Below, piece by piece: positions 1 through 64,000 of a stretch of 64,000 bases of DNA. The notes under the pieces were generated by a model, which saw only the letters and a list, made by a program, of their open reading frames with translations, did not search any database and had not been told where the DNA came from. Origin of the DNA: Girardinichthys multiradiatus (Eukaryota; Chordata; Actinopteri; Cyprinodontiformes; Goodeidae); assembly GCF_021462225.1 (NCBI RefSeq), contig NC_061816.1, forward strand, positions 10,441,390 to 10,505,389, in the 5' to 3' direction. The position numbers were made by a program, and so were the translations under genes. Each line of letters begins with the position of its first letter. Within the stretch, counting starts at the first letter, position 1.

Positions 1-1535
1 CTATTCAACAGAAAGGTTGTTGGTTTTCAAGCTAGTGAATAATAGTCCCTAAACATCATTTACTAGATTTGATAACTAAGTAAACATCATTAAGCCCCAT
101 TTCTCCAGAAAGATTTGTCTCTTTTCCAAAATACTCCCTTAATAATATTTCTTCAAATATTATTTCAATAAATAAAGGCAGCTAATTAGACACCGTTGAG
201 AATTAGTCATCTAGGAGGTTGGTTTTATTCAGCAGATCATTATTTAAAACATTATTTTATTAAAATAATATTTTATCTGATCTTACATTGTGAAGGGTTG
301 TCTAAATGTTTGCTGATTATTTTCTAAGTTAGTTCCAAAACTAACTTAACTTCACTTCCAGATTCTTCAAGATAATCCGTGGTTCTCAAACATAAACATT
401 GCATGGTAATGTTTCATCACTTTTTTGGTCATGGTTTCCAATCATCTTTAATCAACTTGTTTATATTGTACATAGTCCATTAGTCTTGGATTGTTTTAGC
501 ATAGTAAAGAGTTTGTTGATTTAAATATGTTTGACTTTGAGTTGACTTATTTTTGTTAATAAATTCTTGTATTTTAAGAAATTGTGTGAATTCATTCCAT
601 ATATGTGCAGAGTTTATGCTGTTCAATAATGTCAGAGCTTGGCTCATCCTTTTGATTTTGTCCAATTACCACTGCCTTACTGGGCTGGTATTCACAGGAC
701 AACCCTTAACAGACCGAAATATTATTTAATAAAATATTTAAAAAATTAATATTAAATATTAAATAATATTCTCAGATTCATAATTACAACAGTTTGGATA
801 TCTTTTTTTTCGTATTATGAATAACTTAAAAGCACAAACAGGACAAATGGGTAATTGGGCAAATGCATGTTTTTTTTTTCCTGAGGAATTTTTCATGCAT
901 ACTATTTATTGTTGTTTGGCACCGAACTGTTTGTGAAGCGGCAGCTTTTGTTTTTTCTTTTTTTGTCTATGATCTCTGGGAACTAAATAAACCTAAAATG
1001 AATGCAGATTAAAACTGAGTTTTAAGAACTATTTGTTGGCTAAAATATGTTGCTGAAACCCCTGTTAAAGATGTGTTAAAAGCTTTAGTACAAATGAATC
1101 ATTGATTGCATAATAACTTATTGTGAATATTGTAGGAAAAATCTAAGTTTATTTTAAATATAATTATTTTGCTGGGGAAATAATCCTGTATGTTTACTAA
1201 CTCGCTGATGCTAAATTTACTGACACCCTTATCAACTTGTATTAAATCAGTTTAGCTGAATGAATATTAAAGCTATACTTCAATCTCTTTAAGTCAGAGT
1301 TTCTAGGAACTTTTTCATAAAACACTTAGTATTCAGTGACTTTCTGTGTCCCTGGAGTTTAAAATTTGTGAAACAGAGGCCTATTTTTCTCAGGCAATCT
1401 TGGAAATGTGAAAGACTGGGGAATATACCATTCAAGTATAAGGCTGATGTGTGTTGATCTTCATAAATCAGAGATTAGCAATCAGAAAACACGTTCATCT
1501 AAACTAGAGTAAAAATTAGAACGTTTAAACTGCTA
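1..1535. other. AT-rich stretch, no gene seen
   Basis: No convincing reading frame, RNA gene or recognised transposon was found. The sequence is strongly AT-rich. It holds a perfect 14-bp inverted repeat (AATATTATTTAATA at 718-731, its complement at 757-770) and a 9-bp-arm palindrome at 251-269. A 10-bp inverted pair (AAGGGTTGTC at about 293-302, complement at about 699-708) might mark a small MITE, but the internal arms do not match well enough to claim one. Confidence 0.5.
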
Positions 1536-1539
1536 GAAC

Positions 1540-2600
1540 TGTGGCAACAAAGCTGGATGAGGACCCAGGTTTATCTTGCCACCACACACAGTGGAGGATG
1601 ACATGTTAGATAAAACAAATCCAGAGCTCACTGTTAGAGAACTGCAGCAATGAGTGGCATCTTGGGCTCACCAATGCCCATTTGGCACTGACTACTCCAC
1701 TCGGTCTCTCTCTACTCGGCACGGAACCAGTTGTGTTTCCATTGACCCACTTATGGCTGGAGCTATGACATGAAAACTTCCCTCCAGCCATCAGTGTAGT
1801 GAGTGCACTGTGCTGCTAATAACGTTTCCGTGTCACAGTATCACATTAAAGTAATCTGTGTAAAACATTAAAAATAAATAAATAGAAAATGAAAACATAA
1901 GCAAAATATAAATTTGCAAGAATGTCTTTTATATGAATTTATGAAATAAGGCTCAGGGGTTTTGATGCGAGGGGAGGTGGCAGGAGAAGCGGAGAGGAGA
2001 GACAACGCTATCTGGACTGGTAAGTTCCAAAGTTACAATTTTGGACTTGGACTCCCAATCACATCCCTCCAGGTGTCACTGTCATTTCCCATGTGGGCGT
2101 TGAGTTCCGTCACCAGAATAACGGAGACAATGCCTGTGGACATTGTCCAGAACCCCCCGCCAGGGACACTAAGACAGCTGGGTACTCTGGACCGCTGCTA
2201 GGCCCATAAGCGGAAACGACAGTCAAAGACTTCTCCCCGACTCGAAGGCACTGGGATGTGATCCTCTCATCCACAGAGGTAAACCCCAACATGAGAACTG
2301 GGTGGGGTCCCAGCTCCACCGCCCTGGGTGACGTGCCTTGTTGAACTGATCCTCATGAAAGCTTCTGAACTGCCTTTTGTCTGACCTGTTACCCAAAGCT
2401 TGTTTGCCATGGGAGACAACACGGCCTCTGGGATCATCTGAACCCTCAAACTCCACCACATTAAGGTGGTGTTTCAAGGAGGGGGCTATCTCAGTCCTCA
2501 GACCTAAATTCTATTGAGAGCTTGTTGGTGGATCTATAGAAAAGGGAATTTAGGAGAGGATGCAGGACTCTAGGCAAATTAGAGTGTGTCAGAAGTACTG
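1540..2600 (+). repeat. Tc1-like relic in pieces, interrupted by a Rex3 fragment
   Basis: About 1540-1660 resembles the mid-transposase part of a fish Tc1-like element in plus orientation. About 2480-2560 resembles the later part that encodes the SPDLNPIE-type block (here degraded to a cagtcctcagacctaaattc-like stretch). Between them lie 1660-1800, which I do not recognise, and an antisense Rex3 fragment. No open frame remains. The assignment is by eye against remembered Tc1 sequences, so confidence is low. Confidence 0.35.
2025..2477 (-). pseudogene. Rex3-type LINE, 5' region fragment (leader plus start of endonuclease)
   Basis: Read on the minus strand, this begins near 2477 with the same leader seen in the Rex3 copies at 37010 and 52239, including a short CACCAC/GTGGTG hairpin and a block related to ggtcagacaaa. 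It runs into the apurinic-type endonuclease region and ends just after a GNDSDTW motif at about 2070-2090; the same motif is read at about 52450-52475 in the twin-primed copy. Most of the endonuclease, all of the reverse transcriptase and the 3' end are missing. Having only the 5' part is unusual for LINEs, which normally lose the 5' end, so a later deletion or recombination is likely. No coding potential remains. Confidence 0.7.
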
Positions 2601-2639
2601 GTCAATGTTTAACCTCTGTTTAATCCAGCCTTGTGACTT

Positions 2640-3960
2640 TTGATATGGACTACATGGGCAGTTGCCCAGGGTGGCAAAGAACGAGGGTGGAAGCAAAAGC
2701 CTGATATTTATCAAAAAACACATGTATTTATTCCCTGATTTCCCTGTTTTTATGCATGTATTTTCAATGGAGAGTAGGCACTCTTGTGTTAAGTACACGC
2801 CCCCTGCTTACTGCTGAAAATAGGGAAATCGGGCTGTGGCCGAAGGATGAGGCTCAAACTATCCTAGTGAGCTAGTTGGGAAATTTGAAGAAATTAAGTT
2901 TTGGTTTTTTTTCAGTATTATTGAGACCACCATGAAAGGAGAAAATATAGTGCTAACAGAGTAACTCAACAGTGGTAGCAAGAACTGTTATGGTAGTCCG
3001 GGTGGGGGGGCAGCTAAAGGAGCGGCTTGCCCTGGGAACTATTCATACAAGAACTGCCACTGCAACCCTTTGAAATTCTATAGGAGAAGACTAATTGCTA
3101 ATAGCATAAGGGTGGCTGTAAAACGTATAAGCAGCCAGGGTGCCACCAGTGATTTTCTAAAAAAAAATAAAACTATTATTTTTTAGATTATTTACACAAC
3201 CGTATGAGGGGTGCCAATAACTGTGAAAGATGATGTACAGTACAAGGTCTCTTCAGTCTTAATACCATATGTCTAAAACTGGATTAGAACTGCAGGATTG
3301 TACATAGATCTAACAGCATTGTGGAGGGACGATTTGGAGACTTTTGATCACAATTTGCTAACCTTAAAAAGGTTTTCTCTTATCTAGTTAAGAGTGCAAG
3401 TGGAAAAATACAATTAGGCTACATTAATTTCTTACCTGTTCATGTCCTAGTATGGAAAAGGTAATGTTTTTCTTTTATTTCTGAAGCTCTTTTACCAACA
3501 ATAACAAGCAGCTGGTGTGTGCCACACAGTGGGATCTAAGACAACAAAAAGCACTTTTCTTTCATATTTTGTCAGCCTTTGTGTGCTACAGCCTGAAATT
3601 GCTCAGCTTGTGCAGGCCTTTAAGTTGCTGCTGTATCAGGCTACAATTTTTTCCTTTTGTCATTCCCGCTGTCACGACTTTTTATGCCATGAAAGTGCAG
3701 GAAAAAACAAGCTTTGGCCTTTTGAAATCTGTTTACTTCACTCCATGAACTAATTTGGGGTTGTTTTTTAGCAACATAATGTAAACGAGGGACTGCTGTG
3801 GCATAAAAACTGTCTAGAAGCCACTGGGATTGAAAAACGTCAATGGAAACAAATAAATTATAAATTTTACTCATGTTGTCTCTAATTGCAGTGCTGATGT
3901 TCTCAAAGAATAGTTTTATGTTTTTGTGTAAAACTATATTTCTTTCCTCTAGTGTTGGTT
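2640..3960. other. No gene seen
   Basis: AT-rich sequence with no recognised gene. Two short stretches (about 2650-2700 and 2995-3060) are GC-richer and look like small interspersed repeat pieces. The overlapping reading frames at 3515-3874 on both strands have no recognisable domain and are treated as chance. Confidence 0.4.
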
Positions 3961-3974
3961 ATGCTATTTGTTTT

Positions 3975-5440
3975 TGTATTTTTGTCACACTTAAATTTTT
4001 CAGATCATCAAATGTATAATCAAAGTAAATAGAAATGCCACATAAATTGTCTTTTTCTTAAAAAAATAAAATGCAATAACCCATTTTTTAATCTAAAGAA
4101 ATTCCAGAACAGATGTGAAACAACATGATTGACATTTATCAGTCTGGAATTTGTCATAAAGCCATTTCCAAGGCTTTGGGACGCAAAAGAACTACAGTGA
4201 GAGCCATTATCCACAAGTGGAGGAAACTTGGAATATTGGTGAACCTTCTCAGGAGTGGCTGCCCTATCAAAATGAATGAGTTAATCGACAACTCATCCAG
4301 GAGGTGACAGAAGTACTAACAGCAACATCTAAAGGACTCCAGTTATCTCAGTTAATGTGAGTGTTCAAATGTCCTGAATCATCAAAAGGAAAGTGACTAC
4401 CAAGTCAAAAACCACTGCTCATTTAAGAGAAAACTAAGGCCCATCTCAAATTTCCTAAAAATTTCCAAAAACAACCCCAAGGCTTCATTCATCCATCCAT
4501 TCTCTTTACCCTATTTTTCTTGCAGGGTCGTCAGGAGGCTGGTGCCTATCTCCAGCGGCCATTGGGCGAGAGGCCATTTCAATTCTGGACAGGTCATCTG
4601 GTCATCATAGGACCACGTAGAAACACACTGGACAATCAGCATGCACCAATTAAGCTAGCAGTAATTTTTTTGCATTGTGGGAGGAAACCAGGGTACCCAG
4701 ATAGAAGCTATAAATGCACAGGTAGTGTTTTCCCACCGAAACAATTCTCGTTCTGGAACAGGTTCCGTTCGTGTGCCTTTCAACTTTGGTGTTTTGTTGA
4801 GCACCGACACGTGTTTCCACCAATTGTGGGAACCAACCATGATGTTGGTCTGTGTCTGCTTTAATGTTAGATGACCTGGATGACTTTTGATAATTGATAG
4901 AACCACGAATTCTGCTCTCTTGCAAAAACACCTGAAGGATAATGTTCAGGCGTCAGTTTGTGACCTTAAGGTCATGTGCAATCGAGTTATGCAGAGGGAC
5001 ACTGACCCAAAGCACACCAATTACTTTTAATGAATGGCAAAGAAATAAACATAAGAACAAAATAAGATTTTAAAAGGACTTAGTCAAAGTGGGAATTTGA
5101 ATAGGATGTAGATGCTATGGCATGACCTTCAACAGGGTGTTCAAGCTTAAAACTCTTCCATTGTAGTTGAAATTAAACAATTCTGCAAATAAAAACTGAG
5201 TTGAATTTCCTCCACACCGATATAAAAGACTCGTTCTTGTTCCAAATAAGTTATTAGGTTTCATGGTCAATAACTTTCTCACAAAGGGCCAAAAACTGCA
5301 TTTTGTATTTACTCAGGTTATTTTGGTCTGATATTGAAATGAGTTTGATCTGAAGTATTTAAAAGTGACAAAAAAGCGAAAACAAAAGAAAATTTGGAAG
5401 GGGGCAAGTACTTTTTAACGGTACTGTGTATTTGATAAGA
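3975..5440 (+). repeat. Tc1-like transposon relic (gtcacac-end family), transposase degraded
   Basis: Plus-strand remains of a Tc1/mariner element. The left end carries the block with gtcacacttaaa and ttcagatcatcaaa found in other copies of this family here. A 60-residue open piece at 4125-4307 looks like the N-terminal helix-turn-helix (DIYQSG, SKALG, RTTVRAIIHKW). Remnants of the catalytic half follow from about 4905 (a gaattctgctctcttgcaaaaa-like block, then cactgacccaaagcacacc, then tatggcatgacctt). The end lies near 5425 (gcaagtacttttt). An unrelated repeat at about 4488-4860 has replaced or split the middle. Frameshifts and stops exclude function. Relatives of the same family lie at 15962, 30640, 43200 and 62665. 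Confidence 0.75.
4488..4722 (+). repeat. Interspersed repeat with a gctggtgcctatctccagc core
   Basis: Contains the core gctggtgcctatctccagc, then gggcgagagg and a gtgggaggaaacc block, a combination I recall as very common in teleost genomes. A second, shorter copy is at about 26414-26548. It sits inside the Tc1 relic and breaks it. The 4723-4860 stretch next to it is also foreign to the Tc1 relic but I do not recognise it. Confidence 0.55.
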
Positions 5441-5510
5441 GGACATTTATGGATGTTACATTTATAGGTTCATGTTAATGTGCCCTTGAGCAAACAGAAA
5501 ATGTATACAA

Positions 5511-5532
5511 GTGTGTGTGTGTGTGTGTGTGT
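5511..5532. repeat. (GT)n microsatellite
   Basis: Eleven uninterrupted GT units. Confidence 0.95.
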
Positions 5533-5711
5533 TCAAACAGAGCTGTGAATGCTTAATGAATTTACTTAGCGCTGATTGAAAATTAATTAAAACCACCTCA
5601 AACAGACAGCCGCCCACTGAGAAGCACTGGCAACACACTGACATACAGATTACTGCTTAAAAAAATGAAGGAGGCAGCAATGGAGGCAGGAGGAAAGACT
5701 GTCTCTAACTA

Positions 5712-7321
5712 TAGGTCCTTCTCAAAATATTAGCATATTGTGATAAAGTTAATTATTTTCCATAATGTCATGATGAAAATTTAACATTCATATATTTTAG
5801 ATTCATTGCACACTAACTGAAATATTTCAGGTTTTTTATTGTCTTAATACGGATGATTTTGTCATACAGCTCATGAAAACCCAAAATTCCTATCTCACAA
5901 AATTAGCATATTTCATCCGACCAATAAAAGAAAAGTGTTTTTAATACAAAAAACGTCAACCTTCAAATAATCATGTACAGTTATGCACTCAATACTTGGT
6001 CGGGAATCCTTTTGCAGAAATGACTGCTTCAATGCGGCGTGGCATGGAGGCAATCAGCCTGTGGCACTGCTGAGGTCTTATGGAGGCCCAGGATGCTTCG
6101 ATAGCGGCCTATAGCTCATCCAGAGTGTTGGGTCTTGAGTCTCTCAACGTTCTCTTCACAATATCCCACAGATTCTCTATGGGGTTCAGGTCAAGAGAGT
6201 TGGCAGGCAAATTGAGCACAGTGATACCATGGTCAGTAAACCATTTACCAGTGGTTTTGGCACTGTGAGCAGGTGCCAGGTCGTGCTGAACAATGAAATC
6301 TTCATCTCCATAAAGCTTTTCAGCAGATGGAAGCATGAAGTGCTCCAAAATCTCCTGATAGCTAGCTGCATTGACCCTGCCCTTGATAAAACACAGTGGA
6401 CCAACACCAGCAGCTGACACGGTACCCCAGACCATCACTGACTGTGGGTACTTGACACTGGACTTCTGGCATTCTGGCATTTCCTTCTCCCCAGTCTTCC
6501 TCCAGACTCTGACACCTTGATTTCTGAATGACATGCAGAATTTGCTTTCATCCCAAAAAAGTACTTTGGACCACTGAGCAACAGTCCAGTGCTGCTTCTC
6601 TGTAGCCCAGGTCAGGCGCTTCTGCCGCTGTTTCTGGTTCAAAAGTGGCTTGACCTGGGGAATGCGGCACCTGTAGCCCATTTCCTGCACACGCCTGTGC
6701 ACGGTGGCTCTGGATGTTTCTACTCCAGACTCAGTCCACTGCTTCCGCAGGTCCCCCAAGGTCTGGAATCGGCCCTTCTCCACAATCTTCCTCAGGGTCC
6801 GGTCACCTCTTCTCGTTGTGCAGCGTTTTCTGCCACACTTTTTCCTTCCCACAGACTTCCCACTGAGGTGCCTTGATACAGCACTCTGGGAACAGCCTAT
6901 TCGTTCAGAAATTTCTTTCTGTGTCTTACCCTCTTGCTTGAGGGTGTCAATAGTGGCCTTCTGGACAGCAGTCAGATCGGCAGTCTTACCCATGATTGGG
7001 GTTTTGAGTGATGAACCAGGCTGGGAGTTTTAAAGGCCTCAGGAATCTTTTGCAGGTGTTTAGAGTTAACTCGTTGATTCAGATGATTAGGTTCATAGCT
7101 CGTTTAGAGACCCTTTTAATGATATGCTAATTTTGTGAGATAGGAATTTTGGGTTTTCATGAGCTGTATGCCAAAATCATCCGTATTAAGACAATAAAAG
7201 ACCTGAAATATTTCAGTTAGTGTGCAATGAATCTAAAATATATGAATGTTAAATTTTCATCATGACATTATGGAAAATAATGAACTTTATCACAATATGC
7301 TAATATTTTGAGAAGGACCTG
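5712..7321 (-). mobile_element. Tc1 DD34E element, copy 1 (1610 bp, complete ends, dead transposase)
   Basis: Complete Tc1/mariner transposon on the minus strand. The terminal inverted repeats begin (C/T)AGGTCCTTCTCAAAA and extend well inward. TA duplications lie at 5710-5711 and 7322-7323. The length, 1610 bp, equals that of the copy at 33962-35571, and the two are near-identical by eye, so the family moved recently. The plus-strand left end has T where the other copies have C at the first base. The single gene inside is interrupted by one nonsense codon. The ends look intact, so transposase supplied from elsewhere could in principle still recognise it. Confidence 0.95.
5989..6993 (-). pseudogene. 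Tc1-family transposase (DD34E), nonsense codon at 295
   Basis: Cut-and-paste transposase that binds the element's inverted repeats and catalyses excision and reinsertion at TA. The start MGKTADLTAV matches the intact 334-aa copy at 34290. The N-terminal ~110 residues form paired-type helix-turn-helix DNA binding, with an AT-hook-like GRKKCGRKR at about 49-57. The triad D (WDES), D (QHDLAPAH) and E (DLNPIENLW) is present with 34 residues between the last two. Codon 295 is TAG where the intact copy has AAG, removing the last 40 residues. Downstream codons stay in frame to a TGA at 5989-5991. Other differences include WDES for SDES and SLDLN for SPDLN. A protein shortened by 40 residues keeps the triad but is probably inactive. 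Confidence 0.92.
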
Positions 7322-7359
7322 TATCTGACGAACTTTGTGCAACCCTGCATGTCGGGTTT

Positions 7360-7560
7360 GAACTAGAGGATGATGCGTGAGTGGATTTTCTCTCCCATCC
7401 CATCCCGCTCCCACAGAAAAATGTCTTGTCCCATCCCAATCCCAGGCCAGCATAACGAAAAAAATCCTGTCCCATCCCACTCCTGGTAAATTGACTCCCA
7501 CTCCCATCCCACTCCCATTCAGAACAACTCCCAATCCTGTGCCACTCCCATTTTTGTTTT
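7360..7560. repeat. Cytosine-rich CCCATCCC/CTCCCA repeat tract
   Basis: Irregular runs of tcccatcccactcccat on the plus strand. A related tract with tcccgtcccgcgggattcccg is at 9535-9600. Similar tracts are, from memory, found near the ends of some fish hAT-type elements, so 7340-9625 may be the shell of one old transposon; this is inference. Confidence 0.45.
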
Positions 7561-7639
7561 CTTCATTTAGTCTTTTGGTAATTTCTTTGTTTGAAGGACC
7601 AGTTAGGTCCCTGTTTTTAGTTGTAGTAAAGGCCAGTTA

Positions 7640-8370
7640 AAGTAAAAAGAATAATAATGAAGAAATAATAAAATATCAAACAAGGAAACAGACCATGCCT
7701 TTCTTAGTTGAATAAACAAAATGTACATAGTTGTATTTTACTTATTTATTAAGTGATTGTTTCCTTTGAACAATGACATCACTTTTATGTTTCAAGTTGC
7801 TGAAACGAAAGAAAAATGCACCTAGTAAGAGAACTGGACTTGTTGAACAAAAGGACAAAAAGGCATTACCTTCAAAATTTAGAAACTGTACCTCAATGGT
7901 TCACAGCCCTGGTCCTCAGGGACCCCTTCTCCGCAGGTTTTAGATGTGTGTCTGCTCCAGAACACCTGATTTAAATTCTGACATGACCTCCTATACAGGC
8001 ATCAAGAATGGAGGGTCAAACTGGACAAAATTAATACAATAAAATCATCATTAAATAAATAAATGTTGTGAAGTAAATGTAACATGAAAGAAATGTAACA
8101 TTAAATGTGCCATTAAATTAAAGGTACCATTTATTTATTTAATACATCATTAGAAACAATAAATGTACCATTAGATCATGAAATGGACTATTATGCAATT
8201 AAATATGCCACTGAATAATTAAGTATAATTTTAAAGACGACATGGCGTAATTAGTGGTACACTTAATATTTAATGATGCATTAAATAAATTGTACATTTA
8301 ATGGTACATTCAATTTTTTTCTATTTCACAACATATTTATTTAATATCTTCCCTTGATGAAGCCTTTCTA
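7640..8370. other. AT-rich DNA with a MITE-like piece and a degenerate tandem repeat
   Basis: About 7885-8010 (with ccctggtcctcagggaccc and tgctccagaacacctgatt) resembles a very common non-autonomous fish element. About 8035-8320 is a degenerate tandem array built on taaatgtaccattaaa-like units. No gene was seen. Confidence 0.45.
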
Positions 8371-8372
8371 TA

Positions 8373-8933
8373 CGGAGCCCGCGAGGGGACAAGGGAGGAT
8401 TTGTTTTCTTTTTTGTGCCCCCACGCAATAGTCTTTGTGTTATTTCACAATACTTTGTGGGATAGTTTCCAAACCAGATAACTGCAAAAATGAAACAAAC
8501 ACTACACCCGTTTTGAGATTTATTGAGTTTTATTTTGAAATCGCCCTTAAATAAAATTATCTTCAAATCAGACTAAAAGACAGTTTTTATCCACAAGCTG
8601 TCAAACAAACTACTGAACAATAATACTGCACGAAACCACATCTGTGACACTTTATTTCCTTATTACTGCTGCATGATGTGTACTTTTTTTTGTACGCCAT
8701 TAGTGTTGTTGTTTTTATTGTGATTTGAACGGTTCTTCTTATCCTAAGCATTTAATCGCATTGTTTACTGCGTGTTAACCTGCATATGACAAATAAACCA
8801 TATCAATGACATATCAGTGTTTGTTTTATGAGCAGTTTGTCATCTGTGCTGTTGCTCCAAAATGCCGAACGCAAAAGTATTGCGTGGAGACGCAAAATTA
8901 ATAAATTTCCCCATGTCCCCTCACGGGCTTCCG
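8373..8933. mobile_element. 561-bp MITE with ~70-bp inverted ends and TA flanks
   Basis: The left end (8373 onward: CGGAGCCCGCGAGGGGACA, then a block with CACGCAATA) and the complement of the right end (up to 8933) align over about 70 bp with a few mismatches. TA lies outside each end (8371-8372, 8934-8935). The interior has no coding frame. TA flanks point to mobilisation by a Tc1/mariner-type transposase, but the ends match none of the Tc1 families in this window. Confidence 0.65.
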
Positions 8934-8935
8934 TA

Positions 8936-10090
8936 CCTTACCTCTTAAATCTTTAGTGCACATGCAGCAATTTTGTTGGTCAGATGAGACTTGACACATG
9001 TTGGTACTTTTGGTTTAATGAATGAAGAGATGCAGGGTTGATTCAATCCAGAATCTGTTTTACAAGTGTCCCTTAATCACTGGTGAACTTGATTACAACT
9101 AAACACGTTTTACAAGCAGCAGACTGCGTGTTAAAACCGCTACATTCAACTCTCCTGAAGTTCGGTAATATTTGCGACTTTCCTGTCAGCTCTATGAGTT
9201 TAATAGATAAGTCCTTATTTCTGACTTTACGTTACAAATCCAATTTTACCACCTCCAATTCTCCACCTGCGTTTGCTTCCTCCATCCTGAACGCAGGTGG
9301 GAAAACATCGAGCAGAAGCACTGTTGGCTTGTGGGTCGTGTAGTTTGTTTGACTCACATTATAGTATAGGCTTCTTGGAAAAAAACTACACAATGGCGGC
9401 ATCGATTCAAGTTTTTTTTTCTTAAAGTTTATAACAAAGTCTCAGTTTTACATTTCCAAAGACAATTGATCCTAGTTTATTTTCCCTCCTATTAGTTAGC
9501 TACTGCTCCCGTTCATTTTTCATCCTGTACCGTCCCAATCACGTGATCTTTACTGATGCTGTCTCCCGTCCCGCGGGATTCCCGTGGGACTCCCGAAAAA
9601 ATGTCAGCCTCTAATGCAACCCTAACCCAGTCACTATAATTCGGAAATTATTCAGAGTATCAGTCTAAAAGCAGCAGACTCGACCATGATTGGACCTCCT
9701 CAGAGGCTTTTGACAAATAAGTATGAAATAATTTTACCAAAAGCAAGAGAATATATTGAGTTAAAATACTGAACTTGAAAACAGAATAGAGTACGTGGAA
9801 GTATTACCCTATGTCAGATTTTTGGGTTTCTATGTCAGAAACCCAAAAAGCAAACTCATAAAAACTAATAATTTTGGTTTCTGATTATGTTATTAGGAGT
9901 AATTTTAAAGATAATTTCCTATCTCCTCTCAGTTTAAAATAAGGTGTTTTCAAATACTTTTTAAAATCTTGTTTTACACCGTTTTTGTGATATAAATGAA
10001 AACATTTTTTTCATTTATCATTTCATATTTGATATATCATTTACAGCGTAAATATGTTCAGATATGCAAAATTCTGTGTTTTTCATCGAT
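8936..10090. other. No gene seen; possible remains of a large DNA transposon
   Basis: About 9475-9625 carries the second cccgtccc-type tract. The stretch at 9270-9410 includes a CpG-containing segment and an actacacaatggcggcatc block that could be an old promoter and leader. No transposase could be read, and 9626-10090 is plain AT-rich sequence. Confidence 0.3.
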
Positions 10091-10094
10091 TCAA

Positions 10095-11060
10095 ATTGTT
10101 CCTCATCATTGACAACACAAACCAAGAGGTGCTGCACTGGCCTCTGGCGCACCTGGGTTACTTTCAGCAAATTCACATGAAAGGTTTTATGACTCTGTCA
10201 GGAATAAACCGTTCATATGTGACCTTACCCACTTGTCGAGTCAATTCATATGGGCCTTGCTACTTTGCAAGCAGCTTGTTATGTGATGTTGGTAGCAGCA
10301 GTAGGACTTGTTGGCCTGGTCTCAGGACCCTTTCTCTGGATTTCTGCTCATACCATCTTTTCTGGGTCTGTTGTGCTGTTTTCATACTCTTCTGTGCCAG
10401 AGCTGTCATCTCCTCCAGTCTCTGCCGCATCTTGACTACATACTCCACAATGTTCTCTTCTGCAGATTCAGGATTTTCCCAGTAGTCTTTCAGGAGGTCT
10501 AATGGTCCTCTTAGTTGGCGTCCATACAGCAGTTCAAAGGGTGAAAATCATGTTGAAGCCTGTGGGACTTCTCTGTAGTCAAACAGCAAATAGAGCAACC
10601 ACTGGTCCCAATCTGCTCCTCTAGTGGAAACAAAGCATATTCTTTAGGGTCTGATTGTATCTCTCAACAAGCCCATCCATCTGGGGATATGGGGTGGTCT
10701 TAATTCTCTTCACTCTTAACAACTTATAGACTTGTTGGAAAAGCTTAGATATAAAGTTTGTTCCACAATCTGTCAAAACCGCTTTTGGTGTCCCTACTCT
10801 TGAGAACAGTTGTATCAGACAGTTTTCAACTTTTCTGGCTTTTACACACCTCAGGGGAAAGCTTCAGGGTTACCGAGTTGCATAATTACAAATCTCTAGG
10901 ATGTACTTGTTGCCTGTTGAGCTTCTCTCTAGGGGACCCACTACATCCATCCCTATTCCTTCAAAAGGAGTACCAATAATCGGTAGGGGCAAAAGCTGGG
11001 CATGTGGAACCTTCCTTCCGGAAGTGATGAAGAATAATGTAATGAAGATCTTCATTACAG
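10095..11060 (-). pseudogene. Ty3/Gypsy LTR-retrotransposon polyprotein, integrase fragment
   Basis: Minus-strand remains of the integrase end of a Gypsy-type pol gene. Reading from 11060 downward, in broken frames, one sees a MDVVGPLERS-type block at the start of the catalytic core, a LTDCGTNFIS block (normally with an invariant aspartate), a GLVERYNQTLK block with the catalytic glutamate region, and a C-terminal block with LRPGQQVLLLLPTS. Frames shift several times and stops interrupt them; neither the reverse transcriptase nor LTRs were found nearby. It is an old, non-functional fragment. The upstream end stops close to a 20-bp palindrome at 11039-11058. Confidence 0.85.
11039..11058. repeat. 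Perfect 20-bp palindrome
   Basis: gtaatgaagatcttcattac is its own reverse complement, centred on a BglII-type agatct. It lies at the upstream edge of the Gypsy fragment. Confidence 0.9.
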
Positions 11061-12640
11061 TCAATAAAACAGCCAGTCTCACTTGTTATGATAATCAAAT
11101 TAGTCTCATCTCACAACTAGACCCTTCAAATCATCAAATTAAGATCAAGAATAATTATTCCAAAATAGGCCTGTTTGCATCACAGAAACCTTTTTATTAC
11201 TATGTTTTCTTCATAGTTGTCCTAGAGTAGTGGTCCAAAACACCAACATCTCAATTACAAAAAGGGCTTTGGCCACTGACACAGCTCATCTGCTCCAGTG
11301 AAATATGAAAATGCTTGGTCTGTATGGAAGGCCATGAGTGCCACAAATAAATGAATTACAAAGTCACAAATATTATTTATGTTTAAAAATGTCAATCAAC
11401 CTGAAGATGCATGAGTAAAATAAATAAATGTATCTTTATCTTTAATAAATAAACATAGAAATCAAGAGTTTATCTTTATTTAAAAAAATATTTTACATTA
11501 TTTCATGTGATAGTCATGTGCTGAAGGATATCAAGAATTTATTTGATATTTCAGCCTTGCAAATCAAAATCTCTCCTAAGTAAAAAATGTTCTGTGACAA
11601 AGAGAAGCAGTTTAAAGTATTTTAAGCTATACTGTAGTACAGCAAAATGAAAGTTATTTGAACTACTATAGTGTACTGGAATATTTATGTGATTTTACCA
11701 TATAATTGCTTCTGATTGTAATTAAATTCCCCCATATATTACTTGAGTGATAAATTGATTATCATCTAGAACATGTTTTCCTACCCAGGAAAAATTTAAA
11801 AATTCATAAAGACAGTATAAAGCCATTAGGAAGGGGAAAAGGGAGGAGGAGACCAAGGGAGAATAGGGAAAGACAGAGAATATAGTATCAACCATGTCTA
11901 GAAATAGTAAAAATTCTAATATTTTCTACTAGTTACAGAAAACCGTGGGTGGGGACCCATCTAAGCTTATCTTGTTCCAACGCCAGGAGAGGCTCTTAGC
12001 TGTCCTGCTTAAAGATGAAGATCAGTTCACTGTACTCCTGTGGCCTCCACAGGGAGCAGAACCCCAATAGATGAACTTTGGGATGTGAAGGAACTGTAGA
12101 TTTGCACCATGGATGTGCAGCTGACAAATCTGCAGCAACTGAGTGACACTATCATGTGAATATGGACCAAAACCGGTTCATTACAAGGTCTACATAATGA
12201 AGAAAGTGTTTATTGATATTAATGTCACATTAAGTGTTCTCTATGAAAATCATCTCAAATTTGAAGATATCACTTAAAAACATAGAACAGTGGTTGGCAA
12301 GTTTTGGATTTACCTGGTATAAAACAGAAATCAATAGAAATATAAAGAAACTGAGAAACAATATTCCTAAAAGTCTCCTAGCACTTCTGAAAACAACAGG
12401 ATTTCACCTGAGGAACATTTATCTAAACAATGGGGACATCTATTCATGATAAACATCCTTAATATAAAGGTTAAAAAAATACAAGACAAACCTTCAGAGC
12501 TTCATATTGGTTTTAATTTACTGGATTTTGGAATGATTTCTTTTCAGCCAAACTGGGTTTTAATGTTTTTTGTTTTGTTTTTAGAAAATGATTAGTTTCT
12601 TGTCATGATGCTGTAAAGTATTTTATTTAGTTAGGCGAAG
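11060..12640. other. No gene seen
   Basis: AT-rich DNA without recognisable coding, RNA or element structure. The piece at about 12230-12480 resembles weathered Tc1-like or LINE sequence only vaguely. Confidence 0.35.
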
Positions 12641-13290
12641 CTGAACTTTAAGCCTCTGTACTGCGTCAGGTTCAGCAAGTATTACCAGGTCCAGTTCCCT
12701 AAAGCAGACAGTGATGTTAAAGTCTAATTGATGCACACTTTAAATAACTCCTAATTAGAGCACGGCTGGTAATAATTGGGCAGGCGGTCTGAGCACTAAT
12801 TAGTCTTTAGAAAAAAAAAACCACTGTATGTGTGTGTTAGAATGTGGATGAATGATCTCTACAGGGGGGCTGATGAAGCCCATACTTCCAAGGAGCAGAC
12901 AAAGCTGGAGAGGTAGAATCAGAGTGCAGCAGGGAGACAGAGAGCAGTAAACCTCCTGGAAAGAGAAAACCTCTCTTTTGTAATGCCATACGGTCTGCGG
13001 GTGGCCTGCACTGCATGGGGGAGTCGGAGGGTGACAGCAGGTGTGTGTTTTTCTGGGAGAGGGAGCTGAACTTCCTCCTAACAAGGCTAATTGATTCTGT
13101 AGCCTCTCTTTATCCGCCCAGTCTTCCCCTCGTACGCTCCCTCTCTCTCTTTCACTCCCGGCCTCTTATTGTTTATGCTGAGAGGCGTCTAAAAAACCAC
13201 TGAAATAAGATTTCCCACCTGCTGCATGCTGGGAAACATTAGTAACACGCTCAGATGACATGTTTGTCTCTCGCAGCTTCTCTGTTTAAT
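12640..13290. other. Candidate conserved non-coding region
   Basis: A locally GC-richer, non-repetitive stretch with clustered homeodomain-type cores (TCTAATTG, CTAATTAG twice, TAATAATTG, CTAATTGATT) and no coding frame of substance. It matches no repeat elsewhere in the window. This is what a vertebrate developmental enhancer often looks like, but the call is inference and needs cross-species alignment. Confidence 0.25.
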
Positions 13291-13473
13291 GTTTACCGCT
13301 GCATCTGATAGCTTCCTACTTCAGCTGCATTGAAATACCAAAGCAGGAGTAATATTCCTGATTAAGATTTATTCCTAATACATACATTTTTAAAATAAAA
13401 ACAAAGATTTTGGTTAATCAGAAATCAAGCTTTCTTTGTGGCATGATGTTTCTACTCTCAAATTTTAAGGAAA

Positions 13474-13600
13474 AACAGTGCCGTGAAGACAAAGTAGTCC
13501 TAAATATTTTATTTATTTAGCTTTTTTATCACAATTAAATGTTTCAGATCATGAAACTAAGATTAATGTCAAACAGTGATAACTTGAATTAATAAAAAAT
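13474..13600 (+). repeat. Terminal fragment of a Tc1-like element
   Basis: Starts with cagtgccgtgaagacaaagta and continues with the cacaattaaatgtttcagatca block, the same left-end arrangement as the element at 62665. No transposase follows, so only one end survives. Confidence 0.55.
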
Positions 13601-15040
13601 GCCTTTTTAAACTAATGCCTATTACAAGTAATATTAGTAAATGAGTTTTTAGTAGGTGCCTTTTCTGTGAAATAGTTCAGACTCGCTTTATATATAGTTT
13701 GTCACCTATAGAAAAACATGGTCAGATTTTATATTTACACTGCAATTTTGTTGTAAATTGTTATTTAATCAAGATAAAATACCCTCCACAAAACAAGCCT
13801 ATCTGTGCACATGCCTCTGGTGACATCACATGAAGCCAAACAATACCGATTAATACTTTTTCTTGTTGTTTTTACTTATTTTATTAAATTTTCAATCAAA
13901 TTTCCCCTTTAAATGTGTTACTCGCTTTCAGTACAGTTGCATCAAAACATATGAGCCAAATGTGAGAATCCAGCCAATATGTCTGGACATTTTTGCATTA
14001 AACAGAAGGAGTTAGTTTGTGGAATGGACCAGTCTAATTTTTAAGTGATCATTTGATGTCAAGCTCTTATAAGTAAAAATACTTAGCCCTGTTGGTGGTG
14101 TTATATTGAGATGATTTTCAAGTTTCTGTTACCTCGTACGTCCTTCTACAATTTGCATAGAAACAAATACCTAGCCTGACCTAAAAGGTTATTAGAGTCA
14201 AACTCTGGTTTAAACATGTAAGATTTAAACCATTTGCAAGTAAATCAATTTCACTTGCTTTAGGAGTTCTGTGAAAATCTGTCAAAACTTGCTAATTCTC
14301 TGTAGAGTTAACTAATTCTACACTAACTAGATTTGTGTGCTTCTTGTGATGTCATCCACCCAACTACACACAAAGCAGAATAAGATTGGTTTTCTCTAAA
14401 AGGTACATGTCATGCAAACAAACCTTTTTAGCCTTTTAATACATTGTTTGTGTACTTGGAGTCTGCAGGAGTGCGGAAAAGTTGAATTTAGTCACTTCAG
14501 TTGCTGCATAGATATCTTTATATTCTGTTTGGCTCATGTTTTTTAATCCGTTCAGTTTTCTTTATTCTCTATTACGGTTTTTGGACAGTTATGTAACAGT
14601 ATTTGCTAGCAAACTGCTAAAAAAGGTAATGGACTTCCGATTAATCAATTTTACGTATCCACCATATTTATTTCTCGCTGCGATTTTGTAATCCAAGCTC
14701 AAGTATGCCAAAGCTGCAAGTTGTTATGTCTAAATGTTTGGTTGTTGGGTGTATTAACCCACACAATTCATAACATCGTCCCCCAGCATCAGAACCTCTT
14801 TGAAGTGTAAACTACGCTCCTTAATGCAGAAAGTTGGATGTAAATACAGTAATGCATTCATTTAAAGGAAAGGTTCTGCATGTTTGTCATCTTCATTCTC
14901 CTCTTGGTTGAGCCAGAAAAGAAGTAAGAACAAATTAATACATGACAATGACAAAAAGTTTAAATGTTCCCTCATCAAAAACTCACACTTGTCCATATTT
15001 GAACCTCTCAGCCGACCTCTTTTGTTTGGACCTGATTAAA
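13600..15040. other. No gene seen
   Basis: AT-rich, non-repetitive by eye. No reading frame, RNA gene or element end was recognised. Confidence 0.35.
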
Positions 15041-15560
15041 ACAGTTAACAGTGCTGGGTTAATCTTTTGAGGCATTTTAAACTGTGATCACAGCAGGTAG
15101 GTGAGGCACAGCATTCAAGGTGGCCTTCAAGCTGCACTGTGATTTTGCTGATCAAACCTTTGAACTTAAAATTGGGTCCTCCTGGACTCCAACGCAGCAG
15201 GATTTATAATTTTTACACATTTGGAATTGAAAAATACCTCCAATACCAATTAATGGCACAGCAGCAACAATCTGAAATTGTCTGGTTTGAGCATGCCAGC
15301 TGCAGAGCTGCGGTTCTCTAATTGGTGGTTAATTAATTAAATATCAAGCAGATTACAGGAATTATGGACAATTGTCCTTTAACAACCCTTAACTAGGTCT
15401 TGATTAGTGTCCTCAGCCATATCCTGTGGCTAAAATGATCCTTCAATTAATGATGGAAAGCTCACGAAGAGAGAGCTTCACATGATTGGCAGCAGGAATG
15501 ATATTTTTGAGCTGTCACTTTAACCAAATGAGAGAGTGAACATGAGGCCAGAAGAAGCCC
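15040..15560. other. Candidate conserved non-coding region
   Basis: Non-repetitive stretch with several homeodomain-like cores (ccaattaatgg, ggttaattaattaa, tcaattaatga) and little AT-run noise, next to an old Tc1 relic. There is no credible coding frame. The call rests only on composition and motif density. Confidence 0.22.
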
Positions 15561-16767
15561 TCAGTTGAGATATCAGGACTTTGGTTAGATTTGTTTCGTT
15601 TGAAAGTTCAAGCAGGTGGTGGAGCCTCATAAAGGCCAGATATCTGGTGTTTACCAGACAAAAATGATTTACTATCCAAACCAAGTCTATGTTGTCATAT
15701 TTCAACAGTCAACAAACAAAAAAAGGCATTACTTTTGTCTTTAGGGTCCATGGCTCAGATAGCTGCTCATTTGGCTTTATTCAAACATAACTAATGATTA
15801 TTACAAAGTAAAATTGAGATAAAAAATGAAGCATTAGGGTCATAAGATTTATATTTTTTCTTATTTTTTAAAGGGGAAATACCAGCACATTCTCGAGCCA
15901 TGCAGTTTTAAAAATATGCTTTTATTTGTCAAGTTGATAAGCTATGCAAACTGATCTGGCTGACTGTGAAAAAGTAACTTCTCCAAACATAATAAGTAGT
16001 TGTGTCATCCTGGGTGTAAACTACTGCCACCAAGTATTTATAATAACTGGTATTGAGTTTTTTTATATCTCTGTGGAGGGATTTTTTTGTCCAGTCTTTC
16101 TTGCATTATTGTTTTAAATCAACCCAATCAGAGGCATACATGGGTGGATTAAGGTCATGCCACAGCATCTTAGTTGGATTTAAGTCCAAAATTTGAATAG
16201 GCCACTGTAAAACCTTTATTTTTAATTTTTAAGCCATTCAGAATGGGACGTGCATGTGTGATTTGAATTATTGTTCTGCTGCATATGCACACCTTTAATT
16301 CATTTGGGCTCAATATCAAAAATTGATTGACGACATTCTCCTTCAGGAGTTTGATTCATGGTTCCATGAATTAACTCTCCAATGGTGGCAAGTGAGGCCT
16401 GGAGAACTTTAGATGTTCTGGTTTCTTCTGTGACCTCCTGGATGAAATGTTGATGCGCTCTTGGAGTAATTTTGGTAGGCTCCTGACTCCTGGGGACATT
16501 CCCTACTGTTTTGTGTTTTCTGCATTTGTTGATCATTGCTCTCACTGTGGTTCACTGGAGTCCCAGTGCCTTAGAAATGGTTTTGTTATCCGTTCCAGGC
16601 TGATAGATGTCATTGACATTGTTTCTCCTTTGTTCTTGAATTCCTTTAGATCGGTACATGACGTATTGCTTTTTGAGATCTTTTGGCCTACATCATGTTG
16701 TCATAGAGGTTCGGTTCAAGTTATTTCTTGAATCTTCAGGTCTGCCAATAATTAAATGGGTTGGAAG

Positions 16768-17574
16768 CAGGGGTGAAAGTGAACCGGTACGGTTCGGTAC
16801 TGCGTACCACTAAATGATTCTGCGCAGGGACGCAGTACCGGGAAGAGAGAAGAACAGCTGTCTGCTATGAAGCCGTCATCCAGAACCAGTTATGGCTGCA
16901 AAAATTCACGAGCACACAAAGATCAGATCCGCTACCAATAGGCAGTCTAAAACACGACTTAATCTGTTTATAAATATAGTTATTTTCTCCTCATTCCAAA
17001 TTGTTTCTGAACTGTTCTGCTATGCTGGAGCCTCAGTGCTCTTGCTTTGCTTCTCTCTCCTCGGAGCTCGAGGCTGTTGTGAACGGCCAGCCTTTAAATC
17101 GAGCACCGCTACGTTTAATGTCTGTCTGCTCGCTGCTAAATACCCCAGTTAAAAGCAAAGGGAGAGAAACTAGTTGTGTTTCATGTTATTTTGCTGAATT
17201 ACAGCAACACAGTACAGCTCGAAAACACCGCTTATGACCAGAGATTTCACATACACTACACGAGAGCGCATGCGCGCTTACTTCCAAAACAGAACGGTTG
17301 CCAAGGAGATTGGTGCGTTCGAAAAGACGGAAACTGAAGATGAAGTTCTTCATCAGAAAATGGTTTATCATTGTTTTATACATGGCATTTATTTAACAAT
17401 TGAAATATATATATACATATTCTACATTGTCAAGTGATTCTAAGTTCTGCCTTATACAGACAGCCTATTTACATTTTAATTATTTGGAGTTTGGACTTTG
17501 CTGAGAGAGAGAGGTCTTGAGGGGGCCACAGATTAGAGTAACAATTAACACACACACACATTATATATATATAT

Positions 17575-17631
<57 letters not shown>

Positions 17632-17717
17632 CCCAGTGCCTCCCCAGCCTCTAGCTCCCCCAACTGCTAGCTCCGCCCTTAAGTACCTGCAAGAATTTAA
17701 AACTACTTTCACCCCTG
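16768..17717 (+). mobile_element. hAT-like non-autonomous element, copy A (950 bp)
   Basis: Ends CAGGGGTGAAAGT form a 13-bp terminal inverted repeat. A perfect 8-bp duplication GTTGGAAG flanks it (16760-16767 and 17718-17725). An 8-bp duplication with CAGGG-type ends is characteristic of the hAT superfamily. Inside there is no transposase, but the left ~500 bp look like the leader and promoter end of a larger parent, and the right part holds a (CA)n(TA)n tract. It is inserted in a Tc1 relic whose sequence continues on both sides. A second, longer copy in reverse orientation is at 25037-27479. Confidence 0.85.
17547..17628. repeat. (CA)n(TA)n microsatellite inside hAT-like copy A
   Basis: A short CA run followed by about 34 TA units with one interruption (ataaat). 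The equivalent AT tract in copy B is where the Incomer element and another repeat inserted. Confidence 0.95.
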
Positions 17718-17780
17718 GTTGGAAGTAAAACTGAACTCAGGTTTCCAGAGAAATGTGGTCAATTAGTTAATTTATGAATT

Positions 17781-17876
17781 AACAAGGGGGGGCATACTTT
17801 TTCACACAGGACCAGGTTGGTTTGGAGAGGTTTTTTCCATGAATTAATGAAATCAGCATTTGAAAACTCCTTCATG
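17781..17876. repeat. Left copy of a 96-bp target-site duplication around Rex3
   Basis: Begins aacaaggggggg and ends ctccttcatg. It is identical by eye to 19662-19757. The repeated DNA is the terminal part of the old Tc1 relic, so it is genomic target and not LINE sequence. Confidence 0.88.
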
Positions 17877-19640
17877 GGAAGAGTTCGGTGAGGCCATGGA
17901 GAAGGACTACCGGTTGGCCTCGAAGCGATTCTGGCAAACCGTCCGGCGCCTCAGGAGGAGGAAGCAGTGCTTTGCCAGCACTGTTTATAGTGGGGGCAGG
18001 AGACTGCTGACCTTGACTGAGGACATTATCGGGCGGTGGAAGGAGTACTTCGAGGATCTCCTCAATCCTGCCATCACGCATTCCGTGGTGGAAACAGAGG
18101 CTGGGGACTCGGGGTTGGACTCTTTCATCACCCAGGCTGAAGTCACCGAGGTGGTTAAAAAGCTCCGCGGTGGCAGGGCTTCAGGGGTGGATGAGATCCG
18201 CCCTGAGTACCTCAAGTCTCTGGATGTTGTAGGGCTGTCATGGTTGACACGCCTCTTCAACATTGCGTGGCGGTCGGGGACAGTGCCTCTGGACTGGCAG
18301 ACTGGGGTGGTGGTCCCCCTTTATAAGAAGGGGGACCGGAGGGTGTGTTCCAACTACAGGGGGATCACACTCCTCAGCCTCCCTGGTAAGGCCTATGCCA
18401 GGGTATTGGAGAGGAGAGTCCGACCGATAGTCGAACCTCGGCTTCAGGAGGAACAGTGTGGTTTTCGTCCCAGCTGTGGAACACTGGACCAGCTCTATAC
18501 CCTCTACAGGGTGCTCGAGGGTTCATGGGAGTTTGCCCAACCGGTTCACATGTGTTTTGTGGACCTGGAGAAGGCATTCGACTGTGTCCCTCGTGATGCC
18601 CTGTGGGGGGTGCTCCAGGAATATGGAATCGGGGGCCCTTTATTAGGGGCCATCCGGTCCCTGTACGAGCGGAGCAGGAGTTTGGTCCGCATTGCCGGCA
18701 CTAAGTCGGACCTGTTCCCAGTGCATGTTGGACTCCGGCAGGGCTGCCCTTTGTCGCCGGTCCTGTTCATAACTTTAATGGACAGGATTTCTAGACGCAG
18801 CCAAGGGCCGGAGGGGGTCTGGTTTGGGGACCAGTGGATTCGTCTCTTCTTTTTGCAGATGACGTGGTCCTGCTGGCCCCCTCTAGCCAAGACCTACAGC
18901 ATGCGCTGTGGCGGTTCGCAGCCGAGTGTGAAGCGGCTGGGATGAGGATCAGCTCCTCCAAGTCCGAGGCCATGGTACTCGACCGGAAAAGGGTGGCTTG
19001 TCCTCTTCAGGTTGGAGGGGAGTTCCTGCCTCAAGTGGAGGAGTTTAAGTATCTCGGGGTCTTGTTCACGAGTGAGGGAAGAATGGAGCGGGAGATCGAC
19101 AGACGGATTGGTGCGGCTGCCACAGTAATGGGGGCGCTGTGCCGGTCCATTGTGGTGAAGAGAGAGCTGAGCCGAAAAGCAAAGCTCTCAATTTACTGGT
19201 CGGTCTACGTTCCTACCCTCACCTATGGCCATGAACTTTGGGTCATGACCGAAAGAACGAGATCACGGATACAAGCGGCTGAAATGAGCTTCCTCCGTAG
19301 GGTGGCCGGGCACTCCCTTAGAGATAGGGTGAGGAGCTCGGCCATCCGGGAGGAGCTCGGAGTAGAGCCGCTGCTCCTCCACATCGAGAGGAGCCAGTTG
19401 AGGTGGCTCGGGCATCTATACCGGATGCCTCCTGGACGCCTTCCTCGGGAGGTGTTCCAGGCACGTCCCACTGGGAGGAGGCCCAGGGGACGGCCCAGGA
19501 CACGCTGGAGGGACTATGTCTCTCGGCTGGCCTGGGAACGCCTTGGGCTCCCCCTGGAGGAGCTGGAGGAGGTGTCTGGAGAGAGGGACGTCTGGGCGTC
19601 TCTGCTGAGTCTGCTGCCCCCGCGACCCGGTCCTGGATAA
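17877..19640 (+). pseudogene. Rex3 reverse transcriptase, one frameshift
   Basis: RNA-directed DNA polymerase of Rex3. In order: the pre-RT linker ([12 protein letters not shown]), RT fingers ([22 protein letters not shown]), palm ([18 protein letters not shown], with the first catalytic aspartate), GLRQGCPLSPVLF, then FADD (the YADD equivalent), EFKYLGVLFTSEGRMEREID and a C-terminal domain ending RPRGRPRTRWRDYV and PPRPG. A missing T at about 18839 (tggattcg instead of tggatttcg as in the copy near 52110) shifts the frame just before FADD, so the gene reads as two open pieces, 17860-18945 and 18834-19640. The endonuclease is absent through truncation. Apart from these two defects the frame is long and open, which fits a young copy. 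Confidence 0.9.
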
Positions 19641-19661
19641 GCGGAAGACGACGAACGAACG
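17877..19661 (+). mobile_element. Rex3-type LINE, 5'-truncated copy with (GAAC)n tail
   Basis: Non-LTR retrotransposon of the fish Rex3 type (RTE-related). It begins inside the region upstream of the reverse transcriptase and runs to a short 3' end with a GAAC repeat instead of poly(A). tggcagactggggtggtggt at about 18296 matches the Rex3 PCR primer I remember. The flanking 96-bp direct repeats are identical, which argues for a recent insertion. The 5' truncation is typical of target-primed reverse transcription that stopped early. Confidence 0.9.
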
Positions 19662-19757
19662 AACAAGGGGGGGCATACTTTTTCACACAGGACCAGGTTG
19701 GTTTGGAGAGGTTTTTTCCATGAATTAATGAAATCAGCATTTGAAAACTCCTTCATG
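19662..19757. repeat. Right copy of the 96-bp target-site duplication
   Basis: Identical by eye to 17781-17876. After it the Tc1 relic continues to about 19874. Confidence 0.88.
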
Positions 19758-19879
19758 TTTGTCATGCTACTTTTGTCTGAGATTAAAACTATTGTAATAA
19801 TGTGAAACCTCTAAGTGTGGCAAAGAAAGCAAAAACCAATGAAATGTGTATGGAGCAAACTTGTTCACAGTACTAAATA

Positions 19880-21700
19880 ATTTTAAAACATACTCTTGTA
19901 ATACAAAAGGAGCTTTTTGATGACGTGTCATCTGGAACCACTTAGTTATGGACTGCCTATTGTTGTACACAGAAAATGTATTGTTTCTCTGACCAAGAGA
20001 CTTTTCTAATGTAAATCAAATGGATGGGTGGCCAGTTTCTGTAAACACAGCAAAAGATGGAGTGAGCGCTCATACTTTCTATCTACATCCCCTCTACATA
20101 GGAGGATTGAGTGAGGCTTGTGAAAGTAAACAGGGGAAGAGGGCGGATTTCTCATCATACATTAAAACAGTCTCTCTAAGCTACCTTTTTGTCCGTTTAT
20201 TAATGCAGTTCATGCCAATGCTACAAAAGGTCAACAGTCAGACCTTCTTAGTAACCAAAATGTGTTTTCCTTTCTTATTGTTTTTATTTTTATGTCCTCT
20301 GTCAGTGCAAAATATCTGCTGTTGTCAGCAGATGACAATAATAAATAAATAAATAGCTGCTCTCTAAAACAACATAGTTATGATAATTAGCTGTTGCAGC
20401 AACTTTCTCAGTGCGTGAGCCAAATGAATAACCAATTGCATATCAGTACTCTAACTTTCTGTCCAACCACGAAATGTGTATCATTAGTGTGGAGTGGCCT
20501 TTAGGGGCCAAACAACATGTAGGAAATCTAATAGTACATGACTACTGGAGTTTAAGTTCTCAAAACCTAATTTTGTAGTACTGTTGACAGAAAATGGAGA
20601 CTCCCATGTACTGCTGCTGTTGTAGACGGTCATTGCACAGCTTACTAGTATTAAGGATTCTGGTGACAGTTGGTAAATAATGGAGGTAGTGACACCCGTG
20701 GAGCTCAGAGCCAGGGCAGAAATTCATGAATGCTTGTCCTCAAATGTTTCTTCTAATTATCTGTAATAATCTGTCATTCGCTACTGTGGTGAATTAAAGG
20801 CTGACGCGACTCACCACACAGAGCTTTTAATGTTTTGGTTAGGGTGCTAGTTAGTTAGATGTCCAGTCTACTGCATTTTTACAAATTTTCTGGGCAAATC
20901 GTCATGCAAACATTTGCCTTATGATCACACTGTGTTATGCAGTAATGCCTGGGTTTGCTGCTCTGTATGTGAAATGATCGCTCTTTGATAACTCTCGTCT
21001 CCCTTGTCCTTGGCTGCCTTGTGAATGTTTTCTTTTTGTGCGTTTTTATATATTTTTCACTTTAGACATGAAAATACATTTATTGCCAGCTAACAGCCAG
21101 AATTTACCTGAAATGGAAAAGTTGAAACTATTATCTCTCTAATTGTATTTTGAATATTTAGACATTGCCAAAACTAATAGCAACAACCTACATGCTCTAC
21201 ATTATGATGAGGTGTATTTTCCCATGTTGATGCATGACTGTTTGTGCTCCCAGATTTTATGACTCTGACAGTGACAGGGACATTTCCTTGCCCTCTGGCA
21301 GACAGATGATAGTTGTAGATCTCACATTCCTGCAAAGGCTGTATGGAGATAGGAGAGTGGCTGACATTTGTGGTGTCTTGGGTGAGGACATGGCCTTTTC
21401 TCCTCATTTCTCGTGGCCAATCACCCACACTGAAAGGAGAAAGGAAGATAAGGCCTTTTGTTTGGCCTGACAATGTCCCATTGATACTGCCACTACTCAG
21501 CGTGTGAAACTGGGTGTGTGTTGCTTTCACTCCATCCAGGGAAGCCCTCTGAAGTCATCATTACAGCATCAGAGCCACCACATTACAGGATCACCCACAC
21601 GCATGATTACAGAGCTGACATGCAGTTTAACACCCTCCCTGCTCCAGCGTGGAGAGGTTTTGCAGCAGCAGGACTTAAAGTAAACACAATATATAAACTA
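19880..21700. other. No gene seen; possible regulatory sequence
   Basis: Mostly unique-looking. The segments at about 20690-20860 and 21230-21640 are less AT-rich, non-repetitive and lack long frames, so they might be non-coding conserved DNA or unrecognised exons. No splice-flanked exon could be defended. Confidence 0.3.
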
Positions 21701-23296
21701 CAGTGGGCAAAGTATTTGACACACGGCAGATTTCGCAAGTTGTCCCACTTACAAAGAACGGAGAGGTCTGTAATTTCCATCGAAGGTAAACTTCAACTTT
21801 GATAGACAGGAATAAAAAAAACTGAAAATCACATTGTGTAATATTTAAATAAATATTTGCATTTTATTGCAAGGAATAAGTATTTGATACAATAGAAAAA
21901 TAGAACTTAATGTTAATGGCACGTAACCTTTGTTTACAATTACAGAGGTCAGATGTTTCCTGTACTTCTTGACCAGGTTTGCACACACTGCAGCAGGGAT
22001 TTTGGACCACTCCTCCATACAGATCTTTATGGTTTTAGGGTTGTTGCTAGACAGCACAAAGGCGCAGCTCCTAAGATGTTCTATTGGGTTAAGCTCTGGA
22101 GACTGGCTAAACCACTCCTGCATTTTGTATGCTATAGAAAATTATCCATCTCTAGTTGTCCACAGAGTCTCTCGCTGGGTGTTTTTTTTATCTATAAAGG
22201 CATTCTTGGGCTTCTTCCTACATGTTTATGCTCATTTCTAAGTAGGAAACTCAACCATTACAATCTGCGGTCTCAAGACATCCTCTTGACGCAGGCCCCA
22301 AAAGTTGGAACTGAATTGGGTAAAACGGACTTTAAATTTTCTGCTCCTGCTCCCTGGAGTAGCATGCACAAGGATTTAAAACTGTCATCTTTTATATCTA
22401 TGGAGGAATTTAAGTACATTTTAAAGGACAGAGAAATTAGCTCTCCTGACATTTGTAACGGCCCAGATGTTTAAAACTATGTGATATGTAAAGGGTGCTT
22501 TTTATGAATTTTGTTTCAGTTGACCTGGCTGTGTGCTTCAGGTCATTGTCATGCTGGAAGACCCAGCCACTGCCCATCTTCAGTGCTCTTTCTGAGGGAA
22601 GGAGGTTGTTGCCCAAATTCTGGTGATACATGTTCGATCCATCCTTCCCTCAGTATAGTCCAGTCATCCTATCTCTTGCAGAAAAGCACCTCCAAAGCTC
22701 CCATGTTTCATGGTTTGGATGGTGATCTTGGGATTGTTCTCATCCTCTTTCTTCCTCCAAACGCAGCAGTTAGAGTTCATACCAAGTTCCACTCTGGTCT
22801 CATCAGATCACGTGACCTTCTCCAAACCTCTCCTGGATCATTCAGATGGTCATTGGCAAACTTGAGACAGGCCTGGACATGTGTTGGCCATTTTTTTAAT
22901 TTTCTTATAATTGCGCCAACAGTTGTTGCCTTCTCACCAAACTGCTTGCATATTGTCCTGTAGACCATCCCAGCCTTGTGCAGGTCTTCAATTGGTGCCC
23001 TTAGACAGCTCTTTGGTCTTGCCTATGGTGGACAGGTGTGGACAGGCGTGTTTTAGACGTTCAAACAGGTGCAATTAATACAGGTAATGAGTGGAGGATA
23101 TAGGAGGGCGTCTTAAAGATGAACTAACAGACCCTAACAAGCCTGAATTCTTCCTGGTTGGTAGGTGATCAAGTTCTTATTTCATGTAATAAATAGCAAA
23201 TTAATTATTAGTGTACCTACAATGATAATTACAGACCTCTCCATTCTTTGTTAGTGGCAAAATCTGCGGTGTATCAAATACTTATGTTCCCCATTG
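21701..23296 (-). repeat. Tc1-like relic with both ends (CAGTGGG family), broken transposase
   Basis: The left end CAGTGGGCAAAGTATTTGA and the complement of the right end (CAATGGGGAACATAAGTATT) form the inverted repeat, with TA at 21699-21700 and 23297-23298. On the minus strand, parts of the transposase are readable: the N-terminal helix-turn-helix near 22780-22970 (ICKQFGEKATTVGAIIRK), a metal-site neighbourhood near 22530-22600 ([14 protein letters not shown]) and the C-terminal part near 21900-22110 ([11 protein letters not shown]). A stretch of the gene is missing where a LINE fragment sits at 22121-22505. There are many stops, so it is dead. Confidence 0.8.
22121..22505 (+). pseudogene. 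C-terminal fragment of a non-LTR retrotransposon ORF2, inserted in the Tc1 relic
   Basis: An open plus-strand piece ends at the TAA-type stop near 22474. It contains HNYNLRSQD-like (here HYNLRSQDILLTQAP), RTELGKT-like (VGTELGKTDFKFSAPAPW) and LSSFISMEEFK blocks. This tail is common to many fish L2/Rex1-type LINE proteins, as I recall. Only the last ~110 codons and a short 3' region are present. It interrupts the minus-strand Tc1 transposase. The exact clade is uncertain. Confidence 0.6.
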
Positions 23297-23869
23297 TATA
23301 TTAATGGGATAAATTCATGTTCATGCTCACAGTTTTGAGCTATATTGATCTGGACTGTATGCATATAAACATGTTTTGTAAAAAGTATATCCACTTGAAC
23401 TGCTTGTCCTTGTTTTCTGTCTGGTTTGAAATTAGTGAGAAAAAAATATTGCTTGTTGATATGGAGAAAACATGAAAAATTTAACTTAGCTAAACTCTGC
23501 TCTTTTTATTTTTAGCATTTTTTAAAATGTAATGCTTAAATGTGCTTCATTAGACAAAGAAACCAAGATATAAAAACGTTCTTTCAAAACAGAAGTTAAA
23601 AGTATTTACACAAAACTAAATAATCAGCTCAAGTAAAATTAGCTTGTCTTAGAGACCCACACAACTGAAATTACAGTTAAGCTTTTAATCCAAAATAATT
23701 ATTTCTATTTACTATGAACACATAGGCACATTTCAGTGAAAATGAACATAATAAATAATAATTTATTTCTGTAGTTTAATTAAAAAATAGAAAGCCTAAT
23801 ACTGATTCATGACACACAGAGTGAAATGTTATAAGCATTCATTCAGTTAAACTTGACGATTCTGGCCTA

Positions 23870-25020
23870 CGACGAATGAAAACCCATTTTACTTTCCCAG
23901 AAAATTTGATTCTTACATCTGACCAATAAAAACAACAATTTTTAGTACAGAAATGTCAGCCTACTGAATGTACTATAGAATATATACACTGAATATTTGT
24001 TCAGGGCTTCTTTTGCATGAGTTACTGCATCGATACCTCCTGGCATGGAGGTAATCAGCCTTAGGTTCTGCGGATGTGCAGGTTACTGTAGGGATCTTCA
24101 GCGTGTCTACATTGTTGATTCTTACATTTTAACAATACTTCACAGAGTCTCTGTGGAGTTCAGGACAAGCTGGTCTGCTGGCCAATCAAGCACAGTAACA
24201 CCATGGTCATTGAACTAGTGTTTGGTACTTTTAGCAGTGTGAGCAGGTGCCAAGTCCTGCTGGAAAATGTATTCATCCATAAAGCTTGTCTGCAGAAGGA
24301 AACAAAATTTCCTAACAGACGTCTGCTCTAACATTGGAATTGGTAAAACACAGTGGGCCAACACAAGTAGATGACACGGCTCCCCAAATAATTACAAATC
24401 TTGAAAACTTAATCTCAAAGCTCAAGCAACTTATATTCTGTGCCTCACCCCTTTTCCAGATTGTAGGATTTTGAAACGCAAAATCTACCTCCTTCTGATT
24501 AGTGGGTTTTGGAACACTACGCAGCAGTCCAGTCCTTTTGCTCCTTAGCCCAGTTAAGATGGTTCTGGTGTTGCCACTGGTGGTTTAAACACAAGGAATC
24601 GGACAGTTGTAGGCCATATCCTGGATACATTGGTGTGTGGTGGTTCTTGAAGCTCTTGGATCCAGCTGCGGTCCATGGCTTTTGAGTATCCCCCAAACTC
24701 CTGGATGAGCTTTGCTTCACAATTCTCTCAAAGCTGTATGTGTCCGGTTGCTTGGGCACCTTGTCGACCACACTTTTTCCTTCCACTCAACTTTAAACTA
24801 ATATGCTTAGATACAGCATTCTGGCAATAGGCAGCTTTTTTAGCTGTGGCCTTTTGTTGCTTACCCTGCTAGTGATGTGATGTAATGACTGTCTGCTTAA
24901 CAACTGTTAACAGTATTAGTCATTATTGTTTAGGCCACAACATAACATTTCTGTGTTAAAGATGCCTTTTTCTTGGTCTTATGTAATGTAGAAATTATCT
25001 TAAAAACTGAATTTTGGGTT
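23870..25020 (-). repeat. Ancient degenerate relative of the 1610-bp Tc1 family
   Basis: Follows the same order as copy 1 on the minus strand but is heavily diverged. Blocks include tctgaccaataaaaacaa near 23920, the C-terminal region near 24010-24060 (catggaggtaatcagcctta), accatggtcattgaac at 24200, gtgagcaggtgccaagtcctgctgg near 24240 and gaccacactttttccttcc near 24770. Stops and gaps are frequent. It shows the family, or a close relative, colonised this lineage long before the three well-preserved copies. Confidence 0.75.
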
Positions 25021-25133
25021 TTTAATTATCTGTAAGCAGGGGTGAAAGTAGTTTTAAATTCTTGCCGGTACTTAGGGGCGGAGCTAGGGTAGGGGGGCTG
25101 GAGAGCCACTGGGGGCATATATGCATGCATATA

Positions 25134-26403
25134 CAGGGGTTGGACAATGAAACTGAAACATGTGTCATTTTAGTGTGGGAGGTTTCATGGCTAAATTGGA
25201 CCAGCCTGGTAGCCAGTCTTCATTGATTGCACATTGCACCAGTAAGAGCAGAGTGTGAAGGTTCAATTAGCAGGGTAAGAGCACAGTTTTGCTCAAAATA
25301 TTGAAATGCACACAACATTATGGGTGACATACCAGAGTTCAAAAGAGGACAAATTGTTGGTGCAAGTCTTGCTGGCGCATCTGTGACCAAGACAGCAAGT
25401 CTTTGTGATGTATCAAGAGCCACGGTATCCAGGGTAATGTCAGCATACCACCAAGAAGGACGAACCACATCCAACAGGATTAAATGTGGACGCAAGAGGA
25501 AGCTGTCTGAAAGGGATGTTCGGGTGCTAACCCGGATTGTATCCAAAAAACATAAAACCACGGCTGCCCAAATCACGGCAGAATTAAATGTGCACCTCAA
25601 CTCTCCTGTTTCCACCAGAACTGTCCGTCGGGAGCTCCACAGGGTCAATATACACGGCCGGGCTGCTATAGCCAAACCTTTGGTCACTCATGCCAATGCC
25701 AAACGTCGGTTTCAATGGTGCAAGGAATGCAAATCTTGGACTGTGGACAATGTGAAACATGTATTATTCTCTGATGAATCCACCTTTACTGTTTTCCCCA
25801 CATCCGGGAGAGTTACGGTGTGGAGAAGCCCCAAAGAAGCGTACCACCCAGACTGTTGCATGCCCAGAGTGAAGCATGGGGGTGGATCAGTGATGGTTTG
25901 GGCTGCCATATCATGGCATTCCCTTGGTCCAATACTTGTGCTAGATGGGCGCGTCACTGCCAAGGACTACCGAACCATTCTTGAGGACCATGTGCATCCA
26001 ATGGTTCAAACATTGTATCCTGAAGGCGGTGCCGTATATCAGGATGACGATGCACCAATACACACAGCAAGACTGGTGAAAGATTGGTTTGATGAACATG
26101 AAAGTGAAGTTGAACATCTCCCATGGCCTGCACAGTCACCAGATCTAAATATTATTGAGCCACTTTGGGGTGTTTTGGAGGAGCGAGTCAGGAAACGTTT
26201 TCCTCCACCAGTATCACGTAGTGACCTGGCCACTATCCTGCAAGAAGAATGGCTTAAAATCCCTCTGACCACTGTGCAGGACTTGAATATGTCATTGCCA
26301 AGACGAATTGACGCTGTATTGGCCGCAAAAGGAGGCCCTACACCATACTAATAAATTATTGTGGTCTAAAACCAGGTGTTTCAGTTTCATTGTCTCACCC
26401 CTG
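25134..26403 (+). mobile_element. Incomer-type (DD36E) Tc1/mariner element, copy 1, 1270 bp, apparently intact
   Basis: Inverted ends CAGGGGTTGGACAATGAAAC (left) and CAGGGGTGAGACAATGAAAC (complement of right), with TA at 25132-25133 and 26404-26405. The length, 1270 bp, equals that of the second copy at 55331-56600. One uninterrupted transposase gene fills the middle. Ends, length and gene are all in order, so this copy could be autonomous. It landed in the AT-rich tract of the hAT-like element. Confidence 0.92.
25320..26351 (+). CDS. Tc1/mariner transposase, DD36E (Incomer) type, 343 aa, intact
   Basis: Transposase acting in the nucleus to bind its own ~25-bp ends and move the element by cut and paste into TA sites. 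The start MGDIPEF is the same in both copies and gives the full family length. Residues ~7-115 form two helix-turn-helix units joined by an AT-hook-like CGRKRK at about 57-61. Catalytic residues: D152 in FSDES, D243 in YQDDDAP (the middle aspartate by alignment to QDNAP) and E280 in SPDLNIIEPLW. The spacing between the last two is 36 residues, which defines the DD36E group described as Incomer; typical Tc1 has 34. The frame is uninterrupted and ends GGPTPY. Whether it is transcribed cannot be seen. Confidence 0.93.
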   Translation: MGDIPEFKRGQIVGASLAGASVTKTASLCDVSRATVSRVMSAYHQEGRTTSNRIKCGRKRKLSERDVRVLTRIVSKKHKTTAAQITAELNVHLNSPVSTRTVRRELHRVNIHGRAAIAKPLVTHANAKRRFQWCKECKSWTVDNVKHVLFSDESTFTVFPTSGRVTVWRSPKEAYHPDCCMPRVKHGGGSVMVWAAISWHSLGPILVLDGRVTAKDYRTILEDHVHPMVQTLYPEGGAVYQDDDAPIHTARLVKDWFDEHESEVEHLPWPAQSPDLNIIEPLWGVLEERVRKRFPPPVSRSDLATILQEEWLKIPLTTVQDLNMSLPRRIDAVLAAKGGPTPY

Positions 26404-26413
26404 TATATCCATA

Positions 26414-26548
26414 TAGTCAGTCAGTCAGTCATTTTCTACCGCTTATTCCATAGTGGGTCGCGGGGAAGCTGGTGCCTATCTCCAGCAGTCTATGGGCGAG
26501 AGGCAGGGTCACCCTGGACAGGTCGCCAGTCCATCGCAGGGCAAATAT

Positions 26549-26619
<71 letters not shown>

Positions 26620-26624
26620 TATAT
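26414..26624 (+). repeat. Interspersed repeat copy followed by an (AT)n tract
   Basis: 26414-26548 is a short copy of the gctggtgcctatctccagc repeat also seen at 4488-4722. 26551-26624 is a nearly pure AT run, part of the host hAT-like element. Confidence 0.75.
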
Positions 26625-27479
26625 CGGTGGCGATTGCTCTTAGACTGCAAGGGAAGCTCATATCATTGACTAAATATGCACTACAACACGCTCAACTTGT
26701 TCAGAACTGCCATGAAACAATGATAAACCATTTTCTGATGCATAACTTTTCATCTTCAGTTTCCGTCTTTTCTTTTGAACAAAGAAGTTATTGTTCTCTG
26801 CATTGTGGTCAAGTTTTGAAGTCTGTTGATGGTAAGTGATTTATTGTTCATCCTGTCCTAATGCAAGCTGCGGTTTTTTATGTCTGTGCACCACCTGTGT
26901 AAAATCTCCCAGTCCATTAAATCGAACGCACCAATCTCCTTGGCAACCGCTCTGTTTTGGAGGTAAGCACGCATGCGCTCTCGTGTACTGTAATGTGAAA
27001 TCTCTGGTCATAAGCGGTGTTTTCGAGCTGTACTGTGTTGCTGTAATTCAGCAAAATAACATGAAACACAACTAGTTTCTCTCCCTTTGCTTTTAACTGG
27101 GGTATTTAGCAGCGAGCAGACAGACATTAAACGTAGCGGTGCTCGTTTTAAAGGTTGGCCGTTCACAAAAGCCTCGAGCTCTGAGGGGAGAGAAGCAAAG
27201 CAAGAGCACTGAGGCTCCAGCATAGCAGAACAATTCAGAAACAATTTGGAATGAGGGGAAAATAACTATATTTATAAACAGATTAAGTCGTGTTTTAGAC
27301 TGCCTATTGGTAGCGGATCTGATGTTCTTTGTGTGCTCGTGAATTATGCAGCCGTAACTGGTTCTGGATGACGACTTCATAGCAGACAGCCGTTCTTCTC
27401 TCTTCCCAGTACTGCGTACCGGCACAGAATCTTTTAGTGGTACGCAGTACTGGACTGTACCGGTTCACTTTCACCCCTG

Positions 27480-28615
27480 GTTGTATGACAGTCATCAAAC
27501 TGCTGAAAAAAAGTTAAATTGCTGAAACAAATTATGTTTGATGTATTCTGATTCATTGAGATGTATCTGCATTTCCTCAGTTTTTTTAATTAAAATGTCA
27601 GGAACATATCTGACTTATTATAAAACATGTAGTCTTCACGTACCCAGATGTTTGAAACCTGTATAAGAATACAGCAAGAACAGTTAGTGACCATCCTATA
27701 AGTTACCATCGTATATGGCTGGATGGGAAGATGTGAAAGAGCAAGCGGTGAGTGGTTTTCACATGATGTCAGGTGGGAAGGTGGGAAGCATTTATTAAAG
27801 ATGACTTTACCCCCAAAAAAAGGAGCAGCAGCCAAATGCGAAAGGATTGATAATTTAGCCAAATTGTCGGCAGCACTTTGAGGTCGCGTCATCAACAGCC
27901 AAACATCTTAAAGATCTGCTGTAATATATGAAACTATCGTCATAATGTATCAAAATGGAGCAACTAGCACACCACTTAAAGTAGTACTGCCGTAATTGGT
28001 GCTCAGAAATCTTAATAGTATCGTATATCTTGAGCTGGGCTTTTAAAAGGATCTAATGTGGGATCTTACCTTCATCTTTTCCCTATCTTTCACTCATACA
28101 CACATACATGCACACGCACACAACAATGCATTCAAGCCATCATTTTATCTTGGAATTCCCAAGCACTTGGGACACCATAAGCTATAATGATCCGCCATAA
28201 ATGGCTCAGTTGGACTGCTAACTTGTGTAAATAGTGCAGGCAGAGCCTAATGTACCGACTTGTAATAGTAGGAAATTACCTGCCTATTACTGTGAGATCC
28301 TCCAAGAGACGAGGAACAGGGGGAAGAAGCAGAGGATGAAAAGTAGGAAATGGAGTGAAAAAAGAAATTGTGGTTAATTATGAAGATGACAGAATAAGGA
28401 AAAATGTAAAAAAAAGAAATGTCCAAGTAATATAATTTGAGTGTGACGAAAGTTTTTTTATTTTTAAAATCATGATCTGTTGTGACAAAGCTGTCAAATT
28501 ACCGAAGGAATATAAAATTTACACGTTTATCACAGTTTGAGAACCATGACTCTATATGACAATATGTTTATTGTCTTCATTAGTGCATTAGTGAGCAGTC
28601 ATTTAGATGAAAAAA
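27480..28615. other. No gene seen
   Basis: Unique-looking DNA. About 28060-28340 is non-repetitive and moderately GC-rich with a short CA run, and might be conserved non-coding sequence. No coding frame was recognised. Confidence 0.3.
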
Positions 28616-29161
28616 TGTCATGATGTAGGGTTGTTTGGTTTCGGGGTTTTTCCTTATGTTTTTCACTGTTCAAGTTTTGAATCATGTTTCTGTTTATTTT
28701 CCTGGTCATGCTTTTGTTTTGTCGTCTTGTTCATGTTTTGTCAAGTTTGGTTTTCGGATCTGGTCATGCTTTTGCTTCATGTTTTTCTAGTTTGTGTTCA
28801 AGAGTCTCTGTTTTGCTCCAGTCACGTTTTGTTCTGTTAATTAAGTTTATTCAGTTCACCTGCTTCAAGTTAATCTGTCTCCTTACTCCACCTGGTTTTC
28901 ACGCCATATATTCACACCTGTTCTGTTAGTCTTTGCGGAAACATCTTTCACTCTCATGCTCATGTCTACTCTCAAGTTAAGTTTGATGCTCATGTCTTAT
29001 TTTTTGATCATGCCATGCCTGTCTTGCCTGCCCGTTTGTTTTGTTCCTGCCTCCTGTAGTGAGTGAGTTTTCGTTATTAAATCTTTTTCACCTACCATCA
29101 CGCTGCCTGCTCGTCTGCATTCTGGGTCCAATTCCAAGTAAACCGTGACAGAACCGTGACA
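28616..29161 (+). mobile_element. Probable solo LTR (TGTCA...TGACA, 546 bp)
   Basis: Starts TGTCATGATG and ends CCGTGACA, an inverted TG..CA terminus typical of LTRs, with aaaaa on both sides as a possible 5-bp duplication (28611-28615, 29162-29166). Inside is a T-rich U3-like half, a TATA-like catatattc near 28905, and near 29075 an attaaa signal followed by a tctgcattctgggtcc block that I recall from the R/U5 end of fish Ty3/Gypsy LTRs. No internal gag-pol or second LTR was found, hence solo. The terminal tgacag-aaccgtgaca duplication makes the exact right edge uncertain by 11 bp. Confidence 0.55.
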
Positions 29162-29182
29162 AAAAAATACAAAAGTATCACT

Positions 29183-29345
29183 TTCCTGGGCGCGTTGCGT
29201 AGCGTTAGAGCGCACAACCCATATACAGAGGCTTCAGTCCTCGACCCAGCTGTCTCTGGTTCAAGTCCTGACCGCGGCAACCTATGCTGCATGTCTTCCC
29301 CCTCTCTTTACCCCACATCCTGTCTGCCTACTTTCAAATAACAAT
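29183..29345 (+). repeat. tRNA-derived SINE
   Basis: The head has a degenerate A box (gcgtagcgttagagcgcac) and a B box (ggttcaagtcct) at tRNA-like spacing. A body follows with gctgcatgtcttccccc and ctttcaaataacaatat, a layout I recall from a common fish SINE. The tRNA fold is decayed, so it is not a tRNA gene. Confidence 0.7.
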
Positions 29346-30640
29346 ATAGGCCAATATTAGTGCTGCAAACAAAATCTTTAAAATTGTCACATTCCTGTAT
29401 AGCAGACCAGTAAAGCAGAAAACAATATAATTGATGGTAGTATGTTCCTTGGATTCAGTAGAACAAGTAATTTTACAGGTTTCTTAACAGTATAAACAAG
29501 GATCTGGTCCATGAAAATGTATTGAGCCATATAGCTGTTTCATTTGTGCATTCCTGTTAATTTTGCATCATATTTTATTTGATGATCAATCGTAGCTGGT
29601 GGGGTTTGTTGCTACGGGTTTCTAGGCAACCTTTGTCAGCCTGATTTAGGCCTGGTTTTCCTCAGGCCTAAATGACTACATGAACAACTGATAATTATCT
29701 TTCAGTCTTTTAATATTTATTAACAGTTATCCTTTTGGACTTTTAGCATTTGATTAACTATCCAAAGAAAGCATTTACCCCTTGAAATATAAATAGCCAT
29801 TTATGCTTTAAGAAAAATAATATATAAAGATTAAAACCTGTCAATGTTGAATTCCTGAAAGAATTAAACCAAGTGTGTCTTTGTCTTTCTAATGTCCTCA
29901 ATCTGGTTTGTAGGGTTTTCTTCTCCTCAGTCTGAGCTGGAGTATGTTTTATAATATTGGGAAACCATTTTCTAAATCCACATTTTAAAGCATTTGCTCT
30001 CAATTCTAAATAGTAAAGATGTTTAAATTTAATGTATAAATTACAACATAATGAACAAGGAACAGTGTAGTAAATGAGTGTTGAACCTCTGAATGAATGG
30101 AACAGGAAGTGCTTTTGTTTTGATATTTGGAGCAGGAAGTGTCCTTTGTAAAACAAAACTGTTTAACTGCCTGTAAATTAAAGTTTCCCAATCCTGATCT
30201 GCATATTTCCAGGTTGTGCTGCTTTGCTAAATGGAAACTTTCTGCTGTGTTTTTCCTTCCAAACAAAGCTTTTTGGCAGGAGGAGATTTTGAAACCTCAG
30301 TTTTCTATGTATTCATTTGTTATGACATGCCACTATCCCTTTTTGTGCTTGAAAGCTCAATAACAAACCCTTTTGTTTTCTTCCACATTTGTCTCAATCT
30401 GTCCCAACTCTGTTTTAAATAAACCTCACATTTAAACTGAATAAGTGAATGACTAAAAGCAAAGTTTAAGCAATGTCAAAATACAAGAGCTACAACCGAT
30501 TCTAGAGAAGCTTTTCGGAGATCTTGTCTCTAATTGGAATTTGGATCTTCCAAGATTTTCAGAGATCTCTACAATAATGGCATTTTTATCCAAGCTCTTT
30601 CTTTCATTGTTGAATTATGAACTCTGATGTTGTTCTCGGT
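29346..30640. other. No gene seen
   Basis: AT-rich, without recognised elements. Overlapping short frames on both strands at 29758-30422 have no identifiable domain. Confidence 0.35.
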
Positions 30641-31039
30641 TCTGTTGTGACTACTGGATAAATTGTTGATTCACATTTGGATAAACTTTTGTAGGCTGAC
30701 CACAACTGGAAAGGTTCACCATTGTTCCATTTTTCCTCTATTTGTGGATAATTGTTCTCATTCACTGAAGTGTAAAAACCTTAAATTGCTTTATAGCCAT
30801 TTCCAGACTCATTGACATCAATGGCTTTGTTTATTATCTTATTTCTTTAGGTCTGAGCTTGATGTATTGCTTTTTGAGATCTGTTAGCCTACACTCAAAA
30901 AAGCCAGATTGGGTGTGTGCTAAATTAATCTAAGTGTAACATGTTGCTTCTACCATATGTAGTCATGTTTTGTGGTTGAACATCATTAAGTAATGTTATT
31001 TTAGCTTGATGTGGAATAATTTAAGATTTACTAAATTCA

Positions 31040-31226
31040 GTCATGCTGACAGAACCTAATGCTTTTTGGGTAAGGTATCAAATGGCGTGTAGAACTCCAG
31101 AACAGAAGGTGGCAGTAGTGTGCGAGCAGGGAGTGCATTTACAAACTTTACTTCCGGAAGGTGCAGAAGAAGGAAGAGCAACACACAAAGACGCGGGAAG
31201 ACGGACGAGTTGGGGATGGAGGTAAG
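31040..31226 (+). promoter_or_regulatory. Probable promoter and first exon of the element-borne gene
   Basis: A locally GC-richer stretch with an Ets-like double site (acttccggaagg at about 31150), then a purine-rich leader. It ends in two overlapping splice donors: GTAAGG at 31222 and the consensus GTAAGT at 31227. An ATG at 31216 lies just before the donor. Housekeeping-type TATA-less promoters of teleost multicopy genes often look like this. No transcript evidence is available. Confidence 0.4.
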
Positions 31227-31406
31227 GTAAGTCATTTAATTTACCGTCCATCGACTTAAAAAATAAGTAACGGCACAGAAATTTCCCATAACTTTTTATT
31301 GTCCGCTCTATGATTTTGAACGATTAATTTCGTCACCGAGTCTTTTCGTTGTGCAATATATTCCACGTGTGCTTAGCGTCATATTAGCATTAGCTAGTCC
31401 GGTTAA

Positions 31407-31446
31407 ACACACACGCGTGCGCGTACACACACACACACACACACAC
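31407..31446. repeat. 40-bp alternating purine-pyrimidine tract (AC with CGCGTGCGCG core)
   Basis: Strict alternation from 31407 to 31446, with a CG/TG-rich core flanked by AC units, in the presumed first intron of the element-borne gene. Such tracts can form left-handed DNA under supercoiling. Confidence 0.85.
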
Positions 31447-32311
31447 CTATCAGTTTTGTCGGTAAGGGTTAACACAATGATGTAGATGTTTGTTTTCATT
31501 TAAATATCTAAAAAAAACAAAAAAAAAACAGCGTAAGCATGCCAATGAATGAATTTAGCACAATCTATGAGTAGATACTATTGAAACATAGAATTTCAAG
31601 CGAAACAACCCTGTGATTTTTTTTTTTCTTCTCTTCATTATCTGAAATGTTTTATAGAATCACTCGAATCTTCCTGTTTCCACGAATCTCTGAAACAACC
31701 TCACTCTGTATTTTAAAGTCAGGAATATGGTTTAATTTATTGACATCTATTTTTTGTTTTCAATGTGATATTATTTGGTTTATTTAAATACATTTTGACT
31801 GGTGGTCACAACTTCATCCACCGTGTAGCTTAATCTATAATTTAACTTTAAACTTTAATAGTAGGAATTAAAAAGAGCATGTGTCCACGCTCAAATTAAT
31901 GGAGTATTGTTGATTTGGAAAAATTCCACTGTAAGGTGTGTTTGGAGCAGATAAAGATGTGCGATTAATTATAATTAACCATAGTAAGTATAGTGTTTGT
32001 ATGTGTATTACGTAGGGGTGTCAAACTATTAGATTTTTGTAACTTATTAATAGCAATATTACTCTGTGATTAATTATGATACTAAAATACTTGTATGTTC
32101 TCCTTTTCTTTTAGCATTCTGTGACTGCAAGAGGAGAGGCTGGGTGTCCTAGTGTTTGCAAGCCTTAAGATTTGTGGCAGAGTTATTTAAATGGCCAGAC
32201 GACATACACACAGCTTTCTTAATATGTGCCAAATCCAGTGTCCTCCATGTTCGTGTTAACAGCTTGAAAATGGTACGCTCTCTCTGATTACTCTTTCTCT
32301 TTTTATCACAG

Positions 32312-33780
32312 ACATTCAAGACCAAGTTTCTTCTGTCATCAAGCAAAACCTGTTTCATCAACCGAGTGACTGCAGTATAGGGTCATCCACCAAAAGTATT
32401 AACTATCAACGTTGAACACTTGAACAAAAGTGGATCAGGTTATCTCTGATTATTATTATTTTTTATTTCTGGCAAAAAAATAGATTTCATCTATCAGTTC
32501 ACTTTACAATTCTATAGTGCAACAAAATTTTCAAGAAGTGTTTGTTTACATAGCAACTAGGTGAGTGGTCACACACATCTTCCTTAGAAAATCTCCTTCC
32601 TGTCTCTCATTTCTTACTAACTTAACTCACTAACTAACTTTATCTGTCTGTGTGTGTATGTGTTACTCTTTTTGTGTAAATTCATTTTCTCAACTCATTT
32701 TAGTGAGTGAGAGAAGTAAATCTCTTACAAATATTAATAGATGTACAAAAATAGACATAAACTAATCATAGTTTCACTGGTTGTTCTCAGTTCATGGCGT
32801 GAGGAGGAAAAATTTGCTGCAATTATTTGACATTTTGGCTTTCTCTCTGTATGAATAGATCTCTCCTTCACCATCATTGATTGCTCTCTCTCTGGTCATC
32901 ACAGAAATTCAAGACAATTCAGGTACATTTTTTATTTTACTTGTTGAACACACACACAGGTTACAGCTTGCTTTAGCAGCAATTTGAAACTTAGCATACA
33001 AGCGAATTTGCAATACAATATTGCAAATTCATATATCATAAAATTGATTGATAAAGATGAAATAGGTTACATTTGAAATAAATTTTTTTTTCCTGTGTTT
33101 AATGTGTCATTATGTGTGCAACATTTAGTCTCCCTGTTGGTTAAAACGGTTTTCCTTGTGTTTTTGTTTCCTGGTGTACTTTGTGTGGCCCACATACTCA
33201 GAACGACAACATTGATGCGAAAAGAGAGTGCCTCCGTCAGGCGCTGTCAGACTACCTGAACAAAGACCCGGAGAAAGTGGTGAAAGAACGCATGGTATGT
33301 AATTTATAATTTTCCTTATATTTACATCTTACAAAAGAAAATGCAATTATAGATCACACATTATGTTAATTAAGTAGATGTTTTGTTTAGTCATTTGGCC
33401 TTTGAAGCAAAACAAAATCTGTTGATTTTTATGATGATATTTATGTTTTTGTTTACTTTTTTCAGGACTCTGATGTTGACAAGGGTTAAGCTGAAATGGA
33501 GACTGTCTTCGGAGTATTTGTGATTCGCAGAGAAGGTGCAGAACGTGATGATGGTCCAGAGGATGTGGGCATCATTTTGGAGGGGGTACAAGTCCTCAAT
33601 GAGCTGGGTAATGTACCAGTAGCAGTTGCAATGCTGTTCACTTTAGTTTATGCACTCAATCTCAGCTACCCCCCAGAGTGGAAATACACTTTCGAAGCTC
33701 TGCAGAAACTCATCATGGGGCTTGATGGACAGAGGTTGTCTAAGAAACTGCAGGTGCTGAAAACCCTACTTACGTGTTAA
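32312..33780 (+). pseudogene. SAMD3-like multicopy fish protein, spliced C-terminal exons, nonsense codon
   Basis: At least three exon-like pieces with proper splice signals. (1) 32312 onward, after ttttatcacag, reads DIQDQVSSVIKQNLFHQPSD; no clear donor ends it. (2) 33202-33294, 31 codons between cag and gtatgt, reads AKRECLRQALSDYLNKDPEK and ends KERM. (3) 33466-33780, after ttttttcag, reads DSDVDKG, then an in-frame TAA (33487-33489), then an open stretch with TVFGVFVIRREGAE, EDVGIILEGVQVL, LVYALNLSYPP and YTFEALQKLI to a TAA at 33778. Pieces 2 and 3 resemble the last exons of the large uncharacterised teleost family labelled sterile alpha motif domain-containing protein 3-like; that is memory, not a search. 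Function is unknown. The TAA, probably from CAA, and missing upstream exons suggest a decayed or captured fragment. Confidence 0.6.
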
Positions 33781-33961
33781 CATTTTGTAGGGTAGCTGTT
33801 AGTGGTCTTCAACAACGAAAGTATCCCAGAGTCATGTTGGGGAGGCAGGTAGGGAGTCGTTCAGTCAATATTAGTGTTTTAAAATGACAGTCTGTTTTTA
33901 TGTTTCAATGCTCCCAGTTGTTGCAAAACTGTGGAGAAGCTTTCTGATCTGTGTTAATCTA

Positions 33962-35571
33962 CAGGTCCTTCTCAAAATATTAGCATATTGTGATGAAGTT
34001 CATTACTTTCCATAATGTCATGATGAAAATTTAACATTCATATATTTTAGATTCATTGCACACTAACTGAAATATTTCAGGTCTTTTATTGTCTTAATAC
34101 GGATGATTTTGGCATACAGCTCATGAAAACCCAAAATTCCTATCTCACAAAATTAGCATATCATTAAAAGGGTCTCTAAACGAGCTATGAACCTAATCAT
34201 CTGAATCAACGAGTTAACTCTAAACACCTGCAAAAGATTCCTGAGGCCTTTAAAACTCCCAGCCTGGTTCATCACTCAAAACCCCAATCATGGGTAAGAC
34301 TGCCGACCTGACTGCTGTCCAGAAGGCCACTGTTGACACCCTCAAGCAAGAGGGTAAGACACAGAAAGAAATTTCTGAACGAATAGTCTGTTCCCAGAGT
34401 GCTGTATCAAGGTACCTCAGTGGGAAGTCTGTGGGAAGGAAAAAGTGTGGCAGAAAACGCTGCACAACAAGAAGAGGTGACCGGACCCTGAGGAAGATTG
34501 TGGAGAAGGGCCGATTCCAGAACTTGGGGGACCTGCGGAAGCAGTGGACTGAGTCTGGAGTAGAAACATCCAGAGCCACCGTGCACAGGCGTGTGCAGGA
34601 AATGGGCTACAGGTGCCGCATTCCCCAGGTCAAGCCACTTTTGAACCAGAAACAGCGGCAGAAGCACCTGACCTGGGCTACAGAGAAGCAGCACTGGACT
34701 GTTGCTCAGTGGTCCAAAGTACTTTTTTCGGATGAAAGCAAATTCTGCATGTCATTCAGAAATCAAGGTGCCAGAGTCTGGAGGAAAACTGGGGAGAAGG
34801 AAATGCCAAAATGCCAGAAGTCCAGTGTCAAGTACCCACAGTCAGTGATGGTCTGGGGTGCCGTGTCAGCTGCTGGTGTTGGTCCACTGTGTTTTATCAA
34901 GGGCAGGGTCAATGCAGCTAGCTATCAGGAGATTTTGGAGCACTTCATGCTTCCATCTGCTGAAAAGCTTTATGGAGATGAAGATTTCATTTTTCAGCAC
35001 GACCTGGCACCTGCTCACAGTGTCAAAACCACTGGTAAATGGTTTACTGACCATGGTATCACTGTGCTCAATTGGCCTGCCAACTCTCCTGACCTGAACC
35101 CCATAGAGAATCTGTGGGATATTGTGAAGAGAACGTTGAGAGACTCAAGACCCAACACTCTGGATGAGCTAAAGGCCGCTATCGAAGCATCCTGGGCCTC
35201 CATAAGACCCCAGCAGTGCCACAGGCTGATTGCCTCCATGCCACGCCGCATTGAAGCAGTCATTTCTGCAAAAGGATTCCCGACCAAGTATTGAGTGCAT
35301 AACTGTACATGATTATTTGAAGGTTGACGTTTTTTGTATTAAAAACACTTTTCTTTTATTGGTCGGATGAAATATGCTAATTTTGTGAGATAGGAATTTT
35401 GGGTTTCCATGAGCTATATGCCAAAATCATCCGTATTAAGACAATAAAAGACCTGAAATATTTCAGTTAGTGTGCAATGAATCTAAAATATATGAATGTT
35501 AAATTTTCATCATGACATTATGGAAAATAATTAACTTTATCACAATATGCTAATATTTTGAGAAGGACCTG
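33962..35571 (+). mobile_element. Tc1 DD34E element, copy 2 (1610 bp, apparently intact)
   Basis: CAGGTCCTTCTCAAAATATT ends in inverted orientation, with TA at 33960-33961 and 35572-35573. Same length as copy 1. The transposase frame is uninterrupted. It sits in the 3' flank of the SAMD3-like exons and is the best candidate in the window for a mobile, self-sufficient member of this family. Confidence 0.95.
34290..35294 (+). CDS. Tc1-family transposase, DD34E, 334 aa, intact
   Basis: Cut-and-paste transposase for the 1610-bp family, expected to act in the nucleus on the ~200-bp inverted ends. The start MGKTADLTAV is shared by all three copies. Residues ~1-110 form paired-type helix-turn-helix DNA binding, with AT-hook-like GRKKCGRKR at 49-57. 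Catalytic triad: D148 (LFSDES), D238 (FQHDLAPAH) and E273 (SPDLNPIENLW), with 34 residues between the last two. The C-terminus is SMPRRIEAVISAKGFPTKY. Differences from the two broken copies include V33 in ERIVCSQ (they have G), N78 in GRFQNLG (T in copy 1) and W262 in NWPANSP; V33 lies in the second helix-turn-helix and could weaken DNA binding. Length is normal for Tc1 enzymes (about 340). Confidence 0.94.
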   Translation: MGKTADLTAVQKATVDTLKQEGKTQKEISERIVCSQSAVSRYLSGKSVGRKKCGRKRCTTRRGDRTLRKIVEKGRFQNLGDLRKQWTESGVETSRATVHRRVQEMGYRCRIPQVKPLLNQKQRQKHLTWATEKQHWTVAQWSKVLFSDESKFCMSFRNQGARVWRKTGEKEMPKCQKSSVKYPQSVMVWGAVSAAGVGPLCFIKGRVNAASYQEILEHFMLPSAEKLYGDEDFIFQHDLAPAHSVKTTGKWFTDHGITVLNWPANSPDLNPIENLWDIVKRTLRDSRPNTLDELKAAIEASWASIRPQQCHRLIASMPRRIEAVISAKGFPTKY

Positions 35572-35678
35572 TATTTCTGTGTTAACAATGCTTCAAATTG
35601 TTGCCTTGTTTGAATTTGAAGGACATGTGTATGAGTATTTCAGACTATTTTTCCATTAAAAAAGAAAGATGACAAAAG

Positions 35679-37759
35679 GTAAATCTGTTTCATCTGATTT
35701 TGAATTTTAAAATGAGACTGAATTTTAAGCATTGCATATTATAGCATTGAAATACTCGTACTCATCATCTTTTGCTTCATCCGGGACCGGGTTGTAGGGG
35801 CAGCACACTCTGTAGAGTTGCCCAGACGTCCCTCTCCCCAGACACCTCCTCCGGTTCCTCCAGGGGGAGCCCAAGGTGTTCCCAGGCCAGCCGAGAGACA
35901 TAGTCCCTCCAGCGTGTCCTGGGCCGTCCCCTGGACCTCCTCCCAGTGGGACGTGCCTGGAACACCTCCCGAGGAAGGTATCCAGGAGGCATCCGGTATA
36001 GATGCCCGAGCCACCTCAACTGGCTCCTCTCGATGTGGAGGAGCAGCGTCTCTACTCCGAGCTCCTCCCGGATGGCTGAGCTCCTCAACCTATCTCTAAG
36101 GGAGTGCCCGGCCACCCTACGGAGGAAGCTCATTTCAGCCGCTTGTATCCGGGATCTCGTTCTTTCAGTCATGACCCAAAGTTCATGGCCATAGGTGAGG
36201 GTAGGAACGTAGACCGTCCGGTAAATCGAGAGCTTCACTTTTTGGCTCAGCTCTCTCTTCACCACAATGGACCAGCACAGTGTCCCCATTACTGCGGCAG
36301 CCGCACCGATCTGTCTGTCGATCTCCCGCTTGTACAGAGACCGGATGGCCCCTAATAAAGCCCTGAGTACCCTAATTGAGGTACTCAGGGCGGATCTCAT
36401 CCAACCCTGAAGCCCTGGAGCTTTTAAACCACCGCAGTGACTTCAGCCTGGGTGATGAATGAGTCCAACTCCAAGTCCCCAGCCTCTGTTTCTATCAGGG
36501 AATGCGTGACGGCAGGATTGAGGAGATCCTCGAAGTACTCCTTCCACGGCCCGTGTTTTTGCCTCTGCCACAGCTCGGGCCGCGGCACGCTTGGCCTCAC
36601 AGTACCTCTCAGGAGTCCCACAAGCCAACCACAGCCGATAGGACCCTTCAGCTTACTGCCGGTGTCCACCACCAGGTTCGGGGATTGCTGCCACGACAGG
36701 CACCACAGAACGTACGGGCGCAGCTACGGGCGGCAGCATCGACAATAGATGCGGAGAACATGGTCCGCTCGGACTCTTTCTCCAACATCCCCCAAAATCT
36801 GGTCAAAGTTCTCCTGGAGGTGGGAGTTGAAGTCACATGCCTCAATTTTGTGGTCCTCATGAAGGTGTCTTGAACCGCTCTTTGTCTGACCCATCACCTA
36901 GAGCCTGTTTGCCATGGGAGACCCTACCAGGGGCATTTAGGCCCCAGACAACATAGCCTCTAGGATCATTCGAGCACTTAAACCCTTCCACCACGTTATG
37001 GTGGCGGTTCATGGTTGAAGATTTGAATTTTTTTACACTGAAATTAAACCTTCCTATCTTTATTAGTGAATTTTCACCTGTATTTTTCAGTATTTTCACA
37101 TTCAAAATCAAAATTAAATTAAAAAAAAAAATGACATTGAAATGAATGAAGTTTGTGAAAATACAAAGTTTAGATTTCAGTTGCTAAATTTTCAAGACGC
37201 CAAATTCAACCAGCAAAATTCAGCATCAACATACAACGTCTTAAATTCATGAAAACAGCTGAGATTCTAGATCAAGTCAAACCAATATCCAGCCTGTTTA
37301 TTAGGTCTTAATGTAAAACAAACCGAAATTGTGTCAGCGTTGCTGGAGATGATAGCTGACTAACAGAAACAGCTGGACAGATGAGTTACCAGCTGTTCAC
37401 TTTATAGAAAACAGTTTTACATGAAACCCTGATGAAAAGGCTGGATATTGGTTCAACTTGATCTATAATCTATTGCTTTTCCCTGGGATCTCAGCTGTTT
37501 CAAGTTGAATTTTAGACTGCATATTTCAACACTGAAATTTTGACTGCTTGTTAGAATTTCTATTAGAATTATTTTATTAGAATTTTTTGAAACATGAAAT
37601 TTCGATTCCGAATATGAAAATAGTGAAACATTTCTATTGAAAATTTGAAGCAGTAAATTCAGGGTAAAAGCAATTCAGGTACACAATTTCAATGCATTAA
37701 TATTCACTGGTAACAATTCTACTTCATTTTTAATTCAAAATCAGATGAAACAGATTTAC
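35679..37759. mobile_element. Fold-back type element with long imperfect inverted repeats, split by Rex3
   Basis: The outer ends are a perfect 28-bp inverted repeat (35679-35706 and 37732-37759, starting GTAAATCTGTTTCATCTGAT). Further in, 37254-37295 and 37438-37471 form another inverted pair containing accaatatccagcct with few mismatches. The arms between are rich in gaattt/aaattc and pair imperfectly. Without the inserted Rex3 (about 35754-37015) the element is about 820 bp and could fold almost end to end. No coding frame. The target duplication was not identified. Confidence 0.65.
35754..37015 (-). pseudogene. Rex3-type LINE with internal deletions
   Basis: Minus-strand copy. The 3' end near 35754 has an AGTAC-type tail. 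The C-terminal RT part is open at 35777-36400 (KREIDRQIGAA to PLQPGPG), then the sequence jumps: the whole central RT including FADD is missing, so GAIRSLYK is joined directly to REIDRQ. A second junction at 36360-36392 joins RALLGAIRS to the region before EIRPEYLK and contains an 11-bp inverted repeat. Further deletions follow up to the 5' leader, whose end is near 37015 (ccaccacgttatggtgg). Non-functional. It retains both the 5' leader and the 3' end, so it was probably a long insertion that lost its middle. Confidence 0.85.
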
Positions 37760-38224
37760 GCCGTAAATAGAGGGCTCTGTAGTATACGGATTCATTTTGA
37801 GAATTGTATTATTTATTTCAAATTCATTGATGCACAAGAATGCACTTTTATTTTTATTGTATTTAAATTTTTTGTAGAGTCAGATGTTTTTCTATGTTTG
37901 CCTCTTCATAGGGAATAAAGTTTAATGTCAAGAAATCCTGTTTGCTTTAAGGTGTTTTTTTCCTAACTTGATATCAACTATCATAAACTAGGATGACAAA
38001 TTTTTATATTGTTTAAAACAAATATTGATGTCAGAATTGACTTATTGAATTATTATTATTGATTTTCATATGAATGAAACGACTCACAACTAAAGTATTT
38101 GTGATTGTCAAACACACATAAGTCTTGTCTGATCAGCACAATAAATTAGTTGTTTTGTATCATTTTAAAATATAGTTGCAGCTACCCCATTAAAGTGGGT
38201 CATCCACACTTAAATCAAACATGT

Positions 38225-38571
38225 GTGAATATGTTGAACTAACCTTTAAAAATGATGTTGGATTTACCTCTATTCGGCATGTTTACATTAATTTCACTCA
38301 ACAAAACTGTCACTTGCTAAATGAGCGTATTATAATTGGGTGGAAATACTTTCCGTAAATTTTGTATGTTCACCCAACAAAAGATTATTATGTTGGACTT
38401 ACTCCTTGTGATTGAGTAATAATAACACCAACACCTTATGTTGAACCAGCATATTTACATTTATGTCACTTAATAAAACTATTTCTTGCTAAATTAGGGT
38501 ATTATTATTATTGGGTGGAAATACTTTCCATAATTTTTTGATGTTCACCCAACAAATAATTTTTTTGAGTG
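38225..38571. repeat. Subterminal tandem pair (~175-bp units) at the right end of the 7.68-kb element
   Basis: Both units contain gcat(g/a)tttacatt, cttgctaaat, gggtggaaatactttcc and atgttcacccaacaaa in the same order; the gggtggaaatactttcc blocks start at about 38338 and 38513. Repeated subterminal motifs are often transposase-binding sites. The left end of the element has only a single gattgggtg echo. Confidence 0.7.
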
Positions 38572-38826
38572 TACTTCAAGTTGTCAGTAGGTTCTATTTA
38601 AGTGGCTTCCTAATTGCACACCTCTGGCAGATATCAGTCCTGGGTGTGGTTAGTGAAACTGAACCAAATATTGTGGCTTTTCTTTGGTTAAGTTTTTCTC
38701 TGATATTAAAATTAGTTTGTCAACCTGAAAAATTTAAGTAAGACAAAAGAGCAAAAACAGAAAAAGTATTTAAAGGAAAGAGATCCTTTATTACAGCTCT
38801 ATCCAGTTTTGCCATTTGTAACACTT

Positions 38827-38886
38827 AACTAATTAACCACTAATTAACCCCCCAACGAGTTTAACTCGTTAGGTGGTTAATTAGTT
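38827..38886. repeat. Nested inverted repeat (possible cruciform)
   Basis: Outer arms AACTAATTAACCAC (38827-38840) and its complement (38873-38886); inner arms AACGAGT (38854-38860) and ACTCGTT (38864-38870). It lies about 55 bp outside the end of the Tc1 relic. Confidence 0.8.
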
Positions 38887-38889
38887 GGG

Positions 38890-40865
38890 CTGTCTGTTGG
38901 GGTAGCATCTGCAGTCAGCTGCTTCACAAATATGATGCTTGTTTCATGCCATCTTTCGCATTTTGTAGCGTAAAGAAAAATCATCCTGTGAAGTAGAGCA
39001 CAATGTAAAAATGATGTTTGTATGCAAGTTTCTTGAAAGAAACCAGTAAGCACTGCTTAAACAAATACAAAGGACCATTCATAACACTTCAGCTAATTTG
39101 GGTTTCATTTTAAAACATATTTCCACATTTAATAAACCTCCTTTTCAAACGTGAATGTTGCTTGCTGACAAAAGTCAACATTTGTTTTTGTAAAACCATG
39201 TTTTGTCAAGCCTGCTTAAAAAAATTAATTGAAACTCTCCACAGAGTTGATTGTAATGCACCCTAATTTCCTTCAGCTATCGGTGGAGCATAAACGGACA
39301 AACATTTCCATAATGTGTCCATGTGAATAGACAGTTTAGATCGCTGTTTGTTAGCAATGTTTGTTTGCTTGCTTATTGTGTTCATGGAGACAAATATGAG
39401 GCATGTCTTTTTATGCAGCTTCTTCATTCCTTGTTAGTTGTTTGCCATTATGATAACAAGGATCCATTTGATGTTAGTGGGCCTTTTATCTTCAAATGAG
39501 CCATTTAAATGTCATTACTGTTGGGTCTGTGTGTGCGTGTGTGTGATCATTACACTTACAAGGCCCATTCAACTCGTGTCATTTTTTTTCCTACAAGCTG
39601 AAATTAGTAGCATTCACTCTGTGATGCTGTAACAGTGACAATATTCATGTTGAAAGATTGTTTTTTCGAAATAAACTTCACCTTTTGTCTGTTTCCCTCT
39701 TTATGATTGTTTAGAGAGAAATCAATAGGCCAGAGTATAATAACTCTGGAAATTGATCCTATTTAGCTGCATTTTTAAGAGGTAGAACGTCATTAATTTC
39801 TGTATACACCACACATCTTTAAAAGCTTACAAAAAATCTCCCAGTTAGTCTGATTTGCTGTTGAAACATATTGTTCTGTGATCTGTGATAACACAAAACA
39901 GGAGATGAGCTGATTCTATAGGGGTTTATACATTTAGATTCAAAATTATTCTTACCCCTGGAAGATTTAGAATTAAAATGATTTTCATTCAACCAATTTG
40001 TTTTCTGATTGGTAAAAAACAGCATGCTAAGAATGATTTATGTGTTTCAATAATCAATAGAAACGCCATTCCGATGCATTGCTGCAGTAAAGCGCTTCTT
40101 CTTGTTAACTAAAGATTTTTGAATTAATTTCAGTTCAGTTCTTATGAAAATATTTATGAAATCCAAAAGGACAATAAACTGACTGTGAAATCATTTCTAT
40201 AGGTGACAAACTATATCTAAAGGTAGTTTGATTAGTTTTACAGAAAACCTGTTCTGGAAACCTTAATTAGCAGGAAGTCTGGATTCTTCATTCTGCTATG
40301 GTAGCTTCATGTCTGTTGAGGACTCACCTTCAGAAACCAAACACTCTCTGTCTGCTTGCTGGTATAGGACAGCCCCATAGTGGACTGCTAGTAATTTAGG
40401 ACATCCTTTCTGGCAGGTGGAGATGACAGGATGTCGTCTTTTAGTCCGTTCTATGTAATTTGCTTGTTTTACGATCAGCTATTGAGCTGCTGGACTGCAA
40501 GAGCAGGGAAGAAATGGATTGTGTCTGTCTTTCTTTCTCTTTCACTCTGCCTATCTTCTTCCCTTCCTCTCTCATCCATTTGATGTGGGTTTGTTCTCCT
40601 ATTGTTGCCATTGTGTTTCTCAGCTCAGCTCAGTGGCCTCAGAGTTAAAAAGAAAATCACAGGCTGCAACCAACACGGAAAGAAAAGCTTAACGTCTAAC
40701 AACACTGACCTACAAAATGAAGGAAAACTGTATCCAGGCCTAGTTTCAAGTGTAAAAGCTGCAAAATGTGAGGAATCAGGATTTACTGATTATATTCCAA
40801 AGTGGTAAATGTATTTTTTATCTGCACACCCAAAGTAAATCTTATTATTCCATAAATTTGGTTAT
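38890..40865. other. No gene seen; one Tc1-end-like piece
   Basis: About 39945-39990 (aaattattcttacccctgg with agatttagaattaaaa) resembles the end of the Tc1-like family at 49607. About 39220-39520 looks unique and moderately conserved in texture. There is a short (GT)n at about 39529-39545. No coding region. Confidence 0.35.
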
Positions 40866-40869
40866 TTTT

Positions 40870-41890
40870 AATAAAGTGGAAAACACAGGCAATAAGCATT
40901 GAACATGATTACTTTTTAATAGGTATTTAGTGGAAAAGCCCTTTTTAATCAATCATGACAGGCTATGGAGAAAATGCTTGCATGCATTACTCAGATGTGC
41001 TTTTACGTCAATTGTTCCACTCAAACTGTCTAAAAATCCCAAAGGTTGTGGGGGTCTTTTGTATGCACTCTTATATTCAGTTCTTTCCATAGCTTTTCAG
41101 TTGGACTCATCCCAGCAGCTTTATTTGCTTTCTTTGAAACCAAGTGAGTTTCCTTGGCTGTGAGTTTGTGATCATTGTCTTGCTGAAAAAAAAAACATCC
41201 CTGTTTCACCATCAGGTTATTTTCAAGAATATTGTAGTATATCTCTCTATCCTGGCATTCATCCTTCCTTCAATTCTACAAAGTCTTCTGGTAGCATATG
41301 CTGACAAACAGACCAATACTATGATGTTCCCACCTTCAAACTCTGCTGTTGGTATGGTGTTTTTGTGGTGATGTTCAGTACTGTTCCTCTCCCAAACAAG
41401 GTGTGTTCGATGACATCCAACAGTTAAAATTTTGCCTTCTCTGACCAAATTATATTTTACCACTTTGTTTTATCGGCTTGTCCAGATCTTCTGCAGTAAA
41501 CCTTACATGAGCTTCAAACTGCCTTTTCTTCACCAGTGGAGTCTTATGACGTGAGTGTGCAGAGAAGCCATTGCAGTTAATTGCAACACTTATCCTTTAT
41601 AAGGAAAATGTATTTCACACTAGTAACATAAATCTTGGGTGGAGCACCTGGTCATGGCCAGTTTGCGGAGAAATGATGTTCTTTTCACCTCTGGATTATG
41701 GCTCACCTGGACATTCAGAAGTTTAGAAATGCTCCTCTAGTTAATTCTATCAGTATGTTGTACAAGGTCTTGAAAGAGCTCCTTGCTTTTACTCGTCATG
41801 AGATGCTAGTTATGTGACAGCCTGCTAATGAGAAATCTTTTTATAGGCCAGGATTAAACAGCTGATTTTAATTTTGACTGAAAGGAGGCA
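40870..41890 (-). repeat. Tc1-like relic (fourth family), transposase decayed
   Basis: Minus-strand blocks in the correct order: tttcagttggactcatcccag, tttccttggctgtgagtttg with gatcattgtcttgctgaa, ttcatccttccttcaatt, atgatgttcccacc, ttggtatggtgtttttgtggtgatg, and finally gagcacctggtcatggcc near 41645. The translated remnants include CFFFQQDNDHKLTAKETH on the minus strand at about 41150-41210, the second-aspartate region. There are many stops and small deletions. Confidence 0.7.
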
Positions 41891-43195
41891 GTATTGTTTT
41901 CTAAACTCTGACAGATTGAACACATTAATCTGTTTTTTAACCCTTTTCACCTCCTCCTCCCCATATTCCCTTTGTCAGTCCATTGTGTTACATAATTTAT
42001 GTACTTCTTTTTTTTGTTTTTGTATGTCTGGATTATGTTTTTGTGTGCATTTAATGTAAATAGCCCTATTAGAAATAATCAATTTTGTCCTTGAAAGACA
42101 TTTTGCGCCAGTGTATTGGGACAATAATTAAAAATGACTCAAGGTGCAAAATGTCCCAATTTACATGCTTTGCCTAAATTAGGTTAAAAATCCACATGCA
42201 GAGATGAATGAAAGTGCTAATAACAGAAAATCCATGCAGTTCTCCCTTTTAGTATCCATTCAGATGTAATCTAATGTACTTCTAAATATACCATTTGTTT
42301 GAATTGTAATAGTTGTTGAAGAAGAGAGGACATTAGTAACAGACTGAAGTGTGTATGCATGCATACATGCACGCAGCAATGTTTCAAGAGAACTTTGACA
42401 AACGGCTCCTGTTTATCATGGCGGCGCCGTGGCCTGTGTTCTCCTGTCTCTAAGGTAACGGAGGTCCTGAATGCTCTCTTATTGGCTCAGCCGCTGAACA
42501 CCCAGCAAGAGACAAAAGAGAAGGACCTGGCGCTGGTAATTTCTTATCACCAAATCCCATTAGGCTCAGGGTTTTTCATTTTTTGTATTAGCCTACACAA
42601 AAGTAAAGTGGAAATCAGCATAGCCACTCCATTCAACCCCTGCTGTGAGCCTGACTGGGTCTTCTAATAACATCACTCTACTCCAGCCTGTGCAGCACTA
42701 GTAAAAGAGAGACTTTAAAAAAATTAATAGACTGAAAATAAAAAGCATGAAAAGCTATTTACTTTTGTAAGAATTGTTTCTGAAAAATATAAAACCATAT
42801 TGGATAAATTTAATAGTCTTGATGTGCTTTCATTGGTACAATTAAATAATAACCTGCTTATTTGCAAGGCACACAGCTGTCCAACATTCTGGATCTAAAT
42901 AAGTACATTAAACTCAGTCTTCTAATTACTGTATTTAGTATTTTGACCTGATTAAATGTCTAATGGTCTTGGAAAAGAGCAATAACATCTAAAGTTTAGA
43001 TAGTTAAGAGTCAATATCAGATTTTCTGAGTAAAAATACCACAACAAAAATGTCGAAATCGATCTACTTGCTTTTATTTAAAAAGGCCAGACCACTATTC
43101 ACATTACAACAAAAGCAGTGCAATATTAATTGTTACAACTGTAATAATGTTATGTGTAACGCATGTTTATTATGTTTGAGTGAGGCAAAAGTATA
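41890..43195. other. No gene recognised; a GC-rich island at 42410-42560
   Basis: 42410-42560 is distinctly GC-richer and contains catggcggcgccgtgg and a (t)aaggtaacgg donor-like site. It could be conserved non-coding DNA or an unrecognised exon, but no protein similarity is apparent. The rest is AT-rich. Confidence 0.3.
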
Positions 43196-43199
43196 GACT

Positions 43200-43990
43200 G
43201 CAAATTAGGTTGTAGTCCTCAAGTACATTTTCTGATTATGTTGGTAAAAGTCCCACCACAGTATTTCAGTCGGATTAAAGTCAGACTTTGACTAGACCAC
43301 TTCAAAGCTTTCAATTGTTTTTGTTTTTGAGCCATTTGGAGGCGGACCTGCTGGTTCAGTTCGGATGTCCACTTGTGCTGATAGCCAGACATTCTCCTTC
43401 AAGTCATCCAGGTCTTGAAGCAGCAAAAGAGCCCCAGATCATAACACTACCACCACCATGTTTTAATCTTGGTATGAAGTTCTCTCTCTAAGATGCTGTT
43501 AGCTTTAAACCAGAGGTAATGAGAAACACACACTCCAAAAACGTCCACTTTTGTCGAGCAGAGGTTTTGGCCTTGGAACTCTCCCATGGACACAGTGTTT
43601 GCCCAGTCTCTCTCTCTGCTTGACTTGTGAACTCTGACCTTAACTGTGGAAAGTGAGGCCTAAAGAGCTTCAGATGTTGTTCTGGCTTATTTTATGACCT
43701 CTTGGATAATGGTTTTCCGTTTTCTCCAATTGCAGATAATGCATCTCAATGTGGTTTGCTGGAGTCCCTAAGCCTTAGAAATTGCTTTGCAACCCTTCCC
43801 AGACTGATAGATGTCAATGACTTTGTTTTTCTTCTGGTTAGGAATTTCTTGTTGCATGATACGTTAGTTTTAAAGATCTTGTGGACCACATCATCCTGTC
43901 AGACAGGTGCAGACCCCTTGCGGCTTGGGTGTGACAATTAGGCTAAAATAGGCAAAGTTGGTTAGGATACTTTTTTGGCCTTGATAAAAC
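43200..43990 (-). repeat. Tc1-like relic, same family as 62665
   Basis: Minus-strand blocks: actttgactagaccacttcaaag, acattctccttcaag, gccccagatcataacactaccaccaccatg, then the N-terminal region with gtggtttgctggagtccc and gactgatagatgtcaatgac. Only the middle and N-terminal parts are followed. Stops and deletions throughout. Confidence 0.75.
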
Positions 43991-44189
43991 CTTTATACAT
44001 GACCTTAATCACTGAAATATTCCTTACAAAACAGGAAGGAAGAGCAGGTATAATGAAAATGCACATGAAGTCCTAAGTGACCTGTTGCTTTCTAAGTTAT
44101 CACCTTCTGAGAAAAAATCCATTTAGAAAACTGGGGGAAATGGACCCAGCAGATAAATACCCATATACTAGTACATTTTAGCTTATCAA

Positions 44190-44660
44190 GTCGTAATTTG
44201 AGCTCTAATTCTTTCACCTGTCATGTTTCATCCAAGAAGCGGTGTACCTTTAGGATGGCCCGAGCTGCACTGACACCTCTCAGCAAACTGAAAGGGCCTG
44301 ATATACCCAAGGCTATAATCACCTCAAAAGTGCAGTTGGTTGTGCTTATGTGTGTGCTAACCACCCCACATGAAGGCAGATTGACAGACAAAAGGTCTAA
44401 TCGCTCCTCAGCTGCAGCCGCCAAACACCTCAGAGGAAGTATTGACCCAAAAGCCTCATAATCCCCTTCGCCTAACACTGGCAATTTCATGTAATACCTG
44501 TAATAACACGCATTCAGCTCAAAGTAGTCATCAAAAGAGCCCCGAGCATCTGATTTTGAAAGGTGAGCCGTTTGAATAAAAGGGGACCAAAGTGTATATC
44601 AGTCTGTAATAACAACATTGTGGCCCTGATTCACAGGTCCCCTTATGAGTGTGTTTTTAT
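44190..44660. other. Candidate conserved non-coding region
   Basis: Non-repetitive, GC-richer than its surroundings, open by chance for about 87-89 codons on both strands (44198-44461 and 44221-44490), with no splice-flanked frame or domain. Texture suggests selection, but this is only an impression. Confidence 0.22.
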
Positions 44661-44844
44661 TATTTTCACTTTTACTCTTTATGGCTTTTCCTCTTTTTAA
44701 ATTTCAAAAGGAAACATTCAAAGAAACACAGATAAAGTCATATGGCAAAGAAAAGCTTTGGTCTTTTATTTAGTGAGCTTGTGAATATACCTTTGATATC
44801 TCATTGGTTGCAGTGTGTTGCCTTGCAGTTCCCATGAACTTTGC

Positions 44845-46000
44845 CACATTTTGTCATGTTACAACCACAAACCTCAATGTATTTTATATGCCAGGCCAAA
44901 ACAAAGTAGTGTGTAATTTTGAAGTGGAAAAGGAAACATCTTTGTTTCTGCATGCTTTGCACATCCAGAGACTATAATTGTTGCCTATTGTTCTTAGGAG
45001 TCAGTCAGATTGAATATAGAACACATTTGAACATCAATTTTCTAGTCTTGTCACAGATTCTCAGTTAGATTTTGGTCTGGACTTTGACTGGGCCAAATAT
45101 GCTTTAATTTAGTGTTCAAATTGCACCAATGTGGTTGATTTATTTGGTCACTGGTAAGTAGGAGCACCTCAGTAAAAGCTGAAGCATTAAAGTTTTAGCA
45201 GTTTGCTGGTTTGGAGCTGGGGCTTAGTAACACTAGAAGGACATCAGAAAAAAAACAGCCCTTTAACCCTGTGACGACTTATACTGTAATCTATAGGGCA
45301 AGTTAATTTGTATATTTGAGCAGCAAGACAAATCTAAATGCTTTAAATCATGAGAACATAGGAGAGAAAACAAAGTACATTGCAGTCGCATAATGAAGGA
45401 AGGAAAAGTTGGACTACAGAAGGAAATTAATGTTTCAGTTAATAGTTTAAATAGGACAGTCAAAGGCAACTCCAAACAAATGGGGTCTAGAGAGAGAAAA
45501 GATACCGGTAAAAAATCCTTCCAGACAATTTCCCAGCAGATTCATCCTGAGGTCAGACTGTGCAAAAAAGTCACATTTAAAAAGAAAAATGTTCAAAAAA
45601 TATATGCCTCTGTTATCTTGACAATTTTTGAACTTCATGACATGACAAAAGAATAGATCTAGTGTGTGGAAAAAGAGAATCCCTACAAGGCTTAGATTTG
45701 TGAAGTTGCATTTGAATAAACCTTAGGTTTTCTGCAACATTTTCTGTTGGGCAAAGAAGTCCAAAGTAGATATATTTGGCAATAGTTTATAACATTATGT
45801 TTTGTGAAATGTGCATGCCTACTATCAGTTCAAATCACAGTGGTGGAGGCCTTTTGATTTGGACTTGTTTTTGGGGCTGATGATCCAAACCTTAGCAGTA
45901 AACAACAACAGAAAGACTCCAGTCATGTTTGTCCAATAGTTGAGTCAAATTCCATAACTGAACCCAACAAAAATAAGTTTAGTACTTATTTTTCCCCATG
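44845..46000. repeat. Fragments of further Tc1-like elements
   Basis: 44845-45115 shows an element end (ccacattttgtcatgttacaaccacaaacc) and blocks such as ggtctggactttgactgggcca, minus orientation. 45720-45960 shows plus-strand blocks (agtagatatatttggcaat, cagtggtggaggccttttga). Orientation differs, so two relics probably abut. Nothing is open. Confidence 0.5.
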
Positions 46001-47840
46001 AGGCATTTGGAAGATATTTAGTTTGATAGGTTGTATTGTTTTTGTTTTTTGGAAGCTTAAGACCTGGTAAAAAATTGATAATTTTATTTTATCCTGAAAC
46101 ATGCCCTTAGAATTAAAAGGTTTTGGAAAACCGACATGACTATAGAAAGAATCAGTCCTTTAGATAATAGTTGCTCGTTACAGTTTTTCTTTGTATTTTG
46201 ATAAAGTATGGGATTTGATGCGATGTGAGGAAAACCAAGCAAGTTTAAGCAGTTTATGAGCTGAAGTGAATGCAGTTATCAGGATGGGTTTTGTATCTCT
46301 TAATAATTTATGTGGAAATCTGAAACTCAAACTTTGAAGTACCAGCGCATTCAGTCTAAAATGTGATATAATCGTATGTAGAAAGGATGTTTGCATCACA
46401 CATACACGCTCACACACCCATCATCATTGTCATTATCATCACAGCCTCAATCATCCCTATCTGTATTCACTCACTCACACACACACACACGGATTCACAC
46501 TTTTCAGCCTCTGATTTGGTATTCATGTCACAGAGATTAATCAACCTGCTCATCCCATCTGGTGTTGCACACTGATACACACTGTGTCTTCACACTCTAC
46601 CTGCCTCCAGGTGTGTGTATGGGGTGGGCTGGGGGGTTGGCACACCATTGACAGACATTGAGAGAGGGGTCTGTCAACCCATCTCCATATCTGCATATTA
46701 ACAGCGGACCGTCCCTTTAATTTCCTACAGCAGCTGATAACCGTCGCCTCCTCCTGGCCTCTTTGTTGCTCCGACACCGAGCTCTCAGATTTGTATGTGT
46801 GTGTGTTTGAGGAAAAGACAGGAAAGACTTAAAGGACACTTCTTTTTGTTTCACACACACATATGTTCAGGCTGTCTGTTAGACATTAGCTTGTTATTCA
46901 TTTTTATGTGCAGATTATTAAAAGAAAGCATCTGTGACATATTTAAATAAATGCCAAAAATGTGTATAAGTTTCACAATACTGGTTTCTTTACATGATTT
47001 TACTTGATAGGAACACAAAGACTTGTAGTCTGGTTCCTTTTGCTCTGTGTTTTACTTCCTGTTTTCTGTCACTCCTGTTTCTGAGCTTCTTTTTACCTCT
47101 TTGTATTTGTCTTTGGGTCATTCTCATTTTATAAAATACATCACTTGTTAAAAGAGTACTCTTTGAGAGCTACTATATGTGGCGCATCAATGTCAATATC
47201 TTTGTTCCAACAAACTCACAGTTGTTTTAATGAAATATAACCTGACTGTTTTCAGAGCAGGTTAGGTTTAAACCAGAATTATAGTTCGAATCCAGATTTA
47301 CTAACCTGGCTACAGGTATAAACCCCTATTTGATGTGTGTTTGTGGTAAATAAACCTTGCAGACTATGTGGATGTCAGGGAGAAAATGATCAAAATGCAT
47401 GACAAGAATTGTTCTGCTGTAATTTACTTGTAATGTTTTAGTTTTCTGTGACCTTTAAACTGAGCTGCCGTCATGAAAAGCAAAACAGTAGTTTGATTTT
47501 CTATTGCAGAAGCAATGTGGAGAACCTTTGTGCTAAAAAGTGCTGAGAGAATGCCTACGCTGTGCACCTGCTTTGCCCTTTGTGTCTTTTCACAACAGTC
47601 ATAGCAATAATTCATGTTATGGCACATAAACTGCAGCAGAAGAGTAACAGTTTGGTCTGGAAGTTCTAATTTCTCTTGCTAATATGAAAAGAAACATTGC
47701 AGCAGACCAAACATGACACGTTCATGCTGCAGGTAGAAATCCCCACACTGGATGCATAGCTTCAGATGATCTACAATACCTCGAAAGAAATTTCTCTTTG
47801 TCAGATTGACTAATGGTTGTCTTTGATTTTTGTTTTTCAG
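46000..47840. other. No gene seen; scattered CA/CT-rich tracts
   Basis: CA-rich stretches at about 46400-46500, 46797-46805 and 46851-46860. About 46660-46800 is GC-richer and unique. No coding region was recognised. Confidence 0.35.
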
Positions 47841-47879
47841 AACAAACGTCAAATGATGTCAGAACTATTTCCTCAAAAG
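47841..47879 (+). CDS. Candidate 39-nt micro-exon of an unidentified host gene
   Basis: A 39-nt segment sits between a good acceptor (tttttgtttttcag, with a branch-like gactaat about 33 nt upstream) and a consensus donor (GTAAGA). Length is a multiple of three. Two of three phases are open: NKRQMMSELFPQK or QTSNDVRTISSK. If real, it would be an internal exon of a gene with very long introns, which would fit the lack of other genes here. No gene could be identified and chance cannot be excluded. Confidence 0.3.
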
Positions 47880-49606
47880 GTAAGAAATGCTGCTTTTATT
47901 TGCTAGAATTAGAGATTTAGGTGGGGATATAGAAGAAGTGAGAAGGCATTTTTGGTTTGTCAACATCTAAAGTTGCATGTTTGCATGTTGAAGCTATAAA
48001 TGTTCTCCATTTTACACAGAAAGATCAACTTTAAGATTAGTACACACAGATACTCATGCTGTGACTGAATAATTTTCAATAATTTACTAAATAAATCAAA
48101 TATGAAAAATGCTAAAATATGAATTATTAGGGAAAAGTGTATATAATCATTTAATTCTATATTAATAAAACAATTAAATCTTTTCCATACAAGTCAGTGG
48201 GCGGGGTTAACACTTCTATAGATGAGGTGATTTGTCTGTAGTTCAATTGTTGTGCAGGTTAACCAGTCAGATGTTGTCTGATGCTGATGAGATAAACAAA
48301 GTTTAACTTATTTCATTGCAGATTGTTGCTCAATAAATAGGAGATAAACAAATTATACATGATTACAACAGGTTTTAATTGAACTTTTAATTGATGCTTT
48401 TCACAGTGTTTTTAATTGTATTTAATAAAATCATCGATTTAAATAGTGAGATATTTTTTGGATTGATAAAATTATTATATATAAATAGGTAAAACAACCA
48501 AGATATTTATTCATATAGTGACATATTTATATCAAAGGCCAGAAGTATCACAATTCCATAAATAGGTTATAACAAATATGTGATCATTTCTAAAAGTAGG
48601 AGACCTAAGATTATTTGTAAAGATATAAATATGTAAATCAAGACATAAATAAGCACAATTTGTATTCATTATATTAGATATTAAACATTAACTGTTATAT
48701 ATTGTAATTTATGCTTCAAATTTTGTATTTTATATGACTGAATTTTTAAAATGTAGGAAAAACAAAACATTTATCTGTGACTGCCTTTACATATGCACAT
48801 TTTCAAATGAGGTATTTTATTTCTTACACCTGCTCTACATAAATAGATTGCTGGACAGACTCATTTCAGAGTTAAGGCCCACCTATCTTGCCTTTTGTGG
48901 AAGCTCGGAGTCACTTTTGTTTGGATCACACATGCAACTGTCGTTTCCTTTATGCTTGCATCCTTTGCCTGGATATAACCCACAACGTCGATGCTCATGT
49001 GGTGGAAATAATTTGTTGCATTTCCATCTTTGTGCTCTGATGGAGGTCTTCCTTCTTGTAGCCATTCTCCTTTAAATGATTGAAGTATTTTCCATTTCTG
49101 GTGTGAAAAACTAAGAGGTTAACACACTGGTTATACTCTTGATGTTTTTTTTAAACATGCATTTATTCTGCAAGAAAAAGCATTTTTAAACATGCAGGTA
49201 GTTATAACAATAGTAGCTGAAGCTGTTACATGTCTTCAGTTATTTTATTCACTTGTAGTAAAAGTTTCGACCCCTTCATCTCGTTTATGTGTCACTAAAG
49301 CTGAAACTGTGTGAGTCTGAGTCTCCAGTGATCTTCAGTAAGATAAACACCTAGGCTACTTTAGCTTTTCAGAAGAGGATGTGTTTCAAAGTAAGGTCTG
49401 AGTTTTCATTCTCTCCCCTATGCTGTTGCACAACAGAAACACATCCAGCACATGTGCAGAATGGATGAGGTGAAGATCGAGATCTTCTGCACCTTCAAAC
49501 AGACAAAAATCACTAGGCACCAGAAGGAATCATTACATGTTTTTGTTTTAATAAGACATGCATTTATTTTTGATTAAAGTCAATGACTTTAGCCAACAAT
49601 AAACAG
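47880..49606. other. No gene recognised
   Basis: AT-rich up to about 48730. The stretch at 48840-49075 is less AT-rich and open on both strands, with a cysteine-containing minus-strand frame (CNKLF, CGLYPGKGCKHKG) that I do not recognise and cannot support as a gene. Confidence 0.3.
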
Positions 49607-50424
49607 TTGTGCTCAAAATTATTCATACCCCTGGCAGATTTAGGTTAAAAGTAATACTAGCGTTTGTAACAGCCCTGCCAGAGTCCCGACTTTATTATTC
49701 TGTGGAGGGAGCTAAAGATTAGGGTTATGGCAAGGAGGCCTTCCAACCCCTAAGTCTTGGAGCATATCACCGAAGCTTAATTCTCCAAATACCAGTGGGA
49801 ACATACAAGAAGCTGCTCGGTACTATAGGAAGGTTTTAACTGCTGTAACCCCAATAAAGATTTTTTTTGTTTGTAATTCTTAATTGGAAACATGGGGTAA
49901 TTGAAACTAGTAGTAACAGGCAGACCTCTATGTTGCAAGTTAAACATGTCAGCCCAATGTCAAAACCTTCTTCACTTTATGTAAGGTTAGGCACAAAATT
50001 ATTCATACCTTTGACATGTAAGATGTGAAATTATTTGTATGAAACTGAAATATTTTATCTTAAGGATAAAAAATTTTAAAAGTATGCATTTCGATCCCAA
50101 AATTTTACTTTTTATTTTAAATTTTGTTTTAAATATTATTGGCATAACAGCAATCACACACATTTACCGAGCAGCTTTTTGTATGTCTCCACTGGTATTT
50201 GGACAATTTATCTTTGGTCTTGCACTCCACGTCTTAGAGGTTGGCCATTGCCATTGCCCTAATCTTTAGCTCCCTTTACAGATCCCCTACAGATTCAAGT
50301 GGGGAGTCTGGCTGGGCCACTCTTAAAATGTTAATCTTACTTCCTTTCTGAAGAAATACGGTAAACTTAAAAGATTAATTTGACCCCTACCTCTACTAAG
50401 GGTATGAATAATTCACACAAGCTC
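49607..50424. repeat. Two Tc1-like relics of one family, head to head
   Basis: Ends of the type gctcaaaattattcataccc occur at about 49610, again internally near 49990 (cacaaaattattcatacc), and inverted near 50400 (gggtatgaataattcac). The first part is in plus orientation (accagtgggaacatacaagaag, tataggaaggttttaactgctgtaa: transposase C-terminus). The second is in minus orientation (ccctttacagatcccctacagattcaag, ctggctgggccactc). Neither is open. Confidence 0.6.
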
Positions 50425-51261
50425 AAATCTGTGGGTTTGGACTCCAAAATGTAACCTCAATAGTCCAGTTCTAGAAATCCCCTGTGCATGTGATTCAGAT
50501 ACATGCAGTGCATGTAGGGAGCGTAGCCTCAACATCCCTGCAGTAAGCATTGTAATATTTTCCATGTAATTGAACAATAGCAGAGTTATACTCAAGTACT
50601 TGCTAGAAATTTAGTTGCCTCAGAAATATATATATATTTTCCCCATTTTTTTTGTCCAAAATCTCAGTAAAGGAGCCAGCCCTGAGAAATGTAAATATCA
50701 GGGTTATTTTATTATATCACAATGGAATGAATATACTGCTTGTTTTTACTGCACAGACTAGACATGTAATGAACAGTGGCAGAACTGTTTTTTTTGTGAT
50801 TTTATTTTCTTAAAAATATACTTAGATTGTCTGTCAGAGTGAAAGAAGTGTAATGGACATCTTATCAGTGCGGTTTGACAGCATGTGCTACCACATGGAA
50901 TGATGTGTGTTTGTATTTAGTCCAGGAGTGCTGACTGCACAGTGATGGGATGATGACATGTGTTCATCATGTTGGAGAGAGACAGATTGATGGACAGGTC
51001 TTCTTCTTGCTCTTATCCTGATCATCTGTCCAGTTTGAATGACTGAGCTCCTCTGCAGTTTTCACCCTGCATCTGCTCAGTCAAACTAGAGTCCTCCCTC
51101 ACACATAGGGAAGAGAAAATGAGGAGCAAGTTAAATGAAAAAACACATACTTTGCTATGAAAATGTTTTAGTCTACATCCACATCCAGAAGCAGCAAAGC
51201 AGCCACCAGATCATCTCACTTTCAGCACAATGCTTGATGGTCATTATAATGTTGCTTTTAT
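50425..51261. other. No gene seen
   Basis: No coding frame, RNA gene or element was recognised between the Tc1 relics and the Rex3 insertion. Confidence 0.4.
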
Positions 51262-51273
51262 TCAATTCAATTC
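51262..51273. repeat. Left target-site duplication of the inverted Rex3 insertion
   Basis: tcaattcaattc, matching 54009-54020. The core aattcaattc is simple sequence, so the duplication is probable but not unique. Confidence 0.6.
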
Positions 51274-51304
51274 GTACTCGTACTCGTACTCGTCGTCTTC
51301 CGCT

Positions 51305-52238
51305 TTATCCGGGACCGGGTCGCGGGGGCAGCAGACTCAACAGAGACGCCCAGACGTCCCTCTCCCCAGACACCTCCTCCGGTTCCTCCAGGGGGAGCCC
51401 AAGGCGTTCCCAGGCCAGCCGAGAGACATAGTCCCTCCAGCGTGTCCTGGGCCGTCCCCTGGGCCTCCTCCCGGTGGGACGTGCCTGGAACACCTCCCGA
51501 GGAAGGCGTCCAGGAGGCATCCGGTATAGATGCCCGAGCCACCTCAACTGGCTCCTCTCGATGTGGAGGAGCAGCGGCTCTACTCCGAGCCCCTCCCGGA
51601 TGGCCGAGCTCCTCACTCTATCTCTAAGGGAATGCCCGGCCACCCTACGGAGGAAGCTCATTTCAGCTGCTTGTATCCGGGATCTCGTTCTTTCGGTCAT
51701 GACCCAAAGTTCATGGCCATAAGTGGGGGTAGGAACGTACACCGACCAGTAAATTGAGAGCTTTGCTTTTCGGCTCAGCTCTCTCTTCACCACAACGGAC
51801 CGGCACAGCGCCCCCATTACTGTGGCAGCCGCACCGATCCGTCTGTCGATCTCCCGCTCCATTCTTCCCTCACTCGTAAACAAGACCCCGAGATACTTAA
51901 ACTTCTCCACTTGAGGCAGGAACTCCCCTCCAACCTGAAGAGGACAAGCCACCCTTTTCCGGTGTCGAGTACCATGGCCTCGGACTTGGAGGAGCTGATC
52001 CTCATCCCAGCCGCTTCACACTCGGCTGCGAACCGCCACAGCGCATGCTGTAGGTCTTGGCTAGAGGGGGCCAGCAGGATCACGTCATCCGCAAAAAGAA
52101 GAGACGAAATCCACTGGTCCCCAAACCCGACCCCCTCCGGCCCTTGGCTGCGTCTAGAAATCCTGTCCATAAAAGTTATGAACAGTACCGGTGACAAAGG
52201 GCAGCCCTGCTGGAGTCCAACATGCACCGGGAACAGGT
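51305..52238 (-). pseudogene. Rex3 reverse transcriptase, 3' half (inverted insertion)
   Basis: Minus-strand frame from GLQQGCPLSPVLF through FADD to RPRGRPRTRWRDYV and PPRPGPG. Two extra bases near 51958 (gtactcgacaccgg against gtactcgaccgg in the copy at 18970) shift the frame, splitting it into 51817-52227 and 51305-51952. tcaccgg-type sequence near 52190-52210 (ggtgacaaagggcagccctg on the plus strand) matches the second Rex3 PCR primer I remember. It lacks the 5' part of the RT, which lies on the other strand. Confidence 0.88.
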
Positions 52239-54010
52239 GATGGGTCAGACAAAGAGTGGTTCAAGAATCCCTCATGAAGAAAATAATATCGAGGCACGTG
52301 ACGTCGCCCGGTACGGCGGAGCCGGGGTCCCACCCTGGAGCCAGGTCGGGACTCGTCGGAGAGCGCCTGGTGGCCGGGTTGCTCCTCGCGGGACCCGGCC
52401 GGGGTGAGAGGGGTTGGACTCTGTTCTACTCTGGAGTGGCCCACGTGGGGAACGACAGTGACACCTGGAGAGGCGTGATCGGGAGGAATGGCCTCCCCGA
52501 TCTGAATCCGAGTGGTGTTTTGTTATTGGACTTCTGTGCTAGTCACGGTTTGTCCATAACGAACACCATGTTCAAACATAAGGGTGTCCATCAGTGGACT
52601 TGGCACCAGGACACCCTAGGCAGGAGGTCGATGATCGACTTTGTTGTCGTATCATCAGATCTTCGGCCACATGTTTTGGACACTCGGGTGAAGAGAGGGG
52701 CTGAGCTGTCCACTGATCATCACCTGGTGGTGAGTTGGATCCGCTGGAGGAGGAGAAAGCCAGTCAGACTTGGCAGGCCCAAGCGCATAGTGAGGGTCTG
52801 CTGGGAACGTCTGGCGGAGCCCTCGGCCAGGGATGTATTCAACTCCCACCTCCGGGAGAGCTTCGACCAGATCCCGGGGGATGTTGGAGACATAGAGTCC
52901 GAGTGGACCATGTTCTCCGCATCTATTGTCGATGCTGCTGCCCGTAGCTGTGGCCGTAAGGTCTGCGGTGCCTGTCGCGGCGGCAATCCCAGAACCCGGT
53001 GGTGGACACCGGCAGTAAGGGATGCTGTTAAGCTGAAGAAGGAGTCCTATCGGCTGTGGTTGGCTTGTGGGACTCCTGAGGCGGCTGACGGGTACCGTGA
53101 GGCCAAGCGTGCTGCGGCCCGGGCTGTGGCAGAGGCAAAAACACGGGCCTGGGAGGAGTTCGGTGAGGCCATGGAGAAGGACTACCGGTTGGCCTCGAAG
53201 CGATTCTGGCAAACCGTCCGTCGCCTCGGGAGGGGAAAGCAGTGCTTCGCCAACACTGTTTATAGTGGGGGCGGGGGACTGCTGACCTCGACTGAGGACA
53301 TTATCGGGCGGTGGAAGGAGTACTTCGAGGATCTCCTCAATCCTGCCATCACGCATTCCGTGGTGGAAACAGAGGCTGGGGACTCGGGGTCGGACTCTTT
53401 CATCACCCAGGCTGAAGTCACCGAGGTGGTTAAAAAGCTTCACGGTGGGAGGGCTTCGGGGGTGGATGAGATCCGCCCTGAGTACCTCAAGTCTCTGGAT
53501 GTTCTAGGGCTGTCATGGTTGACACGTCTCTTCAACATTGCATGGCGGTCGGGGACAGTGCCTCTGGACTGGCAGACTGGGGTGGTGGTCCCCCTTCATA
53601 AGAAGGGGGACCGGAGGGTGTGTTCCAACTACAGGGGGATCACACTCCTCAGCCTCCCTGGTAAGGCCTACGCCAGGGTATTGGAGAGGAGAGTCCGACC
53701 GATAGTCGAACCTCGGCTTCAGGAGGAGCAGTGTGGTTTTCGTCCCGGCCGTGGAACACTGGACCAGCTCTATACCCTGTACAGGGTGCTTGAGGGCTCA
53801 TGGGAGTTTGCCCAACCGGTTCACATGTGTTTTGTGGACCTGGAGAAGGCATTCGATTGTGTCCCTCGTGATGCCCTGTGGGGGGTGCTCCAGGAGTATG
53901 GAATCGGGGGCCCTTTATTAGGGGCCATCCGGTCCCTGTACGAGCGGAGCAGGAGTTTGGTCCGCATTGCCGGCACTAAGTCGGACCTGTTCCCGGTGCA
54001 TGTTGGACTC
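52239..54010 (+). pseudogene. Rex3 endonuclease remnant and 5' half of the reverse transcriptase
   Basis: Open plus-strand frame from 52256, running past the element end to 54118. It starts in the leader, then [15 protein letters not shown]: the N-terminal part of the endonuclease has been deleted, joining FYSGV to HVGNDSD. The remaining endonuclease C-terminus follows ([45 protein letters not shown] with the catalytic histidine region), then a linker, RT fingers and palm ([25 protein letters not shown]) up to VHVGL. The frame then reads into flanking repeat, so the last ~36 residues (from [10 protein letters not shown]) are not LINE-encoded. Confidence 0.88.
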
Positions 54011-54115
54011 AATTCAATTCAGTTCAGTTTTATTTATATAGTGCCAATTCACAACGCATGTTGTCTCAAGGCACTCCACAAAGGGTTTGAAAAGGTGTGG
54101 GGTTGTTGGGGAGGT
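54011..54115 (+). repeat. Common fish interspersed repeat (ttttatttatatagtgccaa type)
   Basis: Begins aattcaattcagttcag, then ttttatttatatagtgccaa, ttcacaacgcatg and ctcaaggcactccacaaag, a pattern I recall as abundant in teleosts. The Rex3 insertion sits at its left edge. Confidence 0.6.
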
Positions 54116-55258
54116 TAAAATAAACTACTGAGTGTTAGAGTTTGGCCATTTTAGAATGGGCTATATGTAGGGGTACGAAGTAAAATAATAAACTGATAAA
54201 GTGTGTCCATCTAGAGCCCACTGGTGGCCATCGTTGTACTAAAAACCACAAGGATTGGGGGTACCTCTCTCTGTCAGACTGATTATAATCACTGGAAAAG
54301 AGAAGGGGTCACACAGGTAGCAGAAATGGAGGGTGTGTTTGCACTTCAACCATAACTGAGCCGGTTTAGGCTAAACCTGATTCCCCCTTACTCCAACCAA
54401 CAGGGAGGGAAGAAGATGGAGGTAAAAAATATTGGGGAGTGTTGTTTCCTGTTGCATTGTGTGAAAGGTGGGTAACTTTAAAATGGGCTAAGTCAATTTC
54501 TTAAAAAAAATGTGGTTAATCAAATCTAATTTGTGCTTAAACAAAGAGTCACATGGAACCAGGTGGTTTGGATGCCTTTTATGACAGGATTTAATAACTT
54601 TTTATTTTATTCACTGTGGTTATCTGATAGTTTTAGACATTTAAGTGACCAAAATACATCTGGCATCTTTATTTCATACTCAATACAAGCAGAATAGCCA
54701 TATGGGTAGAAATGTTGGACTGAGTCCCATTATCCCCAAACCAATGGCCTTCTTACTACTTCTCTTTAAGCCCAAGCCAAACTCAATATAGTCCCTTGAC
54801 TCCCTTTAACCTCTTAACTCCTCTTGTTCTCCTGTCTTGCTCTTGAACTCTCCATTGCCATCTTGTCACTTTTTATTTCATCACCAAAAGCAACCACTTC
54901 ATCTTATTGTCCAGCTGCTGCGATCTGCCTCTTTCTTCCCTGTGATGAGGGTCAGCAGGTCAGCTGGGGAGCTTGTCATTAGCTGGGACTGTGTATGTAT
55001 ATGTGTTTAAAGTGTAGTCCAGATCGCAGGTGGAGACAAGATAATAGGAGCCTTTAATGGTCAGTGTGAGAAAGCTCGAGAATTTAAAGTAAAAATATGC
55101 AGGTGGGAGGACAGAAGTTTACATCCTTTTTGTTGCTGCTGGCAAACCTCTGGTTGGAAGAGCTCATTTAAATGTGCTGCTTGCATTTAAAGCATATATA
55201 CATGTTTAGTAGGGTGCAGGCTGGGGCCACAGGCTTAATGGTAATTTGCTTTTTTTTA
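54116..55258. other. No gene seen
   Basis: AT-rich to mixed sequence. No frame, RNA gene or element was recognised. Confidence 0.35.
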
Positions 55259-55330
55259 TTCCAAAAACCAGTTTGGATGTGTGTTGGGTGTCATCTTCCT
55301 GCTGTAACATGTTTCAAACATGTTGGTTTA

Positions 55331-56600
55331 CAGGGGTTGGACAATGAAACTGAAACATGTGTCATTTTAGTGTGGGAGGTTTCATGGCTAAATTGGCCCA
55401 GCCTGGTAGCCAGTCTTCATTGATTGCACATTGCACCAGTAAGAGCAGAGTGTGAAGGTTCAATTAGCAGGGTAAGAGCACAGTTTTGCTCAAAATATTG
55501 AAATGCACACAACATTATGGGTGACATACCAGAGTTCAAAAGAGGACAAATTGTTGGTGCACGTCTTGCTGGCGCATCTGTGACCAAGACAGCAAGTCTT
55601 TGTGATGTATCAAGAGCCACGGTATCCAGGGTAATGTCAGCATACCACCAAGAAGGACAAACCACATCCAACAGGATTAACTGTGGACGCAAGAGGAAGC
55701 TGTCTGAAAGGGATGTTCGGGTGCTAACCTGGATTGTACCCAAAAAACATAAAACCACGGCTGCCCAAATCACGGCAGAATTAAATGTGCACCTCAACTC
55801 TCCTGTTTCCACCAGAACTGTCCGTCAGGAGCTCCACAGGGTCAATATACACGGCCAGGCTGCTATAGCCAAACCTTTGGTCACTCATGTCAATGCCAAA
55901 CGTCGGTTTCAATGATGCAAGGAGCGCAAATCTTGGGCTGTGGACAATGTGAAACATGTATTGTTCTCTGATGAGTCCACCTTTACTGTTTTCTCCACAT
56001 CCGGGAGAGTTACGGTGTGGAGAAGCCCCAAAGAAGCGTACCACCCAGACTGTTGCATGCCCAGAGTGAAGCATGGGGGTGGATCAGTGATGGTTTGGGC
56101 TGCCATATCATGGCATTCCCTTGGCCCAATACTTGTGCTAGATGGGCGCGTCACTGCCAAGGACTACCGAACCATTCTTGAGGACCATGTGCATCCAATG
56201 GTTCAAACATTGTATCCTGAAGGCGGTGCCGTGTATCAGGATGACAATGCACCAATAGACACAGCAAGACTGGTGAAAGATTGGTTTGATGAACATGAAA
56301 GTGAAGTTGAACATCTCCCATGGCCTGCACAGTCACCAGATCTAAATATTATTGAGCCACTTTGGGGTGTTTTGGAGGAGCGAGTCAGGAAACGTTTTCT
56401 TCCACCAGTATCACGTAGTGACCTGGCCACTATCCTGCAAGAAGAATGGCTTAAAATCCCTCTGACCACTGTGTAGGACTTGTATATGTCATTTCCAAGA
56501 TGAATTGACGCTGTATTGGCCGGAAAAGGAGGCCCTACACCATACTAATAAATTATTGTGGTCTAAAACCAGGTGTTTCCGTTTCATTGTCCAACCCCTG
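55331..56600 (+). mobile_element. Incomer-type (DD36E) element, copy 2, 1270 bp
   Basis: Same ends and length as copy 1, with TA at 55329-55330 and 56601-56602. Both ends read CAGGGGTTGGACAATGAAAC when oriented, whereas copy 1's right end has GAGACAATG, so copy 2 has the better-matched ends. The gene inside is dead. Confidence 0.93.
55517..56548 (+). pseudogene. Incomer transposase with two nonsense codons
   Basis: Aligns without gaps to the intact 343-aa gene at 25320. Codon 133 is TGA (TGG in copy 1; 55913-55915) and codon 320 is TAG (CAG in copy 1; 56474-56476). Both are single transitions. The catalytic SDES, YQDDNAP and SPDLNIIEPLW blocks remain; copy 2 has the common QDDNAP form and D for H in APID. 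Late changes include the C-terminal arginine/alanine region. The remaining open pieces are 55517-55915 and 55940-56476. Confidence 0.93.
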
Positions 56601-56860
56601 TATAAATCCATCCACTCTTCATGGTGCTACCACCACCACGCTTGACAGTTGTTGCAGTGTTTTGTGGTGTGAAAGCTTTATTATGCTGCTTTAAAATATA
56701 TTGTCATAAAGCTTTAAACAGCTTAGTCTTAGCTCACCTGACTGTAAAATGTTTTTTCATTCGGCTTGTCCATGTTAGCATTAACTTGTAGATTTGGTGC
56801 AGGTTCATTCTTGGCCACCGCCACCATGTTAATGTTGAACTCGCTTGCGTTATATAAGAA

Positions 56861-57790
56861 ATGTGGGGCTGTGGCTCACATTTTGTGTTTCACCCAAAAA
56901 CTTTCAACCCAACTTCTAGTATTTTTCTATAAAGGTTTTCATTGGGTTCTGTCTCTTAAAGAGATAGTACAGTAAAATAATTAAACTTTGCTTTGCAAGT
57001 TAACAAATTGACAAAATGAATAGGGGATAAGGTACTTTGTTCCCCCAATCTACAAAGTCTGGCCAATACAAAAAGTATTCTCCAAATTATACATGTAGCC
57101 AAATGTCTGATAAATACTTAATATAAATCATTGTTTTGAAAAATTTGATAGAGATGGAGATGTCATCTGGCCCACTGGTCCTGATCCCCTTCATTAATAT
57201 GGGATGCTGACTACAAATAACACCAGGTCTTGATATTCTGTATTAACATTAGGGTAGGTCTTTTTGGAAAGTCCAAACCAACACTAAGCACCTCATTTAG
57301 AAAGAGCTATTCCGTTTAAATGTGCACTTCTGTGCAAATAGTGTTAGGCTTTTCCTTTCTGATGCTTCTATGCTGACCAGCTGTTCTCTTTCTGTTTATC
57401 CCTCAGAGAAACAATAGGAACTAATGTCAGACTGCTGATGCTGTGGGGTTGTGATCCATCCAGCTGAATCCAGAGAAGTCCACCAGCCTCTTTACCTACT
57501 CTGCTCTTTTCCTGTTTGCTCACTGTTGGTTCTCCTATCTTTACCTGCATGTTTGACCAAATGAATTGAATAGACTTATGGGAAAGGGTTGGGTTGAAGA
57601 TGAATTATTGTGCAAGCTGATTGTGAAGAGTTTTGTGTTTATGCTGAATACTCTTGGTTTTTTGAGTAATGAACGTCTGTGGGTTGACTGAGTTGCTCCT
57701 TTTGTGTTTCCTGTTAATGAGAGCTACGTAGCGTGTGGTGCTGCCGCTGCTATTTGTTTAGGTGCTGCTGTTCTGTGCCTCTGTATTTAC

Positions 57791-57826
<36 letters not shown>

Positions 57827-58615
57827 TTTGGTCACTGCTGTTTGTTCAGCTTCCTCTCAGTCCTGGAGGTTGTCTCCAGGAGATGAGTAAAATACTTTTT
57901 GTGTGTATGTTTGCCTGGGGCAATAGGAGCTAATGTAAACAGGTGTTTGTCTCGTTTCCAGGTGGAGTTGGTTGAATGAATGCAGTGATGCAGGGCAGAG
58001 TCCTTTCTGCTCCGGTTTTGCCATCTTAGTAACTGTCAACATAAAAAGAGATCTAAATGATTAAATGTCCTTATATTTTGTTTGCAAGAATCAGGAACCT
58101 AAGGCCTTCATGACTTGTAAAAGTTTTCTTTTGAACTTGTACAGCTTTTCCCCCCCATGCTAAGCATGCTAGGTCATTGTTCTCCCCAAAAACTGGAAGA
58201 AAGTAGGTTAACATTAGTGATAGGATAGGTTAAAAAACATCTTTCTAAAGTAGATAAATAGCATGTGAAAGTGGAAACAGGAAAGATGCATCATCTCACC
58301 ACTCATATTTACAGTATTTAGGGGCCATTATCAGACTGTTATCCAATGATAAGATAGGGTAAAATATCCCACTGTTTCACGATGATGATGATGTTTAAAG
58401 AAGCATTTAAAGCTGAAACGTATTACATTATATTGTTGTAATCTAATTTGTTACAGAAGATGAAAAAACCATAAACTGTACCAAATGCTTTCGAGAGAGT
58501 AACATGAGATATAAGTCATGATGTTCTGCTCAGCTAGATTTGAAATTATTAACGATCTGTGTTGTTCCACCCAGAGCAAATCTCTGGATTTAGGTGCATC
58601 CAACTGTAGCCATAC
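56861..58615. other. No gene seen; (TG)n at 57794-57825
   Basis: Contains a clean TG microsatellite at 57794-57825. Short frames around it arise from the repeat. No other structure was recognised. Confidence 0.4.
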
Positions 58616-58617
58616 TA

Positions 58618-59805
58618 CAGGTCCTTCTCAAAATATTAGCATATTGTGATAAAGTTCATTATTTTCCATAATGTCATGATGAAAATTTAACATTCATATA
58701 TTTTAGATTCATTGCACACTAACTGAAATATTTCAGGTCTTTTATTGTCTTAATACGGATGATTTTGGCATACAGCTCATGAAAACCCAAAATTCCTATC
58801 TCACAAAATTAGCATATCATTAAAAGGGTCTCTAAACGAGCTATGAACCTAATCATCTGAATCAACGAGTTAACTCTAAACACCTGCAAAAGATTCCTGA
58901 GGCATTTAAAACTCCCAGCCTGGTTCATCACTCAAAACCCCAATCATGGGTAAGACTGCCGACCTGACTGCTGTCCAGAAGGCCACTATTGACACCCTCA
59001 AGCAAGAGGGTAAGACACAGAAAGACATTTCTGAACGAATAGGCTGTTCCCAGAGTGCTGTATCAAGGCACCTCAGTGGGAAGTCTGTGGGAAGGAAAAA
59101 GTGTGGCAGAAAACGCTGCACAACGAGAAGAGGTGACCGGACCCTGAGGAAGATTGTGGAGAAGGGCCGATTCTAGACCTTGGGGGACCTGCGGAAGCAG
59201 TGGACTGAGTCTGGAGTAGAAACATCCAGAGCCACCGTGCACAGGCGTGTGCAGGAAATGGGCTACAGGTGCCGCACTCCCCAGGTCAAGCCACTTTTGA
59301 ACCAGAAACAGCGGCAGAAGCGCCTGACCTGGGCTACAGAGAAGCAGCACTGGACTGTTGCTCAGTGGTCCAAAGTACTTTTTTCGGATGAAAGCAAATT
59401 CTGCATGTCATTCGGAAATCAAGGTGCCAGAGTCTGGAGGAAGACTGGGGAGAAGGAAATGCCAGAATGCCAGAAGTCCAGTGTCAAGTACCCACAGTCA
59501 GTGATGGTCTGGGGTGCCGTGTCAGCTGCTGGTGTTGGTCCACTGTGTTTTATCAAGGGCAGGGTCAATGCAGCTAGCTATCAGGAGATTTTGGAGCACT
59601 TCATGCTTCCATCTGCTGAAAAGCTTTATGGAGATGAAGATTTCATTGTTCAGCACGACCTGGCACCTGCTCACAGTGCCAAAACCACTGGTAAATGGTT
59701 TACTGACCATGATATCACTGTGCTCAATTTGCCTGCCAACTCACTTGACCTGAACCCCATAGAGAATCTGTGGGATATTGTGAAGAGAACGTTGAGAGAC
59801 TCAAG
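58618..59805 (+). mobile_element. Tc1 DD34E element, copy 3, right end lost
   Basis: Left end CAGGTCCTTCTCAAAATATT with TA at 58616-58617, near-identical to copies 1 and 2. The match stops abruptly at 59805, within the transposase gene just after the RTLRDSR codons, and the right inverted repeat is absent. With one end missing it should not be mobile. Confidence 0.93.
58946..59805 (+). pseudogene. Tc1 DD34E transposase, nonsense at codon 77 and 3' truncation
   Basis: Starts MGKTADLTAV. Codon 77 is TAG where the intact copy has CAG (59174-59176). After it the same frame stays open through D (LFSDES), D (QHDLAPAH) and E (DLNPIENLW) to DSR, then runs into unrelated sequence and stops at 59879-59881. 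It has SLDLN like copy 1, so copies 1 and 3 share changes not in copy 2. Confidence 0.92.
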
Positions 59806-60190
59806 GGGTGTTGTCCTGCTAAAAAATGAACTGTCACCTCAGTCTGAGGTCAAGAGTGCTCTGGAGCAGGTTTTCATCTAGGGTGTCTCACATCCTGTAC
59901 GTTGCTCAGCTTTTCCTCAATCCTGACTAGTCTATAATGTTGCCACACACCATGCTTCATAGTAGAGATGGTATTGGCCTGGTGATGAGCGGTGCCTGGT
60001 TTCCTCCAGACATGACGCTTGGCATTCACACCAAAGAGTTCAATCTTTCTCTCACCAGACCAGAGAACTTTGGTTTCTCATGGTCTGAGAGTCTTTCATG
60101 TCCCTTTTGGAGAACTCCTGACTGGCTGTGATGTGCCTTTTATCAAGGAGTGACTTTCCTCTGGCCACTCTACCATACAGGCTTAATTAT
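59806..60190 (-). repeat. Fragment of a different Tc1-like family
   Basis: On the minus strand, translated pieces read KIELFGVNAKRHVWRKPGT and HHQANTI followed by a KHG block, upstream of which RMKDSQTMRNQ-like sequence is seen. At 59810-59880 lies the gtctgaggtcaagagtgctctgg block of the same family. This is the region between the first and second aspartates of a common fish Tc1 transposase. It is directly fused to truncated copy 3 in opposite orientation. Confidence 0.8.
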
Positions 60191-60884
60191 AAGCTGCAGG
60201 TATTGGTAACAGAAGACCCAAAGATCTGACCAAAATCAAAAAATAAATGTGATTATTTGCTAAATTGTCTATGGTGTGGAGAGACAAGAGTGGTTCAAAG
60301 GTCAGAGTTCAACAGTTTAGCTAATTGTCTTTTGAGGAAAACAAATAAAATAAAAATGGAAATGCCCAATCATGTAAGACTTTTCCAGAGGACTGGATAA
60401 CTGTTAATGGTGGTGATTTGGTCAGAATATGTGGGGTAGTTTACATGCACACTGAATAGAAAATCAGAGTAATATTGTGGATCTGAACCGTGGGTCACAA
60501 GCCTCAGACTGGGCTGGTTTCCTTTAACATTTCGCTGCACTACCACACCTGCACCAAGTGGTTTAATGACATCCTCAGCAAGCCACCAAGTTCAGGGTTT
60601 TACTAATTATCTGAATGAGGTATTGATTTAAAAAGCCACAGGAGTCTCAGATCCCCTGATCTAAAGCCATTTGATTGAAGTAAGTTTTAACTTAAAAAAC
60701 AAAGCCATTTTGTTTGGAGTTAATTTATGTCTATGAACTAAATATTGTTTGACACTTCATGAGAAAAACAGTCAAGAATTGACATTCAGCTGTAAATTAT
60801 TTTCAGATTGATTACTTTATCTTGTCCTTTTTTTTTTCTCTGTACATTATCTATAGATGTCAAACAGACTTGGTGATAGCACAA
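60191..60884. other. No gene seen
   Basis: AT-rich sequence with no recognised feature. Confidence 0.4.
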
Positions 60885-61090
60885 TGCCAGCAACTGGCTG
60901 GTTGGCGCAGTAAAAAAGTCACTGTGCTTTGGATCCAATGGTCATGGGTTCAAACCTTGGGTACGGCAACTCCAGTGATTAACTTCTACAGTCAAGTGTT
61001 TGAAATTACTATGCTATGGCAAGGGGGAGCCAGGACGACAAGTCAAGGGTGGGGAGCTATTATTATCCCCTCCAGTTAGGCACTTGGTGT
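60885..61090 (+). repeat. tRNA-derived SINE-like repeat
   Basis: A tRNA-like head with an A-box-like tggctggttggcgcagtaa and a B-box-like gggttcaaacctt about 45 bp later, followed by a non-tRNA body. The fold is poor, so it is not a working tRNA. Different from the SINE at 29183. Confidence 0.45.
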
Positions 61091-62662
61091 GAGGTAAGAC
61101 TTGACCAAGACTTAAAGATCTTCCTGGTTTTCTGAATGTTGAGAAGATCATGACTGACTATAGACCTAAAGTGTAGAAGAAAGTGGTGTCTGGGTTAGAT
61201 AATGTAGCTCACTGACTTGTCGTCATGGCTGATAATGCCACTAAAGCATTTTTTTACATGTGTCATAGACATATTGAGCAAACAATATTAGGCAAACAAT
61301 ATTAGACCCGAGGCAGAGTCACTGTGTTCAGCCATGCTAGCTACTTGTGCAAACCATGCTGCATTATTCTGCTCATACAATGCAACATCACACTAGTAAT
61401 TATCAAAAAGGGGTAGGGCAATCAAAAATAAAGCCACTTATTGTTTATCTTTTCACACACATTGCTGAGCTGCCTGCCCCTCCCACTATTGGTGGCTTTC
61501 TCTGTGTCGCTGTCAAACCCCAGGGTTCATTCATGTCTATTATACTAACAAATTAAATGAAACTGAGAGCCTCATTGGCCTTCAATGTTAGAAACAGTCT
61601 GGGTTAGAATCATCCAGACAGTTGGGCAAGATGTAGGGCTGGCAGGAATAGAGCAGAGGCAGAGGGACACAAGTCACTGATAGGATAGGTTTAGATTTTA
61701 GCTACTGATGGATGTTACAGAGCTTGCTTTGTGTTTGTTGGACCTACTGATGGATACCTGGAGAGAAACAACATGAGGAGTCCATGGATGCCTTGTAAAC
61801 ATAGGTATGTTGATCCAACTAAAAGAGGGAGGGCCCTTAAAATGTTAAAGTGTTGGATGGTTCATGTTAGAAATAAGCTTGAATACATTGAGCTATCTAA
61901 ACATAAAATATGCTTGAATGTTTAAGCTTGAGCGGGAAATTTATTTTTCATACCACCTGTTTTGTTATGACGCAGCAGAGACTTTAAAAGTCACCCAGGT
62001 CATTTAAATATTGGCAGAACAAAATTACCTAATTGCATCCACTTGTAGATAATGTTTTTCACCTTTTCTGAAACTTCAATTTCAGACAGCGACATGTACC
62101 CTTGATTTGGTATGAAAAGGACACTTATTGGACACCACAACATTAAAATACTTCTTAACGAGATCAATAGTCTGACCAACTAAGCTCATTTACATTCATA
62201 CAGGACAGATTTGTAAAGTGCAAGACAAATAGTTAACCTGTCAACAGATTATTCCACATGAGCTGTGGATATCTGCAGCTCCTACAGAGCTACTTAAGAC
62301 CTGTATGCTGCTTCTCTAATAAATTATTTCCTTGCCTGTCTGGGTGGGTTTGCCATACTCTTTATCTGCCCGTCCCTGCTTGAAACTTCTCCACAACCTT
62401 CTCCTTGACTTATCTGCTGCCCTGCTTCAATGATGGAGTTTATCCAGCAACAAACCTCTGAAAGCAGAAACAGTACAGCTGCATTTATACTCAGAATAAA
62501 TGACACACTATTTACTAATTGTGGTACTAAAATACACAGAGCTAAGTCCAAATGTATGACAGGCTTGTTAAATTTGTTACAACAACATGTATTTGTTCCT
62601 TCCCCTTTACAATTAGGCAGTATAATGTGTTGGTCTATCTGTCATGTAAAATCTCAATAAAA
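61091..62662. other. No gene seen
   Basis: Mixed-composition unique-looking DNA. A direct repeat of gcaaacaatatta occurs near 61278-61302. No reading frame with a recognisable domain. Confidence 0.4.
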
Positions 62663-62664
62663 TA

Positions 62665-63983
62665 CAGTGCTGTGAAAAAGTATTACAGATTTTTGTCATT
62701 GTTTTGCTTTGTAGTCACCTTTAAATATTTCAGATCACCAACTACATTTTTATCTTGGGCAAAGATAACCTCGGTAAATCAAAACAGCATTTTTTAAATG
62801 CGTTCATTTACTGAGGGGAAAAAGGAATGTCCCCCTCAGTCAAATCATTAATTACATGTGATTAAAAAACATTTGTTCAAAAACAGCTTCATGCCAGGCC
62901 TGATTATTACCCGACCTACAGATATGATGAATAATTTAAGGAACATCTCTGAGGACTGAAAAATCTCAGAAATTAACACATTACCTTAAAAAAAATAATT
63001 GACATCTATCATTCTGGAAAAGATCACTAAGCCATTTTGAAGACTTTGGGATGGCTGCAAGCCAAAGAGAGCCATGATTCAGAGAAAACATGGAGCAGGG
63101 ATGAACTTTCCAAGGAGATGCCAGTTAACCAAAATTACTCCCAAGAGCTCGACAGTCTCAAAAGAACCCAGAACAACATTTAAAGCTCTGATGACATCAC
63201 TTGCCTCAGTTAAGGTCAGAGTTCATGATTGAACAAGAAAAAGAGTATGAGCCAAAAATGGCCTCCATGGGAAAGTTCTGAATCCAAAGCCACTGCTGAC
63301 CCAAAAAGAACATAAAGGCCCAACTCACATTAGCCAACGAATATGTTGATGATCCTCAAGACTTTTAGAACACCACTGTGTGGACTGAAGAGACAAAAGT
63401 GGACCTATTAGGAAGGTGTGGGTCATGTTAAGCTGACCCAGAACTAATGCAGCATTTCAGAAACAGACCTTTAGTCAACATGGTGGTGGTAGTGTGAGTG
63501 TTAGGGGCTACTTTGCTTCCTCAAGACCTGGACGAATTGCCATATTTGAGGGAATCATAAATTTTGCTCTCTACCAGAAAATCCTGCAGCTGAACAATGA
63601 TCCAAAGCACAGTTGCAAGTCAACATCTGAATAACTTAGAAAAAACAAAAGGAGGTGTTAGAGTGGCCTAGCCAAAGTCTGAACTTCAGACCTCAAATTT
63701 TAGCATAGGAGAGTGGGCCAAAATTCCTGTGAGGTAATGTTAAAAGCGCATTGCCAGTTAACACAAAGTTGGGATTGCTTTTTTCCCTTAATGAGTGAAA
63801 GCATAATTTGAAAACTACTTTTTATATTTACTCAGGTTACGTTTATCCCATATTACTTTTTGTTGGATTTATGTGAGACGAAAAACCAGAAACAAAAGAA
63901 ATCTGTAAGGAGGCAAATGCATATGCACAACTACTGTACAAAAAACATAGTTCAACAGGTATAAATACTGTGGCAAAGCACTG
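62665..63983 (+). repeat. Tc1-like relic with both ends (CAGTGCTGTG family), 1319 bp
   Basis: The left end CAGTGCTGTGAAAAAGTATT and the complement of the right end CAGTGCTTTGCCACAGTATT are inverted, with TA at 62663-62664 and 63984-63985. Plus-strand transposase blocks appear in order: gacatctatcattctgg (helix-turn-helix), ccaaagccactgctgaccc, tgtggactgaagagacaaaagtgg (first aspartate), catggtggtggtagtgtgag, caatgatccaaagcacag (second aspartate) and tggcctagccaaagtctgaac (glutamate region). Numerous stops and deletions. It is the most complete member of the old family that also occurs at 3975, 13474, 15962, 30640 and 43200. Confidence 0.82.
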
Positions 63984-64000
63984 TATGTAAACTAAGACTT

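What the first reader, a model, noticed from the sequence alone, without database searches (positions are those of the whole stretch)
30892..38571. A 7.68-kb TA-flanked element that carries spliced SAMD3-like exons
The boundaries are clear: CACTCAAAAAA inverted ends, a TA duplication, and an interrupted Tc1 relic whose two halves rejoin when the element is removed. Inside is a promoter-like first exon with a consensus donor, then exons with correct splice sites that resemble the C-terminal exons of the large, unexplained SAMD3-like protein family of teleosts. If that family is spread by such elements, this would explain its copy number. No transposase of a known superfamily was seen, so either the cargo is captured or the SAMD3-like protein is part of an undescribed transposition system.
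Basis: partly seen in the sequence, partly recalled or inferred. Interest (0 to 1): 0.78.

Follow-up and report, generated by a model that had tools for sequence, protein, structure and literature searches.

The report
SAMD3-like gene belongs to fish transposon
A widespread but unexplained fish gene family, mislabelled SAMD3-like, appears to be the second gene of a jumping DNA element whose own cutting enzyme is predicted to resemble RAG1, and the copy in this window is a shortened version of that element.

Summary
Window 30892-38571 is a mobile element with CACTC...GAGTG ends and a 2-bp target duplication; the empty site rejoins exactly. The genome matches Girardinichthys multiradiatus.

The window copy is a deletion derivative. 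Two longer copies (C10, C56) carry, between the same exons, a C2H2 zinc-finger transposase gene followed by the rest of the SAMD3-like gene. One deletion junction is exact in six loci at five sites, so the derivative moved in trans. Eight of 360 retrieved proteins, from at least six fish species, are gene models joining transposase to SAMD3-like parts in that order.

Verdict: the SAMD3-like protein is the conserved second protein of a vertebrate CACTA-related transposon. Its TNPA-like accessory role is inferred. The genome-wide census failed: the genome search did not complete.

The parts
30890..30891 (.). left copy of the TA target duplication
30892..30902 (+). 5' terminal inverted repeat CACTCAAAAAA
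30909..30915 (+). subterminal motif TTGGGTG, also at 38336, 38371 (reverse), 38511 and 38546 (reverse); none elsewhere in the element
31060..31226 (+). promoter-like stretch and first exon ending at a GTAAG donor (31222 or 31227)
   Evidence: exon read from the sequence, not tested; the first 509 bp are 84-99% identical in 12 other near-complete matches
32908..32929 (+). deletion junction TTCAAGACAATTCAGGTACATT; about 6 kb with the transposase gene and SAMD3-like exons A-B is missing here
33202..33294 (+). SAMD3-like exon C (31 codons), AG acceptor and GT donor
33466..33780 (+). SAMD3-like last exon D; in-frame stop at 33487-33489, then a 94-codon open frame from ATG 33496 to TAA 33778-33780
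33961..35572 (+). nested younger Tc1 element with 202-bp inverted repeats and an open transposase frame; not part of the system (absent from C1, C2, C24a, C20)
35777..36442 (-). reversed non-LTR retrotransposon remnant (label recalled, no call), related sequence in other copies
38277..38567 (+). 3' subterminal direct repeats, two units about 175 bp apart holding the TTGGGTG/CACCCAA motifs
38561..38571 (-). 3' terminal inverted repeat (TTTTTTGAGTG)
38572..38573 (.). right copy of the TA target duplication

Best explanation
The window holds an internally deleted, non-autonomous copy of a two-gene cut-and-paste DNA transposon of the CMC (EnSpm/CACTA-Mirage-Chapaev) group in the goodeid fish Girardinichthys multiradiatus. 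The full element reads: CACTC end - subterminal motif - promoter and non-coding exon(s) - gene 1 (about 890 aa: C2H2 zinc fingers, RAG1/Transib-like DDE core, BAH-like C-terminus) - gene 2 (about 525 aa: the fish SAMD3-like protein with an N-terminal PB1-like domain, spliced) - 3' subterminal repeats - GAGTG end. Shown: the ends, the 2-bp duplication, the gene order in overlapping copies, one deletion junction at five sites, and transposase/SAMD3-like joined gene models in other fish. Inferred: the transposase cuts at the CACTC ends through its D362/D454/E706 site; the SAMD3-like protein acts with it, as TNPA does with TNPD in maize En/Spm, by oligomerising through PB1 and helping to assemble the ends; and many fish genes named SAMD3-like are copies of this second gene.
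Against: No copy found here has both intact ends and both genes: the 3' end of C10 and C56 was not found in the 20 kb fetched, and both have stops and frame breaks. Transposase_21 matches stay below Pfam's cut-off (best 23.2 bits against 28.6). PB1 is weak by sequence and tied with other ubiquitin-like folds. 4 of 16 loci with the 5' end lack SAMD3-like exons, and transposase sequence is in only 2 of 16. C10 and C56 lack the TTGGGTG motif in their first 500 bp and C20 lacks it in its last 400 bp. The joined proteins are automatic gene models, which can merge neighbours. No expression or activity data. The accessory role rests on analogy.
Confidence: 0.82

Rival explanations
1. The SAMD3-like gene is a host gene captured once by this transposon and carried as a passenger.
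For: Deletion derivatives keep only its last exons; some copies with the 5' end lack it. Genes labelled SAMD3 without the suffix exist in fish.
Against: The transposase/SAMD3-like joining recurs in gene models of Clarias, Trichomycterus, Dallia, Merluccius, Goodea and Girardinichthys, with SAMD3-like parts 41-80% identical to P0121. A single recent capture would not give that spread; an old capture that became a fixed gene would, and then it is a transposon gene.
Confidence: 0.08
2. Two independent mobile elements lie side by side or nested: a CACTA-like element and a separate unit with the SAMD3-like gene.
For: Nesting is common here: this copy itself holds a Tc1 and a LINE remnant. Two gene models with SAMD3-like parts also carry a DDE_Tnp_4 (HARBI1-type) match (P0135, P0347).
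Against: Same order and orientation in this genome and in other species; the SAMD3-like exons run on to the GAGTG 3' end in C20 and in the deletion copies. A second set of ends between the genes was not searched for systematically.
Confidence: 0.06
3. The 94-codon open frame kept in the deletion copies makes a truncated SAMD3-like protein that acts as a repressor, so the derivatives are selected regulatory elements rather than passive passengers.
For: Open in the window, C1, C2, C25a and C24b, starting at an ATG in four of these five.
Against: pN/pS among these five copies is scattered (0.21-1.90 over ten non-independent pairs, few changes). C24a has a frame break (left out of that count) and C24b lost the ATG.
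Confidence: 0.05

Closest known systems
Maize En/Spm (plant CACTA), TNPD plus TNPA
   Same: CAC...GTG ends (recalled), transposase plus a smaller second protein from one element (roles of TNPA and TNPD from passages of PMC1636069)
   Different: 2-bp rather than 3-bp duplication; the second protein has a PB1-like N-terminus; the transposase carries zinc fingers and a BAH-like domain; alternative splicing not tested here. No sequence comparison with TNPA was made.
SmTRC1 and other animal CACTA-related (TRC) elements
   Same: Animal element with 2-bp duplication (7 of 14 copies) and a Transposase_21-type transposase (PMC1636069, passages)
   Different: The TRC ends reported begin with CCC; that paper found no relatives of its accessory proteins in other animals, whereas here the second protein is conserved across fish and in a sea star
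Plavaka / ESTA / EnSpm lineages of fungi (CMCT clade)
   Same: C(2)C and H(3-4)H motifs between second D and last E, CA...TG ends, 2-5 bp duplications (PMC12730594, passages)
   Different: The cargo reported there is a TET/JBP dioxygenase; no SAMD3-like protein in the passages seen; only weak Pfam Plavaka matches here (4 of 55)
RAG1 / Transib transposases
   Different: About 12% identity; N-terminal zinc fingers and C-terminal BAH-like domain; 2-bp duplication
Cellular SAMD3
   Same: Database name shared
   Different: No SAM domain match in 51 of 51 SAMD3-like proteins scanned; cellular SAMD3 of tetrapods was not compared here

Membership tests
CMC(T) transposases (EnSpm/CACTA-Mirage-Chapaev-Transib) | DDD/E catalytic residues | tested here: met
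   D362, D454, E706 in 81 of 81 homologues; in the model D362 lies in a strand, D454 just after one, E706 in a helix; catalysis itself not tested
CMC(T) transposases (EnSpm/CACTA-Mirage-Chapaev-Transib) | C(2)C and H(3-4)H motifs between second D and last E (feature from PMC12730594 passages) | tested here: met
   C474xxC477 (81 and 80 of 81), H682xxxH686 (81 of 81)
CMC(T) transposases (EnSpm/CACTA-Mirage-Chapaev-Transib) | CA...TG ends and 2-5 bp target duplication | tested here: met
   CACTC...GAGTG; 2 bp in 4 of 4 distinct insertions with both ends intact; empty site for the window copy
EnSpm/CACTA sensu stricto | 3-bp target duplication | tested here: not met
   2 bp (TA or CA); so filed under CMC, not under EnSpm proper
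Pfam Transposase_21 (tnp2) | score above Pfam's curated cut-off | tested here: not met
   best of eight members with scores shown 23.2 bits against 28.6; 17 of 55 members at E<=0.01, best 4.3e-5
RAG1/Transib fold | fold of the catalytic core | tested here: met
SAM-domain proteins (SAMD3) | SAM domain | tested here: not met
   0 of 51 members match a SAM model of Pfam at E<=0.01
PB1-domain proteins | PB1 domain at the N-terminus | tested here: inconclusive
TNPA-like accessory protein | binds subterminal repeats and the transposase | not testable with these tools
   needs binding assays
Tc1/mariner | TA duplication and Tc1-type transposase of the element itself | tested here: not met
   CA/CA in two of four insertions; the Tc1 inside is a nested insertion with its own repeats

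The most novel reading that the evidence does not exclude
Vertebrates carry a two-protein transposition system parallel to RAG1/RAG2 and TNPD/TNPA: a zinc-finger, RAG1-fold, BAH-tailed transposase with a PB1 protein that polymerises on the element ends. The BAH-like part reads chromatin to choose sites, the many SAMD3-like genes annotated in fish are its second subunit, and the cellular SAMD3 gene of vertebrates is a domesticated copy.
Probability: 0.3. Interest if true: 0.85.

Novelty: new variant of a known kind. Interest (0 to 1): 0.7.

Why it matters
It gives an origin to a gene family that fish genome projects annotate as host genes and may count in gene-family statistics. It names a conserved second protein for vertebrate CACTA-related elements, which makes the question of why such elements need two proteins testable in zebrafish or killifish. 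The predicted RAG1-like core with an added BAH-like domain suggests a chromatin-reading transposase.

Tried and rejected
Rejected: Tc1/mariner as the element itself (the Tc1 inside is nested). The idea that the 5-kb extra stretch of C24b/C25b held further genes of the element: it looks like an LTR-retrotransposon insertion from a gag-like open frame (label recalled). SAM domain (0 of 51). Led nowhere: viral-contig scan with the transposase, 0 confirmed loci; BFVD fold search of the SAMD3-like model, nothing at E<=0.001; Foldseek of that model against the PDB, nothing at E<=0.001; profile search of solved structures with the SAMD3-like family, only weak matches, best a forkhead protein at E 0.2. 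The middle and C-terminal parts of the SAMD3-like model were barely tested, because the PB1-like domain filled the lists. Shared contig lengths (P0246/P0185, 5384; P0247/P0179, 11470) were noted but not counted, because equal lengths can arise by chance. Papers: looked for SAMD3 or sterile alpha motif together with fish, transposon or EnSpm terms; only 12 to 20 rows of each listing were seen and no row joined SAMD3-like genes to transposons. Searches looked for CACTA/EnSpm, Plavaka, RAG1/Transib and BAH terms. Repbase and most subscription papers are not held, so a Repbase entry may already describe the element.

Full report
What was checked. The window (G000:C23:10441390-10505389) comes from a genome of 1.15 Gb. 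The database protein P0028 is named for Girardinichthys multiradiatus and lies on a contig of 38405005 bp, the exact length of contig C10, so the organism is taken to be that goodeid fish.

Ends and target. The element starts CACTCAAAAAA at 30892 and ends TTTTTTGAGTG at 38571 with TA on both sides. With one TA kept, the joined flanks align without a gap at the junction to a relative of the target at window 16.4-16.7 kb. Among loci with both ends intact, collapsed to distinct insertions, two are TA/TA (window; C24a with its near-identical counterpart C25a) and two CA/CA (C1, C2). C20 was left out of this count because its first 9 bp are missing. At the 5' side alone, C9, C24b and C6 show TA and the C2 fragment L032 shows CA. 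That the target is a Tc1 relic stays open: no flank match better than E 0.68, but a weak Tc1-like match (E 0.004) about 200 bp from its relative at 16.4 kb.

Copies. One search gave 17 rows, which are 16 loci (two rows are pieces of one). I have sequence at all 16: the window, ten loci of 20 kb, three of 10 kb and two of 3 kb. C24a/C25a and C24b/C25b are 98.5-98.9% identical over 20 kb with flanks and count as one insertion each. Four loci lie within 58 kb on C20 and are counted as one cluster. This leaves 11. SAMD3-like exons are in 12 of 16 loci (8 of 11); C9, one C20 copy (L031), L032 and L033 have none in the stretch fetched. Transposase sequence is in 2 of 16 (C10, C56).

The missing middle. 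Between window 32914 and 32920, C56 and C10 have about 6 kb or more, partly of other insertions. Read in order this holds a C2H2 zinc-finger and DDE-type transposase gene, broken by stops and frame shifts in both copies, then the first two coding exons of the SAMD3-like gene. C56 continues through the last SAMD3-like exon. C20 has a smaller deletion and links SAMD3-like exons B-D to the GAGTG end. The junction string is exact in the window, C1, C2, C24a, C25a and C24b, 6 of the 11 loci with 20 kb in hand; C25b aligns across it but not exactly, and C9, C10, C20 and C56 lack it. One deletion, then spread to five sites: movement of a non-autonomous copy by an enzyme made elsewhere. The stop codon in the last exon is present in 6 of 7 deletion-type loci (C24a has serine) and absent from C20 and C56.

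The same pair of genes in other fish. Searches with the SAMD3-like protein put together from C56 and the transposase put together from C10 found full-length relatives: P0121 at 74% over 100% and P0241 at 83% over 99%. Names include sterile alpha motif domain-containing protein 3 and 3-like; many are unnamed. A sea star protein (P0213) is 40% identical over 99%. Of the 360 proteins retrieved (120 best of each of three searches), eight hold both parts, transposase first: P0188 and P0347 (Merluccius polli), P0028 (Girardinichthys), P0109 (Dallia), P0139 (Goodea), P0203 (Trichomycterus), P0220 (Clarias), P0102 (unnamed). These are automatic gene models and may merge neighbours, but they show adjacency and order. 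P0203 and P0220 join only a piece of the transposase to a nearly full SAMD3-like protein, which alternative splicing would also give; that was not tested.

Mechanism. Most likely the transposase recognises the CACTC ends, cuts and pastes into TA/CA sites; the SAMD3-like protein oligomerises and helps to bring the ends together at the TTGGGTG/CACCCAA motifs. In the five loci with both ends intact these lie at position 18 and four times in the last 240 bp, and not in the interior; C10 and C56 lack the motif near the 5' end and C20 near the 3' end. The role is by analogy with TNPA and TNPD (PMC1636069, passages) and is not shown.

Limits. The genome search answered once; 26 later requests did not complete, so the genome-wide association test is open. 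No complete copy with both genes and both ends was found. Repbase was not available.

Noticed in passing
window 33496-33780: A 94-codon open frame with its own ATG is kept in several deletion copies after the stop; it could give a truncated, repressor-like protein.
   Followed up: partly
C24 and C25 of G000 (loci L009-L012, L017-L020): The two contigs carry the same two insertions with 98.5-98.9% identical 20-kb stretches; they may be two haplotypes or sex-chromosome forms of one chromosome kept apart in the assembly.
   Followed up: no
window 5707-7323, 58615-59805 and 33961-35572: Three Tc1 copies about 98% alike, one with an open transposase frame: a young Tc1 family.
   Followed up: no
P0135 (Stegastes), P0347 (Merluccius): Gene models with SAMD3-like parts that also contain a DDE_Tnp_4 (HARBI1-type) match downstream; perhaps nested Harbinger elements or a further association.
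   Followed up: partly
P0147, P0208: Fish SAMD3-like protein clusters whose name also lists Mustela putorius furo; probably contamination or mislabelled records.
   Followed up: no
transposase residues 749-878 (P0241 numbering): BAH-like C-terminal domain on a DNA transposase; none of the ten rows listed by the paper search held the term BAH domain.
   Followed up: partly
L024 (C24b, C25b copies, locus copy positions about 2273-7297): A 5-kb insertion with a gag-like open frame (LTR-retrotransposon-like, label recalled) sits inside this copy; described only (the loci are L017/L018 and L019/L020).
   Followed up: no
PMC10298005 table (one passage): A fish genome paper lists SAMD3 in a pathway table, an example of where transposon genes may enter host gene statistics.
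   Followed up: no
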